From: Ammonifex degensii KC4 | GTDB taxonomy: Bacteria > Bacillota > Desulfotomaculia > Desulfotomaculales > Ammonificaceae | Direction: 5' to 3' | NCBI RefSeq assembly: GCF_000024605.1 | Contig: NC_013385.1 | Location: forward strand, 925,501-989,500 | Length of the DNA stretch: 64,000 bases | Part shown: one piece after another, positions 1 through 64,000 of the stretch | Position numbering within the stretch: the stretch's first letter is position 1 | How the letters are laid out: every line of letters begins with the position of its first letter | Notes under the pieces: generated by a model | What the model was told of the DNA's origin: nothing | The model's input: the letters and a program-made list of their open reading frames with translations, nothing else | Databases searched by the model: none | Position numbers and translations under genes: made by a program

Positions 1-40
1 CGTCGACCTCCGGTAGCGTAAAAACCCCTGGAGGTCGACG
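1..40. repeat. Inverted repeat in the CRISPR leader
   Basis: Perfect 11-bp arms (CGTCGACCTCC at 1-11 and its complement at 30-40) surround an 18-nt A-rich centre. It lies 24 bp upstream of a sigma-A-type promoter and about 145 bp before the first repeat. It may be a protein binding site or a terminator that insulates the leader. It touches the window edge, so its full context is unknown. Confidence 0.7.
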
Positions 41-63
41 ACACTGCTTAAATCTTTTAACTA

Positions 64-92
64 TTGACAGGAACCTTGTGCTGTGCTAACTT
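64..92 (+). promoter_or_regulatory. CRISPR leader promoter
   Basis: A perfect -35 TTGACA (64-69) is followed after 17 bp by TAACTT (87-92), a good sigma-A -10. Initiation near 99 would give a leader of about 87 nt before the first repeat and would transcribe the array in the direction that places the ATTGAAAC end of each repeat at the 5' side of each crRNA spacer. Confidence 0.7.
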
Positions 93-1539
93 AAAGGCAA
101 CAAGAAATTTAAGGATTCCGGCGAACGGTCGTTTGCAGTCCAGACACCATACTCCCGGAAGCCAGATTTTAAACCCACGAAACGGGTTTGTAGCCTACCT
201 ATGAGGGATTGAAACAGCAGCCGCTGGCCTTCCGGGACGGCGAAGAGCATCGTTTGTAGCCTACCTATGAGGGATTGAAACCGGAGCGGGAACTCCGGGC
301 GGTCCGGGAGTGCTGGGGTTTGTAGCCTACCTATGAGGGATTGAAACATAGCCTACCTGCCCACACTACCCTATATCACCACTGTTTGTAGCCTACCTAT
401 GAGGGATTGAAACACATACGAAGCGTCGTACGCTCCCGCCACGACGAAAGTTTGTAGCCTACCTATGAGGGATTGAAACAAGGCTCGCTGAAAATTAAGA
501 ACAGCAATACCACCGGTTTGTAGCCTACCTATGAGGGATTGAAACTCCCTATTGACGAACTCAGCTTTCCTTCCACAACAGGTTTGTAGCCTACCTATGA
601 GGGATTGAAACACGATGAACATTGGGTTGTTCGCAAGATACATGTTTAGTTTGTAGCCTACCTATGAGGGATTGAAACCTCCCCGCTTCCGCAGCTCCCT
701 CAGCAGCTGGTCGGCGTTTGTAGCCTACCTATGAGGGATTGAAACTTAGGGGATTACAAGTCGGCGAGGGAATTCGCCCTGAAGTTTGTAGCCTACCTAT
801 GAGGGATTGAAACGTGAAGGAGGTGGCGTAGGACTTTTGCTCCACCTGTGTTTGTAGCCTACCTATGAGGGATTGAAACCGGGCGATCCTGACGGCGGTG
901 GACAACTTCTCTACAAGTTTGTAGCCTACCTATGAGGGATTGAAACAGAGTTTTCAAAGCTGAAACGCAGTTTGGCGAGGCTGTTTGTAGCCTACCTATG
1001 AGGGATTGAAACCCAGCGACCGCGTTATCGGTCTGGACGACTACAGCGGTTTGTAGCCTACCTATGAGGGATTGAAACGTAGAGGATTTTATTGTGCCGC
1101 TGATTGTACCGCGGTTTGTAGCCTACCTATGAGGGATTGAAACTGGCGGCCACGACGCGGTCCTCGCCGACTTCGGCAGGTTTGTAGCCTACCTATGAGG
1201 GATTGAAACCCTTCTTCCAGGGGCAGAACTTTCCTAACGGTAAAAGTTTGTAGCCTACCTATGAGGGATTGAAACAGCCGAGCAGTTCGTACGCGGAAAG
1301 CGAAGCTATAAGTTTGTAGCCTACCTATGAGGGATTGAAACTCGAAGACCTGTGCCGGGAAGTCCTCATCGCGGAGCAGTTTGTAGCCTACCTATGAGGG
1401 ATTGAAACGGTGGTTTTAAAACGGTAGGTCTGAAAGGTCTTTGTGTTTGTAGCCTACCTATGAGGGATTGAAACGCCCAGGCAAAGCCATACCTAGGCAA
1501 GACATGGCTGTTTGTAGCCTACCTATGAGGGATTGAAAC

Positions 1540-1676
1540 GGATCAGCGCCATGAGACCGGCGGTCAGCACCGGCCCCAGGCCGGGAATGCTGCGGCACCA
1601 ACGCCCAATGTCGTATTGCAGAGTGAACTTGTCGAGGATGCGGGCTATCTCATCCTCGACCTCGGCCCACTTCCTG
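1540..1676 (-). other. 137-bp outlier interval in the array, transposase-like coding fragment
   Basis: This inter-repeat interval is nearly four times normal length and holds no recognisable repeat remnant. On the minus strand it is open throughout and encodes a peptide containing RSIPGLGPVLTAGLMALI, which resembles the helix-hairpin-helix (Transposase_20) region of IS110/IS116-family transposases. It has no start or stop of its own, so it looks like captured DNA and not a gene. Confidence 0.6.
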
Positions 1677-2903
1677 GTTTGTAGCCTACCTATGAGGGAT
1701 TGAAACATTCTGGTGGTGGGAAACCGAAAGCTTTCCTAAAGGGTTTGTAGCCTACCTATGAGGGATTGAAACGCCGACGCCTCAGCAGGAACTCCACACC
1801 CTCCCGCGTTTGTAGCCTACCTATGAGGGATTGAAACCCTTTGCAGGCGGCGGCGTTCGCCGCCCCTGCCTTCGGTTTGTAGCCTACCTATGAGGGATTG
1901 AAACCCAGGTCTATAAGAAGCAGCGCCACTTCGTCAGGATGTTTGTAGCCTACCTATGAGGGATTGAAACATTACGGTACCATCCTCCAGCTCGGTCTCA
2001 CAAAGACCGGTTTGTAGCCTACCTATGAGGGATTGAAACCTGTCAGCGAACAGCGCGTGGTGCGGGAAAGTCGGCGGTTTGTAGCCTACCTATGAGGGAT
2101 TGAAACCCGCACCTGCCGTTATCCGGGGGGGTTCACCCAGAAGGTTTGTAGCCTACCTATGAGGGATTGAAACGAAGTAGCCCAGGGGATGCCGGGGGCC
2201 GTGAAGCGTTTGTAGCCTACCTATGAGGGATTGAAACGTATGTGCACCTATTATCTTGGCGGAGTTTGCGAACGTTTGTAGCCTACCTATGAGGGATTGA
2301 AACCAGAGAGCGCTCCAAACTGTCATCCAAAACGCCCACAGTTTGTAGCCTACCTATGAGGGATTGAAACGGGCAGCGGTCACGAACACCATGCCAGCGG
2401 GAACCTGTTTGTAGCCTACCTATGAGGGATTGAAACAACCCGATCTCCTCTAATTCCCCGGGATCGGGCTCGGTTTGTAGCCTACCTATGAGGGATTGAA
2501 ACCTATCAGCACGACCGCCCTGGTGAGGTTGTGGCCGAGTTTGTAGCCTACCTATGAGGGATTGAAACCCGTCCCGGCGAACCGGGCCTGGCTGATCCAG
2601 CAGGGTTTGTAGCCTACCTATGAGGGATTGAAACGCCGAGCACTACGTCTAGGAAGCTGAAAACGTAGTGGGTTTGTAGCCTACCTATGAGGGATTGAAA
2701 CGAGAGCACCGAGGGGCATAGCTACAGCCTTTCCAGGCTGGTTTGTAGCCTACCTATGAGGGATTGAAACGTGCCCTGCGCTGCCGGGTTCCCCGCGGAG
2801 TTGCAGGTTTGTAGCCTACCTATGAGGGATTGAAACCGCACAGTAAGAAGGTAATAATCTAGTTCCTTCACGCGTTTGTAGCCTACCTATGAGGGATTGA
2901 AAC

Positions 2904-3042
2904 GCGAATGATTCAAGAGCGGAATATAATCTTCCGTTGACAAACCGGGCAAGGTATATCAGGTGCGTAGCTGCGGTGGCTTTCACTGGCGGTATCTCTC
3001 CTATAGTGCAGATAGGGGCTACCTGGATTTTGGGTGATGCAG
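2904..3042 (+). other. 139-bp outlier interval in the array, possible coding fragment
   Basis: This is the second abnormally long interval. The plus-strand frame starting at its first base is open for all 46 codons and encodes a peptide with a hydrophobic stretch (VAAVAFTGGISPIVQIGATW). No repeat remnant is visible. It is probably a captured fragment of a mobile-element gene, but I do not recognise the family. Confidence 0.45.
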
Positions 3043-4257
3043 GTTTGTAGCCTACCTATGAGGGATTGAAACGGCCACCCGGGGGCCCACCACGCGCCCC
3101 ACTTCCCCGTTTGTAGCCTACCTATGAGGGATTGAAACCAAGCTTGGTAAGCAGTACATTCATGCCGTTGACGAGTTTGTAGCCTACCTATGAGGGATTG
3201 AAACGTTAGCTAGGGCCATAACAACAGCCAGGCAGAGGAAGGTTTGTAGCCTACCTATGAGGGATTGAAACGCACCGGCGGGCACCTGGCCCTGGCGGCC
3301 TACTACTGTTTGTAGCCTACCTATGAGGGATTGAAACCCAGGTAGGTCTCCGTCGGCTGCAGGAAAAGCTTGCGGTTTGTAGCCTACCTATGAGGGATTG
3401 AAACCGGTTGTCTGCTACCGCGTCGCACGAGCCTCACCCCGCGTTTGTAGCCTACCTATGAGGGATTGAAACGCTAAAGGCGAGAGTCTGCGGTCGATAG
3501 CCCGTGCTGTTTGTAGCCTACCTATGAGGGATTGAAACAACTGGTAGGTTGGCCGCAGATACGCGTTCCCATCTGGTTTGTAGCCTACCTATGAGGGATT
3601 GAAACTTCTCCTCCCTTCCCGTTTTTTCCTGGGGCATTCCGTTTGTAGCCTACCTATGAGGGATTGAAACAGGAATCCGAGACTCCGAACGGCAGGTGCG
3701 TGATCAGTTTGTAGCCTACCTATGAGGGATTGAAACTCCCTGCCTCCCAGCAGCGCCGGGGAACAACAGACCTGTTTGTAGCCTACCTATGAGGGATTGA
3801 AACTCCACCACGGCCCTCTTCAGCTCCGGGTCGGCAGTGGTTTGTAGCCTACCTATGAGGGATTGAAACACAACCGCGCCGTGCCCCCGCTGGCCATCCT
3901 GGTCGGGTTTGTAGCCTACCTATGAGGGATTGAAACGCGCCCGCAGGTCGCCGGGCCTGACGCCGTCGCCGTCCGTTTGTAGCCTACCTATGAGGGATTG
4001 AAACACCGCCATACTCTCTCCCCCTTTTTAGTTTTGGCCCGTTTGTAGCCTACCTATGAGGGATTGAAACGGACCAGCCGTTCGCCAGCGCTTCGTGCAG
4101 CACCTGTTTGTAGCCTACCTATGAGGGATTGAAACAAGACTGCTACCGCTCGGTTAGGAAGGACTTGGCAGAAACGAATGACCAACAGCAAGTAGGGGGG
4201 CATAGATGAGTAAAGCATGGTAGCAAAATCGAAACAGTTATCACGGAGGGAAACCCT

Positions 4258-5292
4258 ATGAGAAATAAACAATACGAATGGCATTTGAAAGCTCTCACTG
4301 ATATCTGGACTGGCGACGTCGATCGAGAAAGTAAGCGGCTCATCCTAACAGGCCTTTTGGGCTCCATCCGCTGGTGGTTCGAGGTGCTGGTGCGAGGACT
4401 GGGGGGAAAAGCGTGCGACCCTACGGTAGATGGTGTGCGCTGTCCGGATGAAAAAGGCCATCGTTGTGTGGTGTGCAAACTTTTCGGCTGCACCGGCTGG
4501 GCCCGCAAGTTCCGGCTGATGGTGTTGAGTGAGAATGGGGACATCATTCAAAACCGGATTCAGGCTGGCCAGACCTTCATCTTGCGTTTTATCCCCCTGC
4601 GCCCCATCCACGACGAGGAATGGTGCCTACTGGACGCTACTTTGCGCCTGATTGCCAACTACGGTGCCATGGGTGGAAAGACAGTGTTCAAGCCGTCTGA
4701 CGAAGAGGGGCGAGAGCGTGTCCATCATCATCAGGATTTTGGCATCGTGCAATATGTGCAAGGCCCAAAGGACTGGAAATGCACGAAGACGCTTGAAGAC
4801 ATCAAGGCTTACGTAACCGGCAGCCACTGGCGCCAGGTGCCTCATTCGTACCGAGACTCTCAGGGCCGCGAGCACGACTTCTCCTGGGCCTCGTTGCAAA
4901 ACTTCTGGTGCGTGAAGGGGCGGTATCTGGCGAGGCAGGATGCAAACACAAGTTCGTTCAATTTCGTTATTGGCCGTCCAGAGCCCAAAAACGTGTCGTC
5001 TCAAGGCGATTCCTGGCTTGCTGGAAAGCGCCCTGACCGACAGCGTAATGTCGAGCCTGAGAGCAAGAAAGTTTTCAGTTTCAAAGAGCCCGAGGCCGCA
5101 CGCCGGACCTTCGGCTTTGTGCAGGATAAGGAGGGGTTCTCTCCGATATTACAAAAGTTGGAAATCCTAAGAGATGGCGACGGAGATGGGAGACAGCCAG
5201 ATCCAGTATGGAGTGATTTCGATCCTGACACAGAATTTATGAAGGGCAACCGGATATTGAAAGAACTGTTTAGCAGGAGGGAAGGAGAATGA
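4258..5292 (+). CDS. cmr1: Type III RAMP protein Cmr1 (Cas7 group)
   Basis: This is a subunit of the cytoplasmic type III effector complex and, by family knowledge, caps the 3' end of the crRNA. Evidence in the 344-residue protein is the N-terminal LKALTDIWTGD strand, the Cmr1 signature TGLLGSIRWWFE at residues 31-42, then VRGLGG and a cysteine cluster leading to LFGCTGWARKFRL (about residues 75-86), as in the family. ATG 4258 has a GGAGGG Shine-Dalgarno 7 nt upstream. It is first in a six-gene operon and overlaps the next gene by ATGA. No clear promoter was found in the 122 bp after the array, so read-through from the array is possible. Family assignment is firm. Confidence 0.9.
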   Translation: MRNKQYEWHLKALTDIWTGDVDRESKRLILTGLLGSIRWWFEVLVRGLGGKACDPTVDGVRCPDEKGHRCVVCKLFGCTGWARKFRLMVLSENGDIIQNRIQAGQTFILRFIPLRPIHDEEWCLLDATLRLIANYGAMGGKTVFKPSDEEGRERVHHHQDFGIVQYVQGPKDWKCTKTLEDIKAYVTGSHWRQVPHSYRDSQGREHDFSWASLQNFWCVKGRYLARQDANTSSFNFVIGRPEPKNVSSQGDSWLAGKRPDRQRNVEPESKKVFSFKEPEAARRTFGFVQDKEGFSPILQKLEILRDGDGDGRQPDPVWSDFDPDTEFMKGNRILKELFSRREGE

Positions 5293-6380
5293 CGTGGGAT
5301 TACTACATCCACGTTGAGCAAAAGATAGAGGCGGAGACAAGTAGTCTTTCTCAATTGGAAGCCCGACTTGAGACAGCTAATCGGCGAGAACGACGGCAGG
5401 TCAGAGGACAGATCGAGGAGAAAGTAAATAACACCTGTGAAGCCTGGAGGCAAGATATAGGGGATGACCTAGTACGAACACTCGTTACGCAGCTCTTGGA
5501 TGATGTTTCTACATGGTGGTTCGTCGAACGATTTCCATGTAAAGAAGAAGCTCGGACAAAGGTCTACATACCAATTACTCAGAAATTGACCATAAGTGAT
5601 CCAGGTAAAGTTTGTGAGGATATTGACTTCCGTCTAGATTTCCAAAACCTGCCATTACGGAATTGGCTCGCCTTTCAAGTAGACTTCGAACTCCTCACCC
5701 CCTGGTACTCCAAAGACGACCGGGTTTTTCACATCCTGGACAACCCACTGCGCAAGGATCGGGTGTTCGGGGTGCCTTTTATGGCTGCCTCTTCCTGGAA
5801 GGGGATGCTGCGCTGGGTTTTTCTACTCGTCAACAAGCTGATTGGTCCCGAGCAGGAAAAGGACGAAGCTAAGAGGGAAAAAGCGAAGGCAATGGAATTG
5901 CACCTTTTCGGCAACGAGAAGGACGAAGAGAAAAATTTCCACCAGGGTGCGCTGGTCTTCTACCCTACCTGGTTCAACAAAATTGGCTTTGAGGTTATCA
6001 ACCCCCACAGCCGGGAGCGCCGCGCCGGAACGAAGCCTATCTACTACGAGGTAGTGCCACCCGGAGCGAAAGGCACGCTTTCGCTCCTTTATGCTCCCTG
6101 GCCGGGGATGAAGCCGTCGGCGAATCCCAGGGATGTCCTGCCAGGACTGCTGGAAGCCATCGAGACTCTGCTCACCACCTACGGCATCTCGGCCAAACGA
6201 ACCGTGGGCTGGGGTACCGCAAAGATTCTGGAATGGCGGGTCTATCGGAAAGGGAAGGAGAGTCAAGGAGCGACCCGAGGAGAGTGGGAAAAAGAAAAAG
6301 CTGAAAGCAAAAAGGAGTTTTGGTACTTTTTCTGGGAGCATAAAGTGTTACCTCTGCTTGGGGAGGAATGTGTCTCATGA
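5289..6380 (+). CDS. cmr6: Cmr6-like RAMP protein of the type III effector
   Basis: This is a Cas7-group RAMP expected near the 3' end of the crRNA in the effector backbone. The 363-residue protein has a charged, helix-rich N-terminal extension of about 130 residues. The RAMP core follows, with FGVPFMAASSWKGMLRW, LFGNEKDE, GALVFYPTWF, VINPHSRERR (matching the family's 'NPH' segment) and a C-terminal glycine-rich loop ISAKRTVGWGTAKI. The start is fixed by an ATGA overlap with cmr1 and a strong AGGAGGGAAGGAG upstream. The N-terminal extension is longer than usual for Cmr6 and may be subtype specific. It could be named simply a Cas7-group RAMP, since the Cmr6 label rests on motifs seen by eye. 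Confidence 0.72.
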   Translation: MTWDYYIHVEQKIEAETSSLSQLEARLETANRRERRQVRGQIEEKVNNTCEAWRQDIGDDLVRTLVTQLLDDVSTWWFVERFPCKEEARTKVYIPITQKLTISDPGKVCEDIDFRLDFQNLPLRNWLAFQVDFELLTPWYSKDDRVFHILDNPLRKDRVFGVPFMAASSWKGMLRWVFLLVNKLIGPEQEKDEAKREKAKAMELHLFGNEKDEEKNFHQGALVFYPTWFNKIGFEVINPHSRERRAGTKPIYYEVVPPGAKGTLSLLYAPWPGMKPSANPRDVLPGLLEAIETLLTTYGISAKRTVGWGTAKILEWRVYRKGKESQGATRGEWEKEKAESKKEFWYFFWEHKVLPLLGEECVS

Positions 6381-9358
6381 GCAGTACCTTCCCTCCAGCC
6401 GAAATCTTACACCAACGCCGGCCTTTGCTCCTAGCCATGGAAGCCATCGGCTGGTTCCACATGGTTGGCAAGGCTCGCGCCGAGTTCCTACGCCGGCACG
6501 GCGGCGAGAACAATGGCTACGACGAGCGCCGGTGGCATCAGCAGGAAACGCCGCCCTTCCCCTGGGATGACCTGCTGGATTGGGTTCGGAGGCTGTATGG
6601 CGCTAGGATTCCTGTTGATGCCTGGCCGAGTACCTTTGCTGCCTTCACCGAACAACATGCAGAGCGCAACCCCGGCCTGTTGGGCCTGCTTCAGGCCGCG
6701 CATGGCATCGTTTCAGGTGTAGAAAAGAACCTCCCAGCTTCCACATCGCGCTACCTGAACCAAACCACCCTTCACATGTGGCTCTCCTCCCCCTGGGGCC
6801 ACCCCAAGCGAAACCTTTTGGCTGACCCGCCGGAAATTCTGGCGCCTCACGGGTGGCAACAGCTCGTGGCGGAAATTCGCCGCGTGCTGGAGGAACTGCG
6901 CGATCTCGGCACGAAACGCGTGCAAGATGTGGCTCTGTGGCGACGCTGGCGGGAGGCGGCCATCGGTGAGGGTTCCTTCATCCGCCGGACGTTTCTTTCT
7001 ACCCTGGCCGAGACACGCCTGCCCAACAACGATGTAACCCTTTGGGACCAGTCCTACGTGGCCGCGGCGCTGTTCAAGAGCGCGGTAGCAGGGGCGTTGC
7101 TGAATAGCAGTTTCCCTTGGACCGACAGCGGCATCAAAAACAATACCCGCTGGCGGCTGCTCACCGTGGCCTTAGGCACCGAGCACTACGAGGCCAGGGC
7201 GGTAAAGATCGGCGACTGGACCAGCGTCCAGAGCGCGATCGAGGAGTTCTTCGGTCAGGTGGCCCAACTGGTGGAGGTGGACCTGGCCGTGGGCTCGCTG
7301 CTCTACCGGGACAACAGCGTGGCCGTCTTCTCCTTCCCCGGCGAGCGGTTTGATGAGACCGTGCCCGCTGGTTGGTTGAGCGGATGGGAAAACTGGCTAC
7401 AAAACCAGGCCGAAGCAATCGCCCACGATCTGAACCTGGAAACCCCGCCCCATGTGCACCTGAGCAAACCCACCCGCTCCCTTGTGCCACTGGTAAAAGA
7501 GCGCAGGGAAGCCTTGCGCAAGACTGCCGTTCCCGTGCATAAGACCTGGAATGTGAACTGGACGGTCCCCGGCGAGCTCCAGGGTCATGTCTGCCCCGTG
7601 TGTCGGGTGCGCTTGAACGGCGATCCTACCAACAAGGGCAAACCCTGCGCGGTATGCCGCCAGCGCCGCCACCACCGCCGCGATGCCTGGCTACAGGGAC
7701 AACTGGGCTACGACACCATCTGGTTTGAGGAAGTGGCCGACCGCAACGGCCGCCTGGCCTTGCTCACCTTCTCGTTGGACCTGGGAGATTGGTTGAACGG
7801 CGAACGGGTGGATAGCCTCCGGGCCCAGGCGATTCCGGAATGGGTGCGATTCAATCCCGTACTGGACGTCACTGCCAATCCAATAGACCCTCAAGTGGCT
7901 CACGAAAGCCTAAGGGCTTATGTTCGTGACCGACTTCTTTCCTTCAACCCAAACGACCTGGTTCTACGAAACCTTCAAGAAGGCTATCGACACGAAGGCG
8001 ACTGGCCAACCTTCTTCCACAAGATCGTCGAAGACCGCGCTGATGCACCGAAGTGGGGAGAGTTGGACGACGACCAGCGCGCTGCCTGGTTGGCGCATCA
8101 ACTCTTCCGCAAGCTCCCCTCTCCCGGGCGGGTCTACCGCTTCTGGCGGGAGGCGGAGGAATTCTTCACCGATTTGCTGCGGGAGTTCCGCCAGATCGCA
8201 GCGCGCAGCGACAATCCTTGGCGGGTGCGACGCTTGGTGCTGGTTCCGGATGACAATAGCGGTTGGCGAAACCTCACACTTTACAATGGCCGCTGGCAGG
8301 GACGGCAGATCAGCCTGGTGTATGTGCGGGAGATGAAGGGCTTCATGACAGCATTCAATCTCACACGGCTCTTATGGCCGGAAGACAAGAAAGACGCTTT
8401 GAAAGGGATCCAGATCTCGCTGGAAGATGAAGATGCGCCAGGCCAGGGCCGTGATATGACCGTAACCCAAGTGCGCGAGCTTCGCCAGCCCTACGCTCAC
8501 CTGGGTGTCTATCACCCAGTGATGCCGGTAGAACTTTCTCCCCTGCGCTTCCGCGTGCTGGTACCGTTGGAGGCAGCCTCAGAGTGCGTCGACCTGGCGG
8601 TGGAGTGGTGGCGGGAGCGCTTTGCCCGCGTGTGGGACCGCCTGCCCCTGCGGGTGGGAGTGATCGCTTTTCCTCGTCTCGTTCCCTACCAGGCGGTGGT
8701 GGAGGCTGCTCGGAATGTAGAAGACACGTTAGCCGCCTCTGAGGAGACTTGGTGCGTACAGGAAGTGGAACGGCGGGCGGGAGTGGTCGCTCTGCGCCTG
8801 CGTCGTCAAGATGGCCGCGAAACGATGCGAATCGTGCCGGTCACCATGCCTGATGGACGGGAGGATGTGTTTTACCTGTATGTGGCTGTGGAAGACCGAT
8901 CCCTGCGCTTCCGACGGGACTTTCAGCATCCTCATGGCCAGGTCTACCGCCACGTGGCCGACCTGCGACCGGGCGACGGCATTCGGGTGATCCCCTCGCG
9001 GGCAAAGACGCTTTTCCTGGAGAGCACGGCTGCACGCTTCGATACCTCGAAGCCGAGGTATCTTGAAGACTGGACGCAGATGCGCCGGGTCTGGGCGCTC
9101 CTGCAGCGGGTGGCGCCCAGCCAGACAGCCCTACAGCGCCTGCGGAGCGAACTGGCGCGCTTAGAGCGCGATTGGCAATCGCCCGACGGGCAGCAGGCTG
9201 CCTCGGATGACCTCTGGCGCGATACTCTGCGCGCGTTGTTAGCACATCATCTTGAAGTCAAAGGCGCAGCTTTAGAGACGCTTACCGAGGCAGCTGTGCA
9301 GGGCACGCTTCAGTGGGCGATGGACTGGCACATGACCGTATTGAAGGAAACCATATAA
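6377..9358 (+). CDS. csx11: Csx11-like Cas10 large subunit, apparently catalytically degenerate
   Basis: This is the large subunit of the type III complex, 993 residues. Visible features are an N-terminal segment FHMVGKARAEFL (H28), where HD-nuclease Cas10 proteins have HDxGK, a zinc ribbon C406-x2-C409 and C424-x2-C427, and a palm-like strand LLTFSLDLGDWLNG (D468, D471). A second palm-like region near residues 722-735 has the expected GGDD loop replaced by RVLVPLEAA. ATG 6377 is preferred over 6368 because GGAGGA then sits 9 nt upstream and the start overlaps the previous stop as ATGA. Loss of the cyclase residues with extreme divergence is the published hallmark of subtype III-C (Csx11). 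Absence of HD and GGDD is seen, and loss of activity is inferred. Confidence 0.75.
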   Translation: MSSTFPPAEILHQRRPLLLAMEAIGWFHMVGKARAEFLRRHGGENNGYDERRWHQQETPPFPWDDLLDWVRRLYGARIPVDAWPSTFAAFTEQHAERNPGLLGLLQAAHGIVSGVEKNLPASTSRYLNQTTLHMWLSSPWGHPKRNLLADPPEILAPHGWQQLVAEIRRVLEELRDLGTKRVQDVALWRRWREAAIGEGSFIRRTFLSTLAETRLPNNDVTLWDQSYVAAALFKSAVAGALLNSSFPWTDSGIKNNTRWRLLTVALGTEHYEARAVKIGDWTSVQSAIEEFFGQVAQLVEVDLAVGSLLYRDNSVAVFSFPGERFDETVPAGWLSGWENWLQNQAEAIAHDLNLETPPHVHLSKPTRSLVPLVKERREALRKTAVPVHKTWNVNWTVPGELQGHVCPVCRVRLNGDPTNKGKPCAVCRQRRHHRRDAWLQGQLGYDTIWFEEVADRNGRLALLTFSLDLGDWLNGERVDSLRAQAIPEWVRFNPVLDVTANPIDPQVAHESLRAYVRDRLLSFNPNDLVLRNLQEGYRHEGDWPTFFHKIVEDRADAPKWGELDDDQRAAWLAHQLFRKLPSPGRVYRFWREAEEFFTDLLREFRQIAARSDNPWRVRRLVLVPDDNSGWRNLTLYNGRWQGRQISLVYVREMKGFMTAFNLTRLLWPEDKKDALKGIQISLEDEDAPGQGRDMTVTQVRELRQPYAHLGVYHPVMPVELSPLRFRVLVPLEAASECVDLAVEWWRERFARVWDRLPLRVGVIAFPRLVPYQAVVEAARNVEDTLAASEETWCVQEVERRAGVVALRLRRQDGRETMRIVPVTMPDGREDVFYLYVAVEDRSLRFRRDFQHPHGQVYRHVADLRPGDGIRVIPSRAKTLFLESTAARFDTSKPRYLEDWTQMRRVWALLQRVAPSQTALQRLRSELARLERDWQSPDGQQAASDDLWRDTLRALLAHHLEVKGAALETLTEAAVQGTLQWAMDWHMTVLKETI

Positions 9359-9371
9359 AGGGGGCAAGACC

Positions 9372-10436
9372 ATGGCGAGTTACGAGAAATTTCTCCAGGT
9401 TGGTCTGGCGCTGGATCCCATCCATGTGGGGGCCGGCGGTGCCCGCATCGGCCGGGTGGACCTGACCATCGTCCGCGACCCGGTTACCCAGGTGCCCAAG
9501 ATCCCAGGCTCCAGCCTGGCCGGCGTGTACCGGACCTATACAGCGATGCATTACGAGGACGAACGCCAAAAGCAAATTCGACAGGCTGCACAACCCCGGC
9601 AGCAGTTCCAAGGTCGACAAAAACCTTTCTATCCCGATTGTGCCGGCTTGGGGCTTGACCAAAACCGGGGGCATTGCCGCCAGCCCGACTGCCCCGTGTG
9701 CACGGTCTTTGGCTTTGCCGCAGGAAGTGGGCAAAGTGGCGGTTTTGCCGGACTGGCCGCCTTTACCGACGCCCACGTGCTGCTCTTGCCGGTACCCACC
9801 CGCCAGGGACCGATGTGGGTGACCTGCCCGATGGCGCTCCGACTGATTGGGCTGGAGGTCGGCGGCGTGGATGAAAACGCAGTCTATCTGGAAAACTCCT
9901 CCGACAATCGGCTCAACCTGGGGTGGCTTCTGTTGCCGGTGAAGCCATGCGAACAAATGAACGCGGTCACCAGTCAGTTGCGAAGTTTGACCATCCCTGA
10001 ATATATCTGCAACCGCCTGGCTCTGGTACCGGACCGGCTCTTTGCCCATATCGTCAACAGCAACCTGGAGGTGCGCACCTCCGTCTCCATCAACCCCGAA
10101 ACGGGAGCGGCCGAAGAGCACGCGCTGTTCTCTTATGAAGCGCTCCCGCGCACGACGGTGCTCGTCTGGGAGGTCATCGCCAAGAACCCTACTCATTTCA
10201 ACATAGGTGGGCGGCCAATTACCGCGGTGTCCAACCCGGCAAATGTCTATCAGGTTGCCACACAAGCCCATCCCTACCTGGAACACCTGGGTATCGGCGG
10301 CATGGGTACCCGGGGCATGGGGCGGCTGAGGGTGGTTTACGCGAACCAATCACCTACCAATGAAACCGTCTCATGCAGTCTGGCTGCTTCAGAGCAGGAA
10401 ACCCCGTCCACCAGCCAGGAGGAGGGGCGGTCATGA
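9372..10436 (+). CDS. cmr4: Type III RAMP protein Cmr4 (Cas7 backbone, target RNA cleavage)
   Basis: This is the repeated backbone subunit that wraps the crRNA and, in characterised complexes, cuts target RNA at 6-nt steps. The 354-residue protein shows DPIHVGAGG near the N terminus, then GRVDLTIVRDP with D30 at the position expected for the cleavage aspartate. KIPGSSLAGVYR, CPVCTVFGF, GFAGLAAFTDA and PMWVTCPMAL follow in Cmr4 order. A Cys/His-rich stretch (CxxxxxxDQNRGHCRQPDCPVC region) may bind metal. It is somewhat longer than the usual 290-300 residues. It starts 13 bp after the Cas10 gene with AGGGGGC upstream. Retention of D30 means RNA cleavage could persist even if Cas10 is inactive. 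Confidence 0.92.
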   Translation: MASYEKFLQVGLALDPIHVGAGGARIGRVDLTIVRDPVTQVPKIPGSSLAGVYRTYTAMHYEDERQKQIRQAAQPRQQFQGRQKPFYPDCAGLGLDQNRGHCRQPDCPVCTVFGFAAGSGQSGGFAGLAAFTDAHVLLLPVPTRQGPMWVTCPMALRLIGLEVGGVDENAVYLENSSDNRLNLGWLLLPVKPCEQMNAVTSQLRSLTIPEYICNRLALVPDRLFAHIVNSNLEVRTSVSINPETGAAEEHALFSYEALPRTTVLVWEVIAKNPTHFNIGGRPITAVSNPANVYQVATQAHPYLEHLGIGGMGTRGMGRLRVVYANQSPTNETVSCSLAASEQETPSTSQEEGRS

Positions 10437-10813
10437 GGGAAACGCAAATGACCAACCTGGACATTCAATGCGCCGAGTTGGGGTACCAGTTGGCAGGCAT
10501 CAAAGACATGGGAGAGAGGATCCTTAACGCAGCCCTGACGGTGCTCGAGGAGCAGGGACCGTATGCGATGTTCCTCTATGTAAAGGCACGCCATAAGGAT
10601 GTGGCCGACCAGTTCAACCGATGTTGCGCACAATTCCTCAAAAAAATCTTCGAACGCCGTTTCTCTGGCAATGATACGGTGCTGGACGTGCTGGACATGG
10701 TCAAAAGTCTGGCCGGAAATCTAGACGACCTGCTGTTCGCCTGTGATCTCCTACGGATCGCCCTTTCCTACGCTCGTTACCACCTGAAAGTTAAGGAGGG
10801 CGGCACCTCATGA
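10433..10813 (+). CDS. cmr5: Type III small subunit Cmr5 (Cas11)
   Basis: This small all-helical protein of 126 residues forms the second filament of the type III complex beside the Cmr4 backbone. The PYAMFLYVKARHKDVADQF segment matches the central Cmr5 helix region, and position, size and helical composition fit Cas11. ATG 10433 is chosen because it overlaps the cmr4 stop (ATGA) and has GGAGGGGCGG upstream. An in-frame ATG at 10373 would overlap cmr4 by over 60 bp without a ribosome site. Small subunits diverge quickly, so the family name rests partly on context. Confidence 0.8.
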   Translation: MRETQMTNLDIQCAELGYQLAGIKDMGERILNAALTVLEEQGPYAMFLYVKARHKDVADQFNRCCAQFLKKIFERRFSGNDTVLDVLDMVKSLAGNLDDLLFACDLLRIALSYARYHLKVKEGGTS

Positions 10814-11685
10814 CCTGGACGATGTATCGCTGGGTGTGGCAGGTGGTTTCGCCTCTCCATATCGGCATGCCGCCAGCCGGTGCTCTCAACCGCACCCGCC
10901 TGTATATCCCCGCCCGGGCTTTATGGGGCGCCTTCACCGCCGAGCTGGCCCGGCGGCAAAGCACCGGCTTCCCCGGTTACCGGCAAGTAGGAAGGCAACT
11001 TCAGGAACAGGCCCGCCTGAGCTACCTTTTTCCGGCGGAAGAGGTACAGGGCCAGTGGCTCGCGTGGCTTCCCTGTTACAAGGAGGGTCAGGGCCTGGTG
11101 TGGCGGCGTGAGGATGGACAAGAAGAGGAAAACCGACGCTTCCGCCTGCGGATCCTGATCACACGTCCGGGAACGGCCATTGATCCGGCCACCGATACTG
11201 CTGCCGAAGGAACCCTGCGGGAGTTTGAACTCATCAGTTCCCGGTGGCGTCCCCTTGACGAAGGAGGCGACCCCCAACCGGTTGGCATGGTGGGATACCT
11301 CTTCTGCAAGGACCCAGCCTTGTACGAGCAGCTCGAGGAAATCCGGGAAATCTTCGTGGGAGGGGATACCCGCTACGGGCTGGGCCGCCTGCAGCGGGTG
11401 CATCTGGAGGAAGCAACCCAGTTTTTTGACTGCTCGGTGGACCTGAGCGGCAATTCGCCGAAAGTGCGCGCGAACCGTGTACTGGCTCATACGCTACTGA
11501 AAAAGGAAAATGATTCGCCTCTAGTGGGAAGCCTGGAATGCATCGCCGGCTGGGACACGGCGACGGATGGGCTCAAAGAGGGCAAATTGACCTGGGCCCC
11601 AGGATCCAGCTGGCAGGGAGACCGAGAATGTAGCATCCAGGAGGACGGATTGTGGAACGGTAATGCTGGTTCGGAGGCTTGCTGA
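10810..11685 (+). CDS. Cas5-group RAMP, Cmr3/Csx10-like
   Basis: This is the last gene of the type III operon, 291 residues. It probably binds the 5' tag of the crRNA next to Cas10, the role of Cas5-group RAMPs. Visible motifs are SPLHIGMPPAGAL, RLYIPARALWGAFTAEL, AAEGTLREFEL and a C-terminal GGDTRYGLGRLQRV glycine-rich loop followed by a W-rich tail. The AAEG...GLGR pattern is shared by Cmr3 and Csx10. Cmr3 is favoured because the other subunits are Cmr type. It overlaps cmr5 by ATGA. The operon ends here, with a hairpin terminator about 100 bp downstream. Confidence 0.7.
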   Translation: MTWTMYRWVWQVVSPLHIGMPPAGALNRTRLYIPARALWGAFTAELARRQSTGFPGYRQVGRQLQEQARLSYLFPAEEVQGQWLAWLPCYKEGQGLVWRREDGQEEENRRFRLRILITRPGTAIDPATDTAAEGTLREFELISSRWRPLDEGGDPQPVGMVGYLFCKDPALYEQLEEIREIFVGGDTRYGLGRLQRVHLEEATQFFDCSVDLSGNSPKVRANRVLAHTLLKKENDSPLVGSLECIAGWDTATDGLKEGKLTWAPGSSWQGDRECSIQEDGLWNGNAGSEAC

Positions 11686-11782
11686 GGATGCCGTAGCAAA
11701 AGCCAATAAAAAGCGGAGCCAGCACCTTGGTAGTAGAAAAGAAAGTTCCCTGCGGGCGAGAACAGTCAGGCTGGTTGGCTGA

Positions 11783-11835
11783 TTGGGGGAGTCGGCCTGC
11801 AGGAGAAACAGCTAGGCCAGCTCCCCCAGTTTTTA
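11783..11835 (+). terminator. Rho-independent terminator of the type III operon
   Basis: GGGGGAG (from 11785) with CGGCCT pairs with AGGCC and CTCCCCC (to 11827), followed by AGTTTTT. It lies between the convergent type III operon and the minus-strand gene, and overlaps the latter's stop codon. Confidence 0.7.
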
Positions 11836-13008
11836 GTACCGCAAAATGGCGGCCATGCCGCCGTGCTCCGTAAGCTGTCTGGCTGGCTCACCGGCTACGA
11901 GCTCTACCTCGGCACCGTGGTAGAAGGCTAGCCTTGGTATTACTTCACGTAAAGCTTCTTTTGCCACTTCTCCGCCGCACAAGGGACAGTGACTTTTCTC
12001 TTCGAGGAAGAAAAAGCTGCAGGCGCGGCAGCGGAGGACTTCGCCCTTTACGGGCCAGGCCACAATGAGGGTATGTACCCGTCCTTCCCGCAAGGTGTTG
12101 AGCACATCTGCCGGGCCCACTGCTCCTTGCCCGCCACTTAAAGCGGCATCTAAAGCTTTCCTCACTACTTCCTCCTCTCGGCGCCTTTCTGCCGCCTCTA
12201 GCCTGGGTTTGGCCCGCAAGAGGATCTCATGCTCTGAAGCGTAGAGGGGAGCTATCAGCTTGTCGGCCACCTTGCGCGCCACTTCCGGCGGCAGGTTTTC
12301 CATTACTCCAGCTATAGCCTTTTCTTCGCCGCCCAGCAGCAGATAGCTGAACTTTTCCTCAGCTTGCCACCTGGTTATCCGGTCGGCTACTTCGCGCCAG
12401 AAACCGGCTACTTTTTCAGCTACCCGGTCCTCAAAGGCGTCCACGTTGCTTCCCTTAATGTGGGCTCCGTGCGTTCCCCGAGCAGTGGGGGCGCGCAAGT
12501 CGTACCGGGGCCAGGTAGTGGTGTCCAGAGTCAGCTCGGTTTCTCCGTAGCTTGCCACCTTGCCCAGGTAGGCGGAGAGAAAACGAGCCTGAAAGTTGTC
12601 TACCAGTACGATGCCGACTCGCTCGTATTCGTCTAGTAACCATAAAAGGGGAGTGACATCGGGTCGGCCGTAATGTAAATAATTTTCGTTAACCTGGGCC
12701 AGTAAAGAGAATTCTCGCCGGAAATCGTTGGCGGTGAAGAGGATGAGACTCCTTCCCTGAGGCAGGTAGGCGTTGACGTAGCTTATGACCTGCTCCCTCA
12801 GCTTTCGCAAGGCCATCCGCCTCTCGCGCGAAAGGGAAGGCGCTACTTTTTCCTCCAGCTCGTCCAGGGCGTTTTTGAGCCAGATGCGGTAGGCCGGGGG
12901 ACTGGTTTGGTTTTCTGGACGCGTGGGGTCCACGTTGAGGTAGATACTTAAGACATCATCCCTCTCCATTTCCAAAAGGTTAGCTATAACCTGGCGATCA
13001 ATGAGCAT
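11833..13008 (-). CDS. Bacterial eRF1-like protein (baeRF/Vms1-type family)
   Basis: This cytosolic protein of about 391 residues resembles archaeo-eukaryotic release factor 1 homologues found in bacteria, thought to act on ribosomes or peptidyl-tRNA. Evidence is an N-terminal DVLSIYLNVDP strand, a central region with YLLLGGEEKAIAGV (the eRF1/Pelota-type GGxEK element) and a C-terminal zinc-ribbon C-x2-C...C-x2-C (RCRAC, HCPLCGG). ATG 13008 is taken as the start because GGAGGTGA lies 4 nt upstream; an in-frame GTG five codons earlier overlaps that site. It stands alone on the minus strand between the type III operon and the molybdopterin genes. No classical GGQ release motif was seen, so peptidyl-tRNA hydrolysis is not supported. 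Confidence 0.65.
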   Translation of the reverse strand: MLIDRQVIANLLEMERDDVLSIYLNVDPTRPENQTSPPAYRIWLKNALDELEEKVAPSLSRERRMALRKLREQVISYVNAYLPQGRSLILFTANDFRREFSLLAQVNENYLHYGRPDVTPLLWLLDEYERVGIVLVDNFQARFLSAYLGKVASYGETELTLDTTTWPRYDLRAPTARGTHGAHIKGSNVDAFEDRVAEKVAGFWREVADRITRWQAEEKFSYLLLGGEEKAIAGVMENLPPEVARKVADKLIAPLYASEHEILLRAKPRLEAAERRREEEVVRKALDAALSGGQGAVGPADVLNTLREGRVHTLIVAWPVKGEVLRCRACSFFFLEEKSHCPLCGGEVAKEALREVIPRLAFYHGAEVELVAGEPARQLTEHGGMAAILRY

Positions 13009-13068
13009 CTTCTCACCTCCCACTTTCAGGAATTCGCTTCCGGCAACGGCTAATCCTGCTTCTCCGCA

Positions 13069-13098
13069 TTGACGCTAAAGACCAAGGAGTGCTACTAT
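13069..13098 (+). promoter_or_regulatory. Promoter of the molybdenum cofactor operon
   Basis: TTGACG (13069-13074), 18-bp spacer, TACTAT (13093-13098). A transcript starting near 13105 would exclude an upstream GTG at 13089 as the moeA start and supports TTG 13137. Confidence 0.65.
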
Positions 13099-13136
13099 CT
13101 TGGCAGAACCGGGAGAAGGTAAGGAGCGAAGAGGCC

Positions 13137-14345
13137 TTGCTTTTCACCACGCTTACGCTTGCTGAAGCACGGGAAAAACTGCGCCGGTCTATGCGTCCCT
13201 GGCCGGTGGAAGAGGTAGGGCTAGGGGAGGCTCTGGGCCGGATTCTGGCACAAGACTTGGCGGCCAGAGAAGACGTTCCGGGGTTTGACCGCTCCACCGT
13301 GGACGGCTATGCGGTACGGGCAGCTGACACTTTTGGAGCTTCCGAGGGGCTACCCGCTATTCTTCGGTTAGCCGGTGAAGTTTATATGGGCAGTCCTCCA
13401 GAAAAAGAACTACTTCCCGGCGAGGCCTGGCGCATCTCCACCGGAGGGATGCTGCCTGAGGGTGCGGACGCTGTGGTGATGGTGGAGTACACCGAGGAAC
13501 TGGATGAAGAAACGGTGGCCGTCTACCGCCCGGTGGCGCCGGGGGAAAATGTGGTGCGGCGCGGTGACGATGTACAGGCAGGGAGGGTTATTTTGCCGGC
13601 AGGACGCCGGCTCCGACCTGCCGATGTGGGGCTCCTGGCTACCTGCGGCTGGGAACGGGTGCCCGTCTTCCGGAAACCCCGGATAGGGGTTATCGGTACG
13701 GGGGATGAGATCGTGGAGGTCGGTCAGGTGCCAGGGCCGGGGCAGGTGCGAGACGTGAATACCTGGTCGTTGACGGCGGCGGTGGCGGCGGCCGGTGGTG
13801 AGCCTGTGCGCTACGGAGTGGTGCGGGACCGGCTGCCGGAAATAAAGGAGGCGCTCTCTCGGGCTTTAGAAGAATGCGATGGGGTGTGCCTTGCTGGCGG
13901 TAGCTCGGTCGGAGTACGGGATCTGGCCCTTGAGGCCATTGAAGATCTGCCGGGAGCTGAGGTGCTCTTCCACGGCCTGGCGGTTAGACCCGGCAAGCCC
14001 ACTTTGGGAGCGGTAGTAGACGGGAAGCTGGTAGTAGGGCTTCCCGGGCATCCGGTTTCAGCCCTGGTGGTCTTCAACTTTCTCTTCCGTCCTCTGCTGG
14101 AGCCGGAGAAAGAAAATCCTCTTCTCTTGCGCGCTCGCTTGACGCGCTCCCTTTCCTCGGCGCCCGGCCGGGAGGACTTCGTTCCGGCGGAGATCGGAGT
14201 GGAGGAAGGGGTGATGGTGGCCCGTCCCATCTTGGGGAAGTCGGGACTTATTGCCTGGCTGGCCCGTGCCCAGGCTCTGATCCACCTTCCCCTGGACGCC
14301 GAAGGGGCAGCGGCGGGGGAGTGGGTGGACGTTTTCCTGGTTTAA
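13137..14345 (+). CDS. moeA: Molybdopterin molybdenumtransferase MoeA
   Basis: MoeA inserts molybdenum (or tungsten) into adenylated molybdopterin in the cytoplasm. MoeA motifs run in order: STVDGYAVRAADTFG, ISTGGMLPEGADAVV, the nucleotide-binding GVIGTGDEIVE, AGGSSVGVRD, RPGKPT and GLPGHPVSALVVF, then the C-terminal beta-barrel domain. The start TTG 13137 has AAGGAG 10 nt upstream and gives a 402-residue protein of normal size. The longer GTG start lies inside the promoter. It begins a run with a second moeA-type gene, moaC and mogA. Having two MoeA paralogues suggests separate insertion of Mo and W, or a bis-MGD-specific role, but that is inference. Confidence 0.93.
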   Translation: MLFTTLTLAEAREKLRRSMRPWPVEEVGLGEALGRILAQDLAAREDVPGFDRSTVDGYAVRAADTFGASEGLPAILRLAGEVYMGSPPEKELLPGEAWRISTGGMLPEGADAVVMVEYTEELDEETVAVYRPVAPGENVVRRGDDVQAGRVILPAGRRLRPADVGLLATCGWERVPVFRKPRIGVIGTGDEIVEVGQVPGPGQVRDVNTWSLTAAVAAAGGEPVRYGVVRDRLPEIKEALSRALEECDGVCLAGGSSVGVRDLALEAIEDLPGAEVLFHGLAVRPGKPTLGAVVDGKLVVGLPGHPVSALVVFNFLFRPLLEPEKENPLLLRARLTRSLSSAPGREDFVPAEIGVEEGVMVARPILGKSGLIAWLARAQALIHLPLDAEGAAAGEWVDVFLV

Positions 14346-14357
14346 GGGGGTATTAGT

Positions 14358-16292
14358 GTGCAGCGCAATGTTTACCTGGAAGAGAAGCCTTTGCCCGAGG
14401 CCCAGGAAGGTTATCTTAATTTCCTCCGCGAGAAAGGAGCACTCAAGCTTAAGCGCCCGCCGGAGAAGATTAGTGCGCAGACCGCCTGCGGCCGGGTGAC
14501 GGCTGCTCCGGTCTTTGCCCGCCTTTCTCACCCCCATTTTCACCAGGCGGCCATGGACGGCTATGCGGTGAAGGCGGCTTTGACCTTCGGGGCTTCGGAA
14601 CTCAGCCCGCGCAGGCTTACTCTGGGAGTGGAGGCCTTTCCGGTGGATACCGGCGATGTCCTGCCGGAAGGGACTGACGCCGTGATCATGGTGGAGGACG
14701 TACATCAGCCCGAGCCGGACAAGATCGAGATCATCAAGCCCATCTTCCCCTACCAGAACGTGCGCGTGGTGGGGGAAGATATTGTAGCTACCGAGATGAT
14801 CGTTCCTGCCAACCATCTTCTTCGGCCGGTGGACATAGGAGCGCTTTTGGCCGGGGGAGTAGATGAGGTGCTGGTTTATCCTCGCCCCCGGGTGGTCATC
14901 ATCCCCACGGGGGACGAGTTGGTTCCTTCTGGGACGCCCGATCCTGCACCGGGGAGGATAATTGACTTTAACTCCCCTATGCTGGCGGAGCTGGTGCGGG
15001 AGTGGGGAGGGGAACCGATACGTTACCCCATCGTCCCCGACGATATGGCCCGGCTGGAGGAGGCGGTGCGCCGGGGCCTGGAGGAAGGGGACGTGGTGGT
15101 GCTGAACGCCGGGTCTTCGGCGGGACGGGAGGACTTTACGGCACCAGTGTTGCGGAGGTTAGGAGAGGTCTTCGCCCATGGGGTGGCCATAAAGCCCGGG
15201 AAGCCGGTGGTCCTAGGAGAGGCGGCCGGAAAGCCGGTTCTGGGGATTCCTGGCTACCCCGTCTCGGCGGTGCTGGCGGCGGAGCTCTTTCTCCGCCCCG
15301 TGCTGGCGGCCTTAACCGGGCAGGAAGTTCCGGCGCGCGATAAGGTGCAGGCGGTGCTATCCCGCCGGATAGTCTCGCCGGCAGGGGTAGAGGAGTTCGT
15401 AAGGGTGAAGCTGGGGCGGATAGGGGAGCGGATAGTGGCCACGCCCTTGGGGCGGGGGGCGGGGATGTTGCTCACCCTGGTGCGGGCGGACGGTATCTTG
15501 CGCGTGCCCCGTTTCTCCGAAGGTTTCGAGGCGGGAAGCCAGGTGGAGGTAGAGCTTTTACGGCGCCTGGAAGAGATAGAGAACACAGTGGTGGTGATCG
15601 GCAGCCACGACCTGGCGCTGGACATCATCGCCAACTTCCTACGCCTCCTGTTCCCCCGCGCTTCCCTCTCCTCTGCCCACGTAGGAAGCCTGGGGGGGCT
15701 TATGGCCTTGAAGCGCGGCGAGGCCCACCTGGCGGGGACCCATCTTCTGGACGAGGAGACGGGAGAGTATAACGTACCTTATATTAAGCGTTACTTGGCC
15801 GGTGTGCCGGTGGTTCTGGTCAACCTGGCCTACCGGGAGCAAGGCTTTATTGTGGCCCCGGGTAACCCCAAGGGGATAAAGGATTTTAAAGATCTGGTAC
15901 GCGAGGATGTACGCTTAGTCAACCGGCAGAAAGGGGCAGGCACGCGGGTCCTGCTTGATTACCACCTGCGTCAGCGGGGAATAGACCCCCGGCGGATTCA
16001 GGGCTACGAACGGGAGGAGTACACCCACATGGCGGTGGCCGCCGCCGTAGCTTCCGGGGTGGCGGATGTGGGGTTAGGTATAAGGGCGGCGGCTCTGGCC
16101 CTAGGGTGTGACTTTGTCCCGGTGGCAGAAGAGCGCTACGACCTTTGCTTCCTACGCCCCTACTGGGAAGGGAAAGTAGGAGAGTGGCTGCGAGCGGTGC
16201 TGGACAACCCGGAGTTCCGGCGAGCGGTGGAGGCCCGGGGGGGCTACGACCTGCGGGACTGCGGCCGGGTACTCTATATTCAGGAGGGCTGA
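14358..16292 (+). CDS. MoeA fused to a C-terminal periplasmic-binding-like domain
   Basis: This is a 644-residue fusion. Residues 1 to about 410 form a complete MoeA (HQAAMDGYAVKAALTFG, VLPEGTDAVIMVEDV, IIPTGDELVPSG, NAGSSAGREDF, GIPGYPVSAV). From about residue 415 a type II periplasmic-binding fold follows (VVVIGSHDLALDII, SLGGLMALKRGEAHLAGTHL, NRQKGAGTRVLLD, GVADVGLGIRA). This is the PBP-like domain family that also occurs in LysR-type regulators and solute-binding proteins. No signal peptide is present, so ligand sensing would be cytoplasmic. It may bind molybdate or tungstate and link anion supply to cofactor assembly; this is inferred from the fusion. The start GTG 14358 lies 12 bp after moeA with AAGGGGG upstream. 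Confidence 0.88.
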   Translation: MQRNVYLEEKPLPEAQEGYLNFLREKGALKLKRPPEKISAQTACGRVTAAPVFARLSHPHFHQAAMDGYAVKAALTFGASELSPRRLTLGVEAFPVDTGDVLPEGTDAVIMVEDVHQPEPDKIEIIKPIFPYQNVRVVGEDIVATEMIVPANHLLRPVDIGALLAGGVDEVLVYPRPRVVIIPTGDELVPSGTPDPAPGRIIDFNSPMLAELVREWGGEPIRYPIVPDDMARLEEAVRRGLEEGDVVVLNAGSSAGREDFTAPVLRRLGEVFAHGVAIKPGKPVVLGEAAGKPVLGIPGYPVSAVLAAELFLRPVLAALTGQEVPARDKVQAVLSRRIVSPAGVEEFVRVKLGRIGERIVATPLGRGAGMLLTLVRADGILRVPRFSEGFEAGSQVEVELLRRLEEIENTVVVIGSHDLALDIIANFLRLLFPRASLSSAHVGSLGGLMALKRGEAHLAGTHLLDEETGEYNVPYIKRYLAGVPVVLVNLAYREQGFIVAPGNPKGIKDFKDLVREDVRLVNRQKGAGTRVLLDYHLRQRGIDPRRIQGYEREEYTHMAVAAAVASGVADVGLGIRAAALALGCDFVPVAEERYDLCFLRPYWEGKVGEWLRAVLDNPEFRRAVEARGGYDLRDCGRVLYIQEG

Positions 16293-16298
16293 TCTGAC

Positions 16299-16772
16299 TT
16301 GGGCGAAGTGTACATGGTGCAGGTAGGTGGCAAAGAGGAGACCCTGCGTCGGGCGGTGGCTCGGGGAGCGGTGGTGGTAAGCCCGGCCACTCTGGAACTC
16401 ATTGAGCGAGGAGCTCTACCCAAAGGGGACGTTCTGACTGTAGCCCGGGTGGCGGGCATTATGGCGGCCAAGCTTACTCCCAGACTTTTACCCCTCTGCC
16501 ATCCAGTGCGGTTGACCTCGGTGGAGGTGGAGCTAAAGCTTGACCGGCAGAAAAGCCGGGTGGAGATCGAAGCCCGGGCCACGGCGGTAGACCGCACGGG
16601 GGTGGAAATGGAAGCCCTGACGGCGGTGGCGGTGGCGGCCCTGACGGTCTACGACATGATCAAGGGGGTGGACCGCTGCGCTTTTATCACCGATATCCGC
16701 CTGGTGGCCAAAAGCGGCGGAAAAAGCGGTGATTTTGTCAGGGAAGGAGAGGAAGAGGTTTGTACCGGGTAG
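16299..16772 (+). CDS. moaC: Cyclic pyranopterin monophosphate synthase MoaC
   Basis: MoaC converts the MoaA product 3',8-cyclo-dihydroGTP into cyclic pyranopterin monophosphate, the second step of molybdopterin synthesis. The 157-residue protein carries MAAKLTPRLLPLCHP, RTGVEMEALTAV and the C-terminal KSGGKSGDF loop, all MoaC hallmarks including the catalytic lysines. TTG 16299 has GGAGG about 10 nt upstream. It overlaps the following mogA by 13 bp. moaA, which supplies its substrate, is not in this window. Confidence 0.95.
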   Translation: MGEVYMVQVGGKEETLRRAVARGAVVVSPATLELIERGALPKGDVLTVARVAGIMAAKLTPRLLPLCHPVRLTSVEVELKLDRQKSRVEIEARATAVDRTGVEMEALTAVAVAALTVYDMIKGVDRCAFITDIRLVAKSGGKSGDFVREGEEEVCTG

Positions 16773-17245
16773 CTGTTCTGACGGTGAGCGACAAGGGTTC
16801 CCGCGGCGAGAGGGAAGATTTGAGTGGCAAGACGATTAAAGAAATGGTGGAAGCTCAGGGCTGGCAAGTGGTGGAGAACCGGGTGGTTCCCGACGATCTG
16901 GAGGAGATAAAACAAGCTTTGATCGAGCTCAGCTCTTCAGCCGACCTCATTCTCACCACCGGCGGAACGGGCTTTTCTCCCCGCGACAACACCCCCGAAG
17001 CTACCTTGGCAGTCATCGAGAAGGAAGTGCCGGGGCTGGCCGAGGGGATGCGACTTTTGACTGCGCTTAAGACCCCGCGTTCCCTGCTCAGCCGGGGCAG
17101 GGCTGGCATCAGGGGACAAACTCTAATCATCAACCTGCCGGGAAGCCCCAAAGGGGTACGCGAGTGCCTAGGAGTCATCTTGCCAGTTCTGGGGCACGGC
17201 CTGGACATCCTGACTGGGCGGACGGAAGAGTGTGGTGAGCGCTGA
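16760..17245 (+). CDS. mogA: Molybdopterin adenylyltransferase MogA/MoaB family
   Basis: This protein adenylates molybdopterin before metal insertion by MoeA. The 161-residue protein has LTVSDKGSRGEREDLSG, the substrate-binding TTGGTGFSPRDNTPEAT and the C-terminal NLPGSPKGVRE element. It starts with TTG inside the end of moaC and its stop region overlaps the lgt start, indicating translational coupling. MogA and MoaB cannot be told apart safely by eye; the partnership with moeA fits either. Confidence 0.9.
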   Translation: MYRVAVLTVSDKGSRGEREDLSGKTIKEMVEAQGWQVVENRVVPDDLEEIKQALIELSSSADLILTTGGTGFSPRDNTPEATLAVIEKEVPGLAEGMRLLTALKTPRSLLSRGRAGIRGQTLIINLPGSPKGVRECLGVILPVLGHGLDILTGRTEECGER

Positions 17246-17994
17246 TGCACCCGATACTTTTCCACCTTGGCCCCTTGACCATCTATAGTTACGGGGCAAT
17301 GCTGGCCCTGGCAGTGCTGGTGGGTCTCTGGATAGCGCAAAAGGAGGCTTTAAGGCGCAAGGTCGATCCCGACTTTATGCCAACCCTGGCCTTCTGGGCG
17401 GTTCTAGCAGGGCTTATAGGTGCACGTCTAGCCTACGTAGTGGTCGATTGGTCCCACTTCGCTTCTAACCCGGTAGAGATTTTGTTCATCTGGGACGGGG
17501 GGCTGACCTTTTACGGGGCGGTAATTCTGGCCGTTCCTGTAGCTTTGTGGCTTGCCCGCCGCTGGCGCCTGCCTTTTGGTACGGTGGCTGATCTAGTGGC
17601 CGTGGCGGCGGCGGCAGGCTACCCCATAGCCAGGATAGGCTGTTTCCTCAACGGGTGTTGCTACGGCAAGCCTACCAATCTTCCCTGGGCGGTGGCCTTC
17701 CCTTTTGACGGCATTCCCCGCCACCCTACCCAACTCTATTCCTCTTTTGCCGGGCTCATCATTTTCCTCATCCTCTGGCGCTGGCGCTCGAAGGAAAGCT
17801 TCCCTGGAGAACTGGCCCTCTTATACCTAGCCCTTTACTGCGTCTACCGGTTCTTCATCGAGTTTTTCCGCGTCACCCCGCTGGTGGGTTCCTGGCTTAA
17901 CCTAGGTCAGGTGGCAAGTCTTATATTGCTGGGGTTGACACTTGTTACCTGGCTGGTCTTGCGGCGCCGCTTGGGGGGAAAATCGGGCGTTTAA
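17245..17994 (+). CDS. lgt: Prolipoprotein diacylglyceryl transferase Lgt
   Basis: Lgt moves diacylglycerol from phosphatidylglycerol to the lipobox cysteine of prolipoproteins in the cytoplasmic membrane. The 249-residue protein has about seven hydrophobic segments, an N-terminal SYGAMLALAVLVGLWIA helix, GARLAYVVVDW, the family signature with FLNGCCYG, and RHPTQLYSS. It shares its start base with the last base of mogA (17245), so it is co-transcribed with the molybdopterin genes, though no functional link is known. The operon probably ends after it, as 69 bp separate it from the next gene. Confidence 0.95.
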   Translation: MHPILFHLGPLTIYSYGAMLALAVLVGLWIAQKEALRRKVDPDFMPTLAFWAVLAGLIGARLAYVVVDWSHFASNPVEILFIWDGGLTFYGAVILAVPVALWLARRWRLPFGTVADLVAVAAAAGYPIARIGCFLNGCCYGKPTNLPWAVAFPFDGIPRHPTQLYSSFAGLIIFLILWRWRSKESFPGELALLYLALYCVYRFFIEFFRVTPLVGSWLNLGQVASLILLGLTLVTWLVLRRRLGGKSGV

Positions 17995-18063
17995 GCCGGA
18001 ATCTCTTGCCTTTCAGCCTGCTTTTTACTAAGCTTCAGGCAAAAAGGTGAGGAGAAGAACGGA

Positions 18064-19836
18064 ATGCGCGAGAGGGTGTATATCGATACTGACATTCTCA
18101 TCATCGGCGGGGGTACGGCAGGATGCCTAGCCGCCTGGGAGGCACGGAGGGTAGGCGGGCCCAAACTCAGGATTACCGTAGTGGATCGGGCCAACATCCG
18201 CCACAGCGGCTCGCTGGCCGCTGGGCAAAACGCGCTTAATGCTTATATAAACCAGGGGACACCGGAAGACTGGGTGGCCTACGTGCGCTACGACCTACTG
18301 GGGGCACCGGTGCGGGAGGACATCCTCTTAAGCGTGGGCTACGAACTCAACGAGACGGTGGCCCTCATGGAGAAAGAAGGGCTGCCTATAAAGAAGGATG
18401 CCCAGGGACGCTACCTCCGCCGGGGCAAGTGGAACATCGAGGTGAACGGCCGCTGGCTAAAGCCCATAACGGCCAAGATGGCGGAGAAGGCAGAGGCCCA
18501 AATTCTCAACTGGGTTTACATCACCGAGCTCATCAAGCAGGACGGGCGCTGTGTAGGGGCGGTGGGCTTCGGGGTACGGGACGGGCGCTTTTACGTCATA
18601 AAGGCCCGGGCCGTACTCATGGCCGCCGGCGGCGCGGCTGGGATCTGGCGTTCTCGTTACGAGGGGGATGCTCACCACCGCATGTGGTACGTTCCCTTCA
18701 ACAACGGGGCCAGTTACGCCATGATGAAGCGAATAGGGGCGGAGATGACCGGCTTTGACACCCGCATGATCCCCCTACGGATCAAGGATACTTACGCCCC
18801 GGCCGGCACGCTGGCCATAGGGGTAAACGCCCCTATGGTAAACGCCCTGGGCGAGGTCTTCATGCTGGAGAAAGAAGAATACGTACGCATGGGTGGGCAT
18901 ACGGCTCCCACGCCGGTGCGGGTGTGGGCCTGTTACCGAGAGATCGCCGCTGGTAGGGGACCTATTTTCATGGATACCACCAGAGGCGACCCGGAGAAGG
19001 TGGCGGGTCTGCGGGAGCAGTACCTGGACATGTCCCCCACCACGGTGCTCTACTGGGCAGCCCACGATATAGACCCGGCTCGCGAGCCCATTGAGATCGA
19101 GGCAGACTCTCCTTTCCTGGTGGGGGCGCACGCCGCCTGCTGCGGGGCCTGGACTATCGGTATTACCCGCATGACCACCATTCCTGGACTTTTCGCCAGC
19201 GGCGAAGCTCTAGGGCAGGCTCCTTCCCGTTACATTTCCGGTTGCTGGACCTGCGGGCGCATAGCAGGACGCCATATGGTGCAGTGGCTGGAGGGAGAGG
19301 GAACAGAAGTGCCGGAACTCGATCCGGGCCTAGTGGCCCAGCTCGAAGCGCGAACTTTTGCCCCGCTGGAGCGCTGGAGCAAGCAAGAGTTCTTCACCAA
19401 CGGCAAGCCTGTGCGGGGCATCCTTCCCCGGGAGATGGAGACTCACATGCAGAACGTCATGGAGGACTACTGTGGCGGGCGCATCCGCTACTTCACCGTG
19501 AGCGAACCCTACCTGGAGATAGCCAGGCGGCGTATCGACCGCCTGCGCCGGGATCAGCTCCGCTACCTGGTGGCCCGCGATCTTTTCGAACTGGAGCGGG
19601 CCTGGGATGTGATCAACCGGCTCGACTGTTGCCAGTTGGTAATCGAGCACATAAGCTACCGCAAGGAGACGCGCTACCTGGGCTTTGTCACCCGCACCGA
19701 CTATCCCGAGCGCAATGACGCCGAGTACGACTGCTTCATCTGTTCCGTCTGGCATCCGGAGACTGATACCCTGGTCTTTAAAAAATACCCTTACGAGCAG
19801 ATCGTACCTGGAGATCGCACTAAAGAGACTATCTGA
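18064..19836 (+). CDS. AprA-like FAD flavoprotein (adenylylsulfate reductase alpha family)
   Basis: This is a fumarate-reductase-superfamily flavoprotein most like the alpha subunit of dissimilatory adenylylsulfate reductase. The 590-residue protein shows an FAD-binding DILIIGGGTAGCLAAWEA, ANIRHSGSLAAGQNALNAY (the AprA-type FAD loop), RMIPLRIKDTYAPAG aligned with the substrate-arginine region, VGAHAACCGAWTIG with the active-site histidine position, and TTIPGLFASGEALGQ. It is about 50-70 residues shorter than typical AprA. It is followed 17 bp later by an AprB-like ferredoxin, the reverse of the canonical aprB-aprA order. It may be a true APS reductase or a paralogue reducing another substrate; substrate is not proven by sequence. 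Confidence 0.78.
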   Translation: MRERVYIDTDILIIGGGTAGCLAAWEARRVGGPKLRITVVDRANIRHSGSLAAGQNALNAYINQGTPEDWVAYVRYDLLGAPVREDILLSVGYELNETVALMEKEGLPIKKDAQGRYLRRGKWNIEVNGRWLKPITAKMAEKAEAQILNWVYITELIKQDGRCVGAVGFGVRDGRFYVIKARAVLMAAGGAAGIWRSRYEGDAHHRMWYVPFNNGASYAMMKRIGAEMTGFDTRMIPLRIKDTYAPAGTLAIGVNAPMVNALGEVFMLEKEEYVRMGGHTAPTPVRVWACYREIAAGRGPIFMDTTRGDPEKVAGLREQYLDMSPTTVLYWAAHDIDPAREPIEIEADSPFLVGAHAACCGAWTIGITRMTTIPGLFASGEALGQAPSRYISGCWTCGRIAGRHMVQWLEGEGTEVPELDPGLVAQLEARTFAPLERWSKQEFFTNGKPVRGILPREMETHMQNVMEDYCGGRIRYFTVSEPYLEIARRRIDRLRRDQLRYLVARDLFELERAWDVINRLDCCQLVIEHISYRKETRYLGFVTRTDYPERNDAEYDCFICSVWHPETDTLVFKKYPYEQIVPGDRTKETI

Positions 19837-19853
19837 AATAGGAGTGAGGTTTC

Positions 19854-20195
19854 TTGCCCCCTTACGTTCTGCCTGACAAGTGCGACGGTTGCAAGAACGA
19901 GGCCGACCCGTGGTGCGTGGCGGTTTGCCCGGGGAATCTCTTTATGATCGATCCGGTGACCTCGAAAGCGCTTTGTCGCGATCCAGGGGAGTGCTGGGAC
20001 TGCATGACCTGCACCATTTTCTGCCCCCGCCAGGCGATCGTTACCCAGGTGCAGTACCAGCTGGCCCCTATACCGGCGGAGCTCATCCCCCGCCTGGGGA
20101 AGCGGCACATCACTTGGACCCTGATAGACTGCAAGGGACGCATTTACCGGCTGGAGAACATGATCCTGGCGGGGGAGGGGGAAGAGGAGGACTAG
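19854..20195 (+). CDS. AprB-like 2[4Fe-4S] ferredoxin subunit
   Basis: This is the electron-transfer partner of the upstream flavoprotein. The 113-residue protein has CDGCKNEADPWCVAVCPGNL, identical in spacing to AprB cluster I (C-x2-C-x7-C-x3-C), and CWDCMTCTIFCPRQAI for cluster II. The segment ITWTLIDCKGRIYRLENM matches the AprB post-ferredoxin strand. The long C-terminal tail that wraps AprA in canonical enzymes is missing (canonical AprB is about 150 residues). TTG 19854 has AGGAGTGAGG upstream. The short tail is the main reason to regard the pair as a divergent branch. Confidence 0.8.
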   Translation: MPPYVLPDKCDGCKNEADPWCVAVCPGNLFMIDPVTSKALCRDPGECWDCMTCTIFCPRQAIVTQVQYQLAPIPAELIPRLGKRHITWTLIDCKGRIYRLENMILAGEGEEED

Positions 20196-20201
20196 GGCAG
20201 G

Positions 20202-20960
20202 ATGGTCGGGTACCTGGACCTGGAAGGAACTTATGCTTGGCAGCCGCAATTCCAAAAGCTGGCGTTCTTCCGGCTGGTGCCCAGTTTCTCCGGCCTCAAG
20301 TACCTGTCTACCCCCTTCACCCTGCGGCGCTGGGAAAAGCTTGTGCGTTCTTTCCCGGGCAAGCTTTTCTTCTTAGGAGAAGGTTCTTACCATCACCTTT
20401 CCCTATCTCTCCTGGCCCGCCGGGCAGGTGAGGGTCCTCTTTGCTTGCTGGTGTGCGACCGGCACCTTGATAGCTTTCCGGCACCGGAGGGGTATATCAC
20501 CTGTGGTTCTTGGCTAAACTCTGCTCTGCGCTTGCCGGGGGTTAGAAAGGTAATAGTGCTAGGCTGTGAGGAGGAGCCGCCGGAAAAGCCCAAGACGATA
20601 GTCCTCCTTTCTCCTGCCGCCTGGCAATACTGGTTTCGTCACGATCCCCGCTTAATCACAGCCCTTATTCCGACCACCAGGGTTTACCTCAGCTTGGACA
20701 AGGACGTGCTGGAGCTGGGAGGAGGGAGCTGGGGGAAGGGAAAGGTGCCGGTTTCCTTCTTTTTCTCTTTCCTACACTGGCTCCTGCGGCGTTACCAGTT
20801 GGTGGGCATGGATGTCTGCGGGGAGCCGGTTCCCCGCCATCCCTGGCCCACCTTCACCGAGAAGGAGGTGATAGCAGAGCACGAAAGGGTGAATTTGGCC
20901 CTTTGCCATCTGGTGGCCCGGTCGCTTCCTTCCAGGAAGCACCGGGTGCGGGCGAGCTAG
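20202..20960 (+). CDS. Ureohydrolase (arginase/agmatinase)-like protein
   Basis: This 252-residue protein carries degenerate but recognisable ureohydrolase motifs: LGEGSYHHLSL in place of GGDHS, VCDRHLDSF (the metal-binding DxHxD) and YLSLDKDVLELG (the SxDxD metal motif), ending in a GMDVCGEP strand. At least part of the dinuclear Mn site therefore appears retained. It begins 6 bp after the AprB-like gene and is probably co-transcribed with it. Its substrate is unknown; arginine or agmatine cleavage is not obviously connected to an APS-reductase-like partner. It is the last gene before the cobalamin riboswitch. Confidence 0.6.
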   Translation: MVGYLDLEGTYAWQPQFQKLAFFRLVPSFSGLKYLSTPFTLRRWEKLVRSFPGKLFFLGEGSYHHLSLSLLARRAGEGPLCLLVCDRHLDSFPAPEGYITCGSWLNSALRLPGVRKVIVLGCEEEPPEKPKTIVLLSPAAWQYWFRHDPRLITALIPTTRVYLSLDKDVLELGGGSWGKGKVPVSFFFSFLHWLLRRYQLVGMDVCGEPVPRHPWPTFTEKEVIAEHERVNLALCHLVARSLPSRKHRVRAS

Positions 20961-20967
20961 AAGTTCA

Positions 20968-21150
20968 TAGGTTCCACCGGGGTGCCCCTATTTTGAGGGG
21001 AGAATAGGGAAGCAGGTGCAAATCCTGCGCGGCCCCGCCACTGTAACCGGGAGCTGCTGCCCAATTGCCAAGCCACTGGGAGATGACTGCCTGGGAAGGC
21101 CGGGCGGCGGCGAGGAACGGAAGCCAGGAGACCTGCCCCGGTGGCGTCCT
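20968..21150 (+). ncRNA. Cobalamin (B12) riboswitch
   Basis: The conserved core is plain: GGTGCAAATCCTGC, GCGGCCCCGCCACTGTAACC and the B12 box AGCCAGGAGACCTGCC at 21122-21137. It lies directly upstream of cbiM and of a transcription terminator, so adenosylcobalamin should repress the whole cbi operon by premature termination. Limits are approximate. Confidence 0.95.
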
Positions 21151-21206
21151 GGGGTATCCTTCGCGGGAAGGAGGCCGGGAGAAGGGTCTTTGTGCCTTTT
21201 GGCTTT

Positions 21207-21250
21207 AAACCCCGGTTCGCCTGCAGGGGATGCACCGGGGTTTTAAATTT
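21207..21250 (+). terminator. Riboswitch-controlled intrinsic terminator
   Basis: AAACCCCGGT (21207-21216) pairs perfectly with ACCGGGGTTT (21234-21243), followed by TAAATTTT. It sits between the B12 aptamer and cbiM and is the likely expression platform. Confidence 0.8.
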
Positions 21251-21272
21251 TACTTAGAAGGAGTGGTGCTCT

Positions 21273-22025
21273 TTGGCGAAGAAAAAGATGACCGGCATTC
21301 TGGTTCTCTTCTTTCTGTTGGGTGCGGCTTCACCGGCCTACGCCATGCACATTATGGAGGGCTTTCTTCCTCCCAAATGGTGCATCTTCTGGTACGCAGC
21401 TATGCTCCCCTTTCTTTTGGCAGGCTTCTTTTCCGTGCGGTGTCAGGTGCGTCGTGATCCCCGCCTCAAGTGGCTTTTAGGTCTGGCTGGAGCTTTCGCC
21501 TTCGTGCTTTCGGCCCTCAAGCTTCCCTCGGTTACCGGCAGCTGTTCTCACCCCACCGGCGTGGGCTTAGGAGCAGTGCTCTTCGGTCCCACCACCATGA
21601 CCGTCCTAGGCTTTATCGTTCTCCTCTTCCAAGCACTTCTACTGGCACACGGAGGCTTAACCACCCTTGGGGCCAATACCTTTTCTATGGCCGTGGTAGG
21701 CCCCCTGGTCTCCTACGGCATCTATAGGGGTTGTGTCTCTTTGCGCCTTCCCCGGGGCCTGGCCGTCTTCTTGGCCGCCACCTTAGGGGACTGGGCTACT
21801 TACGTCACCACCTCTTTCCAACTGGCTTGGGCCTTCCCGGGCAGCAGTTTCTGGGGTTCGTTTCTGAAGTTCGCCGGCATTTTCGCCGTAACCCAGGTGC
21901 CCTTAGCCATAAGCGAAGGGATTCTCACCATGGTGGTCTTCAACCTGCTGGTCAAGTATAACCGGGAAGAACTGGAGCTTCTGGGCGTGCTTTCTGAAGG
22001 AAGGGAGGAGACGGCCCGTGCTTAA
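21273..22025 (+). CDS. cbiM: Cobalt ECF transporter substrate-binding membrane protein CbiM
   Basis: CbiM is the S component of the CbiMNQO cobalt importer. The 250-residue protein starts with a cleavable-type signal ([16 protein letters not shown]) followed by the invariant [10 protein letters not shown], whose histidine and N-terminal methionine coordinate cobalt in the mature protein. It also has [18 protein letters not shown] and [19 protein letters not shown] 21273 has GAAGGAG upstream. It is the first gene after the B12 riboswitch, overlaps cbiN by 8 bp, and feeds cobalt to the corrin genes downstream. Confidence 0.96.
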
Positions 22026-22290
22026 AAATGCGCTGTTCTTATTGCTGGTGGCTAGCCTTATAGCGTTTCCCCTACTCTGGGGTAAAGGGCATTCTTTCGA
22101 GGGCGCCGATGACCAGGCCCAAGAGGTGATTAAAGAAGTGGCTCCCCACTACCAGCGCTGGTTCGAGCCCCTCTGGGAGCCCCCGAGCGGGGAGATAGAA
22201 AGCCTGCTTTTCGCTTTGCAAGCAGCTATAGGCAGCGGCTTCGTCTTTTACTATCTGGGTTATTCCAAGGGGCGGCGGCAGAGGTCATGA
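22018..22290 (+). CDS. cbiN: Cobalt transport protein CbiN
   Basis: This small auxiliary membrane subunit helps cobalt loading of CbiM. The 90-residue protein has one N-terminal and one C-terminal hydrophobic helix with the conserved [12 protein letters not shown] and [18 protein letters not shown] segments between them. It starts with GTG overlapping the end of cbiM and overlaps cbiQ by 4 bp (ATGA), indicating tight translational coupling. Confidence 0.95.
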
Positions 22291-23021
22291 TAGAGTTTCT
22301 TCCCTTCGATTACTGGGCTTACCACAACCGCTGGCGAGAGGTGCATCCGGGGGCTAAGCTCCTCTTCGGGGTGGCTGCGCTGGCGGGAGCTTGTCTTGTG
22401 CACCGGCCCTTGGCAGGGTTGGCTGTAGGAGGAACGGCGGCTCTGCTCACCGTGGTGGGAGCAGGCATTCCCCTGCGCGTTTACCTGCGCCTTTTGCTTC
22501 TGCCGGCCGGTTTTCTCTTCGTGGGCCTTATAAGCTTGCTTTTAGACTTTAAGGGAGGAAGGCCGGTTTACGCCGGTCTTGCTCTGGCGGAGACGGTGGC
22601 TTCCCGTTCGCTGGCCGCCGTTGCCGCCCTTTACTTCTTGATTCTCACCACCCCCGTGGGGGAGATCCTGGCTCTGCTCAGGCGTCTGGGTGCGCCTGCC
22701 CTGTTTCTAGAGCTCTGTCTTCTAACCTACCGGCACCTCTTTAGCCTCCTGCGTACCGCCAACGGGCTGCGCCTGGCACAACTGGCGCGGGGTGGCCGGC
22801 TGCGGGGACGGCTGGCCTGGCGGGTGGCGGCAGGGCTTGTTCGCCAGCTTTTTCTCTTAGCCCAGCACCGCGCCCACCGGAGCTACCTGGCGCTGATGGC
22901 GCGGGGTGCGGAAGAGCTAGTTTTTCGGGGGCGCCCGCAGGTCCTGCGCTGGCGGGAATTCGGCTTTTTCGGCCTCTGGGCCGGGATCGAGCTCCTGCTT
23001 GCTTGGTGCCTAGGGAGGTGA
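22287..23021 (+). CDS. cbiQ: Energy-coupling factor membrane protein CbiQ
   Basis: CbiQ is the T component that couples ATP hydrolysis by CbiO to cobalt uptake. The 244-residue protein has several transmembrane segments and a cytoplasmic region with LARGGRLRGR and HRSYLALMARG, matching the short Ala-Arg-Gly coupling motifs typical of ECF T proteins. ATG 22287 overlaps cbiN by ATGA. Position between cbiN and cbiO is standard. Confidence 0.94.
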   Translation: MIEFLPFDYWAYHNRWREVHPGAKLLFGVAALAGACLVHRPLAGLAVGGTAALLTVVGAGIPLRVYLRLLLLPAGFLFVGLISLLLDFKGGRPVYAGLALAETVASRSLAAVAALYFLILTTPVGEILALLRRLGAPALFLELCLLTYRHLFSLLRTANGLRLAQLARGGRLRGRLAWRVAAGLVRQLFLLAQHRAHRSYLALMARGAEELVFRGRPQVLRWREFGFFGLWAGIELLLAWCLGR

Positions 23022-23039
23022 GGTGGGCTGGCTCCCGTT

Positions 23040-23858
23040 TTGGAGGCAGTTAAAGTAAGTTTCACTTATCCGGACGGCACGGAGGCCTTGCGGGAGGTCA
23101 CTCTGGGTATACCCGAGGGGAAGAGAGTTGCCCTAATCGGGCCTAACGGTTCGGGCAAGACCACTCTCTTCTTTCTCTGGCTGGGACTCTTCCGTCCTTC
23201 GGCAGGGGAGGTGCGCTTCTGGGGAAAAGGACTGAGTTACCGGCGCGGCGAACTGGAAGAATTGCGCCGCAAAGTGGGGCTCGTCTTCCAAGACCCGGAG
23301 GATCAGCTCCTGGCTCCTACTGTCTGGGAGGAGGTGGCTTGGGGGCTCTGGGCCCGGGGATACGAGGGGCAGTTGGTGGAGGAAAAGGTGCGGACGGCTT
23401 TGCAGGCCGTGGAACTCTTTGACCAGAGGCATAAGCCGCCACATCTCTTAAGCTACGGCCAGAAGAAACGCCTCTGCCTAGCAGCGGTTCTGGCGCTGGA
23501 ACCGGAGGTGTTGCTGCTCGACGAGCCCACGGCGGGGCTGGATCCGGGCCAGACCAAAAGGCTTTTGCATTTCCTGTCGGGCTTAAAGGGGTGCACCATA
23601 GTCTTTTCTACCCAGGACGTGGATCTGGCCTACTCCTTTGCCGAGCATCTCTTTGTGCTCTGGCGGGGTAGGCTGGTAGCCGAAGGGAGGCCGGCCGAGG
23701 TCCTGGCGCAGGCCGATTTTATGGAGGAAGTGGGGCTAGGCTCGGATCGGCCAGTGGTCCTGCGCCTTTACCAGGTGCTTAAAGAAAAGGGTAAGATAAG
23801 CCCTGGCGGTTCGCCTCCCACCCGCTGGGAGGAGCTAGTAGCGCTTCTGGAGGGATAG
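23040..23858 (+). CDS. cbiO: Cobalt ECF transporter ATPase CbiO
   Basis: This is the ATP-binding subunit of the cobalt importer, at the inner face of the membrane. The 272-residue protein has Walker A GPNGSGKTT, Q-loop VFQDPEDQLLAPTV, signature LLSYGQKKRLCLAAVL and Walker B VLLLDEPTAGLD. TTG 23040 is the start that gives the normal N terminus (MEAVKVSFTYPDG). It is followed after 2 bp by the cbiD-cbiE fusion, so transport and synthesis share a transcript. Confidence 0.95.
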   Translation: MEAVKVSFTYPDGTEALREVTLGIPEGKRVALIGPNGSGKTTLFFLWLGLFRPSAGEVRFWGKGLSYRRGELEELRRKVGLVFQDPEDQLLAPTVWEEVAWGLWARGYEGQLVEEKVRTALQAVELFDQRHKPPHLLSYGQKKRLCLAAVLALEPEVLLLDEPTAGLDPGQTKRLLHFLSGLKGCTIVFSTQDVDLAYSFAEHLFVLWRGRLVAEGRPAEVLAQADFMEEVGLGSDRPVVLRLYQVLKEKGKISPGGSPPTRWEELVALLEG

Positions 23859-23860
23859 AG

Positions 23861-25591
23861 TTGAAGAAGTCCCGGCGTCACGGCTACACTACCGGCGCCT
23901 GTGCGGCAGCGGCGGCCAAGGCGGCAGCCCTCCTTCTCTTCCACGGCGTTTCGGTGCGGGAGGTAAAGATAAAAACTCCCCAAGGGAAGGAGCTCGTCCT
24001 TCCCGTAGCCTCGGCGGAGAAGGGAGAGGGATGGGCGTGCTGCGGAGTGGTGAAGGACGCGGGGGACGATCCCGACGTCACCCACGGACTTACCGTCTAC
24101 GCCACCGTGGCTCCTGCTTCCGAGCTCCGGCTGGAAGGAGGGCCGGGGGTAGGAGTGGTGACGCGCCCCGGCCTGCCCGTGCCCCCAGGAGAGCCAGCCA
24201 TAAACCCGGGACCGCGGCAGATGATCCTGGAGGCGGTGAGAGAAGTATTGCCTCCTGGGCAAGGGGCGGTCATCACCATAAGCGTTCCGGGCGGGGAGGA
24301 GGTGGCGGCCCGTACCTTTAATCCCCGGCTGGGTATAGTAGGAGGAATTTCCATCCTGGGCACCACCGGGATAGTGGTTCCTTTCTCCGAAGAGGCCTAC
24401 CGGGAAAGCCTCAAGGCGGCGGTAAACGTGGCGGTGGCGGAGGGGTGGCGTATATTAGTCCTGGTTCCGGGGCGCTCCGCTGAGAAGCTGGCCTTGAGTT
24501 ACGGCTTCCCGGCAGAGGCGGTGGTGCCCATGGCCAACTACGTGGGTTTTCTCCTGCAGCACTGCGCCGAAGTGGGAGTGGAAGGAGTAATCCTCTGGGG
24601 GCAGGCGGGGAAGCTTTTGAAAGTAGCGGGAGGGGTCTTCAACACCCACAGCCGGGTGGCCGATGCCCGCCTGGAGGTGCTGGCGGCTCTGGCGGCAGCG
24701 GAGGGAGCTTCGCCTTTCCTGGTAGGGCGGATACTGGAGGCGGCCACGGTGGAAGAGGCGGCGGAATGGCTGGCCAAAGAGAATCTGGAGCGTACGTGGC
24801 ACCGGGTGGCTGCCCGGGCAGCCTTAAAAGCCTGGGAGTATGCGGGGGGAAAGCTGCGGGTGGGGGCGGTCCTTTTCGACCGGGAAGGAAAGATCTTGGG
24901 CTGCAGTGAGGAGGCTTGTACCCTGGCTTCTCAGCTGGGAGTGAATCTTCCTTCTTCGTCCCCTTCTATTCCTCCCGGCATTTACCTGGTGGGGGTGGGG
25001 CCGGGCGACCCGGCCTATCTTACCCCGGCAGCCTGGCGGGTGATCCGCGGGTCCAGGCTGGTGGTGGGGGCTCCCAAGGTTTTAAAGCGTCTAGGTCTTA
25101 CCGGCGAGCCCTTGCTTCCCCCTTTTGCTCCCCTTTTCGCCTTACTCGAAAGAGAAAGCTCCACCTCCCCCGTGGCGGTGCTGGTTTCGGGCGATCCGGG
25201 GCTCTTTAGCATACTTCAGACGCTCAGGCGCGAACTCTCTCAACTCCCCCTCCGAGTGGTGCCGGGCATAAGCGCGGTTTCTACCCTTTTCGCCCGCCTG
25301 GGTAGGGGCTACGAGGAGGCCCGTTTTCTGAGCCTACACGGGCGGGGCACGGAGGAGGAGCTGCTGGCCGAGGTGAAAAAGGGGGGAACGGTGGTGGTCT
25401 TCACCGGTCCCGCTTTCCCTCCCCAGCGAATAGGGGAGGTGCTGGCGGCTGCCGGCTACGGTGGTTTGCCGGTGGCGGTGGGAGCGGACCTCACGCTTGC
25501 GGAGGAAAAGCTTCTTGAGCAGGGAGAGGCCGGGCAGCTGGCAAAGCTTGAGGGAGATTGGTCGAATGCGGTGGTGGTCATCTTTGCCTGA
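23861..25591 (+). CDS. cbiDE: CbiD-CbiE fusion (cobalt-precorrin-5B C1-methyltransferase / precorrin-6Y C5-methyltransferase)
   Basis: This 576-residue bifunctional protein belongs to the anaerobic corrin pathway. Residues 1 to about 360 are CbiD, which methylates C1 (RHGYTTGACAAAAAKAAA, KDAGDDPDVTHG, GFPAEAVVPMANYVGF, GVFNTHSRVADAR). From about residue 370 a tetrapyrrole methylase domain follows, CbiE, which methylates C5 (IYLVGVGPGDPAYLT, VSGDPGLFS, RVVPGISAVSTLFA, SLHGR). CbiE is more often fused to CbiT; here CbiT is separate and starts 26 bp before this gene ends. The fusion joins two non-consecutive methylations, which may help hand over unstable intermediates. Confidence 0.94.
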   Translation: MKKSRRHGYTTGACAAAAAKAAALLLFHGVSVREVKIKTPQGKELVLPVASAEKGEGWACCGVVKDAGDDPDVTHGLTVYATVAPASELRLEGGPGVGVVTRPGLPVPPGEPAINPGPRQMILEAVREVLPPGQGAVITISVPGGEEVAARTFNPRLGIVGGISILGTTGIVVPFSEEAYRESLKAAVNVAVAEGWRILVLVPGRSAEKLALSYGFPAEAVVPMANYVGFLLQHCAEVGVEGVILWGQAGKLLKVAGGVFNTHSRVADARLEVLAALAAAEGASPFLVGRILEAATVEEAAEWLAKENLERTWHRVAARAALKAWEYAGGKLRVGAVLFDREGKILGCSEEACTLASQLGVNLPSSSPSIPPGIYLVGVGPGDPAYLTPAAWRVIRGSRLVVGAPKVLKRLGLTGEPLLPPFAPLFALLERESSTSPVAVLVSGDPGLFSILQTLRRELSQLPLRVVPGISAVSTLFARLGRGYEEARFLSLHGRGTEEELLAEVKKGGTVVVFTGPAFPPQRIGEVLAAAGYGGLPVAVGADLTLAEEKLLEQGEAGQLAKLEGDWSNAVVVIFA

Positions 25592-26186
25592 TTTTCCTTT
25601 TATCACTCCTGGCCTGCCCGATTCTTACTTCCGGCATAAAGCGATCCCCCTTACCCGGCAGGAGGTGCGGGTGGTGGCCCTGGCCAAGCTACGCCTGGCA
25701 CCGGGACAGATCCTCTGGGACGTGGGGACGGGGACGGGAGCGGTGGCAGTGGAGGCGGCACGCCTGATCCGGCCCGAAGGGAAGGTTTACGCGGTGGAGC
25801 GGGATCCGGAGCGGGTGGCCGTAGCCAGGGCCAACGCGTCTTGTTGGAAACTCGATAACCTGGCGATCTTGGAAGGAGAGGCGCCAGAGGCCCTGCTTTC
25901 TCTTCCTTCGCCCCACCGGGTTTTCGTAGGGGGGAGTGGGGGCAAGCTGGGAGCCATCCTAAAAGTGGTGGGGGAGAGGCTTTTACCCGGCGGGCGGGTG
26001 GTGATAACCGGAGTCACCCTGGATACTCTCTGGGAGGCTTACCGCTGGGCCGATTCTTCGGGCTGGGAAACGGAGCTTTTGGGGATGGTACTGGTCCGGG
26101 GAGAGAAAGTGGGTTCCCGCTGCCTCCTCAAAGGAGGAAACCCCATCTTTTTGGTGGTGGCCGAGAAACCAGAGGAGGGAAGATAA
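25566..26186 (+). CDS. cbiT: Cobalt-precorrin-6B C15-methyltransferase/decarboxylase CbiT
   Basis: CbiT methylates C15 and removes the C12 acetate carboxylate of the corrin intermediate. The protein of about 206 residues has the family N terminus GLPDSYFRHKAIPLTRQEVR, the SAM motif LWDVGTGTGAVAVEAA, VYAVERDPERV and VFVGGSGG. ATG 25566 overlaps cbiDE by 26 bp; TTG 25584 is an alternative that removes six residues. It partners the CbiE domain just upstream, and the two activities are usually treated as a CbiET unit. Confidence 0.93.
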   Translation: MRWWSSLPDFPFITPGLPDSYFRHKAIPLTRQEVRVVALAKLRLAPGQILWDVGTGTGAVAVEAARLIRPEGKVYAVERDPERVAVARANASCWKLDNLAILEGEAPEALLSLPSPHRVFVGGSGGKLGAILKVVGERLLPGGRVVITGVTLDTLWEAYRWADSSGWETELLGMVLVRGEKVGSRCLLKGGNPIFLVVAEKPEEGR

Positions 26187-26888
26187 ATGGCTACTCTTTA
26201 CGGCGTGGGGGTGGGACCGGGTGACCCGGAGCTCATTACCCTCAAGGCGCTCAGGCTGCTGGAGGAAGTACCGGTCATTTGCGCTCCCCGCTCGCGGGAA
26301 GAAGGAGAAAGCCTGGCTGGGGAAGTGGTGACCTCCTTGCTGGGAGAAAAGCTCCAGTCAAAAGAGTTCCTGCTGCTCCACTTTCCCATGACTCGGGACC
26401 GGAAGGTCCTGGAAGAGGCTTGGCGGGAAGCAGCTTCCCAGGTGGTGGCTCGGCTGCGGCAAGGAAAGGACGTGGCCTTCGTCACTCTAGGAGACCCCTC
26501 CTTTTACAGCACCTTCCCTTACCTGCGCCAAGCAGTGCTGGCTCTAGCTCCGGAGACCAGGGTAGCAGTGGTGCCGGGGGTGAGCTCTCTTTCGTCTTGC
26601 ATGGCGCTGGGAGGGGTCTGGGTGCAGGAGAACGAGCGCCTGGCGGTAATCCCGGTAACGGGTGATTTTTCCTCTGACACCTGGCTTAATGAGTTTGACT
26701 GCCTGGTTTTTCTCAAAGGAGGAAGACATTGGAAGAAGCTGCGGGAGTTTCTGGCCGCGCGGGGGTACCTTGCCCAGGCGCGGCTGGTGGAGCGCTGCAG
26801 CACACCGGAAGAAAAGGTTTACCCGGCGGCCGAGGTGGAGAAGGCACCCTACCTTTCGCAGGTGATAGTGCACAGGTCACGCTTTTAG
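26187..26888 (+). CDS. cbiL: Cobalt-factor II / precorrin-2 C20-methyltransferase CbiL
   Basis: CbiL methylates C20 of cobalt-factor II, the first corrin-specific methylation. The 233-residue protein is a tetrapyrrole methylase with YGVGVGPGDPELITLKALR, VAFVTLGDPSFYSTF and AVVPGVSSLSSCMAL. CbiL is told from other methylases by LGDPSFYSTFPYL and the STP...KVYPA region near the C terminus. It begins directly after the cbiT stop codon and belongs to the same riboswitch-controlled operon. Confidence 0.93.
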   Translation: MATLYGVGVGPGDPELITLKALRLLEEVPVICAPRSREEGESLAGEVVTSLLGEKLQSKEFLLLHFPMTRDRKVLEEAWREAASQVVARLRQGKDVAFVTLGDPSFYSTFPYLRQAVLALAPETRVAVVPGVSSLSSCMALGGVWVQENERLAVIPVTGDFSSDTWLNEFDCLVFLKGGRHWKKLREFLAARGYLAQARLVERCSTPEEKVYPAAEVEKAPYLSQVIVHRSRF

Positions 26889-26900
26889 GAGGTGGCTTTT

Positions 26901-27653
26901 TTGCGGCCGGTTTACATCGTGGGGGCGGGGCCGGGAGATCCAGAACTCATTACGGTAAAAGGAGCGCGGCTTTTAAGAGAAGCTGATCTCGTGGTATATG
27001 CCGGTTCACTTATTCCTCCGGCGGTTTTGCAGTACGTCTCTCCGCAGGCTGCCCTTTACAACAGCGCCGAACTCGACCGGGAAGAAATAGTGCGCCTGCT
27101 GGAGGAAGGGGCGCGGGCGGACAAAACGGTGGTGCGCCTTTCCTCCGGCGATCCCAGCCTTTACGGAGCGCTGGCAGAGTTGGTGTCGGAGCTAGAGAAA
27201 AGGGGAGTCCCTTGTGAGGTGGTGCCGGGGGTGAGCTCTTTCCTGGCAGCGGCTGCCCGGCTTAAAAGGGAGTACACGTTGCCTGGCGTCACCCAGACCC
27301 TGATCCTCACCCGGGTGGCGGGGAGGACGCCGGTGCCGGAGGATTTGTGTGCTCTCTCCCGGTACCGGGCCAGCCTGTGTCTTTTCCTTAGCGCCTCCCT
27401 GCTGGAAAGGGCGGTAGAAGATCTCTTAGCGGGCTACCCGCCGGAGACACCGGCGGCCCTGGTAGAGAAGGTTACCTGGCCGGAGGAGCGAATCTTCACC
27501 TGCCAGCTGGCGGAGCTGGCCCAGGTAGCCAGGCGGGAAGGAGTGACCCGCACCGCGCTTGTGCTGGTGGGGGATTTTCTAAAAGGGGAAGGCGCTCCTT
27601 CCTGCCTGTACGATCCCCACTTTAGTCACAGCTACCGGCGGGGGAAGAAATGA
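26901..27653 (+). CDS. cbiF: Cobalt-precorrin-4 C11-methyltransferase CbiF
   Basis: CbiF methylates C11 of cobalt-precorrin-4. The protein of about 250 residues has VYIVGAGPGDPELITVKGAR, VVYAGSLIPP (typical of CbiF/CobM), LSSGDPSLYGAL, VVPGVSSFLAAAA and TLPGVTQTLILTR. TTG 26901 is chosen because AGGAGG lies 8 nt upstream; GTG 26892 overlaps that Shine-Dalgarno. It overlaps cbiG by 4 bp. Confidence 0.94.
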   Translation: MRPVYIVGAGPGDPELITVKGARLLREADLVVYAGSLIPPAVLQYVSPQAALYNSAELDREEIVRLLEEGARADKTVVRLSSGDPSLYGALAELVSELEKRGVPCEVVPGVSSFLAAAARLKREYTLPGVTQTLILTRVAGRTPVPEDLCALSRYRASLCLFLSASLLERAVEDLLAGYPPETPAALVEKVTWPEERIFTCQLAELAQVARREGVTRTALVLVGDFLKGEGAPSCLYDPHFSHSYRRGKK

Positions 27654-28702
27654 AAGAACTGGCTGTGGTAGTCCTGGGCAGAAGGGGAAAAGAGTTGGCC
27701 CGGAGGTTAAAGGAAGGTTTGCCCTCTCCGGTAAAGGTTTACCTTCCCCGGCGGCTGGCGGAGGGAGAGGAAGCCTACGACTCTTTGGGCGAGCTTTTGG
27801 CGGACCTCTTCCCCAAAGCGCAAGGAATAATCTGGGTGGGGGCGGTGGGGACGGCGGTGAGGCTCTTGGCCCCTCTTTTGCGGGACAAGTTTTCCGATCC
27901 GCCGGTGGTAGTGGTGGACGAGGGGGGCCGGTTTGCGGTGAGCCTCCTGGGTGGGCACCACGGGGCCAACGAACTGGCGGAGAAGGTAGCAGGTATCTTA
28001 AGAGCCGTGCCGGTGATCACCACCGCCAGCGACTCTCTTGGTATTATCTCCTGGGACGTCTTCGCCCGGCAGTACAACCTTGCTCTTTATCCCCGTGCCC
28101 ACCTTCCCCGTGCTACCCGGGCCTTGCTGGAAGGGGAGGAGATCTGGCTTTACTGGGACGAAGATCTCCCCCGCCTCCCTCTCCCCTGGCCTCCTTCGGT
28201 TAAGGTCTTCTCCTGGCGTCTCGGAACTACCTTTCCTCAGGAATATCCCCTTACCGTCTGGGTTTCGGCCAAGACCTTGCCCGAACCGCCTCCTTTCCTC
28301 GCCCTTTGCCCGCGCAAGCTGGTGGCGGGGGTGGGCTGCCGCCGGGGAGTAAAGGCGGAGCAGGTAACGCTAGCCATTGAAGAGACGGTAAAAGAAGCGG
28401 GCTTTTCTCTGCTGGCCCTAAAAGCGCTGGCCACGGTGACCTTAAAGCAGGGCGAAAAGGGCCTAGAGGAGGCGGCGGTTTCTTTGGGTCTTACGTTGCG
28501 CTACTTCTCGCCGGAGGAGCTGGCGGAGGTAGAAAAATCTTGGTCCGATCCTTTGCCCGCAAGTGCCTTCGTTAAAGAGAAAGTAGGGGTGGGAAATATA
28601 TGCACGACTTCGGCCCTGGCGGCGGGCGGAAAGAGGTTACTGGTCCCCAAGCGGGCGTTCCCCGGAGTGACGGTGGCCCTGGCCGAGCTCAACTGGCCGT
28701 AG
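27650..28702 (+). CDS. cbiG: Cobalt-precorrin-5A hydrolase CbiG
   Basis: CbiG opens the delta-lactone of cobalt-precorrin-5A and releases acetaldehyde. The 350-residue protein shows the N-terminal domain with GIIWVGAVGTAVRLLAPLL and VSLLGGHHGANELA, and the C-terminal CbiG/CobE domain with VAGVGCRRGVKAEQV. ATG 27650 overlaps the cbiF stop by ATGA. Its last 103 bp overlap the start of cbiH. The order F-G-H matches consecutive or nearby pathway steps. Confidence 0.93.
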   Translation: MKELAVVVLGRRGKELARRLKEGLPSPVKVYLPRRLAEGEEAYDSLGELLADLFPKAQGIIWVGAVGTAVRLLAPLLRDKFSDPPVVVVDEGGRFAVSLLGGHHGANELAEKVAGILRAVPVITTASDSLGIISWDVFARQYNLALYPRAHLPRATRALLEGEEIWLYWDEDLPRLPLPWPPSVKVFSWRLGTTFPQEYPLTVWVSAKTLPEPPPFLALCPRKLVAGVGCRRGVKAEQVTLAIEETVKEAGFSLLALKALATVTLKQGEKGLEEAAVSLGLTLRYFSPEELAEVEKSWSDPLPASAFVKEKVGVGNICTTSALAAGGKRLLVPKRAFPGVTVALAELNWP

Positions 28703-29412
28703 TGGGGATCGGCCCCGGAAGTTTGTCCGATCTTACCTTCCGCGCCGCTGCTTGCCTTGAGGAGGCGGAAGTAATCATAGGCTACCGCCCTTATCTGGAG
28801 AGCATAGCTGCCTATCTTAAAGGAAAAGAAGTGTTCCCCGGCCGGATGCGGGAAGAACTAGAGCGGGCACGCGAAGCAGTGCTTCAAGCGCAGAAAGGGA
28901 AAAGGGTGGCGGTGGTCTCCGGCGGCGATCCGGGAGTTTACGGCATGGCCGTGCCGGTTTTGCAGGCGGCGCTGGAGGAGGGGGTGGCAGTGGAGGTAAT
29001 ACCGGGGGTCACGGCGGCCACGGCCGTGGCTGCTTGCCTGGGGGCTCCGCTGGGGCATGACTTCGCCGTTGTGAGTCTCAGCGATCTCCTCACCCCCTGG
29101 CCCCTCATCTTGCGGCGGCTGAAAGGGGCTCTGGCCGCCGACTTTGTACTGGTCCTCTATAACCCCTCCAGCTCCCGCCGGCAGGAGAGGTGGCGGGAGG
29201 CGGTGGAGGTCATAAAAGGGGGGCGGGACCCTGACACGCCGGTGGGCATCGTCTGGGAGGCCACCCGCCCCAGCGAAAGGAAGGTGCTGACCACGGTGGG
29301 GGAGATGGAGAAATTCCCGGTGGACATGCGCTCTTTGGTCATCGTGGGCAACTCCCAGACCTACGTAGCCGGCGGTTTGATGATAACTCCCCGGGGGTAC
29401 GAGCGCAAATGA
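28600..29412 (+). CDS. cbiH: Cobalt-factor III / precorrin-3B C17-methyltransferase CbiH
   Basis: CbiH methylates C17 and contracts the macrocycle ring. The methylase core begins at about residue 31 with QLAVVGIGPGSLSDLTFRAA, followed by VVSGGDPGVYGMA, VIPGVTAATAVAACLGAPL and a C-terminal SLVIVGNSQTY. ATG 28600 is preferred because AGGGGTGGGA lies just upstream, but it makes the first 30 residues overlap cbiG in another frame and they do not resemble the family. The true start could be nearer 28690. The catalytic core is unambiguous. Confidence 0.92.
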   Translation: MHDFGPGGGRKEVTGPQAGVPRSDGGPGRAQLAVVGIGPGSLSDLTFRAAACLEEAEVIIGYRPYLESIAAYLKGKEVFPGRMREELERAREAVLQAQKGKRVAVVSGGDPGVYGMAVPVLQAALEEGVAVEVIPGVTAATAVAACLGAPLGHDFAVVSLSDLLTPWPLILRRLKGALAADFVLVLYNPSSSRRQERWREAVEVIKGGRDPDTPVGIVWEATRPSERKVLTTVGEMEKFPVDMRSLVIVGNSQTYVAGGLMITPRGYERK

Positions 29413-30176
29413 TCCTGGTGCTGGGGGGAACGAGCGAGGGGAGGGAGGTGGCGGCCCGGCTTAAGGCGGCCGGCTGGCCGGTGCTGGTAAGCCTGGCCAC
29501 GCCGGTAGGGAAGGCCTTTGCCGGGGAGGTGGAGATGGTAGTGGGGCGCCGGGACGCGGCCGGTTTCTTAACCCTTTTCCGGGAAAGAAAGATAAGGCTG
29601 GTGGTAGATGCTGCCCACCCCTTCGCCACCGAGCTGCGCCGACAGATCCAAAAGGCCTGTTCCCTAGCCGGCCTTCCTTACCTTCGCCTGGCGCGCCCTT
29701 CTCCTCCTTTGCCCGAGCATCCGCTGCTCGTACCTTGCCCCGACTTCGCCTCGGCGGTCGAGGAGGCGGTACAGAGGGGTCCGGTGATTTTCCTCACCAC
29801 CGGCACCAGAACCCTTCCCCTCTTCGCCACCCGGGCGCAAATGGCAGGATGCCGGGTAGTGGTGCGCTGCCTGCCCGATCCAGAGGCGGTAGCCGCCTGC
29901 CTGGCAGCCGGGCTTTCCCACCGGGACATCGTAGCTCTCACCGGCCCTTTTACCGAGGAACTGAACCGGGCCCTTTTCCGGGCCTACGGCGCCACTGTGG
30001 TGGTGACCAAGGAAAGCGGCCCCACCGGAGGCATGGAAGAGAAACTAAAGGCCGCCTGGGCGCTCGGCCTGCCGGTAGTGCTGGTAAGACGACCACCGGA
30101 GCCGGAAGGGGCTTTTTATCGTCTGGAAGACCTTCTGCAAGCTGTGGAAAAACTGGAGAAAGGAGAGGTAGGGTGA
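29409..30176 (+). CDS. cbiJ: Cobalt-precorrin-6A reductase CbiJ
   Basis: CbiJ performs the NADH-dependent reduction of the cobalt-precorrin-6A ring. The 255-residue protein has the family N terminus ILVLGGTSEGREVAARL, VVDAAHPFATELRRQI, FLTTGTRTLPLF, CLPDPEAVAAC and VVVTKESGPTGGMEEKL. ATG 29409 overlaps cbiH by ATGA and the end overlaps cbiX, in keeping with the tightly coupled operon. Confidence 0.94.
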   Translation: MILVLGGTSEGREVAARLKAAGWPVLVSLATPVGKAFAGEVEMVVGRRDAAGFLTLFRERKIRLVVDAAHPFATELRRQIQKACSLAGLPYLRLARPSPPLPEHPLLVPCPDFASAVEEAVQRGPVIFLTTGTRTLPLFATRAQMAGCRVVVRCLPDPEAVAACLAAGLSHRDIVALTGPFTEELNRALFRAYGATVVVTKESGPTGGMEEKLKAAWALGLPVVLVRRPPEPEGAFYRLEDLLQAVEKLEKGEVG

Positions 30177-30553
30177 AGGAAGGGATCGTGGTTTTGGGAC
30201 ATGGGAGCCGGGCAGCGGTAGATGAGGCCAACCAGTTTCTGGTAGAGGTAACCGAAGCTTTAAAGGCTCTTTATCCGGAGAGTTTGTTGGAGTCGGCCTG
30301 GATGAATCCCCGTACCCCCCGCCAGAAGCTGCCGGAGGCGGTGGCCAGGCTAGTATCTCAGGGAGTAAAGAGAATAATAGTCTTGCCGGTTTTCCTCACG
30401 GCGGGTCTGCACCTCAAAGAAGATATCCCGGAAATACTGGCTGAGCTTAGCCAAAAATATCCTGGAATCTCCTTTACGCTGGCCCGGCCCATAGGGTTTG
30501 ATCCGCGCCTCATAGACATCCTGGCCGATCGTCTGGCGGAGGTAAGGGGATGA
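30173..30553 (+). CDS. cbiX: Sirohydrochlorin cobaltochelatase CbiX, short form
   Basis: CbiX inserts cobalt into sirohydrochlorin, the entry step of the anaerobic pathway. The 126-residue protein is the single-domain short form. It has VVLGHGSRAAVDEAN with the first metal-binding histidine and VLPVFLTAGLHLKEDIP with the second. GTG 30173 overlaps the cbiJ stop codon (GTGA) and has AGGAGAGG upstream. Short CbiX proteins act as homodimers, so a second chelatase is not needed. Confidence 0.9.
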   Translation: MKEGIVVLGHGSRAAVDEANQFLVEVTEALKALYPESLLESAWMNPRTPRQKLPEAVARLVSQGVKRIIVLPVFLTAGLHLKEDIPEILAELSQKYPGISFTLARPIGFDPRLIDILADRLAEVRG

Positions 30554-31170
30554 GTTTCTTCCTTGATCCTCGGATCATAGAGGCCGAGAGTTTTCGCCGC
30601 ATAGAGGCGGCGCTTGCCCCTTACCGCCACCGCTTCACCGAAGAAGAACTGGAAGTGGTCAAGCGGGTAATCCATGCTACCGGTGACGTGTCGCTGGTAG
30701 AAGAGATCTTCTTCCGGCCGGGGGCGGTGGCTGCTGGGGTAGAGGCGGTAAGCAGGGGCACTAAACTTATCTGCGACGTGGAAATGGTGGCGGCGGGAGT
30801 GAAGAACCGCTACCCCGGGCCGATAAAAGTGGCGGTCAGCCTACCGGGAGCGGCGGAACTTGCCGATAAAGAAGATGTTACCCGTTCTCTGGCGGGGATG
30901 CGCCTGCTGAAGGAGGAGCTGGCGGGAAGCCTGGTAGCGGTAGGCAATGCACCCACGGCTCTTCTGGGGGTGCTGGAGGCCTACCGGGAAGGGATAAGGC
31001 CGGCGCTGGTGGTAGGCGTGCCGGTAGGGCTGGTAGGGGCGGCGGAAGCCAAGGAAGCTCTCTGGTCTACCGATTTACCGGCCGTGGTGCTGCGCGGGAC
31101 GCGTGGAGGGAGCCCGGTGGCGGCCGCTGTGGTCAACGCCCTTGTTTCTCTGGCCCGGAAAGGCCGGTGA
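30550..31170 (+). CDS. cbiC: Cobalt-precorrin-8 methylmutase CbiC
   Basis: CbiC moves the methyl group from C11 to C12 to give cobyrinate. The 206-residue protein contains VIHATGDVS with the catalytic histidine, LICDVEMVAAG and GNAPTALLGVLEAY, all family signatures. ATG 30550 overlaps the cbiX stop by ATGA. It is the last gene of the cbi operon here, and its 3' end overlaps the opposite-strand THEP1 gene by 38 bp. cbiA, cbiP and cbiB are not in the window. Confidence 0.94.
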   Translation: MSFFLDPRIIEAESFRRIEAALAPYRHRFTEEELEVVKRVIHATGDVSLVEEIFFRPGAVAAGVEAVSRGTKLICDVEMVAAGVKNRYPGPIKVAVSLPGAAELADKEDVTRSLAGMRLLKEELAGSLVAVGNAPTALLGVLEAYREGIRPALVVGVPVGLVGAAEAKEALWSTDLPAVVLRGTRGGSPVAAAVVNALVSLARKGR

Positions 31171-31678
31171 GGAGGGCCAAAAGCTTTGAAGGCAAAAGGT
31201 CGCGGTTGGCACGGTTTACCTCTATGAGCGTGAATCCAGGCCGTTTTTTCACTTCTTCAGCGTAAGGGATCGGTCTGGCGGGGACGGTGGCCACGACCGG
31301 CCAGGGGGAAGATAAAACCTTCTCGATCACCTCCCGGAAGCGGGGGATAAGGAGTTCCATTTTACCTATCTCGTCCACCAGTAGGATCTTTCCCCCTTCG
31401 GTCAGAGCTTCCTCCAGCTCCTCCAAAGCCTCGTCTAGCCCCTTGGGATTTACGCGGTATCTCCCCACTTTGAGAGGTGAGGGAAAATCGATGTGGGCCA
31501 AGATGGCCTTTTTTCCTTTTAAAGTGATGGCGACAAAGCCGACCCGCCTTCCCCCTTCCCTTCGCTCCTCGGTGTAAAACCCCCGCGCCTGCTCTCCTAG
31601 AAGGGAGGCCAGTCGCTTTGTCACCGTGGTCTTTCCTATGCCGGGCGGACCGGTGAGCAAGATTTTGGCTGTCTTCAC
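31133..31678 (-). CDS. THEP1-family nucleoside-triphosphatase
   Basis: This is a small P-loop NTPase of the THEP1 family, which hydrolyses ATP, GTP and related nucleotides; the cellular role is unclear. The 181-residue protein has Walker A LLTGPPGIGKTTVTKRLA, Walker B ILLVDEIGKMEL and VVATVPARPIPY. It reads against cbiC with a 38-bp overlap of coding ends and diverges from nfeD. No partner function is evident from the surroundings. Confidence 0.9.
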   Translation of the reverse strand: MKTAKILLTGPPGIGKTTVTKRLASLLGEQARGFYTEERREGGRRVGFVAITLKGKKAILAHIDFPSPLKVGRYRVNPKGLDEALEELEEALTEGGKILLVDEIGKMELLIPRFREVIEKVLSSPWPVVATVPARPIPYAEEVKKRPGFTLIEVNRANRDLLPSKLLALLTGLSGPEKQGR

Positions 31679-31788
31679 GCTTTCCCCTCCCGGGAGATGT
31701 TTTCTCCCTTCGAAGCTTTTTCCCTCGCTTTTCCCGCAGGGTTTTACACCCTTGGAGGCGAAGCAATACCTAGGGGGTATGAGGGCAG

Positions 31789-33066
31789 ATGCGCAAGTGG
31801 CTTTTGCTGGCTTTGCTCCTCTTCTTGTTCCCCGGCGTAGGGGCGGCTTCCGGCCGCAAGATAGTGGTGCTCACGGTGGACGGACCGATCATGCCGGTAA
31901 CCGCCCACTACATAGACCGGGGGATCGAGTTGGCCGAGCATGAAGGGGCGGCAGCCTGCCTTATAAGGCTCAACACCCCTGGCGGGCTTTACAGCGCTAC
32001 CCAGAAGATCGTGTCACGGGAGGTCAATGCCCGCGTGCCGGTGATCGTCTACGTCACCCCGGCCGGGGGCTGGGCGGCGTCGGCAGGAGCTTTCATCACC
32101 ATGGGAGGACACGTGGCGGCCATGGCGCCGGGAACGCGCATCGGAGCAGCCCATCCGGTAGCGGGAGGGCAGGACCAGGACGAGGTGGCTCTGAAAAAGG
32201 CGACCGCGGATGCAGCGGCCTGGATGCGCTCACTGGCCCAAATGCGGGGGCGCAACGCTGAGTTAGCCGAAAAGATGGTCACCGAAAGCCGCTCCTTCTC
32301 AGCCTCCGAGGCGCTAAAGGAGAAGCTTATTGATCTTGTAGCTCCCGGCGAGGCAACCCTTTTCCGCGAGCTGGAGGGTAAAGAAATAACCTTGGCTTCC
32401 GGACAGAAGGTCGAGCTGCATCTGGTGGGGGCTACCTTGCAGGAGGTCCCCCTTACCCGTTCTGAGGAGATCCTTTCCGCCATTCTCACTCCGGACGTGG
32501 CCTATCTCCTCCTGACTATTGGTATGATCGGCTTGCTGGTGGAAATTTACCATCCCGGATTGATAATTCCTGGGGTAGTCGGTGGAATTGCTTTGTTGGT
32601 GGCCCTTTATAGCCTGGGGACGCTCGACGCTTTCTGGGGAGGGCTTCTGCTCCTGCTTCTCTCCTTCGGCTTTCTCGTGGCCGAGGTCTTCGCTCCTACG
32701 CACGGCATCCTGGCCACCGGCGGGGTAATAGGCTTTATCTTGGGCTCGCTCCTCCTCTTCAGCACCCGGCCCCAGGGGGTAAAGGTGAGCACGGGCCTTA
32801 TTGCCGCTATGAGCGTCACGCTGGCGGGCTTGATGGCCCTCCTGGTTACCGCAGTGGTGCGGGGGCAGAAGCGGCAGGTGCAGACCGGAGAAGAGGAGCT
32901 AATTGGCAAGCTGGCGGAAGTCCGCTCTCCCTTGAATCCCACCGGCATCGTCTTTCTGGATGGGGAACTCTGGCAGGCGGAGATAGAAGAAGGCGAAGCC
33001 GAGGTGGGGGAGAAAGTAATAGTGGTAGGCAAGGAAGGATTAAAACTCAAAGTGAAAAGGAGGTAA
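31789..33066 (+). CDS. NfeD-family membrane serine protease (ClpP-class)
   Basis: This membrane-anchored protease partners stomatin-like proteins. The 425-residue protein has an N-terminal signal or anchor ([19 protein letters not shown]), a ClpP-like domain with [14 protein letters not shown] and the nucleophile S98 in [10 protein letters not shown], and a lysine candidate in the region around [14 protein letters not shown]. Four or so transmembrane helices span about residues 235-360, and the C-terminal OB-fold NfeD domain follows ([20 protein letters not shown]). The downstream slipin gene starts 4 bp after it. The pair is widely conserved and is thought to act in membrane protein quality control. 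Confidence 0.93.
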
Positions 33067-33070
33067 GAAA

Positions 33071-33850
33071 ATGTTTTCTTTCCTGGCCACCCTTTTTGTG
33101 CTGGCCCTCATGCTCTTGGCCGCCTCGGTACGCATAGTTCAGGAGTACGAACGCGGGGTCATCTTCCGGCTGGGGCGCTGCGTGGGAGCGCGTGGTCCCG
33201 GGCTTTTCCTGTTGATACCCTTCATCGAGAAGATGCGCAAGGTAGACCTGCGCGTGGTCACCATGGAGGTTCCTACCCAGGAGGTCATCACCCGGGATAA
33301 CGTCACCGTAAAAGTGAACGCTGTGGTTTACTTCCGGGTGATCAACCCGGTGGACGCAGTGATCAAGGTGCTCGACCCGGTTTACGCCACCTCCCAGCTT
33401 GCCCAGACCACCCTGCGTTCGGTGCTGGGGCAGTCGGAACTGGACGAACTTTTGGCCCACCGGGAGGCTATAAACCAGCGCCTGCAGCGGATTATAGACG
33501 AGGGAACCGAGCCCTGGGGGGTGAAAGTAAGTCTGGTCGAAGTGCGGGACGTAGAGCTCCCTGCCTCGTTGCAGCGGGCCATGGCAGCTCAGGCCGAGGC
33601 GGAGCGGGAGCGCCGGGCCAAGATAATTCACGCCGAGGGTGAGTTGCAGGCGGCGCAGAAGCTGGCGGAGGCGGCGCGGATAATCCAAGCTGAACCAGCT
33701 GCTATCCAGCTACGTTACCTGCAGACTCTGCGAGAAATAGCGGCGGAAAACGCCAGCACCATCGTCTTTCCCCTGCCGCTCGAGATGCTGCGCCCCTTGA
33801 TGCATCTCATGGAAGTGCGAAAAGAAGGAAAAACGGAAACGCCCTCGTAA
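33071..33850 (+). CDS. Slipin (stomatin/SPFH-family membrane protein)
   Basis: This 259-residue protein has an N-terminal hydrophobic anchor (about residues 3-20) and an SPFH domain with [27 protein letters not shown] and [14 protein letters not shown] coiled-coil arm rich in Ala and Glu follows ([20 protein letters not shown]). Slipins assemble on membranes and are substrates or scaffolds for NfeD proteases. Start ATG 33071 has AGGAGG upstream and lies 4 bp after nfeD. Confidence 0.94.
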
Positions 33851-33903
33851 TATGAGATTTATAACTTTTTCAAAAAGGCTTAAAGCCGGGTGGGGGATGA
33901 ACA

Positions 33904-34122
33904 ATGGTTGTCATCGGCCCGCAGGAGACCGTGTTCGATGTGGTGGCCAATTTTCCGCAGACCATAAAGGTTTTTCGGGAGTACGAGGCCAAAACAGGAG
34001 TCTGCATTTGCTGCACCGCTCTTTTTGAGACTTTGGAGGCGGTGGCCCGGCGCCTTGACCTTCCTCTGGAAGAGATGCTGGCCAAGCTCAACGCCGCCAT
34101 AAAAGAAGGCTCCTCCGGTTAG
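33904..34122 (+). CDS. DUF1858-type small protein
   Basis: This 72-residue soluble protein has a DUF1858-like fold signature: TVFDVVANFPQTIKVFREY, then a cysteine cluster GVCICCTAL and a helical C terminus. The domain is frequent in anaerobes and often sits near redox or iron-sulfur proteins; its function is unknown. It has its own GGGTGGGGG ribosome site and is followed by a strong hairpin terminator shared with the convergent rubredoxin gene. Confidence 0.75.
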   Translation: MVVIGPQETVFDVVANFPQTIKVFREYEAKTGVCICCTALFETLEAVARRLDLPLEEMLAKLNAAIKEGSSG

Positions 34123-34138
34123 AGAAGCCTTCTTTTTT
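34104..34138. terminator. Bidirectional hairpin terminator
   Basis: AGAAGGCT (34104-34111) pairs with AGCCTTCT (34126-34133), followed by a T run on the plus strand. The minus strand also ends in TTTTAT, so it can serve both the DUF1858 gene and the convergent rubredoxin gene. Confidence 0.8.
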
Positions 34139-34145
34139 CGGGTCT

Positions 34146-34301
34146 TTAACGCAGGGGCTCGAAATAACTCTTGTCGGCACCGCACGTAGGGCAGACCCAA
34201 TCTTCCGGCAGACCTTCGAACTCGATACCCGGCGGGATATCGGGTGGGTTACCTTCTTCCGGGTCATAAATGTAGCCACAAACCTGACAGCGCCACTTCA
34301 T
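34146..34301 (-). CDS. Rubredoxin
   Basis: This 51-residue electron carrier has the two iron-binding pairs of rubredoxin: [14 protein letters not shown] near the N terminus and [13 protein letters not shown] near the C terminus, with the conserved [13 protein letters not shown] between them. It follows the superoxide reductase gene by 11 bp on the minus strand. Rubredoxin is the usual electron donor to superoxide reductase, so the two form an oxygen-defence operon. Confidence 0.96.
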
Positions 34302-34312
34302 GTGCTTTCCCC

Positions 34313-34708
34313 CTACTTCTTGGGGAAGGTATCCTGCCGCCAGAGGCCGTGCAGGTTACAGTAGGCCCGGGCGTAAAGCGGGGTACCGAAGGGACAAAGG
34401 AAGGTGGCCTCGGGCGGATCTCCCGGCTTGAGGTGCATGCGCTCCACCCGATCGCCCATATGAAGTTCGATCCACTCGATATAATGCGCTTCCTCCATCG
34501 GATGGGGCACTTCCCCCACGTGCACGCGGATCTTGCCGTTGCGCGGCTCGATTACGGGCACGTGCTTTTCCTGCCCCACATCTTCCTTCTTTTCCGTCAT
34601 GAGTTCCATGGGCTTGCCGCAGCATACTAGTTGCCCCCGCCCGGTGTGTACCACTTCCACTATGTTCCCGCAGACATTGCACTTATAGACCTGGTGGAGC
34701 TCCGTCAT
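34313..34708 (-). CDS. dfx: Desulfoferrodoxin (superoxide reductase)
   Basis: This enzyme reduces superoxide to peroxide without making oxygen, a typical defence in anaerobes. The 131-residue protein is the two-centre (2Fe) form. The N-terminal desulforedoxin domain carries C-x2-C and a CC pair (YKCNVCG, LVCCGKP). The SOR centre has [24 protein letters not shown] and CNLHGLW supplying the His4-Cys ligands. An AAGGAGG ribosome site precedes ATG 34708. The IS607-type element ends about 68 bp upstream on the same strand and could provide read-through transcription. Confidence 0.95.
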
Positions 34709-34808
34709 TCTTTTACCTCCTTAACCTGAACTGATTCTAACCTTGTACCCTATATTCTTTCTTTCCCCTGCTTTTTCCTGGTTTAAAAAACTGTACAAAA
34801 GTGTTTAG

Positions 34809-36402
34809 TCACACTACTTGCACAGCCGCCCCTGCACCAGGAACAGGAACTGGCCTTCTCACCGCCCGTTCCCAATCCCCCAAGACCAGGATCGGTCTCA
34901 AGGGAGAAAAGTCCCTCACGGTGCCTTTCACGTGAGAGAACTTTTCAAGGACCGGGACGGTGAGGGCTGCGGAGAGGACTCGCCAAGTTTTTATTCGCCA
35001 CCCCGGGAGGTGACCCCTCACCGGCTCCTTCCATCGGTCGGCCGGCTGTCGGGAAGCAGGCTCACCCTCCCCGCTTTGAAGAGCCCGAAGGTGGGCTCTG
35101 AGGGTCTTCAGTTCACCGCGTGTGGTCTTGAGTCTGGCCTTGATGGCCTTCTTCCGCCACTCGTTCTCTTCCCCCTTCAGTTCCTGTTTGAGCTCCTTTA
35201 CCTTCTCTTCGAGCTGAGCTACGGAGTAGAGCAGAAACTCTTCATCCCTGAGCAAAAGCCGGTAAGCTTCCGGCAGCTCCTCCTCAAAACCTAAAGCCCG
35301 GCGGCCAATCACCAGGGCCCCGGCCACGTCCTTGTCTACCAGGTACTGGGGCGCGTATTTCAACTTCCCTATCACCGAGGTGTAGGCAGGGTTTACTTTG
35401 ATTACTTCCACCCCGTGCCTCCTGGCCAGGACCTCTATCTTCTCTAGGACGCTCTTGTAAGCCCAGCGCTGAAGTGTCTTTCTCAACTTCAGGAAGCCGT
35501 CTCCCCTCCTGCCCTTCGGGAGCTTCTCCAGGTCTTCCATGGCGATGGCCTTGCCCTTCTCCAGGGCCAGCCTGACTACCTGATAGGCCACCTGCCAGGC
35601 AAGGTACTCCCTCTTGTCGCGATCGGCAGAAAGGAACTCGTGGAGACTTATCCTCTCGTGACCCTCGAGGTTGCCATCAGGGGAGACTTCCGCCAGCGCC
35701 AGGTGAAAGGGGTAGGCGTTGACGTCTATCCCTATGACCCCGTTTTCGAGGGTGATGACAGCGGGAGGGAACTCCTCGTCCACGCTCACGTGGGCGTAGA
35801 CTTCACCGTTTTTGAGCTTAAGCTCCACATCGTAGGGGAACCACTTACCTGTTTTTTCTGCCTGGTGCAAACTCCAGATGAAGCCTATCCACTTGTCTCC
35901 TTCTCTCTTTACCGGCCTTACGACCTTCGCGTAGACCCACCGTCTTTTCCCCACACATATCCGGAGAAAAAGCTCTCCTTTTATCCAGACAAACCGGAGG
36001 TTGAGGTTGCCCTTCTTTTTCTTGTCTCCCCTGGAGTAGAGGTTACCCTGCCTTTTTCTCCTTCCACTCCCTCTCCAGCTCTTCATGCCTCGGGCCGTTC
36101 AGGTGCTTCTTCTTGAGCTTCTCGAAGAGGCCTCTCCCGCCGAAGACTACTTTAGTGGGGTTCTGACCTCTCTCCCGGCAGGAAGACAGGACGGCAGAGG
36201 CTTTGAGGATGGCATCGTCGGCGTAGCGGGTGTTGACCTGAAAAACCTGGGCTAAGTGCTTCTTGAGTTCTTCCCTCGTCCATCCCTCTAAAAGCCTCCG
36301 GTAACCATACCTTTCGGCGGAGGAAAACTTACACATGAGGTCGAGGACCTTCCGCCTGTCTCCTTCGCTTTGAAACTCCAGGAGGCACTGGAGGGTTATC
36401 AC
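34809..36402 (-). pseudogene. tnpB: tnpB of IS607 copy 1, disrupted by a +1 insertion
   Basis: The first 119 codons (36402 down to about 36043) and the remaining part (about 36060 down to 34809) lie in different frames. Compared with the intact copy at 40712, one extra base is present at the A run in GAGAAAAAGGCAGG, which brings a stop soon after. The downstream part is otherwise nearly identical to the intact TnpB, including the RuvC aspartate region GIDVNAYPFHLAL. Restoring the frame would need a +1 shift, so the ordinary -1 slippage of transposase genes would not rescue it. A sequencing error in the A run is possible. Confidence 0.85.
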
Positions 36403-36986
36403 TTCTTCTTCCCGCCCCTTTTACCGGAGACCCTGGCGGCAAAGGAGGTGACAATGGCGACGAGGTCTTCTGCCAGTTCTCTCGTCTGCTCTTCGTTTTC
36501 TCCGCCATTCAGCACCACCAATTCCACGCCGAAAGCGTCAAAGAAGTTCCTCAGGTACTCAAAACCGAAACGGGCCAGCCGGTCAGGATATTCAACCACC
36601 ACCCTCTCCACTTCGCCCCTCTTCACCATGTTGAGAAGCTTCTGAAGCCCCCTCCTGTTCTCGTTCACCCCGCTGGCGATCTCCTGAATCACTTCGTAGT
36701 CCCAGCCTCTTTCCCGGGCAAACTCTTCAAGCCTTTCGATCTGGTTCTTGAGGTAGGCTTCTTGCTTCCTGGTGGAGACCCTGGCGTAGAGGACCGTCTT
36801 CAGCCGGATGTTGCTTTCTCCCAGGAGCCCTAGGAGCCTTTCGATGTCTTCTACCTTGTACCTCCGGACGCCGCCAGGGGTTCTGAGCGGGGTTATCAGT
36901 CCCTGCTTCTCGTAGTTCAGGAGGGAACCCCGGCTGAGCCCGTAAATCTCTTTGCACTCTTTGAGGGTCAGCAACTTCCGCTTCAT
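36399..36986 (-). CDS. tnpA: IS607-family serine recombinase TnpA, copy 1 (intact)
   Basis: This 195-residue transposase catalyses site-specific recombination by a serine nucleophile. An N-terminal MerR-like helix-turn-helix (LTLKECKEIYGLSRGSLLNY, residues 6-25) is followed by the resolvase domain, with S71 in VLYARVSTRKQ and YPDRLARFGFEYL. The order DNA-binding then catalytic domain is characteristic of IS607. ATG 36986 has its own promoter (36999-37027). The stop overlaps tnpB. This copy may be the only functional recombinase of the pair. Confidence 0.94.
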   Translation of the reverse strand: MKRKLLTLKECKEIYGLSRGSLLNYEKQGLITPLRTPGGVRRYKVEDIERLLGLLGESNIRLKTVLYARVSTRKQEAYLKNQIERLEEFARERGWDYEVIQEIASGVNENRRGLQKLLNMVKRGEVERVVVEYPDRLARFGFEYLRNFFDAFGVELVVLNGGENEEQTRELAEDLVAIVTSFAARVSGKRGGKKK

Positions 36987-36998
36987 ATCTCAGACACC

Positions 36999-37027
36999 AA
37001 TATACACATTTTGCAAGAATCTGTCAA
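36999..37027 (-). promoter_or_regulatory. Promoter of IS607 copy 1 tnpA
   Basis: On the minus strand TTGACA (37027-37022), 17-bp spacer, TATATT (37004-36999). The same boxes and spacing occur in copy 2, although the spacer sequence differs. Confidence 0.75.
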
Positions 37028-37031
37028 CTGT

Positions 37032-37051
37032 TGTGAACCTCCTCCGAAAAA
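37032..37051 (+). repeat. Left direct repeat flanking the IS481-type element
   Basis: The 20 bp starting TGTGAACCTCCTCCGAA recur with two mismatches at 38204-38223. The first 11 bp belong to the left terminus of IS607 copy 1, since copy 2 has the same sequence. The repeat is probably a target duplication made when the IS481-type element inserted at that terminus. Confidence 0.55.
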
Positions 37052-38203
37052 TGTAGAAGGGCCAGAGTTTCGTTCACAGAGGTTTTTGAAGCGGAAACCC
37101 CCAGGCAATCGCCCAAACCGTGGCCTCCCTCCTCACCACCTGTAGCCCTAAAGAGGTAGCCCGCATAATGGGCTGCTCCGTCCGCTGGATCTATAAACTG
37201 CGCAAACGCCTAAACGAATCCGGCGGAAACTTGTCCGGTTGTATCCTCCCTCGCGGCCCCAAAAAAAGAATGCCCAACCGTACCCCTCAAGAACTCGAAG
37301 CCCTAGTCGTAAAACTCGCTCAGGAAACTAACCTGGGCCCTAAACGCCTCGCCTCCCTCCTGTACCAAAGCCTTAAAATTAAGCTCTCCCCCTACACCAT
37401 ACGAAATATCCTCAAACGCCACCACATCCGCTGCCGCAAACGCCAAAGCAAAACGGGCTCCCGAAAATACTGGACCGACGTGCAGGCCTTCGCACCCTTC
37501 TCCTTCTGGCAGGTCGATGTAAAACACATAGCCGATAAGTCAGCTCTGCCGGCCCAAGCCTACTCCTCTATCCTCAAAAACCGCCTACCCCGTTACCAAT
37601 TCACCGCTATCGATGTTCGAACAAGAGTGCGGTTCATAGCCTTCGCCTATTCCCTCTCCTTCGCCAACGGAATCACTTTCCTCGTACTCCCGGTAAACTG
37701 GCTTAAAACCTTCGGCCTTAATCAAACAATCCTTATCCAGACCGATAATGGCTCGGAGTTCGGTGGCCCTCCTAACTCGAGAAAGCGTAAACTCATGTCC
37801 CTTATCTTCTCTCGCCTTGACTGCCAGCTGCTTAACATACCCGCAGGCAGAAAAGAAGCCAACGGCTATGTAGAAAGATCACACCGCACCGACGATGAAG
37901 AGTTCTACATCCCCTACCTGGCAGGTGTCAGAAGCCAGAAGGATTTCCTTATCTCTGCCCAGAGGTGGATCCTTTACTACAACTACCAGCGTCCACATCT
38001 GGGCCGGGAACTGAACGGGAAAACTCCTATGGAAATAGCGACCTCGCTTTCCCACTACCATCCGGCTATAGGGGCTATGCCGGTGGTAGTCCTGGATCAC
38101 CTGGCTCCGCACATCTTCGATGCCTACAAACTCTCTACTCTCCCGTGGGATTACCCACCCAAAAATGAAAGCCTCGCTGTGAACGAAACCCTGGCTCAAT
38201 ACA
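37052..38203 (+). mobile_element. IS481-type insertion sequence
   Basis: Terminal inverted repeats begin TGTA at each end and include CCAGAGTTTCGTTCACAG (37062-37079) and its near-perfect complement (38177-38194, 17 of 18 matching). One DDE transposase gene fills the element. The right inverted repeat lies inside the end of the coding sequence, and the stop codon is contributed by flanking DNA just beyond the boundary. Boundaries are therefore good to a few bases only. Confidence 0.75.
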
Positions 38204-38208
38204 TGTGA
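37120..38208 (+). CDS. IS481/IS3-like DDE transposase
   Basis: This 362-residue transposase has an N-terminal helix-turn-helix (SPKEVARIMGCSVRWIYKL), a second HTH (NLGPKRLASLLYQSLKIKL) and an rve integrase core. The core aspartates and glutamate are in FWQVDVKHIADK, IQTDNGSEFGG and ANGYVERSHRTDDEEFY, with the tail NYQRPHLGRELNGKTPMEIA. GTG 37120 lacks a strong ribosome site, so the exact start is uncertain. The gene is intact, so the element could be active. Confidence 0.88.
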   Translation: MASLLTTCSPKEVARIMGCSVRWIYKLRKRLNESGGNLSGCILPRGPKKRMPNRTPQELEALVVKLAQETNLGPKRLASLLYQSLKIKLSPYTIRNILKRHHIRCRKRQSKTGSRKYWTDVQAFAPFSFWQVDVKHIADKSALPAQAYSSILKNRLPRYQFTAIDVRTRVRFIAFAYSLSFANGITFLVLPVNWLKTFGLNQTILIQTDNGSEFGGPPNSRKRKLMSLIFSRLDCQLLNIPAGRKEANGYVERSHRTDDEEFYIPYLAGVRSQKDFLISAQRWILYYNYQRPHLGRELNGKTPMEIATSLSHYHPAIGAMPVVVLDHLAPHIFDAYKLSTLPWDYPPKNESLAVNETLAQYM

Positions 38209-38223
38209 ACCTCCTTCGAAGAA
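38204..38223 (+). repeat. Right direct repeat flanking the IS481-type element
   Basis: TGTGAACCTCCTTCGAA and three more bases match the left copy at 37032-37051 in 18 of 20 positions, in the same orientation. It directly follows the right end of the element. Confidence 0.55.
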
Positions 38224-38305
38224 AAATTTTCGTTCCTGATATGCTCTTCGGGGGTGGGTCCCTTCGTGCTAAAATGGGCTTGTCGGAAAGGAAGGTGATC
38301 TTGTC

Positions 38306-39211
38306 TTGGCGGATGCCAATTTTGAAGGAGACTACCTGGTGCGGGCTGTTGCTAACGGGGGCCAAATTCTGGCTTTGGTGGCCCGGAGCACGGAGCTCGT
38401 GCGGGAAGCTCGGCGGCTGCATGGGACTTCCCCCACGGCCACGGCAGCTCTGGGGCGGGTGCTGACGGCCGCGGCGCTCATGGGAGCCACCCTCAAGGAT
38501 GGGCAGACCCTTACCCTCCGGGTGGTGGGGGATGGTCCAGCGGGCTGGATAGTAGCTACGGTCAGAGATATGCGGATAAAGGGCTATATTCGTGAGCCTC
38601 ACATCTATCTCCCCCTGAACGCGGCGGGCAAGCTCGACGTGGCGCAAGCAATAGGCAAGGGAATGCTTTACGTCACCAAGGATCTGGGGCTGCGGGAGCC
38701 TTACAACGGCTGTGTTCCCCTGGTTTCCGGTGAGATAGGGAAAGATCTGGCCTACTACTTCACCGTCTCAGAGCAGACACCGGCGGCGGTGGGGCTGGGG
38801 GTTCTACTCGATCCGGACGGGGAGGTGCGGGCGGCAGGAGGCTATATCCTCCAGCTTTTGCCCGGAGCCAGTGAAGAGGTGGTGGCGCAGCTGGAGGCCA
38901 ACGTGGAGGCCACCGGCCCGGTATCGCACCTTTTCGCCGAGGGTTGCACGCCCGAGGGCGTTTTGGCTTTGCTCTTGAGGGGCTTTACCCCTACCATCCT
39001 TGCTCGGCAAACCTTTGCCTTCGTCTGTGACTGCTCCCGGGAGCGCTTGACCAAGGTCCTGCTGGCACTGGGCCGGGAAGAACTAGAAGCTTTGTTAACC
39101 GAACAGGGCGAAGTGGAAGCCAAATGCGGCTTTTGCAACCGGGTGTATCGTTTCAGCCGTGAGGAGCTACAGGAACTCATTGAACTGGCCGAGCCTAAAG
39201 AGAAAAATTAA
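38306..39211 (+). CDS. hslO: Redox-regulated chaperone Hsp33 (HslO)
   Basis: This cytosolic holdase is activated when oxidation releases zinc from four cysteines. The 301-residue protein has the N-terminal domain (RAVANGGQILALVARSTELV, SPTATAALGRVLTAAALMGA, VGDGPAGWIVA) and the C-terminal redox switch with CDC and CGFC (FVCDCSRER, KCGFCNRVY). TTG 38306 has GGAAGGTGA upstream. It stands between the IS481-type element and the yceD promoter; its own promoter was not certain (a weak TAAAAT at about 38268). Confidence 0.96.
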   Translation: MADANFEGDYLVRAVANGGQILALVARSTELVREARRLHGTSPTATAALGRVLTAAALMGATLKDGQTLTLRVVGDGPAGWIVATVRDMRIKGYIREPHIYLPLNAAGKLDVAQAIGKGMLYVTKDLGLREPYNGCVPLVSGEIGKDLAYYFTVSEQTPAAVGLGVLLDPDGEVRAAGGYILQLLPGASEEVVAQLEANVEATGPVSHLFAEGCTPEGVLALLLRGFTPTILARQTFAFVCDCSRERLTKVLLALGREELEALLTEQGEVEAKCGFCNRVYRFSREELQELIELAEPKEKN

Positions 39212-39219
39212 AGCCTTCG

Positions 39220-39248
39220 TTGACGGGAGCGGGATGGGGGGTTATAAT
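39220..39248 (+). promoter_or_regulatory. Promoter of yceD-rpmF
   Basis: TTGACG (39220-39225), 17-bp spacer, perfect TATAAT (39243-39248). It lies just after the hslO stop codon and 27 bp before the yceD start. Confidence 0.75.
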
Positions 39249-39274
39249 GAACTCCTGATTGAGGTGAGAAAGCC

Positions 39275-39814
39275 TTGTTCACGGTTAACGTCGCGCAGCT
39301 CAAGAAAACACCGGCGGAGAGCCGCCGCTATGTGCTCCGGGAGCGGCTGGGTTTCCTTCCGGGTGAAGGAGGAGAAGAACTGCTCCTCCTTTCTCCAGCA
39401 GAGCTCGACCTGACGCTGACCAACGCCCGCAGCTACCTCTGGGCTGTGGGCGAAGTAATAGCCACGGTGGAGCTCATCTGCAGCCGCTGCCTTAAAAAAT
39501 TTCCCTTTCTTTTGCGGGGCCGGTTTGAGGAGAAATTCCGCCTGACGACCGAAGCAGAAGAAGGGGAGGAAATGCCTCCGGTGGAGGAGGAAATAGATTT
39601 TACTCCTTACGTGCTGGAAAGCCTTTTGCTGGCCCTTCCGATGAAGCCGCTTTGTCGGGAGGATTGTGCCGGTCTTTGTCCCTGCTGCGGTCAGGACTTG
39701 AATCAGGGTTCCTGCTCCTGCTCCCGGGTGCCTGCCGATCCCCGCTGGGCGGAGCTGGCCAAGTTTCTGAACTCCCAAGAAGGAGGTGGCAAAGATGGGG
39801 GTACCAAAGAGTAG
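39275..39814 (+). CDS. yceD: YceD/DUF177 family protein
   Basis: This conserved protein of 179 residues is linked to large-subunit rRNA accumulation in bacteria and plastids; its biochemical role is unsettled. It has the DUF177 core with AVGEVIATVELICSRCLKKF and the C-terminal cysteine set CREDCAGLCPCCGQDLNQG. TTG 39275 has GAGGTGAG upstream. It overlaps rpmF, the standard arrangement, and normally plsX would follow rpmF. Confidence 0.9.
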   Translation: MFTVNVAQLKKTPAESRRYVLRERLGFLPGEGGEELLLLSPAELDLTLTNARSYLWAVGEVIATVELICSRCLKKFPFLLRGRFEEKFRLTTEAEEGEEMPPVEEEIDFTPYVLESLLLALPMKPLCREDCAGLCPCCGQDLNQGSCSCSRVPADPRWAELAKFLNSQEGGGKDGGTKE

Positions 39815-39977
39815 GTCTTCCAAGCAGAGGAAGCGGTTGCGCCGCATGCACTACAAGGCGGAAGCGCCTACCTTGGTGGCCTGCCCCCGCTGCAAGGCTC
39901 TCAAACGTCCCCATGCCGTGTGCTTGAACTGCGGCTACTACAAAGGGCGGCAGGTCCTGGCGGAGGAGCAGGCCTAG
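39795..39977 (+). CDS. rpmF: Ribosomal protein bL32
   Basis: This is a 60-residue protein of the large ribosomal subunit. It has the N terminus MGVPKSRSSKQRKRLRRMHY and a zinc-binding set CPRCKALKRPHAVCLNCGYY, so it is the cysteine-containing (zinc) form. ATG 39795 has AAGGAGGTGG upstream and lies within the end of yceD. A hairpin terminator follows 35 bp after the stop, then the IS607 element. Confidence 0.97.
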   Translation: MGVPKSRSSKQRKRLRRMHYKAEAPTLVACPRCKALKRPHAVCLNCGYYKGRQVLAEEQA

Positions 39978-40012
39978 TCAAGAAGAGTTCCGCTATTCCT
40001 GCTTTCGAGTCG

Positions 40013-40043
40013 CAAGGCCACAGGAGGTGGCCTTGTTGCTTTT
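40013..40043 (+). terminator. Intrinsic terminator after rpmF
   Basis: CAAGGCCAC (40013-40021) pairs perfectly with GTGGCCTTG (40027-40035), loop of 5, followed by TTGCTTTT. Confidence 0.8.
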
Positions 40044-40126
40044 GCAGGAAAGGAGTGGCCAGGCGAAGAAATACTCTTAGTTGCGCCAGGTGGGGAATGG
40101 TACTTTGCACCGGAGGTTCACAACAG

Positions 40127-40155
40127 TTGACATATTTCCATAAAATGTGTATATT
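40127..40155 (+). promoter_or_regulatory. Promoter of IS607 copy 2
   Basis: TTGACA (40127-40132), 17-bp spacer, TATATT (40150-40155), 12 bp before the tnpA start codon. It may drive transcription of tnpB as well. Confidence 0.75.
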
Positions 40156-40167
40156 AGTGCCTGAGCT

Positions 40168-40715
40168 ATGAAGCGGAAATTGCTGACCCTCAAAGAGTGC
40201 AAAGAAATTTACGGGCTCAGCCGGGGTTCCCTCCTGAACTACGAGAAGCAGGGACTGATAACCCCGCTCAGAACCCCTGGCGGCGTCCGGAGGTACAAGG
40301 TAGAAGACATCGAAAGGCTCCTAGGGCTCCTGGGAGAAAGCAACATCCGGCTAAAGACGGTCCTCTACGCCAGGGTCTCCACCAGGAAGCAGGAAGCTTA
40401 CCTCAAGAACCAGGTCAAGAAGTGATCCAGGAGATCGCCAGCGGGGTAAACGAGAACAGGAGGGGGCTTCAAAAGCTCCTCAACATGGTGAAGAGGGGCG
40501 AAGTGGAGAGGGTGGTGGTTGAATATCCTGACCGGCTGGCCCGCTTCGGCTTTGAGTACTTAAGGAACTTCTTTGACGCTTTCGGCGTGGAATTGGTGGT
40601 GCTGAACGGCGGAGAAAACGAAGAGCAGGCGAGAGAACTGGTGGAAGACCTCTTCGCCATCGTCACCTCCTTTGCCGCCAAGATTTACGGTAAAAGGGGC
40701 GGGAAGAAGAAGTGA
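40168..40715 (+). pseudogene. tnpA: tnpA of IS607 copy 2, 40-bp internal deletion
   Basis: The first 80 or so codons match copy 1, including the HTH and the catalytic YARVSTRKQ. After the LKNQ codons, 45 bp of copy 1 are replaced by 5 bp, a net loss of 40 bp. This shifts the frame and brings a stop at 40423-40425. The rest of the resolvase domain continues in another frame to 40715. The recombinase cannot be functional as one chain; a product of 85 residues would keep only the DNA-binding part and the serine. Confidence 0.88.
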
Positions 40716-42307
40716 TAACCCTCCAGTGCCTCCTGGAGTTTCAGAGTGAAGGAGACAGGCGGAAGGTCCTCGACCTCATGCGCAGGTTTTCCTCCGCCGA
40801 GAGGTACGGCTACCGGAGGCTTTTAGAGGGATGGACGAGGGAAGAACTCAAGAAGCACTTAGCCCAGGTTTTTCAGGTCAACACCCGCTACGCCGACGAT
40901 GCCATCCTCAAAGCCTCTGCCGTCCTGTCTTCCTGCCGGGAGAGAGGTCAGAACCCCACTAAAGTAGTCTTCGGCGGGAGAGGCCTCTTCGAGAAGCTCA
41001 AGAAGAAGCACCTGAACGGTGAGAAGAGAGAAGAGCTGAAAAGGGAGTGGAAGGAGAGGAGGCAGGGGAACCTCTACTCCAGGGGAGACAGGACGAAGCA
41101 GGGGAACCCCAACCTCCGGTTCGTCTGGATAATGGGGGAGCTTTATCTCCAAATCAATGTGGGGGAAAGACAGTGGGTCTATGCGAAGGTCGTAAGGCCG
41201 GTGAAGAGAGAAAGAGACAAGTGGATAGGCTTCATCTGGGACCTCCACCAGGCGGAGAGGACGGGTGAGTGGTTCCCCTACAACGTGGAGCTTAAGCTCA
41301 AAAACGGTGAAGTCTACGCCCACGTGAGCATAAGCGAAAAGTTCCCTCCCGCTGCCATCACTCTCGAAAACGGGGTCATAGGGATAGACGTCAACGCCTA
41401 CCCCTTTCACCTGGCGCTGGCGGAAGTCTCCCCTGATGGCAACCTCGAGGGTCACGAGAGGATAAGTCTCCACGAGCTCCTTTCTGCCGACCGTGACAAG
41501 AGGGAGTACCTTGCCTGGCAGGTGGCCTATCAGGTAGTCAGGCTGGCCCTGGAGAAGGGCAAGGCCATCGCCATGGAAGACCTGGAGAAGCTCCCGAAGG
41601 GCAGGAGGGGAGACGGCTTCCTGAAGTTGAGAAAGACACTTCAGCGCTGGGCTTACAAGAGCGTCCTAGAGAAGATAGAGGTCCTGGCCAGGAGGCACGG
41701 GGTGGAAGTAATCAAAGTAAACCCTGCCTACACCTCGGTGATAGGGAAGTTGAAATACGCGCCCCAGTACCTGGTAGACAAGGACGTGGCCGGGGCCCTG
41801 GTGATTGGCCGCCGGGCTTTAGGTTTTGAGGAGGAGCTGCCGGAAGCTTACCGGCTTTTGCTCAGGGATGAAGAGTTTCTGCTCTACTCCGTAGCTCAGC
41901 TCGAAGAGAAGGTAAAGGAGCTCAAACAGGAACTGAAGGGGGAAGAGAACGAGTGGCGGAAGAAGGCCATCAAGGCCAGACTCAAGACCACACGCGGTGA
42001 ACTGAAGACCCTCAGAGCCCACCTTCGGGCTCTTCAAAGCGGGGAGGGTGAGCCCGCTTCCCGACAGCTGGCTGACCGACGGAAGGAGCCGGTGAGGGGT
42101 CACCTTTCGGGGTGGCGAATAAAAGCTTGGCGAGTCCTCTCCGCAGCCCTCACCGTCCCGGTCCTTGAAAAGTTTTCTCACGTGAAAGGCACTGTGAGGG
42201 ACTTTTCTCCCTTGAGACCGATCCTGGTCTTGGGGGACTGGGAACGGGCGGTGAGAAGGCCAGTTCCTGTTCCTGGTGCAGGGGCGGCTGTGCAAGAGTG
42301 TAGCTAA
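40712..42307 (+). CDS. tnpB: TnpB-type RuvC nuclease of IS607 copy 2, no zinc ribbon
   Basis: TnpB proteins are RNA-guided nucleases that keep their elements in place. This intact copy has 531 residues. RuvC-like motifs are GVIGIDVNAYPFHLAL (D226), AIAMEDLEKLPKG (E289) and YLVDKDVAGALVIGRRALG (D358). The four-cysteine zinc ribbon that normally lies between the second and third motifs is absent; only 69 residues separate E289 and D358, with no cysteines. A C-terminal extension of about 170 residues follows, including a charged coiled-coil segment. GTG 40712 overlaps the tnpA stop. Whether this variant still cuts DNA is unknown. Confidence 0.88.
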   Translation: MITLQCLLEFQSEGDRRKVLDLMRRFSSAERYGYRRLLEGWTREELKKHLAQVFQVNTRYADDAILKASAVLSSCRERGQNPTKVVFGGRGLFEKLKKKHLNGEKREELKREWKERRQGNLYSRGDRTKQGNPNLRFVWIMGELYLQINVGERQWVYAKVVRPVKRERDKWIGFIWDLHQAERTGEWFPYNVELKLKNGEVYAHVSISEKFPPAAITLENGVIGIDVNAYPFHLALAEVSPDGNLEGHERISLHELLSADRDKREYLAWQVAYQVVRLALEKGKAIAMEDLEKLPKGRRGDGFLKLRKTLQRWAYKSVLEKIEVLARRHGVEVIKVNPAYTSVIGKLKYAPQYLVDKDVAGALVIGRRALGFEEELPEAYRLLLRDEEFLLYSVAQLEEKVKELKQELKGEENEWRKKAIKARLKTTRGELKTLRAHLRALQSGEGEPASRQLADRRKEPVRGHLSGWRIKAWRVLSAALTVPVLEKFSHVKGTVRDFSPLRPILVLGDWERAVRRPVPVPGAGAAVQECS

Positions 42308-42341
42308 AACACTTTTGTACAGTTTTTAAAACCAGGATAAT

Positions 42342-42358
42342 GGTTGTATAATGCAACC
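42342..42358. promoter_or_regulatory. 17-bp near-palindrome over a TATAAT box upstream of plsX
   Basis: GGTTG and CAACC arms surround an AT-rich centre containing a perfect TATAAT (42347-42352). It begins 6 bp after the IS607 right end and 41 bp before the plsX start. No good -35 is seen at 17 bp. It could be an operator covering the promoter of the fab operon. It does not match the FapR consensus. Confidence 0.45.
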
Positions 42359-42398
42359 AGATTGCCGCAAAGACTCTTCCTCAGTGGAGGGTAAAAGC

Positions 42399-43412
42399 TT
42401 GCGGGTAGCGCTTGACGCCATGGGAGGAGATTACGCTCCGGAGGCCACGGTGGAAGGAGCCGTGGCGGCCGTTAAAAGCTTCGAGGAGATAGAAGTCTAC
42501 CTGGTGGGGCCGGAGGAGCGCTTACGGCCCTTAATTCCTGCCGACCTTGGAGAGAAAATAAAGCTCGTTTCCGCTTCAGAAGTCATCGAGATGGGAGAGT
42601 CGCCAGTTCAAGCGGTCAGGCGCAAAAGGGCTTCCTCTCTGGTGAGGACGGTGGAACTACTCAAAGAGGGGCAGGTAGATGCCGCCGTATCGGCCGGTAA
42701 CACCGGTGCTTTGCTGGCGGCAGCTTCTCTTTACCTGGGACGCATCCCCGGCGTGGAAAGACCGGCCCTGATGGCCCAGCTCCCCAACCCGAGGGGACGC
42801 ACCGTGCTTTTAGACGTGGGAGCCAATGTAGATGTGAAGCCTCATCACCTGGCGCAGTTTGCCGTTATGGGTTCCATTTATGCGCGCGACATGCTGGGAA
42901 TAGCCTCTCCCCGCGTAGGTCTTTTGAGCATCGGCGAAGAGGAGACCAAGGGTAATGAACTCACCTTAGCCACCTTCCCTCTTCTGCGCAAGCTTCCCCT
43001 CAATTTCATAGGTAACGTAGAAGGAAGGGATGTTTTCAACGGCCGGGCAGATGTGGTAGTTTGCGACGGCTTTGTGGGCAACGTGCTTTTGAAGGCCGGG
43101 GAGGGGCTGGTGCAAGCGCTGGAAGCCATGTTGCGCCAGGAACTGGCCCGCAACCTACCAGCCAGGATTCTGGCCCTGGCTACTTTCTTTTTCCTGCGCA
43201 ATTTCCGAAAGCGCTTGGACTACGCCGAGTACGGCGGTGCCCCCCTGCTGGGGGTAAACGGGGTGGTGGTGGCGGCCCACGGCTGTTCCCGAGGAAACGC
43301 CATAAAGAACGCCTTGCGAGTGGCCGTGGAAGCGGTGCGTTGCGACCTGGTAGCCACCATCACCAAAGGAATAGCCTTGCTCAAGCGAGAGAAAGGGGTA
43401 GAGGTTAGTTGA
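42399..43412 (+). CDS. plsX: Phosphate acyltransferase PlsX
   Basis: PlsX makes acyl-phosphate from acyl-ACP for phospholipid synthesis, at the membrane surface. The protein of about 337 residues has VALDAMGGDYAPEATVEGAV, VSAGNTGALLAAASLYLGRI, LLDVGANVDVKPHHLAQFA and YGGAPLLGVNGVVVAAHGCS. TTG 42399 is chosen because GGAGGG lies 7 nt upstream and the family N terminus follows at once; ATG 42351 would add 16 unrelated residues. It is separated from rpmF by IS607 copy 2 and overlaps fabH by TTGA. Confidence 0.95.
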   Translation: MRVALDAMGGDYAPEATVEGAVAAVKSFEEIEVYLVGPEERLRPLIPADLGEKIKLVSASEVIEMGESPVQAVRRKRASSLVRTVELLKEGQVDAAVSAGNTGALLAAASLYLGRIPGVERPALMAQLPNPRGRTVLLDVGANVDVKPHHLAQFAVMGSIYARDMLGIASPRVGLLSIGEEETKGNELTLATFPLLRKLPLNFIGNVEGRDVFNGRADVVVCDGFVGNVLLKAGEGLVQALEAMLRQELARNLPARILALATFFFLRNFRKRLDYAEYGGAPLLGVNGVVVAAHGCSRGNAIKNALRVAVEAVRCDLVATITKGIALLKREKGVEVS

Positions 43413-44404
43413 GCGGCTGGCCTTTAAGGGTGGGAATTGTAGGGCTAGGGATGTACGTTCCAGAAAAGGTGCTGACCAATTTCGACTTAGAGAAAATGGT
43501 AGATACCAGCGACGCTTGGATACGGGAGCGGACAGGTATAAGAGAGAGGCGTATCGCCGCCCCAGAGGATAGTACCTCCGATTTGGCCACCCGGGCGGCC
43601 AAGGAAGCTTTGGCAGCGGCCAACCTTTCTCCGGAGGAGATCGACCTCATCATAGTGGCCACCGCCTCTCCGGACATGCTCTTTCCGGCCACCGCCTGTC
43701 TGGTTCAAGCCAACCTGGGGGCCTCGCGGGCTGCAGCTTTTGACCTGGAGGCGGGCTGCAGCGGCTTTATTTACGGTCTGGCGGTGGGGGCGCAGTTCAT
43801 AGCCACCGGCAGCTGTCGCCATGTGCTGGTGATAGGGGCCGAGACCCTTTCGCGGCTCACGAACTGGGAAGATCGCTCCACCTGCGTTCTCTTCGGCGAC
43901 GGGGCAGGAGCGGCCGTGCTCAGTCCCGTTTCTCCTCCCCGGGGCATCCTTTCTTTTTACCTACGTTCGGACGGGAGCGGAGGGGAGTTGCTCAAGTTGC
44001 CCGCTGGCGCGGCTCGCCTTCCTGCCTCCCGGGAAACGGTGGAAAGACGACTGCACTTCATCGCCATGAATGGCCGGGAAGTATTTAAGTTTGCCGTGCG
44101 GGCCATGGAAGAAGCCGCTCTGGAGGCGCTTAACCGGGCGGGGGTTTCCAGCCAGGAAATCGACTGCTTCGTACCCCACCAGGCCAACATTCGCATAATC
44201 GATGCGACGGCCAAGCGGCTCGGGCTTCCGCCGGAAAAGGTGGTGGTGAACATCGACCGCTACGGCAATACCTCAGCCGCTTCCATTCCCATAGCCCTGT
44301 ACGAGGCGGTAGCTCAAGGCAAGATAAAGCCAGGAGAAAGCACCGTGCTCATGGTGGCCTTCGGGGCCGGCCTCACCTGGGGCTCGGTACTAATGCGCTA
44401 CTGA
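43409..44404 (+). CDS. fabH: 3-oxoacyl-ACP synthase III FabH
   Basis: FabH starts fatty acid synthesis by condensing acetyl-CoA or branched acyl-CoA with malonyl-ACP. The 331-residue protein has VDTSDAWIRERTGIRERR, the active-site C117 in FDLEAGCSGFIYGLA, histidine in CFVPHQANIRII and asparagine in DRYGNTSAASIP. TTG 43409 overlaps the plsX stop. Gene order plsX-fabH-fabD-fabG-acpP-fabF is the usual Firmicute fab operon. Confidence 0.96.
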   Translation: MSGWPLRVGIVGLGMYVPEKVLTNFDLEKMVDTSDAWIRERTGIRERRIAAPEDSTSDLATRAAKEALAAANLSPEEIDLIIVATASPDMLFPATACLVQANLGASRAAAFDLEAGCSGFIYGLAVGAQFIATGSCRHVLVIGAETLSRLTNWEDRSTCVLFGDGAGAAVLSPVSPPRGILSFYLRSDGSGGELLKLPAGAARLPASRETVERRLHFIAMNGREVFKFAVRAMEEAALEALNRAGVSSQEIDCFVPHQANIRIIDATAKRLGLPPEKVVVNIDRYGNTSAASIPIALYEAVAQGKIKPGESTVLMVAFGAGLTWGSVLMRY

Positions 44405-44415
44405 GGTGATCTCCT

Positions 44416-45360
44416 ATGACTTTGGCTTGTGTTTTCCCAGGACAGGGTTCGCAGTACGTCGGCATGGGCAAAGATCTTTATGAGCGCTATCCGGAAGCCC
44501 GCGAGGTCTTTGCCGAAGCCGACGCCGTCCTGGGTTTTCCCTTAAGCCAGCTCTGCTTCGAGGGGCCAGCCAGCCTCCTCTCCCAAACCATGAACACCCA
44601 GCCGGCTGTCTTAACGGTGAGCGTGGCCTGCTGGCGGGTGTATCTCACCCAGGGGGGGAGGAAACCTAGTGCGGTGGCGGGACACAGCTTAGGAGAGTTT
44701 TCCGCCCTGGTGGCGGCGGGTGCTTTAGACTTCCCCACCGCCCTTCGCCTGGTGCGGCGGCGAGGGGAGCTCATGCAGGAGGCTGTCCCCTTGGGGGAGG
44801 GAGGTATGCTGGCCCTGCTGGGGCTGCCCACCGAGAAGCTAGAGCGGGTGCTGGAGGCCGGAAAGCAGGCCGGGGTGGTGGAGGTGGCCAACTATAACTG
44901 CCCCGGTCAGATAGTGCTTTCGGGTCATATGCCGGCCTTGGAGGCGGCAGCTCAGGCGGCACGAGCAGAAGGAGCCAAAAAGACCGTTTTATTGGCCGTG
45001 AGCGGTCCTTTCCACTCTTCCTTGATGCGGCGGGCGGCGGAGCTTTTCGCCCAGGAGCTGGAACAGGTGACGATAAAAAAGCCGGTTTTGCCGGTGGTGT
45101 TGAACTGCACCGCCGAGTACGCTTACCGCGCAAGCGAGATAAAAAAGGCGCTCATGAGGCAGATGACCAGCCCCGTGCGCTGGGAGGAGAGCGTGCGCCG
45201 CCTGGTGAAGGATGGAGTGGAGACCTTTGTGGAAATAGGGCCGGGCAAGGTGCTGACGGGTCTTATCCGGCGCATTCACGCTTTGGCCACTTGCCTTAAC
45301 GTGGAGGATGAAGCTTCTTTGCGCCACACCTTGCGGGTGCTGACGGAGGGGAAAGAATGA
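44416..45360 (+). CDS. fabD: Malonyl CoA-ACP transacylase FabD
   Basis: FabD transfers malonyl groups from CoA to ACP. The 314-residue protein has [20 protein letters not shown], the nucleophile S91 in [18 protein letters not shown] and the catalytic histidine in [10 protein letters not shown]. Start ATG 44416 has GAGGTGAT upstream and lies 11 bp after fabH. Its stop overlaps the fabG start. Confidence 0.96.
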
Positions 45361-46100
45361 AGCTAGGAGGTAAAGTAGCCCTGGTGACCGGGGCCTCGCG
45401 GGGCATCGGGCGGGCGATAGCCGAAGCCCTGGCTGCTTCCGGGGCCAAGGTGGTGATTAATTATCTCGCCCGGGAGGAAGAAGCGCTGCAGGTGGTGAAT
45501 GGCATTAAGAGTGCGGGTGGGGAGGCGGTGGCACACCGGGCCGACGTAGCCCAGGCACCAGAGGCACAGGAACTGGTTGAGTTCACCGTAAAGCACTACG
45601 GCAAAATAGACATCCTGGTGAACAACGCCGGGATAACGCGCGACAATCTCCTCTTGCGCATGAAGGACGAGGACTGGGACAAGGTGCTGGCGGTCAATCT
45701 CAAAGGGGCTTTTCTTACCACCCGGGCGGCAGTGCGCTTTATGGTCAAGTCTCGCTGGGGGCGCATCATAAACATAAGCTCGGTAGTGGGACTCAGCGGC
45801 AACGCAGGTCAGGCCAACTATGCGGCAGCCAAGGCGGGGCTCATAGGCTTCACCAAGGCCCTGGCCAAGGAGCTGGGACCCCGCAACATCACGGTAAACG
45901 CGGTCGCTCCCGGCTTCATCCTCACCGACATGACGGCCTCCTTGCCCGAGGAGGTCAAGCAGGAACTCCTGCGCCGCTGCGCTCTGGGCAGGTTCGGGCG
46001 GCCGGAGGAAGTGGCGGCGCTGGTCACTTTTCTGGCCAGCGAGGAGGCTGGCTACATTACCGGTCAGGTCATAAGTGTAGACGGCGGGCTTTCCCTCTAA
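45357..46100 (+). CDS. fabG: 3-oxoacyl-ACP reductase FabG
   Basis: FabG is the NADPH-dependent ketoreductase of fatty acid elongation. The 247-residue short-chain dehydrogenase has the cofactor motif [29 protein letters not shown], catalytic S142, Y155 and K159 ([15 protein letters not shown]), and the C-terminal [19 protein letters not shown] 45357 overlaps fabD by ATGA. Confidence 0.96.
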
Positions 46101-46136
46101 TAAAATCATAATCTTGGGAAGGAGGTGAGGAAGCGC

Positions 46137-46379
46137 ATGTCGTCAACGGCGGCCATCTTCGAGAAGGTGAAGCAGATCATCGTCCAGCAGTTGGGTGTGG
46201 ACGAGGAAGAGGTCACCATGGACGCCTCCTTCGTGGACGACCTGGGGGCGGATTCGCTTGACCTGGTGGAGCTCATGATGGCGCTGGAAGAGGAGTTCGA
46301 GATGGAGATCCCCGACGAAGAGGCAGAGAAGATCAAGACGGTGGGGGATGCCGTCCGCTATATCCAGGAGCGCCTGTAA
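46137..46379 (+). CDS. acpP: Acyl carrier protein AcpP
   Basis: This is the carrier of growing acyl chains. The 80-residue acidic protein has the phosphopantetheine site S40 in [19 protein letters not shown] and the C-terminal [18 protein letters not shown] 46137 is the start; GGAGGTGAGG lies 6 nt upstream, and an earlier in-frame GTG is part of that ribosome site. It lies between fabG and fabF as usual. Confidence 0.97.
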
Positions 46380-46405
46380 AAGAAGTTCGGGAGGTCTTTA
46401 GAACT

Positions 46406-47647
46406 TTGGCAGCGCGGGTAGTGGTTACCGGTCTTGGGGTGATTTCCCCCATAGGCATCGGCAAAGACGCCTTCTGGGAGGCGCTGGTACAGGGCAAATC
46501 GGGTGTAGGGCGCATAACTCACTTCGATCCTTCGGCTTACCGGACCCAGATAGCGGCCGAGGTGCGGGGCTTCGACCCCGGCCTTTACCTGGACAAGCGG
46601 GAGATACGGCACTTGGATCGCTATTCGCAATTCGCCCTGGTGGCAGCCCGTATGGCCTTGGAGGACGCAGGGATAAAGCCTGATAACGTGGATCCAGACC
46701 GAGTAGGAGTCATCTTGGGCTGCGGTATCGGGGGCATTGCCACCTTCGAGGAGCAGGCGCAGGTCCTTTTCCAAAAAGGTCCTGCGCGTATAAGTCCCTT
46801 TTTCGTCCCCATGATGATAGCCAACATGGCGGCGGGGCAGATCGCCATTGCCCACCGCTTTTACGGACCCAACAGCACGGTAGTAACGGCCTGTGCCTCT
46901 TCCAACCACGCCATCGGGGAAGCCTTCCGCGTCCTGCAGCGAGGTGAGGCCGACGTCATGCTGACCGGGGGTACCGAGGCGGCCATCACCCCGCTAGCCA
47001 TAGCCGGCTTTTGCGCTATGCGGGCCATGTCCACGCGTAATGAAGAGCCCGAGCGCGCCTGTCGCCCCTTCGACGCCACCCGGGACGGTTTCGTCATCGG
47101 TGAAGGCGCGGCCATCCTGGTGCTGGAGCGGCTGGAGCACGCTCTGGCACGGGGGGCCCGCATCTACGCCGAACTGGTGGGCTACGGGCAGAGCTGCGAC
47201 GGATACCACGTGACTGCTCCCGACCCGGAGGGGGAGGGAGCGGCCAAAGCCATGCGCCGGGCCCTGGCCGATGCCGGGCTTAAGCCGGAGGAGGTAAGCT
47301 ATATAAACGCCCACGGCACCTCCACCCCGCTCAACGACAAGGTGGAAACACTGGCCATAAAGAAGGTCTTCGGCAAAGCGGCCTACCGCATACCGGTGAG
47401 TTCCACCAAGTCCATGACCGGGCACCTGCTGGGAGCAGCCGGAGGGGTGGAGGCGGCGGCCTGCGTGCTTAGCATAGTGCACGGCATTGTTCCCCCCACC
47501 ATCAACTACGAGCACCCCGATCCTGAATGTGACCTCGACTACGTTCCCAACCAGGCCCGGTCGATGCGGGTAGAAGTGGCCCTTTCCAACGGCTTCGGTT
47601 TCGGAGGACACAACGCCACCTTAATTTTTAGGCGTTATTCCGGTTAA
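46406..47647 (+). CDS. fabF: 3-oxoacyl-ACP synthase II FabF
   Basis: FabF is the elongating condensing enzyme. The 413-residue protein has [20 protein letters not shown], the active-site C163 in [15 protein letters not shown], histidines in [11 protein letters not shown] and [15 protein letters not shown], and the C-terminal [17 protein letters not shown] 46406 has GGGAGG upstream, 26 bp after acpP. It is followed by a 91-bp gap holding a strong hairpin before rnc. Confidence 0.96.
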
Positions 47648-47672
47648 GGATTTAACTTCCGGCATTTTAAAA

Positions 47673-47708
47673 GGGGCACGACCGGACAAGAACCCGGTCG
47701 CTGGCCCC
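47673..47708 (+). promoter_or_regulatory. Hairpin between fabF and rnc
   Basis: GGGGC (47673-47677) and CGACCGG (47679-47685) pair with CCGGTCG (47694-47700) and GCCCC (47704-47708), a 12-bp interrupted stem with an 8-nt loop. No T run follows. It may be an attenuator or, being just upstream of rnc, an RNase III processing site. Confidence 0.6.
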
Positions 47709-47738
47709 AAAGTAATATTTCGGGGGTCGAGCCGCTCG

Positions 47739-48446
47739 GTGGGACTCGCCAAGCTGAAGGACAAGCTGGGAATAAGCTGGAAGGAGGAGAAACTCCTCCG
47801 CTTAGCTTTAACCCATCCCTCCTATGCCTACGAGCACCCGGGAGTAGAACATAACCAGCGTTTGGAGTTTTTAGGTGACTCCGTCCTTTCTCTAGTGGTA
47901 AGCGACTACCTTTACCGCACCTTTCCCGAAAAGAGCGAAGGAGAGCTCACGCGGTTGCGGGCTGCGGTGGTCTGCGAGGCCAGCCTGGCCCGGGTGGCCG
48001 AGGAACTGGGGATCGGGGAGGCTTTGCTTCTGGGGCGGGGGGAGGAAAAATCTGGAGGAAGAAAAAGGCCTTCCTTGCTGGCTGATGCTTTCGAGGCCCT
48101 TCTGGGGGCCATTTATCTCGACCAGGGGCTGGAGGTGGCTTCTGCCTTCGCTCTCCATCTCCTCCGGCCGGTGCTGCAGGACGTCCTGGAGGGGCGGGTA
48201 GAGCGGGATTACAAGACCGAGCTGCAGGAGCTCTTGCAGAAGGGCTCGCCGGAGAAGATAGTCTACGAGGTCTTGCAGGAAGAAGGGCCAGATCACGCCA
48301 AGCGCTTCCTGGTAGGGGTTTACTACCAGGGGAAGTGCCTGGGACGCGGCGAAGGGCGTTCCAAGAAGGAGGCCGAGCAGCGGGCGGCGCGCGAGGCTTG
48401 GCTTAAGCTTTCAGGCGGGGAGGAGGGTAGCGATGGGACTTTTTGA
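47739..48446 (+). CDS. rnc: Ribonuclease III
   Basis: RNase III cuts double-stranded RNA in rRNA and mRNA processing. The 235-residue protein has the signature NQRLEFLGDSVLSLVVSDYL with the metal-binding acidic residues, LLADAFEALLGAIYLDQG, and a C-terminal double-stranded RNA-binding domain (YKTELQELLQKG, GRSKKEAEQRAAREAW). GTG 47739 is the start. It overlaps ftsY by 14 bp. In type II CRISPR RNase III matures crRNA, but nothing here suggests that role. Confidence 0.95.
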   Translation: MGLAKLKDKLGISWKEEKLLRLALTHPSYAYEHPGVEHNQRLEFLGDSVLSLVVSDYLYRTFPEKSEGELTRLRAAVVCEASLARVAEELGIGEALLLGRGEEKSGGRKRPSLLADAFEALLGAIYLDQGLEVASAFALHLLRPVLQDVLEGRVERDYKTELQELLQKGSPEKIVYEVLQEEGPDHAKRFLVGVYYQGKCLGRGEGRSKKEAEQRAAREAWLKLSGGEEGSDGTF

Positions 48447-49338
48447 CCGGCTGAAAGCTAGCCTGGGGAAGGTCAGAGAGACCTTCACAGCTAAGATCGA
48501 CAATGTGCTCCGGCGGCGGAAGATCGACGAGGAGCTCTACGAGGAGCTGGAGGATACCCTTATCCTGGCCGACGTGGGCGTGCCGGCCACCGAGGAACTC
48601 CTGGAAAAGCTCAAGGCGCGAGTGAAGGCCGAGCGCGTGGAGGAAGTGGAGGATCTGCGCCGTCTTCTGCAGGAGGAAATCCTTCACCTTTTAGGTGAGC
48701 CGGTTCCCCTTCTCTTGCCTCCTTCGCCGCCGGCGGTAATCCTGCTGGTGGGAGTCAACGGTACAGGCAAGACCACCACGGCGGGGAAGCTCGCTTACTT
48801 CTTCCGCCAGCAGGGGAAGAAGGTGCTGCTGGCGGCCGCCGACACCTTCCGGGCAGCGGCCATCGACCAACTGGAGATTTGGGCCGAGAAGTCGGGCTCG
48901 CTCTTCGTGCGGCAGAAAGAGGGGTCCGACCCGGCAGCAGTGGTCTTTGACGCCCTACAGGCGGCCAAAGCGCGGGGAGTGGACGTGGTCATCGCCGATA
49001 CCGCTGGAAGACTCCACACCAAAAGCCACCTGATGGCGGAACTCGGCAAGATTGTGCGGGTGGCGGCACGGGAGGTGGAGGGGGCGCCCCATGAAGTCTT
49101 GCTGGTGCTGGATGCCACTACGGGCCAGAATGCCTTAAGCCAGGCCCGTCTTTTCAAAGAAGTCACCGGAGTCACCGGTATTGTTCTCACCAAGCTCGAC
49201 GGCACGGCCAAGGGGGGCGTGGTGATTGCCATAAGGAAGGAACTGGGGCTGCCCGTGAAGTTCATCGGAACCGGGGAGAAGATCGAGGATTTGGCCCCCT
49301 TTGACCCGGCCGAATTCGTGAAAGCCATTTTCGATTAA
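48433..49338 (+). CDS. ftsY: Signal recognition particle receptor FtsY
   Basis: FtsY is the SRP receptor GTPase that docks ribosome-SRP complexes at the membrane. The 301-residue protein has the N domain followed by the G domain: [61 protein letters not shown] and [16 protein letters not shown]. The acidic A domain is minimal, as in many Firmicutes. ATG 48433 lies inside the end of rnc. smc, often found between rnc and ftsY, is absent here. Confidence 0.95.
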
Positions 49339-49351
49339 AGGGGGTGAGGGA

Positions 49352-50158
49352 GTGCCCGTCATTGCTGTCATCGGGGGCACAGGGGTTTACGACCCGCACC
49401 TGCTGGAGGACCCCCGGGAGGAAAAGGTGGTCACTTCTTACGGAGAGGTTCGGGTTTTCTGCGGCAAATGGCGGGGAAAGGAAGTGGCCTTCCTTCCCCG
49501 TCACGGTACTGCCCACAGCGTGCCGCCGCACCGGATCAACTACCGGGCCAACATAGCCGGCCTTAAGAAACTAGGCGTGCGCTTTATCCTGGCCACAGCG
49601 GCGGTAGGCTCTTTGAACCCCCAGCTCAAGCCTGGAGAGTTTGTGGTGGTGGACCAGTTCTTGGACTTCACCAAGCGGCGGGAAAGCACCTTTTTTGATG
49701 GGGGCCCGGAGGGAGTAGTGCACGTGGATTTTACCCAGCCCTACTGTCCGGAGCTCCGGGAGTTGTTGGTGCGGGCTGCTCGAACCCTGCGCCTGCCGGT
49801 ACACGACAAGGGCACCTACGTCTGCACCGAAGGTCCTCGTTTCGAGACGCCGGCGGAAATCAAGATGTTCCAGCACCTGGGGGGAGATCTGGTAGGCATG
49901 ACCGGGGTGCCGGAGGTGGTCTTAGCCCGAGAGGCTGAGATCTGCTACGCGGCGGTGGCGCTGGTCACCAACTTCGCGGCCGGCATTGCTCCTTACCGTC
50001 TCAGCCACGAAGAGGTGGTGGCCATGATGAAGTCTAAAGAAGAGGAACTGCGCAAGCTCCTTTTACAGACAGTTTATTGGATCGATGAGACACGCACTTG
50101 CTCCATCTGCCACCAGGCTGTCACCGGGCCGGTGAAAGTCAAGGAGGGGGAAAAGTGA
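49352..50158 (+). CDS. mtnP: S-methyl-5'-thioadenosine phosphorylase family (MtnP)
   Basis: MtnP splits 5'-methylthioadenosine (or the deaminated methylthioinosine) with phosphate to give 5-methylthioribose-1-phosphate. The 268-residue protein has VIGGTGVYDPHLLE, FLPRHGTAHSVPPHRINYRAN, VCTEGPRFETPAEIKMF and GMTGVPEVVLAREAEICYA. A C-terminal CSICHQ cysteine pair is an unusual tail. GTG 49352 has GGGGTGAGGG upstream. It is coupled to mtnA and lies in a cluster that also has mtaD, so methylthioinosine could be the real substrate. Confidence 0.9.
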   Translation: MPVIAVIGGTGVYDPHLLEDPREEKVVTSYGEVRVFCGKWRGKEVAFLPRHGTAHSVPPHRINYRANIAGLKKLGVRFILATAAVGSLNPQLKPGEFVVVDQFLDFTKRRESTFFDGGPEGVVHVDFTQPYCPELRELLVRAARTLRLPVHDKGTYVCTEGPRFETPAEIKMFQHLGGDLVGMTGVPEVVLAREAEICYAAVALVTNFAAGIAPYRLSHEEVVAMMKSKEEELRKLLLQTVYWIDETRTCSICHQAVTGPVKVKEGEK

Positions 50159-51210
50159 AGCCCCTTTACTGGAAAGAAGGAGCCCTTTACCTTCTCGACC
50201 AGACCCTCCTTCCCCATAAAGTCCATTACCTACGCCTGACCGATTACCGAGATGTAGTTGCCGCCATTAAGCGCTTGAGCGTCCGGGGAGCTCCGGCCAT
50301 CGGGGTGGCGGCGGCCTATGCCCTGGTCCTGGCGGCGCAAGAGGCGGCCAAGAGCTCTCTCCAAATCTTTTGGGAAAAGCTAGAGGAAGCCGCTTCGGCC
50401 CTGGCGGCGGCACGGCCCACGGCGGTAAACCTCCAGTGGGCGGTCAGGCGGCAGATGAAGGTGGCGGCTCGTCACCGGGAGGAGGGGCCGGAGGCGGTGG
50501 TGGCCGCCCTGGAGCGGGAAGCTCGGGCCATGCAGGAGGAAGATGTCCGGACCAACCGGGCCATCGGTGCTTACGGGGCCGCCCTTTTGCCCTTCCGGGC
50601 CCGGGTTTTAACCCACTGCAACGCCGGGAGCTTGGCCACCTGCGGCTACGGTACGGCCCTGGGGGTAATAAGGGCGGCGCACGCGGCGGGTAAGATCGCC
50701 ATGGTTTACGCCGACGAAACCCGCCCTTTGCTTCAGGGAGCGCGCCTCACCACCTGGGAGCTCCTGCAGGAGGGCATACCGGTGACCCTCATAACCGACA
50801 GCACGGCGGGCTACCTCATGGCCCGGGGGGAGATCGACGCCGTGATAGTGGGGGCCGACCGGATAGCCGCCAACGGGGACGTGGCCAATAAGATAGGCAC
50901 TTACACTCTGGCGGTGTTGGCGCGGCACCACAAGATTCCCTTCTACGTGGCCGCTCCTTTTTCTACCGTAGATCTGGAGACCCCTAAAGGAGAGGCGATT
51001 CCCATCGAGGAGCGAGGGGAGGAGGAGGTCACCCACTGTGGCGGGGTTCGCATAGCACCGGAGGGGGTTAAGGCCCGCAACTTCGCCTTCGACGTCACCC
51101 CGGCCGAGCTCATTACGGCCATCATCACGGAAAGAGGGGTAGTTTATCCTCCCTTAGGGGAAAATCTCCGCCTCTTTGCCCAACACCAGCGTGAAGAAGA
51201 AGGTGATTGA
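50155..51210 (+). CDS. mtnA: Methylthioribose-1-phosphate isomerase MtnA
   Basis: MtnA isomerises 5-methylthioribose-1-phosphate to 5-methylthioribulose-1-phosphate. The protein of about 351 residues has SVRGAPAIGVAAAYAL, ARPTAVNLQWAVRRQ, the catalytic cysteine in LTHCNAGSLATCGYGTALG and the catalytic aspartate in VGADRIAANGDVANKIGTY. GTG 50155 overlaps the mtnP stop codon and has AAGGAGGGGG upstream. It feeds the class II aldolase encoded two genes downstream. Confidence 0.95.
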   Translation: MKPLYWKEGALYLLDQTLLPHKVHYLRLTDYRDVVAAIKRLSVRGAPAIGVAAAYALVLAAQEAAKSSLQIFWEKLEEAASALAAARPTAVNLQWAVRRQMKVAARHREEGPEAVVAALEREARAMQEEDVRTNRAIGAYGAALLPFRARVLTHCNAGSLATCGYGTALGVIRAAHAAGKIAMVYADETRPLLQGARLTTWELLQEGIPVTLITDSTAGYLMARGEIDAVIVGADRIAANGDVANKIGTYTLAVLARHHKIPFYVAAPFSTVDLETPKGEAIPIEERGEEEVTHCGGVRIAPEGVKARNFAFDVTPAELITAIITERGVVYPPLGENLRLFAQHQREEEGD

Positions 51211-51213
51211 GTC

Positions 51214-52464
51214 TTGCAGAGTCTTATCCGTGATCCGAGCTTGAGCCCGGCGGGAGAGAAAAAGATAGCCTGGGTGGCGGCGCACATGCCCGTCCTGGCG
51301 GCCATCCGTCAGGAAATGGAGAAAACGCGCCCTTTCGCCGGGGTGAGAGTGGCCTTATGCATTCACCTGGAGGCCAAGACGGCCAACCTGGCCCTGACCC
51401 TTAAAGCGGCGGGGGCCGAGGTGGTGGCTACCGGCTCCAATCCCCTCTCCACCCGGGACGACATCGCGGCCGCCCTGGTGGCTTCCGGAGTGCGGGTCTT
51501 CGCCTGGTACAATCCCACGCCGGAGGAATACCGGGAGCACCTGCGCCTGACTCTGGAAACCCGCCCCCACATCGTCATCGACGACGGCGGGGATCTGGTC
51601 CACCTGCTGCACACCGAGCTCCGGGACGTGGCAGAGGGGGTCATCGGGGGGTGCGAGGAGACCACCACCGGGGTCCTGCGTCTTAAGGCCCTGGAAAGAG
51701 AGGGCAAGCTCCTTTTCCCCATGGTGGCGGTGAACAACGCCCAGATGAAATACCTTTTCGATAATCGCTATGGCACCGGAGAGTCGGTCTGGGCGGCCAT
51801 CATGCGCGCTACCAACCTGGTGGTAGCGGGCAAGACGGTGGTGGTTTGCGGCTACGGCTGGTGCGGCAAAGGGGTGAGCCTCCGGGCGCGGGGTTTGGGA
51901 GCCAGGGTTATCGTCTGCGAAGTCGATCCCATAAAGGCAGTGGAGGCGGTGATGGACGGCTTTGAGGTTATGCCTTCCCTGGAGGCGGCTTGGGAGGGGG
52001 ACATCTTCATCACCACCACCGGCTGCCGGGACGTCCTGCGGGCGGAACACTTCCAGCGCATGAAGGACGGGGCCCTGCTGGCCAACGCCGGCCACTTCAA
52101 CGTGGAAATTTCCCTTAAGGACCTCGAGCGCCTCGCTGTGCGCCAGGAAGAGGTGAAGGATAGTATTACCGCCTACTACCTGGAAGACGGGCGCCGGCTT
52201 TACCTCCTGGGGCAGGGAAGGCTTGTGAACCTGGCGGCGGGGGACGGGCACCCGGCAGAAATAATGGACCTCTCCTTCTCCTTGCAGGCCCTGGCGGCTC
52301 GTTACGTCTTGGAGCGGGGGAGGGAACTCCCTCCTCGTGTTCACCCGGTGCCGCCGGAGATAGACCGGCGGGTGGCGGAGCTCCGTTTAGCCGCCTGGGG
52401 TATCGAGATCGATCGCCTCACACCGGAGCAGGAGGCTTACCTCGCCTCCTGGGAGGGGGAATAA
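51214..52464 (+). CDS. ahcY: S-adenosylhomocysteine hydrolase
   Basis: AhcY splits S-adenosylhomocysteine into adenosine and homocysteine, removing the product inhibitor of methyltransferases. The 416-residue protein has IHLEAKTANLALTLKAAGAEV, GSNPLSTRDDIAAAL, DDGGDLVH, EETTTGVLRL, the NAD-binding VVVCGYGWCGKGVSLRARGLG and a C-terminal LAAGDGHPAEIMDLSFSLQA. It lacks the insertion of eukaryotic enzymes, typical for thermophile and archaeal-type AhcY. It starts 4 bp after mtnA, and its last base is the first base of the aldolase gene. Confidence 0.95.
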   Translation: MQSLIRDPSLSPAGEKKIAWVAAHMPVLAAIRQEMEKTRPFAGVRVALCIHLEAKTANLALTLKAAGAEVVATGSNPLSTRDDIAAALVASGVRVFAWYNPTPEEYREHLRLTLETRPHIVIDDGGDLVHLLHTELRDVAEGVIGGCEETTTGVLRLKALEREGKLLFPMVAVNNAQMKYLFDNRYGTGESVWAAIMRATNLVVAGKTVVVCGYGWCGKGVSLRARGLGARVIVCEVDPIKAVEAVMDGFEVMPSLEAAWEGDIFITTTGCRDVLRAEHFQRMKDGALLANAGHFNVEISLKDLERLAVRQEEVKDSITAYYLEDGRRLYLLGQGRLVNLAAGDGHPAEIMDLSFSLQALAARYVLERGRELPPRVHPVPPEIDRRVAELRLAAWGIEIDRLTPEQEAYLASWEGE

Positions 52465-53117
52465 TGCTTCTGGAAGAGCTGCGCACGGCGGTGGTGCAGG
52501 TGGGAAAGGAACTGGCAGCCTCCGGGCTGGTCCTAGGAACCTGGGGTAATGTCTCGGCTCGCGAGGGAGACTTGGTAGCCATTACTCCTAGCGGCCTTCC
52601 TTATTCGGCCTTAGCACCGGAGGACATTGTGGTGGTAGATCTGGAAGGAGAAACGGTAGAAGGAAAATGGCGCCCCTCAACCGAGCTGCCGCTGCACCTG
52701 GCCGTCTACCGGAAGCGCCCTGATGTAGGCGGGATTGTGCACACTCATAGCGTAGGGAGCATGACTCTAGCTGCCTGCCACCACCCCCTTCCTCCCTTCA
52801 CCGAGGAGCAGGCGCAGCTTATAGGCGGCAGGGTGCCGGTGGCCGCCTACGCCCCGCCGGGCACGGAGGAGCTGGCACAGGCAGCCGTTGCCGCTTTAGG
52901 AGAGGGGAAAGCGGTTCTTTTAGCCAACCACGGCCTGGTGGGGGTAGGAAAGACGGTGGAAGAAGCCCTGCTTACCTGCCAGGTGGTGGAGAAAAGCGCC
53001 CAGATTTATCTCTGGGCGTGCCTCCTTGGTGGTCCGGTTTTGCTTTCTGAGGAGGAAGTGCGCTCTTTGCGGGAAAATTTTCTTCGTAACTACGGTCAAA
53101 AAGGCGCGGGGGGTTAA
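52464..53117 (+). CDS. Class II aldolase, probable 5-(methylthio)ribulose-1-phosphate aldolase
   Basis: This 217-residue zinc-dependent class II aldolase of the fuculose-phosphate type has GTWGNVSAREGDLVAITPSG, STELPLHLAVYRKRPDVGGIVHTHS with the metal-binding HTH, and LLANHGLVGVGKTVEEAL with the third histidine. In the known DHAP shunt the enzyme Ald2 cleaves 5-methylthioribulose-1-phosphate to dihydroxyacetone phosphate and (methylthio)acetaldehyde. Its position beside mtnP and mtnA makes that the best guess. MtnB (a dehydratase in the same superfamily) is the alternative, but no mtnC, mtnD or mtnW-like genes are in the window. Confidence 0.75.
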   Translation: MLLEELRTAVVQVGKELAASGLVLGTWGNVSAREGDLVAITPSGLPYSALAPEDIVVVDLEGETVEGKWRPSTELPLHLAVYRKRPDVGGIVHTHSVGSMTLAACHHPLPPFTEEQAQLIGGRVPVAAYAPPGTEELAQAAVAALGEGKAVLLANHGLVGVGKTVEEALLTCQVVEKSAQIYLWACLLGGPVLLSEEEVRSLRENFLRNYGQKGAGG

Positions 53118-53120
53118 AGG

Positions 53121-54440
53121 ATGCGGCTGCTGATTAAAGACATCACGGTTATTCCCATGACCGGCCCGGAAGAAATCATAAAGAACGGAGCCATAGCGGT
53201 GGAAGACGGCCGGATCGTTTACGTGGGACCGGCCGAAGAAGCGCCTTCAGATTTTCGGCCCAACCGGGTCCTGCGTGGGTCGAATTTTGTGGCCCTGCCG
53301 GGTCTAGTAAACGCCCATACTCACGCTGCCATGACCCTCTTCCGGGGCTACGCTGACGACCTGCCGCTCAAGCGCTGGCTGGAAGAAGCCATCTGGCCTC
53401 TGGAGGCCAAGCTCAAGGGGGAGGACGTTTACTGGGGTACCCTTCTGGCCTGCGCCGAGATGCTGCTGGGCGGAACCACTACCTTTGCCGACATGTATTT
53501 CTTCATGGACGAAGTGGCGGAAGCCGTGGATAAAAGCGGCATACGGGCTTCTTTAGCCCGGGGACTCATCGGCATCCTGCCCGGTGCCGATAAAGCCCTT
53601 AAGGAGAGCGAAGAGTTCGTCAGGCGCTGGCATGGCAAAGCCAACGGACGCATCACCTGTATGCTGGGCCCCCACGCCCCTTACACCTGCCCTCCTGCTT
53701 ACCTAGAGGAAGTGGTTCGGCTTGCCGAAGAGCTTCAGGTAGGGATTCACATCCACGTCTCCGAGACGGCTCATGAAGTAGAGGAAATCCGGCGGCAGTA
53801 CGGCTGCTCTCCGGTAGAGATGCTGGAGAAAGCTGGCGTTTTCCGGGTTCCCGTCCTGGCCGCCCACGGCGTACACCTTTCCCCCCGGGACATGGAGATC
53901 TTGGCGCAGTATAAAGCAGCGGTGGTGCACAATCCGGAGAGCAACATGAAGCTGGCCAGCGGTATTGCTCCCGTGACCGAGCTCCTGGCGGCTGGGGTGA
54001 CGGTAGCCCTGGGAACCGACGGCGCGGCCAGCAACAACAATCTGGACATGTGGGAGGAGATGCGAGCGGCGGCTTTACTGGCCAAGGTGAGCCGCAATGA
54101 TCCCGAAGCCCTGCCCGCCTACCAGGCGCTGGAGATGGCCACCCTGGGCGGGGCTAAAGCTTTAGGGCTGGCTGACCAGATCGGCACCCTGGAGGTGGGT
54201 AAGCGGGCCGACATCGTGCTGGTGGACCTAGCGCGGGCACACCTCCAGCCCCCGCACGACCCCATTTCCCACCTAGTGTATGCCGCCCGGGCTTCCGATG
54301 TGGACACGGTGATCGTGGACGGCCGCATAGTGGTGGAGGGGGGAAGGCTTATCACCCTGGACCTAGGAGAGATAATGGCGCGCTCATGCTCTGCAGCCCG
54401 CCGCTTAGTGGGCAAGCCTCTGCACCGAAGTTTGCTTTAA
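53121..54440 (+). CDS. mtaD: 5-methylthioadenosine/S-adenosylhomocysteine deaminase
   Basis: MtaD deaminates methylthioadenosine, S-adenosylhomocysteine or adenosine. The 439-residue amidohydrolase has LPGLVNAHTHAAMTLFRGYADD with the metal-binding HxH, HIHVSETAHEVEE, VLAAHGVHLS and LGTDGAASNNNLDMWEEM, plus the ADIVLVDL and VIVDGRIVVEGG edges of the composite domain. It starts 3 bp after the aldolase gene. Combined with AhcY it gives the cell two routes for SAH and adenosine removal. Confidence 0.94.
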   Translation: MRLLIKDITVIPMTGPEEIIKNGAIAVEDGRIVYVGPAEEAPSDFRPNRVLRGSNFVALPGLVNAHTHAAMTLFRGYADDLPLKRWLEEAIWPLEAKLKGEDVYWGTLLACAEMLLGGTTTFADMYFFMDEVAEAVDKSGIRASLARGLIGILPGADKALKESEEFVRRWHGKANGRITCMLGPHAPYTCPPAYLEEVVRLAEELQVGIHIHVSETAHEVEEIRRQYGCSPVEMLEKAGVFRVPVLAAHGVHLSPRDMEILAQYKAAVVHNPESNMKLASGIAPVTELLAAGVTVALGTDGAASNNNLDMWEEMRAAALLAKVSRNDPEALPAYQALEMATLGGAKALGLADQIGTLEVGKRADIVLVDLARAHLQPPHDPISHLVYAARASDVDTVIVDGRIVVEGGRLITLDLGEIMARSCSAARRLVGKPLHRSLL

Positions 54441-54450
54441 AGGGGAAGGG

Positions 54451-55629
54451 ATGCTGGTGGCCCGCGTAATCCTTCTACCGGGGAAGGAAAGGCGTCTGCT
54501 GGCCGGACACCTCTGGGTTTACGAGGGAGAGATAAAAAAGGTGGAAGGGGAAGTCGAACCGGGAGGTATAGTCTCCGTTTATAGTTCCAGGGGGAAATTT
54601 CTGGGCCGGGGCTACTTCAACCCCCATTCCCAGATAACCGTCCGACTGCTTACCCGGGAGGACGAGGAAATAAACGAAAGCTTTCTGCGCCGAAGATTGG
54701 AAGCAGCCCTTGCCTTTCGCCAGCGGGTGGTAAAGGAAGCCAGCGCCTATCGCCTGGTAAACGGAGAGGGGGACCTCCTGCCGGGCCTGGTGGTGGACCG
54801 CTACGGTGATTACCTGGTGGTCCAGGTTCTCACCCTGGGCATGGAAAAGCTACGCCCCCTCCTCATTCCCCTCCTGGTGGAGCTCCTCTCTCCCAGGGGG
54901 ATTTACGAGCGCAGCGATGTCTCCAGCCGCGAGAAGGAGGGACTGCCCCCTGCTACCGGCCTTCTCTACGGTGAAGTTCCCCGCCGGGTGACCATTCGGG
55001 AAGGGGAACTTTCCTTCCTGGTGGATATCTACGAAGGCCAGAAGACCGGCTTTTTCCTCGACCAGCGGGAAAACCGGCAGATCTTGAGTACCCTTACAGC
55101 CGGGATGCGGGTGCTCGACTGCTTCTGCTACACCGGCGGCTTTGCCGTGGCGGCAGCTAAAGGTGAAGCCGAAGAGGTTGTGGCGGTGGACGTGTCGGAG
55201 CAGGCCCTGGAGCTGGCGCGGGAAAATGCTGTCTTGAACGGCGTAGAGGAGAAAATTTCCTGGCGGGAGGCCAACTGCTTTGACGAGCTGCGCCGCTTAG
55301 AAAAGGCGGGGGAGAAGTTTGACCTCGTGATCCTCGATCCCCCGGCCTTCACTAAGAGCAAGGAGGCGCTGCCTTCCGCCATGCGGGGCTACAAGGAGAT
55401 AAACCTGCGGGCTTTAAAACTTTTACGTCCCGGCGGCCTGCTTTTCACCTGCTCCTGCTCCTACCACCTCACCGAGCCCCTTTTCTGGGAGGTGGTGCTC
55501 TCTGCCGCTCAGGATGCTCGCCGCACCTTGCGCCTGGTGGAATTCCGTCGCCAGGCGCGAGACCACGCCATCCTTCCCACCGTTCCCGAGACATACTATT
55601 TGAAATGCGGCATCTTCCAAGTGATCTGA
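54451..55629 (+). CDS. RlmI-family 23S rRNA cytosine-C5 methyltransferase
   Basis: This 392-residue SAM-dependent methyltransferase has an N-terminal PUA domain (HLWVYEGEIKKVEGEVEPGG), an RFD-type linker (YRLVNGEGDLLPGLVVDRYGD) and a Rossmann domain with VLDCFCYTGGFAVAAA, VVAVDVSEQALELA and VILDPPAFTKSK. The SCSYHL region near the C terminus carries the catalytic cysteine type seen in RlmI. The order and length match the RlmI/YwbD family. It starts 10 bp after mtaD and may share its transcript. Confidence 0.92.
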   Translation: MLVARVILLPGKERRLLAGHLWVYEGEIKKVEGEVEPGGIVSVYSSRGKFLGRGYFNPHSQITVRLLTREDEEINESFLRRRLEAALAFRQRVVKEASAYRLVNGEGDLLPGLVVDRYGDYLVVQVLTLGMEKLRPLLIPLLVELLSPRGIYERSDVSSREKEGLPPATGLLYGEVPRRVTIREGELSFLVDIYEGQKTGFFLDQRENRQILSTLTAGMRVLDCFCYTGGFAVAAAKGEAEEVVAVDVSEQALELARENAVLNGVEEKISWREANCFDELRRLEKAGEKFDLVILDPPAFTKSKEALPSAMRGYKEINLRALKLLRPGGLLFTCSCSYHLTEPLFWEVVLSAAQDARRTLRLVEFRRQARDHAILPTVPETYYLKCGIFQVI

Positions 55630-55630
55630 G

Positions 55631-57406
55631 GTGCGCTGGCGCATCCGCAGCTTCTGGATAGGCTCGGTTTTCCTCCTGACAGGTTTTCTCGTTACCCTGG
55701 CCGCCACCGCCTATTTCCTCACCCGGATAGAGGCTACTCCTTCGGGCACTTCGGTGGGCCTGATAGTGGGCTCACCAACAAGGAATCCTTCGGTTTTGAG
55801 TGCTTATGCAACCGTTTTGGAGGAAGAAGGTTTCGCCTATGAGGTGCTGGCGCGCCAGGAGTTAGCCAAGTGGTCCCCTGAGGTTCTGAGGCAAAAGTAC
55901 GGCGCCCTGATCCTCTTGGAAGGAGTAAACTCTGATCTTTCTACCTCCGAAGTGGAAGTTTTGAGTCACTACGTAAAAAGGGGAGGGCAGCTCCTGGCCG
56001 TTTACGATGCCGGCCTTCATCAGCCTGCCTTTTGCGAGCTTATAGGGGTCCGGCTGCAGAACCTCCCTTATGACGGTTATTGGTCATTCGGCAGTCCGGG
56101 GCGAGCCCGGTTCTGGGGCTTTACGCCGGGCAAGTACGATGGGCGGGGCTTTGTGACCGGGTACGGCTACGGCCGGCTCAAATACCGCCATTTGCGGGCT
56201 ACCGCCACCACGGCTTCGGTGCTGGCCTGGGATGGAAGAAATCCAGTAGTAACCGTGCGGCGGTGCGAATCCGGGGGAGCGGTGGTCTACGTGAACGTTC
56301 CGCTGGCCTGGCACAAGAGACGCACCGACGACCTGCCGCTGAGGGCGGTTCTAACTACCTTCCTCACGAGTTACGCCCGCCTGCCCCACTTGGTCAATGC
56401 TCCCGAAGGCAAGGGCACGCTGGTGGTGAATCTGCACGTCTGCAGTAGCGCTTGGGCCTCTTCCTTAGCCCGCCTGGTGGAAGAGGGTTTGATCGATCAG
56501 CGCCTCCCTTATTCCCTGCACATAACGGCCGGACCCGACTGCCGGCGGCCGGGCGACGGTTTGGGCTTCCACGCTGAAAGGCCGGACAGGGCGGAACTCG
56601 TTCGGAAGGTAGCCGCCAGAGCCTCCATCGGTTCACACGGCGGCTGGGCCCACGACTACTTCGCCTACCATCTGGTCAACACCCCCTCCGAAAAGGCCAA
56701 GGAGTACCTAGAACGGAATTTTACTTGCCTGCAATCCATCACCGGGAAACCGGTCCGGGAATACAGCGCTCCGGGAGGGAACAACCCGCCTTGGGTCGTC
56801 CGCTGGCTGGCGAAGCATGGAGTGGTGGCCTTCTACAGCCCGGGGAACGGCGGCTCGGCTCCCCAGTGGCCCTGGCTCGATGACCGGCCCCTAGAAGGCA
56901 GGCTTTGGGAGTTCCCCGTTACCCCTTGCGGCCGCTGGGCCTGTCTGGAGGAACTGAGCCGGCATCACGTGCCGCTAGACGAAGTTAAGGGGTGGATAGA
57001 TGAGCTCACTACCTTCTGCGCCCAGCGGCGGGTGGTGCGCACCATCTACACCCACGCTGCCGCCTACCCCTACGCCCACCAGGTGCTACGGCACCTGCAC
57101 GATCGGCTGCTTGAGCTTTCTCAGGAGGGAAAGCTTCGGGTGGCCACCATGGAGGAGGTGGCGGAGTTTCTTAACCGGCGTGCTCTCACCACCTGGCGGG
57201 TAAACCGTCAGGGCCGGGACGGTTATCAAGTGGAGCTGGCCAATCCGGAGGGGCTTAATGGCCTAACCTTAGCCTTTTACCTCGGCCACGGTCACTTCCT
57301 ACGCGAACTCCCTCCGGGCTGGCAGGCCGAGTATGAAAACGGTTGGTGCTACCTAACCTGCCGGAAAAATGCCACCAGCGACTCCTTCACCCTCCGGGTA
57401 GAATAG
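55631..57406 (+). CDS. Membrane-anchored NodB-like (polysaccharide deacetylase-type) protein, atypical
   Basis: This 591-residue protein has one N-terminal transmembrane helix (about residues 8-30) and is otherwise extracytoplasmic. Residues about 40-250 resemble a glutamine-amidotransferase/ThuA-like fold (GALILLEGVNSDLST, LSHYVKRGGQLLAVYD, GGAVVYVNVPL). From about 265 a NodB-like barrel follows with GSHGGWAHDYF (HxxxxH) and REYSAPGGNN (RxxxPGG). The usual DD of motif 1 is not evident; the matching strand reads LVVNLHVCSS. Function is unknown; it may bind or modify cell-wall glycan. GTG 55631 lies 1 bp after the methyltransferase stop codon. Confidence 0.6.
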   Translation: MRWRIRSFWIGSVFLLTGFLVTLAATAYFLTRIEATPSGTSVGLIVGSPTRNPSVLSAYATVLEEEGFAYEVLARQELAKWSPEVLRQKYGALILLEGVNSDLSTSEVEVLSHYVKRGGQLLAVYDAGLHQPAFCELIGVRLQNLPYDGYWSFGSPGRARFWGFTPGKYDGRGFVTGYGYGRLKYRHLRATATTASVLAWDGRNPVVTVRRCESGGAVVYVNVPLAWHKRRTDDLPLRAVLTTFLTSYARLPHLVNAPEGKGTLVVNLHVCSSAWASSLARLVEEGLIDQRLPYSLHITAGPDCRRPGDGLGFHAERPDRAELVRKVAARASIGSHGGWAHDYFAYHLVNTPSEKAKEYLERNFTCLQSITGKPVREYSAPGGNNPPWVVRWLAKHGVVAFYSPGNGGSAPQWPWLDDRPLEGRLWEFPVTPCGRWACLEELSRHHVPLDEVKGWIDELTTFCAQRRVVRTIYTHAAAYPYAHQVLRHLHDRLLELSQEGKLRVATMEEVAEFLNRRALTTWRVNRQGRDGYQVELANPEGLNGLTLAFYLGHGHFLRELPPGWQAEYENGWCYLTCRKNATSDSFTLRVE

Positions 57407-57513
57407 AAGTAAAGGCATGGCTGGCCAACTATGTAAAAGAAAGCTAAAAAGCCGGAAAGGAACTGAGTTCGCGCTAGGAGCAGAATTTGCTCCGATTTGC
57501 CCTTTTTCTCCCC

Positions 57514-57572
57514 TTGCTTCCCGTTTCCAGTCGGTGCTAATTTTAAAGCCAAAGTAAAAGAATCGACTGGAA
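57514..57572 (+). promoter_or_regulatory. Candidate promoter and operator of the WYL regulator gene
   Basis: TTGCTT (57514-57519), 18-bp spacer, TAATTT (57538-57543). A perfect 9-bp inverted repeat, TTCCAGTCG (57525-57533) and CGACTGGAA (57564-57572), brackets the -10 and the start point. This layout suits autorepression by the downstream regulator. The rest of the 191-bp gap holds only a weak GGAGCA/TGCTCC hairpin near 57478. Confidence 0.5.
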
Positions 57573-57597
57573 GCGCAGGAAAAAGGGGAAGGATGTA

Positions 57598-58590
57598 GTG
57601 GCCAGCCGACAACAGCTGGAGCGTATTCTCAAGATAGACGAACTCATCCGGGCTGGTAAGTACCCCAATCCCCGGCAGCTGGCGCAAGAATTCGGGGTCC
57701 AGGAGCGCACCATCTACCTTGATCGCCAGTTCATGGTGGATCGTCTGGGAGCTCCCATAGCCTACGACCGCCGCCGGGGAGGCTGGTACTATACCGATCC
57801 TAATTGGGCTTTGCCCACCGTCTTTGTAACCGAAGGGGAGCTTTTAGCCTTCCTTCTCAGCGTCGAGGTAGCCAAGCGCTACTTGGGTACCCCCTTCGAA
57901 AAGCCTCTCCTTTCGGCAGTAGAGAAGATAAGACGCAGCCTCAAGGGCCAGGTGGAAGTAAACCTGGCTGAACTCCAGGCGGTGTCCTTCCTCACTTCTC
58001 CTTCTTCCGTGGCAGTCAACGAAAGGCTTCTTTTCGACCTACAGCGCGCCATCGTTGAAAACCGCAAAGTGAAAATCAACTACTTTACCGCCAGTCGCGG
58101 GAGCTGGCAGGAGCGGGTGGTGGAGCCGTACCACCTTTTCAACCTGCGCGGCGACTGGTACCTGGTAGCCTTCGATCACTTCCGGCAGGATATGCGGGTC
58201 TTTCACACTGGCAGGATAGACCGGTGGCAGGTTCTCTCCGAAGTCTTTGTCCGTGATCCTCATTTTTCGGTGCAGGAGTGGATGAAGCAGGCTTTTATCG
58301 CCGAAAGGGGAGAGGGGCCGGTAGAGGTCGTCGTGCGTTTCGATGCTTATCAAGCTCGCTACATTCGTGAGCGCCGCTGGCATCCCACGCAGAAAATCGA
58401 GGAACTGCCTGATGGGGGCCTAATCCTGCACTTCACCACCGGGGGTCTTGAAGAGGTTAAGCGCTGGGTCATGAGCTACGGCAGCCACGCCGAGGTGCTG
58501 GCCCCGGAGTCTTTGCGGCAGGCGGTGAAAGAAGAGCTCAAGCGTACCCTCGATTTGTACGAAGGGAAAAAGGGCGAGGAAAATTTTTAG
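57598..58590 (+). CDS. WYL-domain transcriptional regulator
   Basis: This 330-residue regulator has an N-terminal winged helix-turn-helix (YPNPRQLAQEFGVQERTIYLDRQFM, residues about 21-45) and a WYL domain with VKINYFTASRGSWQERVVEPYHLF and RGDWYLVAFDH. The C-terminal extension typical of WYL proteins follows. WYL regulators often control CRISPR-Cas and other defence genes and can bind nucleotides or nucleic acid. GTG 57598 has AGGGGAAGGA upstream. It precedes cas6 by 59 bp on the same strand, so control of the type I-B operon is likely. Confidence 0.9.
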   Translation: MASRQQLERILKIDELIRAGKYPNPRQLAQEFGVQERTIYLDRQFMVDRLGAPIAYDRRRGGWYYTDPNWALPTVFVTEGELLAFLLSVEVAKRYLGTPFEKPLLSAVEKIRRSLKGQVEVNLAELQAVSFLTSPSSVAVNERLLFDLQRAIVENRKVKINYFTASRGSWQERVVEPYHLFNLRGDWYLVAFDHFRQDMRVFHTGRIDRWQVLSEVFVRDPHFSVQEWMKQAFIAERGEGPVEVVVRFDAYQARYIRERRWHPTQKIEELPDGGLILHFTTGGLEEVKRWVMSYGSHAEVLAPESLRQAVKEELKRTLDLYEGKKGEENF

Positions 58591-58609
58591 ACTGAAAGCT
58601 CATTTCAGT
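58591..58609. promoter_or_regulatory. Inverted repeat upstream of cas6
   Basis: ACTGAAA (58591-58597) and TTTCAGT (58603-58609) are perfect arms around a 5-bp centre, directly after the regulator's stop codon and 40 bp before cas6. It could be an operator of the cas operon; a weak terminator is less likely as no T run follows. Confidence 0.45.
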
Positions 58610-58649
58610 GCCCTTTGATAAACTCTGGAGGTGAAAGGAGGAAGAAAAA

Positions 58650-59399
58650 TTGCAGATGATCATAGAGTTTATAGGAGACAAGGAGGTAGTTTTGCCGCTG
58701 GAGCACAATTACCTTCTCCAAGCGGCCATCTACCACCAGATAGAGCAGCCAGCTTTCAGGAACTTCCTGCACGAGCAAGGGTTTGCCCTGGGGCACAGGC
58801 GCTTTAAGCTTTTCGTCTTTTCCCGCCTTATGGGGAAATTTCGCATGGACGAAGAGAAGCGGGAGATAGTTTTTACCCCTCCCTGCCGGCTGGTAATCTG
58901 TTCTCCTCTCTCTTTGTTTTTAGAAAACCTGGTCCGAAGCCTCTTGCGTCAGGGCAGATTTTATCTGGGTAAAAACCGGCTAACAGTGGGCTCCATTAAA
59001 ACCCGGGACACGGTGGTGCGCCAGAGTCCCATCACTGTGCGTATGCTCTCGCCTTTAACCGTTTACAGCACCTTCAACGACAACGGCAAGCCTTTTACCT
59101 ACTACTACTCGCCTTTTGAGCCCCGTTTTCCCGAACTCATCAAAGAGAACCTGGCCAAAAAGTATCAGCTTATTTTCGGACGGCCAGCGGATCCGACCGA
59201 TTTCAGCTTCACTCCGGTGGAAGTGCGGGAACGAGACTTCAAGGTGGTCCGCTACAAAGGCACAATCATCAAGGGGTGGATGGGTAAGTACCGGCTTACC
59301 GGCGATCCGCAGTTGCTAGAGGTAGCGCTCAGCGCGGGCCTGGGGGCCAAAAACTCGCAGGGGTTCGGGTGCTGTGAATTGGTAGAGGAGGAAGATTGA
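58650..59399 (+). CDS. cas6: CRISPR pre-crRNA endoribonuclease Cas6
   Basis: Cas6 cuts the repeat RNA to release crRNAs with the 8-nt 5' tag. The 249-residue protein has a ferredoxin-like N-terminal half with FLHEQGFALGHRRFKLFVFS, where H41 is a candidate catalytic histidine, and the C-terminal glycine-rich loop SAGLGAKNSQGFGCCELV that defines the family. TTG 58650 is preferred (AGGAGG 8 nt upstream) over ATG 58656. It heads the type I-B operon and is the only cas6 in the window, so it may also mature transcripts for the type III complex. Confidence 0.94.
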   Translation: MQMIIEFIGDKEVVLPLEHNYLLQAAIYHQIEQPAFRNFLHEQGFALGHRRFKLFVFSRLMGKFRMDEEKREIVFTPPCRLVICSPLSLFLENLVRSLLRQGRFYLGKNRLTVGSIKTRDTVVRQSPITVRMLSPLTVYSTFNDNGKPFTYYYSPFEPRFPELIKENLAKKYQLIFGRPADPTDFSFTPVEVRERDFKVVRYKGTIIKGWMGKYRLTGDPQLLEVALSAGLGAKNSQGFGCCELVEEED

Positions 59400-59412
59400 G
59401 GAGGGAAGAGAA

Positions 59413-61407
59413 TTGCTGGAAGCCATAGAGCTGCTGGGGAAGACGGTAGGTGGCGGGGACTTAATCGCAGGAATAATCGAGGATTTAAAAAACATTCCGA
59501 AGGATCCGGAAGAAGGATTTTACCTAGTCAAGCTCGACTTTCGGGAAGAAGAGCCAGGGAAGTTGCGGCTTCGCTTCGATTTCGAGGAAATACCGAAAAA
59601 CAAAGAACAGCGGTACGAATTTCTTACCCGCTGGCGGCACGTGGGCAACGCCTCCGGCCACAACCCCCAGAAATTTCTCACCACCAACCAACTGCACTAC
59701 CTGACCGGACAGGTAATCCCCAATCTGCTCCAGGAGCTGTCAAGCCAGGGGGAGGAAGGTTCAGAGCTGGCCCGGAAGCTCAAGATAATCCGCGAGAAGG
59801 CCTTTTCCTGCCTCGAGGGTGGGGAGGTAGTACTTGACCTTGGACGTCTGGGCATAGCAGGGGAGGAAAAGGCAGAAAAAGAGGAGAGCAAGCAAGGGAA
59901 AAAGAAGGCCAAGGAGCAGGCCAAGCAGGTAGCGGATGTCCTGGTCAAGCTGGTGGAGCAAAAGCTGGGAATCAAAAAGAGGCAGGTGGGCCTCTGGACC
60001 CTACTTTTTAACGGCGAGCCGCTGGTACAGGCCGAGCCCTACGACCGGGTGATTTTGCGCTACCGCCTGGCCGGCTTTGAGGGAGAAGATCTGGTGGCGG
60101 GCACCTGCCTGGTCTGCGGGAAGGAAAAGGAGAAAGTGAGCGCTCAAGCCTTCAAGCGCTTGAAGTTCTTCAAGCCCTATATCACCGATAAAGTGGGCTT
60201 CGCTTCCGGGGTAAGCGAATCGGGCTTTATCCGCAACTTCCTCATCTGCGAGGAATGCTTCCGCTCTTTTCTGGTAGTGGAAAACTACCTGCCCCAGCAC
60301 CTGAATTTTCGGGTGGGTACCCTTAGCTTCCTTCTTCTTCCCACCTTTATCCTTTTCTCCGATTCTCCCGCCTGGCGGCAGGAGTTTTCCCGGCTTATGA
60401 ATAAGCTTACCCGCAAAACCCAGGCCTTTACTGATCTTTCGGCTCTGATAAAGGGGGAAGAAGAGCTCGAACGCACCCTGGAAGAGCTCTTTGAGGAGGA
60501 GGGGATAGAAGACCAGGCGCTACTCAACTTCCTTTTTTACCAGAAAACGCAAAGCGAGTTCCGCATTTTGGGCCTGATAAAAGATGTGGCTCCCAGCCGG
60601 CTTTCCCGGCTCTTCCGCCGCTCGAATGCACTGGCCCAGGAAGGCAGACGCCTTCTGGGAGGGGAGGTAAAGGATTGGTGGATCGACCTTACCCGCCTTT
60701 ATTACCTTCTGCCCTTGCGGGGGCGGGATAGGGCCGAGCACAAAAAACTCCTTTACCTTTATCAGGGTTTGCTGCGCGGCGAACCCATCGAGTACTCCTT
60801 CCTTGTGAAGGAGTTTCTGGAACTGGCCCACCTTTACCTCACCGGCCGCTTTGAAGGCACCAACCAGCGCAAGCCTAACTCCGGACAGGAAGAGCGGGCT
60901 CTGGCCACCCAACTTTTGCACGCCGGCTTTTTCCTCAAGCTTCTGCGCGAAGAAGGAATTCTTAAGGGGGTGAAAGATTTGCCGAGCTTTGAGCCGGATC
61001 AGGAGCTTATGGTCAATCAGGAAATGCGCGAATACCTAAAGTCCATAAACTACTCCGAGCCGCAGGCGGCTCTTTTCCTCCTGGGCTACCTGCTGAACGA
61101 GGTGGGAAAGGGCCAGTACTCTTCCGGACACCAAAGCAAACCGGTGCTGGACAAGATCAACTACCAAGGCATGAACTGGAGCCGAGTGCTTAGTTTGGCC
61201 AATCAACTTTTTGAAAAGTTAAGGCAGTACGACCGCCTTCGGGGGCAGAACGAGATCCTTTACGCTGAAATGAAAAGACTTCTCGACCGCTACCGCCAAG
61301 ATAAGTGGCCTTTAGGCCCGGAAGAAAACGTCTTCTACATTCTCTCCGGCTACGCTTACGGCACCAGGGCAACGGTTCTGAAGAAAGAAAAGGAGGTTGG
61401 TGAGTAA
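59413..61407 (+). CDS. cas8b: Type I-B Cascade large subunit Cas8b (TM1802 family)
   Basis: This large subunit is expected to recognise the PAM in the Cascade complex. The 664-residue protein has an N-terminal region with FLTRWRHVGNASGHNPQKFLTT, a lysine-rich helical stretch near residues 150-175, and a zinc-finger-like pair of C-x2-C motifs (GTCLVCGKEKEK, LICEECFRSF). Its C-terminal half is helical. These and its size match the TM1802/Cas8b family. TTG 59413 follows cas6 by 13 bp. It shares one base with cas7. Confidence 0.88.
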   Translation: MLEAIELLGKTVGGGDLIAGIIEDLKNIPKDPEEGFYLVKLDFREEEPGKLRLRFDFEEIPKNKEQRYEFLTRWRHVGNASGHNPQKFLTTNQLHYLTGQVIPNLLQELSSQGEEGSELARKLKIIREKAFSCLEGGEVVLDLGRLGIAGEEKAEKEESKQGKKKAKEQAKQVADVLVKLVEQKLGIKKRQVGLWTLLFNGEPLVQAEPYDRVILRYRLAGFEGEDLVAGTCLVCGKEKEKVSAQAFKRLKFFKPYITDKVGFASGVSESGFIRNFLICEECFRSFLVVENYLPQHLNFRVGTLSFLLLPTFILFSDSPAWRQEFSRLMNKLTRKTQAFTDLSALIKGEEELERTLEELFEEEGIEDQALLNFLFYQKTQSEFRILGLIKDVAPSRLSRLFRRSNALAQEGRRLLGGEVKDWWIDLTRLYYLLPLRGRDRAEHKKLLYLYQGLLRGEPIEYSFLVKEFLELAHLYLTGRFEGTNQRKPNSGQEERALATQLLHAGFFLKLLREEGILKGVKDLPSFEPDQELMVNQEMREYLKSINYSEPQAALFLLGYLLNEVGKGQYSSGHQSKPVLDKINYQGMNWSRVLSLANQLFEKLRQYDRLRGQNEILYAEMKRLLDRYRQDKWPLGPEENVFYILSGYAYGTRATVLKKEKEVGE

Positions 61408-62411
61408 TGGCCGACATTAAGCTCATCGAGAAAAACGGAGAAATTCTTTACCTTTACGACGCCAAAATGTGCAATCCCAACGGGGACCCCGATGACGAAA
61501 ACCGTCCGCGGATGGATGTGGACCGCGAGCGCAACTTGGTCTCCGACGTGAGACTCAAGCGCTACATCCGCGACTACCTCTACGAATACTTCCAGGAAAA
61601 GGGCGGCGACCAGACCATTTACGTAACCAAGGCAGAAGGGGTGGTTAATGCCACCGAAAGACTCAAACGCCTTCTGGGCCTGGGGGAGAAAGAGCAGCCG
61701 ACAAAGGAACATTTACCCACCTTGTTGCAAAAACTCGTTGATGTTCGCCTTTTCGGAGCTACCATGCCGGTAAAGGGCGATCGGCGGGGCGAAGGAGAGG
61801 CCATTAACCTCACCGGTCCAGTGCAGTTCAACTGGGGCTACTCCCTCAATCGCGTGCAGTTGGTAGAGTCCAACACCCTTTCCTCTCAGTTTGCTTCCGA
61901 AGCCGACGCCCGCCAGGGCACTTTCGGCAAGGACTACCGGCTCTACTACTCCTTCATCGCCTTCCACGGTATTATCAGCGCCCGCAGGGCGGCGGTTATG
62001 TATAAGCTGGCAAAGGAAAACCCGGCGGGAGCCTTAAGCTGTCGCGATTTAGAACTTCTCGATCAGGCCATGCTCAAGGCCATACCCCTCCTGGCCACCC
62101 GCTCCAAGATCGGCCAGTACCCTCGCCTTTACCTGCGCTTTGAGTTTACCGATGCCGACACCTTCATGGGGGACATGCGAGAAGACCTGCGCCTGGAGCC
62201 CGATACCGACCTACGTTCCATTCAAGACGTCAAGCTGGAAATCGGGGGACTCAAAGACCGGATTCTAGAGGTCAAGGATCGTATCAACCGGGTCTTCTGG
62301 TGGCAGGATCGGGAGCTCACTACTCAGGTCAACGGCTCTCCCAAGAGCTGCGGGGAGTGGCTGGCAGAACTTCTGGGTTCGGAGCGGGTCATACCTCTAA
62401 GAAGGGAGTAA
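61407..62411 (+). CDS. cas7: Type I-B Cascade backbone protein Cas7 (Csh2 family)
   Basis: This is the repeated crRNA-binding backbone subunit of Cascade. The 334-residue protein has the Csh2 N terminus LYDAKMCNPNGDPDDENRPR, SDVRLKRYIRDYLYEY, LFGATMPVKG and AINLTGPVQFNWGYSLNRV, all conserved in I-B Cas7. Its ATG shares a base with the cas8b stop codon and AGGAGG lies upstream. Order cas6-cas8b-cas7-cas5-cas3 is the standard I-B arrangement. Confidence 0.95.
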   Translation: MADIKLIEKNGEILYLYDAKMCNPNGDPDDENRPRMDVDRERNLVSDVRLKRYIRDYLYEYFQEKGGDQTIYVTKAEGVVNATERLKRLLGLGEKEQPTKEHLPTLLQKLVDVRLFGATMPVKGDRRGEGEAINLTGPVQFNWGYSLNRVQLVESNTLSSQFASEADARQGTFGKDYRLYYSFIAFHGIISARRAAVMYKLAKENPAGALSCRDLELLDQAMLKAIPLLATRSKIGQYPRLYLRFEFTDADTFMGDMREDLRLEPDTDLRSIQDVKLEIGGLKDRILEVKDRINRVFWWQDRELTTQVNGSPKSCGEWLAELLGSERVIPLRRE

Positions 62412-62417
62412 AAAGCC

Positions 62418-63218
62418 GTGGTCAATGTGGCCGTCTTTGATCTGGTCGGCCCCTTCGCCCACTTCCGCAAATACTACACCAACTCTTCTTCGCTTTCTTA
62501 CGCCTTCCCACCCCGGACGGCGCTTATGGGAACGGTGGCGGCTGTCTTAGGCTGGGAGCGCGACAGCTATTACGAGAAGCTGGGGCTTAGTGAGGCCCGC
62601 TTCGCGGTGGTAATCAAAGTCCCGGTCCGGCGCCTCATCCAGACCGTGAACTACATTCGCACCAAAGAAGAAGACCTCAACCGGTTAAGAAAGCTGGAGG
62701 CCGTGAAGGGTACCCAGGTGCCTCTGGAGCTCCTTTTGCCCGGCGGCACGGCCTCCTCCCTTTGCTTCCGGGTGTACTTTGCTCACCGCGACGACCAAGT
62801 GACCCGGGAGCTGGCGGAGAGGCTGGCCGCCGGCCGATCCTACTTTCCCCTTTACCTGGGGCTGACCGAATTTATCGCTCAAGCCCGCTTGGTTGACTTT
62901 AAACCGCCGGACGAAATAATCCCTGCCGGTCAAGAAGTAGAACTCCATTCGGTGCTGGCAGCTGACTACCTCCGGCGGCCCGTGCTTAGAGGGGAAGTGG
63001 CCCTTAACCGGGAGCGGGCACCCCAGTCCTTTGGGGCAGGGCGGAAGCTCATGCCGCCTAGAAGCTACATCTACGAAATGCAGGCCCGCCCCTGGCGGGC
63101 GGAGCTTCTGATCCCCGCCTACTCTTTCTTTCTTCCTTCCGGGAAGGAAACGGTGGCCTTTATGGAGGGAGAGCTATGGCCTTCTTCGCCCACTGTGACC
63201 GCGAAGGAGAGCGCATAA
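62418..63218 (+). CDS. cas5: Type I-B Cascade protein Cas5
   Basis: Cas5 binds the 5' tag of the crRNA in Cascade. The 266-residue RAMP has the N-terminal family signature GPFAHFRKYYTNSSSLSYAF with FPPRTALMGTVAAVLGW, characteristic of Cas5h/Cas5b, and a central LYLGLTEFIAQARLVDF. GTG 62418 lies 6 bp after cas7. Its 3' end overlaps cas3 by 43 bp. Confidence 0.94.
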   Translation: MVNVAVFDLVGPFAHFRKYYTNSSSLSYAFPPRTALMGTVAAVLGWERDSYYEKLGLSEARFAVVIKVPVRRLIQTVNYIRTKEEDLNRLRKLEAVKGTQVPLELLLPGGTASSLCFRVYFAHRDDQVTRELAERLAAGRSYFPLYLGLTEFIAQARLVDFKPPDEIIPAGQEVELHSVLAADYLRRPVLRGEVALNRERAPQSFGAGRKLMPPRSYIYEMQARPWRAELLIPAYSFFLPSGKETVAFMEGELWPSSPTVTAKESA

Positions 63219-64000
63219 AGCGCCGTTATCGCCTAGACGCCCACCTGGCCCTGGTGGCGGCCGAAAGCTACACCTCTTTGGCCCGGCTTCCCCGCTATCA
63301 AAACCTCCTGCCTCTGGCCGCCACCGTGGGCCTAGCCCATGATTTCGGTAAATATACTTCTTATTTCCAGGACTACCTTTTGACTCAAAGGATCAATCCT
63401 TACAAAGAGCACGCTTTCATCTCCGGCCTCTGGGCTACCTACCTTGCTGCCCGGCAGGGGGCGGGGCCTCTGGAACAACTGGCGGCCTTCATGGCCGTGC
63501 TCTGGCACCACCGCGACCTGGACAATCTCGACCGCTACCTGGCGTCGCGCCGCGAAATGGAGGATATAACTTCTTTAGACCCCGACAAGTACCGGCGCCT
63601 GGAGGTAGTGGAGAAGCAGGTAGAAGATCTCCGGCAAAACATAGAAAAGGTGGGGGCTTCCCTTGCTTCTGCTGCCCGGCACCTCGCCCGTCTTCTTACG
63701 CGGCGCGGCCTTACTCCCCCTCCTTTTCTGACGCAGGACTGGTGCCAGTGCTTAGAAGAGTTTCTTGGCTCCTGGCAAGAGGTCTACATTTCCCTCTACC
63801 GGCACTGGCGCAAGTTTGAAAGGCAGGAACCTTCCCTTTCCCCTTATTTCAATGTGGTCCTCCTCTTCTCCGCCCTTATCGATGCCGACAAGCGGCACAG
63901 TGCCCGCGTGCGCGAAGTTAAGAGGCCGGAACTCCCCTCTAATCTGGTCTACATCTATAAAGAAAGGAAATTTGCCGGAGGCGTGCCTTTTGGGATCAAC
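63176..64000 (+). CDS. cas3: CRISPR helicase-nuclease Cas3, N-terminal HD part (truncated by window end)
   Basis: Cas3 degrades DNA targets unwound by Cascade. The 275 codons in view are open to the last base and contain an intact HD nuclease domain: LAHDFGKYTSYFQDYL (H55, D56), HAFISGLWATYL, AVLWHHRDLDNLD and LLFSALIDADKRHSARV. The helicase motifs would lie beyond 64000. ATG 63176 has GGAGGGAG upstream and overlaps cas5. The HD residues are complete, unlike the Cas10 subunit of the type III system at the other end of the window. Confidence 0.92.
   Translation, partial: MAFFAHCDREGERIKRRYRLDAHLALVAAESYTSLARLPRYQNLLPLAATVGLAHDFGKYTSYFQDYLLTQRINPYKEHAFISGLWATYLAARQGAGPLEQLAAFMAVLWHHRDLDNLDRYLASRREMEDITSLDPDKYRRLEVVEKQVEDLRQNIEKVGASLASAARHLARLLTRRGLTPPPFLTQDWCQCLEEFLGSWQEVYISLYRHWRKFERQEPSLSPYFNVVLLFSALIDADKRHSARVREVKRPELPSNLVYIYKERKFAGGVPFGIN

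Follow-up and report, generated by a model that had tools for sequence, protein, structure and literature searches.

The window, a stretch of 64,000 nt from Ammonifex degensii KC4, carries at positions 4258–11685 a complete six-gene type III-C operon in the order cmr1, cmr6, csx11/cas10c, cmr4, cmr5 and cmr3, all on the plus strand (Table 1). The six subunit genes sit between a CRISPR array of 57 repeats and an unrelated gene on the opposite strand. All six frames are open, and several of the start codons overlap the preceding stop. A first-pass annotation, made from the sequence alone, had recognized the six subunits of a Cmr-type complex in one operon, which the profile matches bore out. Cmr3 and Cmr5 were assigned by PADLOC, and Cmr6 reached 34.6 bits with the NCBIfam Cmr6 model, below its cut-off of 51.1. 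The label “III-C-like” given to the system was right in its affinity but too cautious, as Cmr1, Cmr3, Cmr4, Cmr5 and Cmr6 lie together with a large subunit that passes, narrowly, the curated NCBI equivalog cut-off for Csx11. Searching the PDB by sequence with Csx11 yielded nothing meaningful. Its longest frame encodes 996 amino acids and defines the residue numbering used here; the 993 residues reported previously hold for a start codon at 6377, which is coupled to the overlapping cmr6 stop.

Table 1 Features of the type III-C locus in the window, and the first gene of a second III-C operon in the same genome.
Feature	Position	Strand	Evidence or remark
CRISPR array, 57 exact copies of a 30-nt repeat	186..4135	+	reads towards cmr1, ends 122 bases before it
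cmr1 (Cas7-group RAMP)	4258..5292	+	TIGR01894 54.9 bits, cut-off 28.65; RAMPs match
cmr6 (Cas7-group RAMP)	5289..6380	+	PADLOC Cmr6 1.4e-73
csx11/cas10c, large subunit	6368..9358	+	TIGR02682 255.4 bits, cut-off 248.95; PADLOC Cas10c 2.1e-117
H31-M32-V33-G34-K35, place of the HD dipeptide	6458..6472	+	family alignment
H112, place of the third HD ligand (Asp in four intact relatives)	6701..6703	+	family alignment
D227-Q228, Q in the place of the fourth HD ligand (His in four intact relatives)	7046..7051	+	family alignment
Cys409, Cys412, Cys427, Cys430, zinc-ribbon-like motif	7592..7657	+	each in at least 29 of 30 rows
S724-P725-L726-R727, loop replacing GGDD	8537..8548	+	hhalign and hairpin in the model
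cmr4 (backbone, target RNase)	9372..10436	+	TIGR02580 114.7 bits, cut-off 87
Cmr4 D30, cleavage aspartate	9459..9461	+	46 of 46 aligned rows
cmr5 (small subunit)	10433..10813	+	PADLOC Cmr5 5.7e-26
cmr3 (Cas5-group RAMP)	10810..11685	+	PADLOC Cmr3 1.1e-85
CorA-like membrane protein gene, first of the second III-C operon	L042:3163-4746 (C1:808162-809745)		PADLOC 1.5e-97

The cyclase site of this Csx11 is altered. When a profile of 54 Csx11 rows was aligned with one of 23 Cas10 rows (96.9% probability, E 1.4e-10), the residues SPLR fell on GGDD. The Cas10 rows had been chosen for a GGDD-type motif and came from 25 loci, minus L115 without a motif frame and L118 with a short one. The structure predicted for Csx11 from a 30-row alignment (pLDDT 90.4, pTM 0.90) resembles Csm1 overall (best Z 16.9, rmsd 4.1, 527 of 996 residues aligned within 19–995) and places SPLR as a hairpin loop between strands 719–722 and 728–733. 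The loss of the GGDD loop was thus read correctly in the first-pass annotation. The segment RVLVPLEAA that it put in the GGDD place is present at 727–735, but forms mainly the strand that follows the replacing loop. The inactivated cyclase motif of subtype III-C is hence found here, as judged from sequence. R727 is conserved in 31 and P725 in 30 of the 31 rows of the window’s clade, and none of the 54 Csx11 rows has GGDD in the loop place; the loop of L088, a distant long-branch row that scores below the family cut-off, ends in D-E. A search of the 54 rows for GGDD-like words hidden elsewhere found none in the window protein. In four clade relatives (L015, L019, L020, L026) KGDD occurs around window residue 686, some 38 residues ahead of the loop and outside the GGDD place. 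A Pfam palm2 match at C1:1611953 belongs to a GGDEF-type protein and was discarded as a Cas10 candidate.

The HD nuclease site has changed as well. The HD ligands of Lactococcus lactis Csm1 are H13, D14, D80 and H206 (PMC8964682, from a figure legend), and their equivalents in the Csx11 family alignment are H31, M32, H112 and Q228. Only the first histidine is kept, while M32 and H112 replace aspartates and Q228 a histidine, which by this alignment sets the protein apart from HD-active Cas10 with its four permuted ligands. The loss of the site had been noted earlier from HMVGK standing for HDxGK; the motif is there at 31–35, but three ligands are replaced rather than one. The profile alignment with active Cas10 proteins begins at residue 222, leaving places 31, 32 and 112 outside its range. 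The ends of the structural match (model residue 19 on Csm1 1, 250 on 228) are consistent with pairing 31 with 13 and 228 with 206, and place 112 was equated by the sequence alignment alone. When residues 1–250 were folded separately (pLDDT 87.4), the top 18 rows by Z were all Cas10 proteins (Z 11.8 to 6.8), followed by Cas3 proteins (6.0 and 5.4) and others at 4.2 or below; mostly helical models can reach Z values of about 13 by arrangement alone, so these values are not decisive. Foldseek alone gave no match to this model at E 0.001 or better. The permuted HD fold of Csx11 seems to be retained in the model though the ligands differ.

To a large part these losses fit what is published: in the available text of two studies, III-C loci lack cyclase sites and have a recognizable HD motif in half of the cases (Hoikkala 2024, PMC11229360), and III-C is counted among the subtypes with an inactivated cyclase (PMC12669027). 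Both features of this rare subtype, the missing cyclase and, in about half of the loci, the missing HD, are therefore already on record. Within III-C, the window belongs to the part without HD, and its clade has one fixed pocket (H-M, H, D-Q). No description of an alternative HD pocket fixed throughout a clade was found in the accessible portions of the open-access literature searched.

The extent of this conservation was followed in two sets of relatives. Peptide patterns from the window Csx11, one of them ending at the histidine of the HD motif, yielded 37 related loci, a set that leans to the window clade because the patterns were taken from the window protein. The HD motif is visible in 35 of them and always reads H-[M or Q]-x-G-K, with M in 34 and Q in one, a recurrence beyond chance; L008, whose frame begins only at query residue 100, and L039, whose frames are broken, do not show this part. 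A phylum-level search with the family profile, freer of this bias, covered 398 genomes and recovered 26 Csx11 frames from 23 of them. Four of the frames have the complete set of HD ligands; for two of the 26, L060 and L068, the HD motif was the sole basis of the assessment. Among all 54 Csx11 rows, the full ligand set H-D-D-H is confined to four; both the aspartate at the third site and the histidine at the fourth are missing from each of the remaining 50. Seven of these 50 nevertheless keep the HD dipeptide (L061, L062, L063, L065, L081, L085, L086), and counts of HD dipeptides may, to go by these alignments, overstate the number of active HD domains in III-C. Loss of the HD site is thus common in the family and takes several forms (HM, HN, FN, AL, or HD alone), with a minimum of three changes between HD and not-HD on a quick tree with two long branches.

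In the same quick tree, the window clade of 31 rows forms a single branch with an SH-aLRT of 100. H31, H112, D227 and Q228 are invariant in these rows; at position 32, 30 rows have M and a single row has Q. The clade rows name 11 phyla, with seven rows naming none, and the 37 related loci name 12, with five naming none. Because the four residues never vary in a clade of 31 rows and at least 11 phyla, the altered pocket is maintained and not in decay. The lowest pairwise identity across 30 clade rows is 38%, in an alignment that left out the broken or partial L008, L030, L032, L034, L035, L037, L038 and L039. Among seven blocks set by us in these rows, the relict HD region (18–245) has the highest mean conservation (0.658), and columns conserved in at least 29 rows number 58 of 228 there versus 119 of 768 elsewhere (Fisher p 0.001). 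G401, of the same family as Ammonifex degensii KC4, has a 78% identical HM-type Csx11 fragment. The distribution is patchy: in G322, from the genus of the window genome, our searches found the HNLGK type of III-C alone and not the HM type.

This conservation would be expected if the altered pocket, with H31, M32, H112, D227 and Q228, had been repurposed for a new kind of binding or catalysis that involves a different metal, a nucleotide or a nucleic acid, giving the complex a second activity. We regard this as possible but unlikely. A packing role in a structural domain predicts the same conservation, and the zinc block exceeds the HD block in its share of near-invariant columns (0.30 versus 0.25). 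Methionine and glutamine are poor ligands for a hydrolase, which counts against a catalytic pocket; a metal might still be coordinated by H31, H112 and D227, which counts against an activity limited to RNA cutting. As a tentative extension, the pseudo-HD domain might be a converted site, kept across at least 11 phyla, for sensing a ligand or for a new activity triggered by target RNA, serving as the second arm of the complex instead of cyclic oligoadenylate synthesis or DNA cutting.

No neighbor of the operon was recognized as a CARF gene, and two PADLOC CARF models searched against the whole genome matched only at C1:994.8–997.4 kb, outside the window. The earlier observation that no CARF effector lies beside the operon thus holds for adjoining genes, but the genome does have CARF effectors about 58 kb downstream, next to a Cas10 with GGED. 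They belong to a III-D-like locus (L049, C1:988.7–1005 kb) that begins at the 3′ end of the window and comprises the GGED Cas10, a Csx10-like Cas5, CARF-PDDEXK and CARF-HEPN proteins, cas3 and an array of 30 repeats identical to those of the window array. The identical repeat occurs 106 times in the genome, in three arrays (19 + 57 + 30). The intervals in the window array are 34–39 nt long in 54 of 56 cases, the remaining two measuring 137 and 139 nt, and its spacers had no match in phages and plasmids at megablast sensitivity. Having an adjoining array distinguishes this operon from III-C at large, where most loci are without arrays according to a figure legend in PMC12669027.

A further III-C operon lies in the same genome at C1 ~808–819 kb (L042). 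Like the operon in the window, it has all six subunits, a Csx11 with GGDD lost, and its own array with a near-identical repeat; it differs in having HNLGK in place of HMVGK, a Csx11 of 1282 amino acids and a CorA-like first gene. The CorA-like protein has no Pfam match and owes its name to PADLOC. Its gene was matched in three of 398 genomes, always beside III-C of the HNLGK type (in G322 in two frames), and L084, the fourth locus of that type, gave no match. Elsewhere, effectors of the CorA kind are linked to nucleotide signals. Beyond the six subunits, no gene recurs widely in the neighborhoods, the top families occurring in 6 and 5 of 54 sources. This absence is weak, as many flanks are short and the frame picker missed real genes, namely the window cmr4 and the CorA-like gene of L042.

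The III-D-like locus, with its GGED Cas10, its two CARF effector genes and its array of identical repeats, would also allow the window complex to act as a damper, cutting target RNA without signaling and thereby shortening the signal of a III-D-like Cas10 that draws on the same pool of crRNAs. We consider this rather improbable, since the sharing of crRNAs between the two loci is an assumption and a second type III arm was considered in this genome alone.

The cleavage aspartate D30 of Cmr4, already pointed out in the first-pass annotation, is conserved in all 46 rows, which represent the window and 45 of the 53 loci (L027 and L089, apparently one contig, are both counted here and in the neighbor survey), and is a residue expected of RNA-cleaving Cmr complexes. 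This argues that cutting is kept and makes a regulatory complex that binds without cutting, which the alteration of both Cas10 sites would otherwise suggest, very unlikely. Decay into a non-functional operon, as might be read from plasmid pHB5018b of Thermus thermophilus (L080), where the csx11 of a clade member with 75% identity is annotated in two pieces and IS transposases stand among the operon genes, was rejected as highly improbable given the six open frames in the window and the conservation of the altered pocket across the phyla of the clade.

Since Cmr4 D30 is kept, no extra gene recurs widely and CARF matches occur only in the III-D-like locus, the operon is best read as a type III-C effector that probably works as a crRNA-guided RNase. 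Most likely, to judge from its residues and as the first-pass annotation had also proposed, the complex would cut target RNA and make neither cyclic oligoadenylate nor HD-dependent cuts in DNA. Transcripts of the adjoining array would be loaded as crRNAs, and Cmr4 would cut the bound target RNA at regular steps of about 6 nt. Cas10c would cap the complex as its scaffold and read the flank of the target, but would neither synthesize cyclic oligoadenylate nor cut DNA. Such a complex could be a quiet arm of defense, removing invader transcripts without the toxic signaling that the III-D-like locus, with its array of the same repeat, would run in this genome.

As far as the available text of PMC11229360 describes subtype III-C, the window shares with it the large subunit Csx11, the Cmr1/3/4/5/6 set and the inactive cyclase. 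With subtype III-B (Cmr) it shares the RAMP subunits and the Cmr4 RNase, whereas Cas10 in III-B, according to the same text, bears a cyclase site almost without exception and often HD. A type III system described in the accessible part of PMC12669027 likewise has an inactive cyclase and has lost its genes for cOA effectors, but is otherwise the reverse of the window, with HD predicted to be active and the Cas7 aspartates not conserved. In the open-access literature searched, no experimental study of a III-C complex is announced. A review table, seen as an excerpt, lists cOA signaling for Methanosarcina mazei, for a strain with both I-B and III-C (PMC7694759), an entry that would tell against a purely RNA-cutting complex if it refers to III-C.

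RNA cutting alone may not protect a cell, at least against plasmids, because in Pyrococcus furiosus III-B a double mutant in HD and palm of Cmr2, with Cmr4 unmutated, abolished anti-plasmid immunity (PMC7192623). The window’s Csx11 would be a natural counterpart of this engineered mutant, yet it is conserved across phyla. A natural Cas10 altered at both sites and conserved this widely makes it testable whether RNA cutting alone immunizes or the pseudo-HD domain has a separate function. How such III-C complexes protect the cell thus becomes a testable question, and a defense by RNase activity only is not a given.

Follow-up and report, generated by a model that had tools for sequence, protein, structure and literature searches.

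A TnpB-like reading frame with a RuvC site, a missing zinc ribbon and a long C-terminal extension raises the question of what kind of protein it encodes and whether a guide RNA belongs to it. The frame (40712..42307, forward strand, 531 aa, GTG start) lies in the window, that is, the whole analysed stretch of 64,000 nucleotides, taken from a 2.13-Mb contig of Ammonifex degensii KC4. The open reading frame, profile matches and a structural model identify it as tnpB, coding for a ribbon-less TnpB-type RuvC protein. The element that carries it, with the target-derived GGAGG to its left at 40112-40116 and its right end at 42336, is an IS607-family insertion sequence, of which the genome has ten full-length copies plus two fragments of the right end. 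The alignment of the copies was used to determine the ends, which are sharp: on the left GGAGGTTCACAACAGTTGACA (GGAGGC in one copy, GGAGAT in another) and on the right AACCAGG, common to all ten full-length copies. The left-end core TTCACAACAGTTGACA (40117..40132, forward strand) is likewise common to the ten, with one substitution in L016. Precise empty sites were found for four insertions in a sister Ammonifex species, and they point to a GG dinucleotide crossover with no target duplication beyond it. In three of these sites GGAGG directly precedes the guide-matching sequence, which is the sequence found after the right end, and the remaining site has CAAGAGG instead. Because the empty sites keep GGAGG before the guide-matching sequence, the GGAGG to the left of the element (40112..40116, forward strand) is target sequence. 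By analogy with IS607 TnpBs, for which the published target motifs (TAMs) are AGGAG or GAGGG (PMC11061315), it is the candidate TAM of the ribbon-less TnpB. A related left-end core preceded by GGAGG also occurs at loci of Aquificota, Thermus and Meiothermus.

The accompanying tnpA (40168..40715, forward strand) encodes an IS607-family serine transposase and is broken in the window; model NF033518 matches both pieces, and the copy alignment reveals a frameshifting 40-bp deletion between 40418 and 40419. On the intact tnpA of copy L014 the same model scores 210 bits, as for an IS607 serine-recombinase TnpA with a MerR-type HTH. Only two copies, L014 and L010, have an intact tnpA, most of the others carrying larger deletions. 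The tnpB gene is open in nine of the ten full-length copies, the exception being the second window copy (34777..37042, reverse strand, mapped by copy alignment and RNA model search), in which tnpB is broken and tnpA open; L014 is the only copy with both genes open. Several other features of the surroundings were recorded. The element ends 15 nt upstream of the next ORF start (42351), the putative guide spans that start codon, and the ORF presumably resembles plsX. A right-end fragment occupies the same position in both Ammonifex species (L020 and L059), and immediately upstream of this fragment the sister genome has a CRISPR array. The guided-TnpB model gives 70 matches in the 2.16-Mb window genome, which is a heavy load.

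The catalytic residues assigned in the preliminary description were borne out by alignment. D226 of RuvC-I (41387..41389), E289 of RuvC-II (41576..41578) and D358 of RuvC-III (41783..41785, all forward strand) align with the D-E-D of 14 reference TnpBs that carry a zinc ribbon and come from this genome or its relatives, two of which have Gly at the E289 position, and the triad is invariant in all 35 members of the window clade. The TNB domain, or zinc ribbon, is normally placed between RuvC-II and RuvC-III. In the window TnpB the match to the Pfam TNB model is confined to the first 27 of 60 positions and there is no cysteine in residues 336-373, so that the reported lack of a four-cysteine ribbon also holds. 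This absence could impair the handling of the target strand. The AlphaFold2 model (mean pLDDT 83) predicts a fold of the RuvC/Cas12 type, and among the nearest solved folds found with Foldseek from this predicted structure are those of Cas12f, Cas12k, Cas12m, LaTranC and RuvC, at modest pairwise TM-scores of 0.3-0.5. The NCBI models TIGR01765 and TIGR01766 both match the protein, and the guided-TnpB model NF040570 scores 62 bits, under its cut-off of 100. The PADLOC Csx1 model PDLC01039 also matches, at 3.9e-26; this Csx1 label is probably misleading. On the sequence evidence the protein is an IS607 TnpB by its element, triad and RNA, and not by a ribbon.

A guide RNA encoded at the right end had been suggested from the near identity of the 3' ends of the two window copies. 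In this comparison the 200-nt blocks are 80-100% identical and the last 300 nt 93.5-96%, and because these last 300 nt do not exceed the remainder in similarity, the identity of the two copies is not evidence for an RNA. The RNA itself is strongly supported by covariation and by constraint on silent sites. When the two Ammonifex species are compared in blocks of 40 codons, divergence at fourfold sites ranges from 0.22 to 0.51 in aa 1-440 and is 0.23 at aa 441-479 and 0.12 at aa 480-531, with amino-acid divergence of about 0.2 over most of TnpB; at aa 480-531 silent sites are conserved as much as replacement sites. The predicted structure contains stem A (42263..42285, forward strand, GTTCCTG...CAGGGGC), whose loop CCTGGT (42272-42277) would form a pseudoknot with ACCAGG (42331..42336, forward strand), the right terminus of the element, which is conserved across phyla. 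Among 32 clade sequences, 96.2% of the cells of stem A and the pseudoknot are paired, both sides are changed in 48 cells, and the covariation is 0.37 compared with 0.12 for shuffled and at most 0.13 for slid controls. Stem A alone is paired in 98% of cells, with compensatory changes in three pairs. The pseudoknot is paired in 94%, with compensatory changes in four pairs, a figure somewhat favoured by setting the sequence ends at a conserved motif, the ends of the Lalka sequences being taken independently from the repeat boundary; the right end of L063 is uncertain, and L135 and L137 fit the pseudoknot only in a shifted register. When the alignment is lengthened, a long-range arm appears as well, giving 25 pairs in total, 16 of them with compensatory changes.

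The covariance model built from this structure (R1) places a scaffold of about 217 nt at 42120..42336 (forward strand), with a score of 154.7 bits that is not independent, the window RNA belonging to the training set. R1 also recovers five loci outside the training set (L130, L133, L134, L087 and L090) at E-values of 1e-16 to 1e-29. Its search of the related clade with His at the third catalytic position gave no significant match. No relevant match in Rfam 15 was found for the element and related loci, a negative that may not extend to the RAGATH-18 reRNA. Between stem A and the terminus, direct reading of the sequence reveals a lineage-variable hairpin, stem B (GTGCAAGAGTGT/ACACTTTTGTAC, 42290..42320, forward strand). 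The proposal that the guide starts just past AACCAGG agrees with the terminus common to all ten copies; if the IS607 TnpBs are a guide to its position, it would begin immediately after this terminus, with the flank ATAATGGTTGTATAATGCAA (42337..42356, forward strand), the sequence that follows GGAGG at the empty site.

The scaffold overlaps the last ~62 codons of tnpB, which bears on the nature of the C-terminal extension. In all 32 mapped sequences the first in-frame stop falls from 67 nt before to 44 nt after the RNA 3' end, most commonly 5 nt upstream of it, and in this stretch the other two frames contain about four and three stops on average. The overlap is judged by this first-stop position relative to the RNA end only; the absence of in-frame stops inside the ORF was dropped as evidence, being true by construction. 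In L134, outside the 32, the frame stops inside the RNA. Four groups retain codon periodicity at aa 482-498 (ratios 2.7-4.5), the periodicity at aa 513-531 being weak or lacking, and therefore the tail of tnpB is read as part protein and part RNA, the region around RDLSPLK (aa 482-498) apparently kept as protein and the terminus as RNA. The preliminary description had assigned to this region about 170 extra residues forming a long coiled coil. About 158 residues do follow RuvC-III, and the part resembling a coiled coil is limited to a predicted helical hairpin at about residues 387-443 (helices 387-410 and 414-443; codons 41870..42040, forward strand). The remainder is encoded mostly within the RNA and is predicted to be disordered in part, with low confidence at residues 445-466 and 516-531; about half of the whole extension is encoded by sequence that overlaps the guide RNA. 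The extension is best described as a helical hairpin of ~70 residues followed by ~85 residues whose codons lie mostly in the RNA.

The element, its ends, the target motif, the RNA structure, the triad and the loss of the ribbon are evident in the DNA itself, and we consider it probable that this is an IS607 element whose ribbon-less, catalytically complete TnpB and overlapping right-end guide RNA act in retention. That the right end is transcribed, that TnpB binds the RNA and cleaves DNA, and that this helps to retain the element is what we infer. The tnpB transcript would fold at its 3' end into the ~217-nt right-end RNA, its loop would pair with the last six bases of the element, and ~16-20 nt past the element would act as the guide. 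The TnpB-RNA complex would then cut DNA carrying GGAGG followed by the guide sequence, which is the site restored when the element departs, and cutting of the restored site would favour retention of the element. The reading frame of tnpB would run on through most of this RNA.

The loss of the ribbon might instead have made TnpB an RNA-guided DNA binder that does not cut, a mode of action described for TldR and Cas12m. The missing TNB ribbon is in line with this, as is the replacement of the third Asp by His in the ribbon-less sister clade, which indicates that catalysis is not sacrosanct in the lineage; the invariance of D-E-D across several phyla and phages and the predicted RuvC fold argue against it, and we regard it as unlikely. 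The conservation of the 3' nucleotides could also merely reflect a protein domain added as the ~170-residue extension. Such a domain would account for a frame open nearly to the RNA end in every mapped sequence and for the periodicity at aa 482-498, but not for silent sites that vary as little as replacement sites do at aa 480-531, the weak or lost periodicity at 513-531, the covarying base pairs or the frame of L134 that stops within the RNA, which makes this explanation rather improbable.

Still less credence, and in fact very little, is given to the element being a decayed, non-functional relic. The window tnpA is frameshifted and both genes are open in L014 only, but nine of ten copies keep tnpB open and its replacement divergence is low, and a broken tnpA means that the window copy needs a transposase in trans, nothing more. 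It is highly improbable that the conserved right end is only a DNA feature, a binding site of the IS607 transposase. TnpA does have to recognise the ends of IS607 elements, and most lineages have ACCAGG as an unchanging terminus; the constraint nevertheless spans ~200 nt, base pairs are maintained across phyla by compensatory changes with loop and terminus co-varying, and the arm and stem A persist, with a matching loop, in the Lalka phages, which lack a transposon end.

Among known systems, the closest parallels are IS607 elements with studied TnpBs. The TnpB of ISXfa1 uses a reRNA of ~150 nt with a GG crossover and a required pseudoknot (PMC10711439). Like ISXfa1 and ISFba1 (PMC11061315), the window element has a serine transposase partner, a GG crossover, a 5' G-rich candidate TAM, a structured right-end RNA with a putative pseudoknot and a D-E-D RuvC. 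It differs from both in the absence of the zinc ribbon, the longer C terminus, the candidate TAM GGAGG, a frame that continues through most of the RNA and an RNA without an Rfam match. Cas12f, Cas12k and LaTranC, among its nearest solved folds, share only ~10-14% identity with it, and the window locus, unlike type V Cas12 systems, has no CRISPR array. Fanzors are marked by an alternative Glu and a DPG motif. In contrast, E289 of the window TnpB stands at the Glu position of most zinc TnpBs and its motif is GIDVN (D-x-N); the IS607 link and the RuvC domain are held in common with Fanzors and pro-Fanzor IS607 TnpBs (PMC10711439).

The suggestion of an undescribed TnpB branch can be accepted only in a reduced form. 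The proteins covered by TIGR01765 and TIGR01766 are of the same family and are annotated by name only, as 'TnpB-related protein', and loss of the ribbon is also found in a large sister clade. In the papers searchable, no description of their guide RNA, ends, TAM or ribbon loss was found, nor was a functional study of this lineage in the literature searched. A RuvC-region tree (FastTree, 185 columns) recovers the window clade with local support of 0.88, the ribbon-less clade with His at the D358 position as its sister (0.85), and both together as split from the included zinc-ribbon TnpBs (0.82). The His clade comprises many ribbon-less TnpB-related proteins (L023-L048, L092-L117). Members of the window clade come from Ammonifex, Aquificota, Chloroflexota, Acidobacteriota and Thaumarchaeota MAGs, Thermus, Meiothermus and phages, and the clade is thermophile-linked, its source organisms being mostly thermophiles; full-length Thermus homologues, 46-51% identical, are carried on pTT27 and other plasmids. 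The window protein is of a known kind, the IS607 TnpB, and the ribbon loss and RNA overlap set its lineage apart as a variant.

One branch of this clade is associated with CRISPR arrays. In the Thermus phages Lalka8, 27a and 27b and in contig L136, a clade tnpB is directly followed by a CRISPR array, where the transposon end would be in the window element; the arrays of Lalka8 and 27a were found separately. Lalka arrays have been reported and a new type V system proposed (Kolesnik et al., PMC11437467), and the accessible part of that report mentions neither a tracrRNA nor a homology to guide RNAs. In the 3' end of the Lalka tnpB, both the RNA arm and stem A are preserved. The loop of stem A is CGGTGC, and the 3' end of the repeat, GCACCG, is its exact complement. 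In addition, CGCGCACGGG of the tnpB tail is complementary to CCCGTGCGCG of the repeat, a match equalled by ~1% of shuffled repeats; the free-energy comparison of repeat and tail is by itself weak, 4-11% of shuffled repeats equalling it. This arrangement, a tail with stem A and an anti-repeat and a repeat end complementing the stem A loop, was noted at the Lalka-type phage loci L055, L136, L139 and L140. From sequence, the Lalka guide RNA appears to be split into a tracrRNA and a crRNA. Apart from the Lalka-type loci L055 and L136, the scanned flanks of clade members contained no CRISPR arrays.

A spacer of L136 has a match in the integrase gene of the Thermus phage Riverbug (L138:302-333), 97% over 33 nt with one mismatch; the 5' flank, GAAGG, shares four of five bases with GGAGG, a single target that cannot define a PAM. 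Spacer 1 of Lalka8 has an imperfect match in the Thermus parvatiensis chromosome (L153), with four mismatches, most at the spacer 5' end, and this match lies near a tyrosine integrase gene. A 20-nt match of a Lalka spacer to a viral contig was taken as chance, having 8 mismatches over the 32-nt spacer, and no further targets were found in plasmids. On balance, we lean towards a ribbon-less IS607 TnpB having become a minimal type V CRISPR system in Thermus phages by splitting of its guide RNA, with the tracrRNA hidden in the 3' end of the effector coding sequence, pairing with the CRISPR repeat through a 10-nt anti-repeat and the old loop-terminus pseudoknot, and used against rival phages. It is this split-RNA origin of the Lalka system that we infer.

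Summarizing, the presented results suggest that TnpB can lose its zinc ribbon and still have, in distant phyla, an intact RuvC triad and a guide RNA that is well conserved, and they document that a protein and a guide RNA can overlap to an extreme degree within one sequence. A transposon nuclease and a phage CRISPR locus are connected through one RNA, in which the loop and its partner have changed together, and the Lalka link offers a directly testable case of a single guide RNA becoming a tracrRNA and a crRNA. With sources that are mostly thermophiles, the enzymes of this lineage may be heat-stable.
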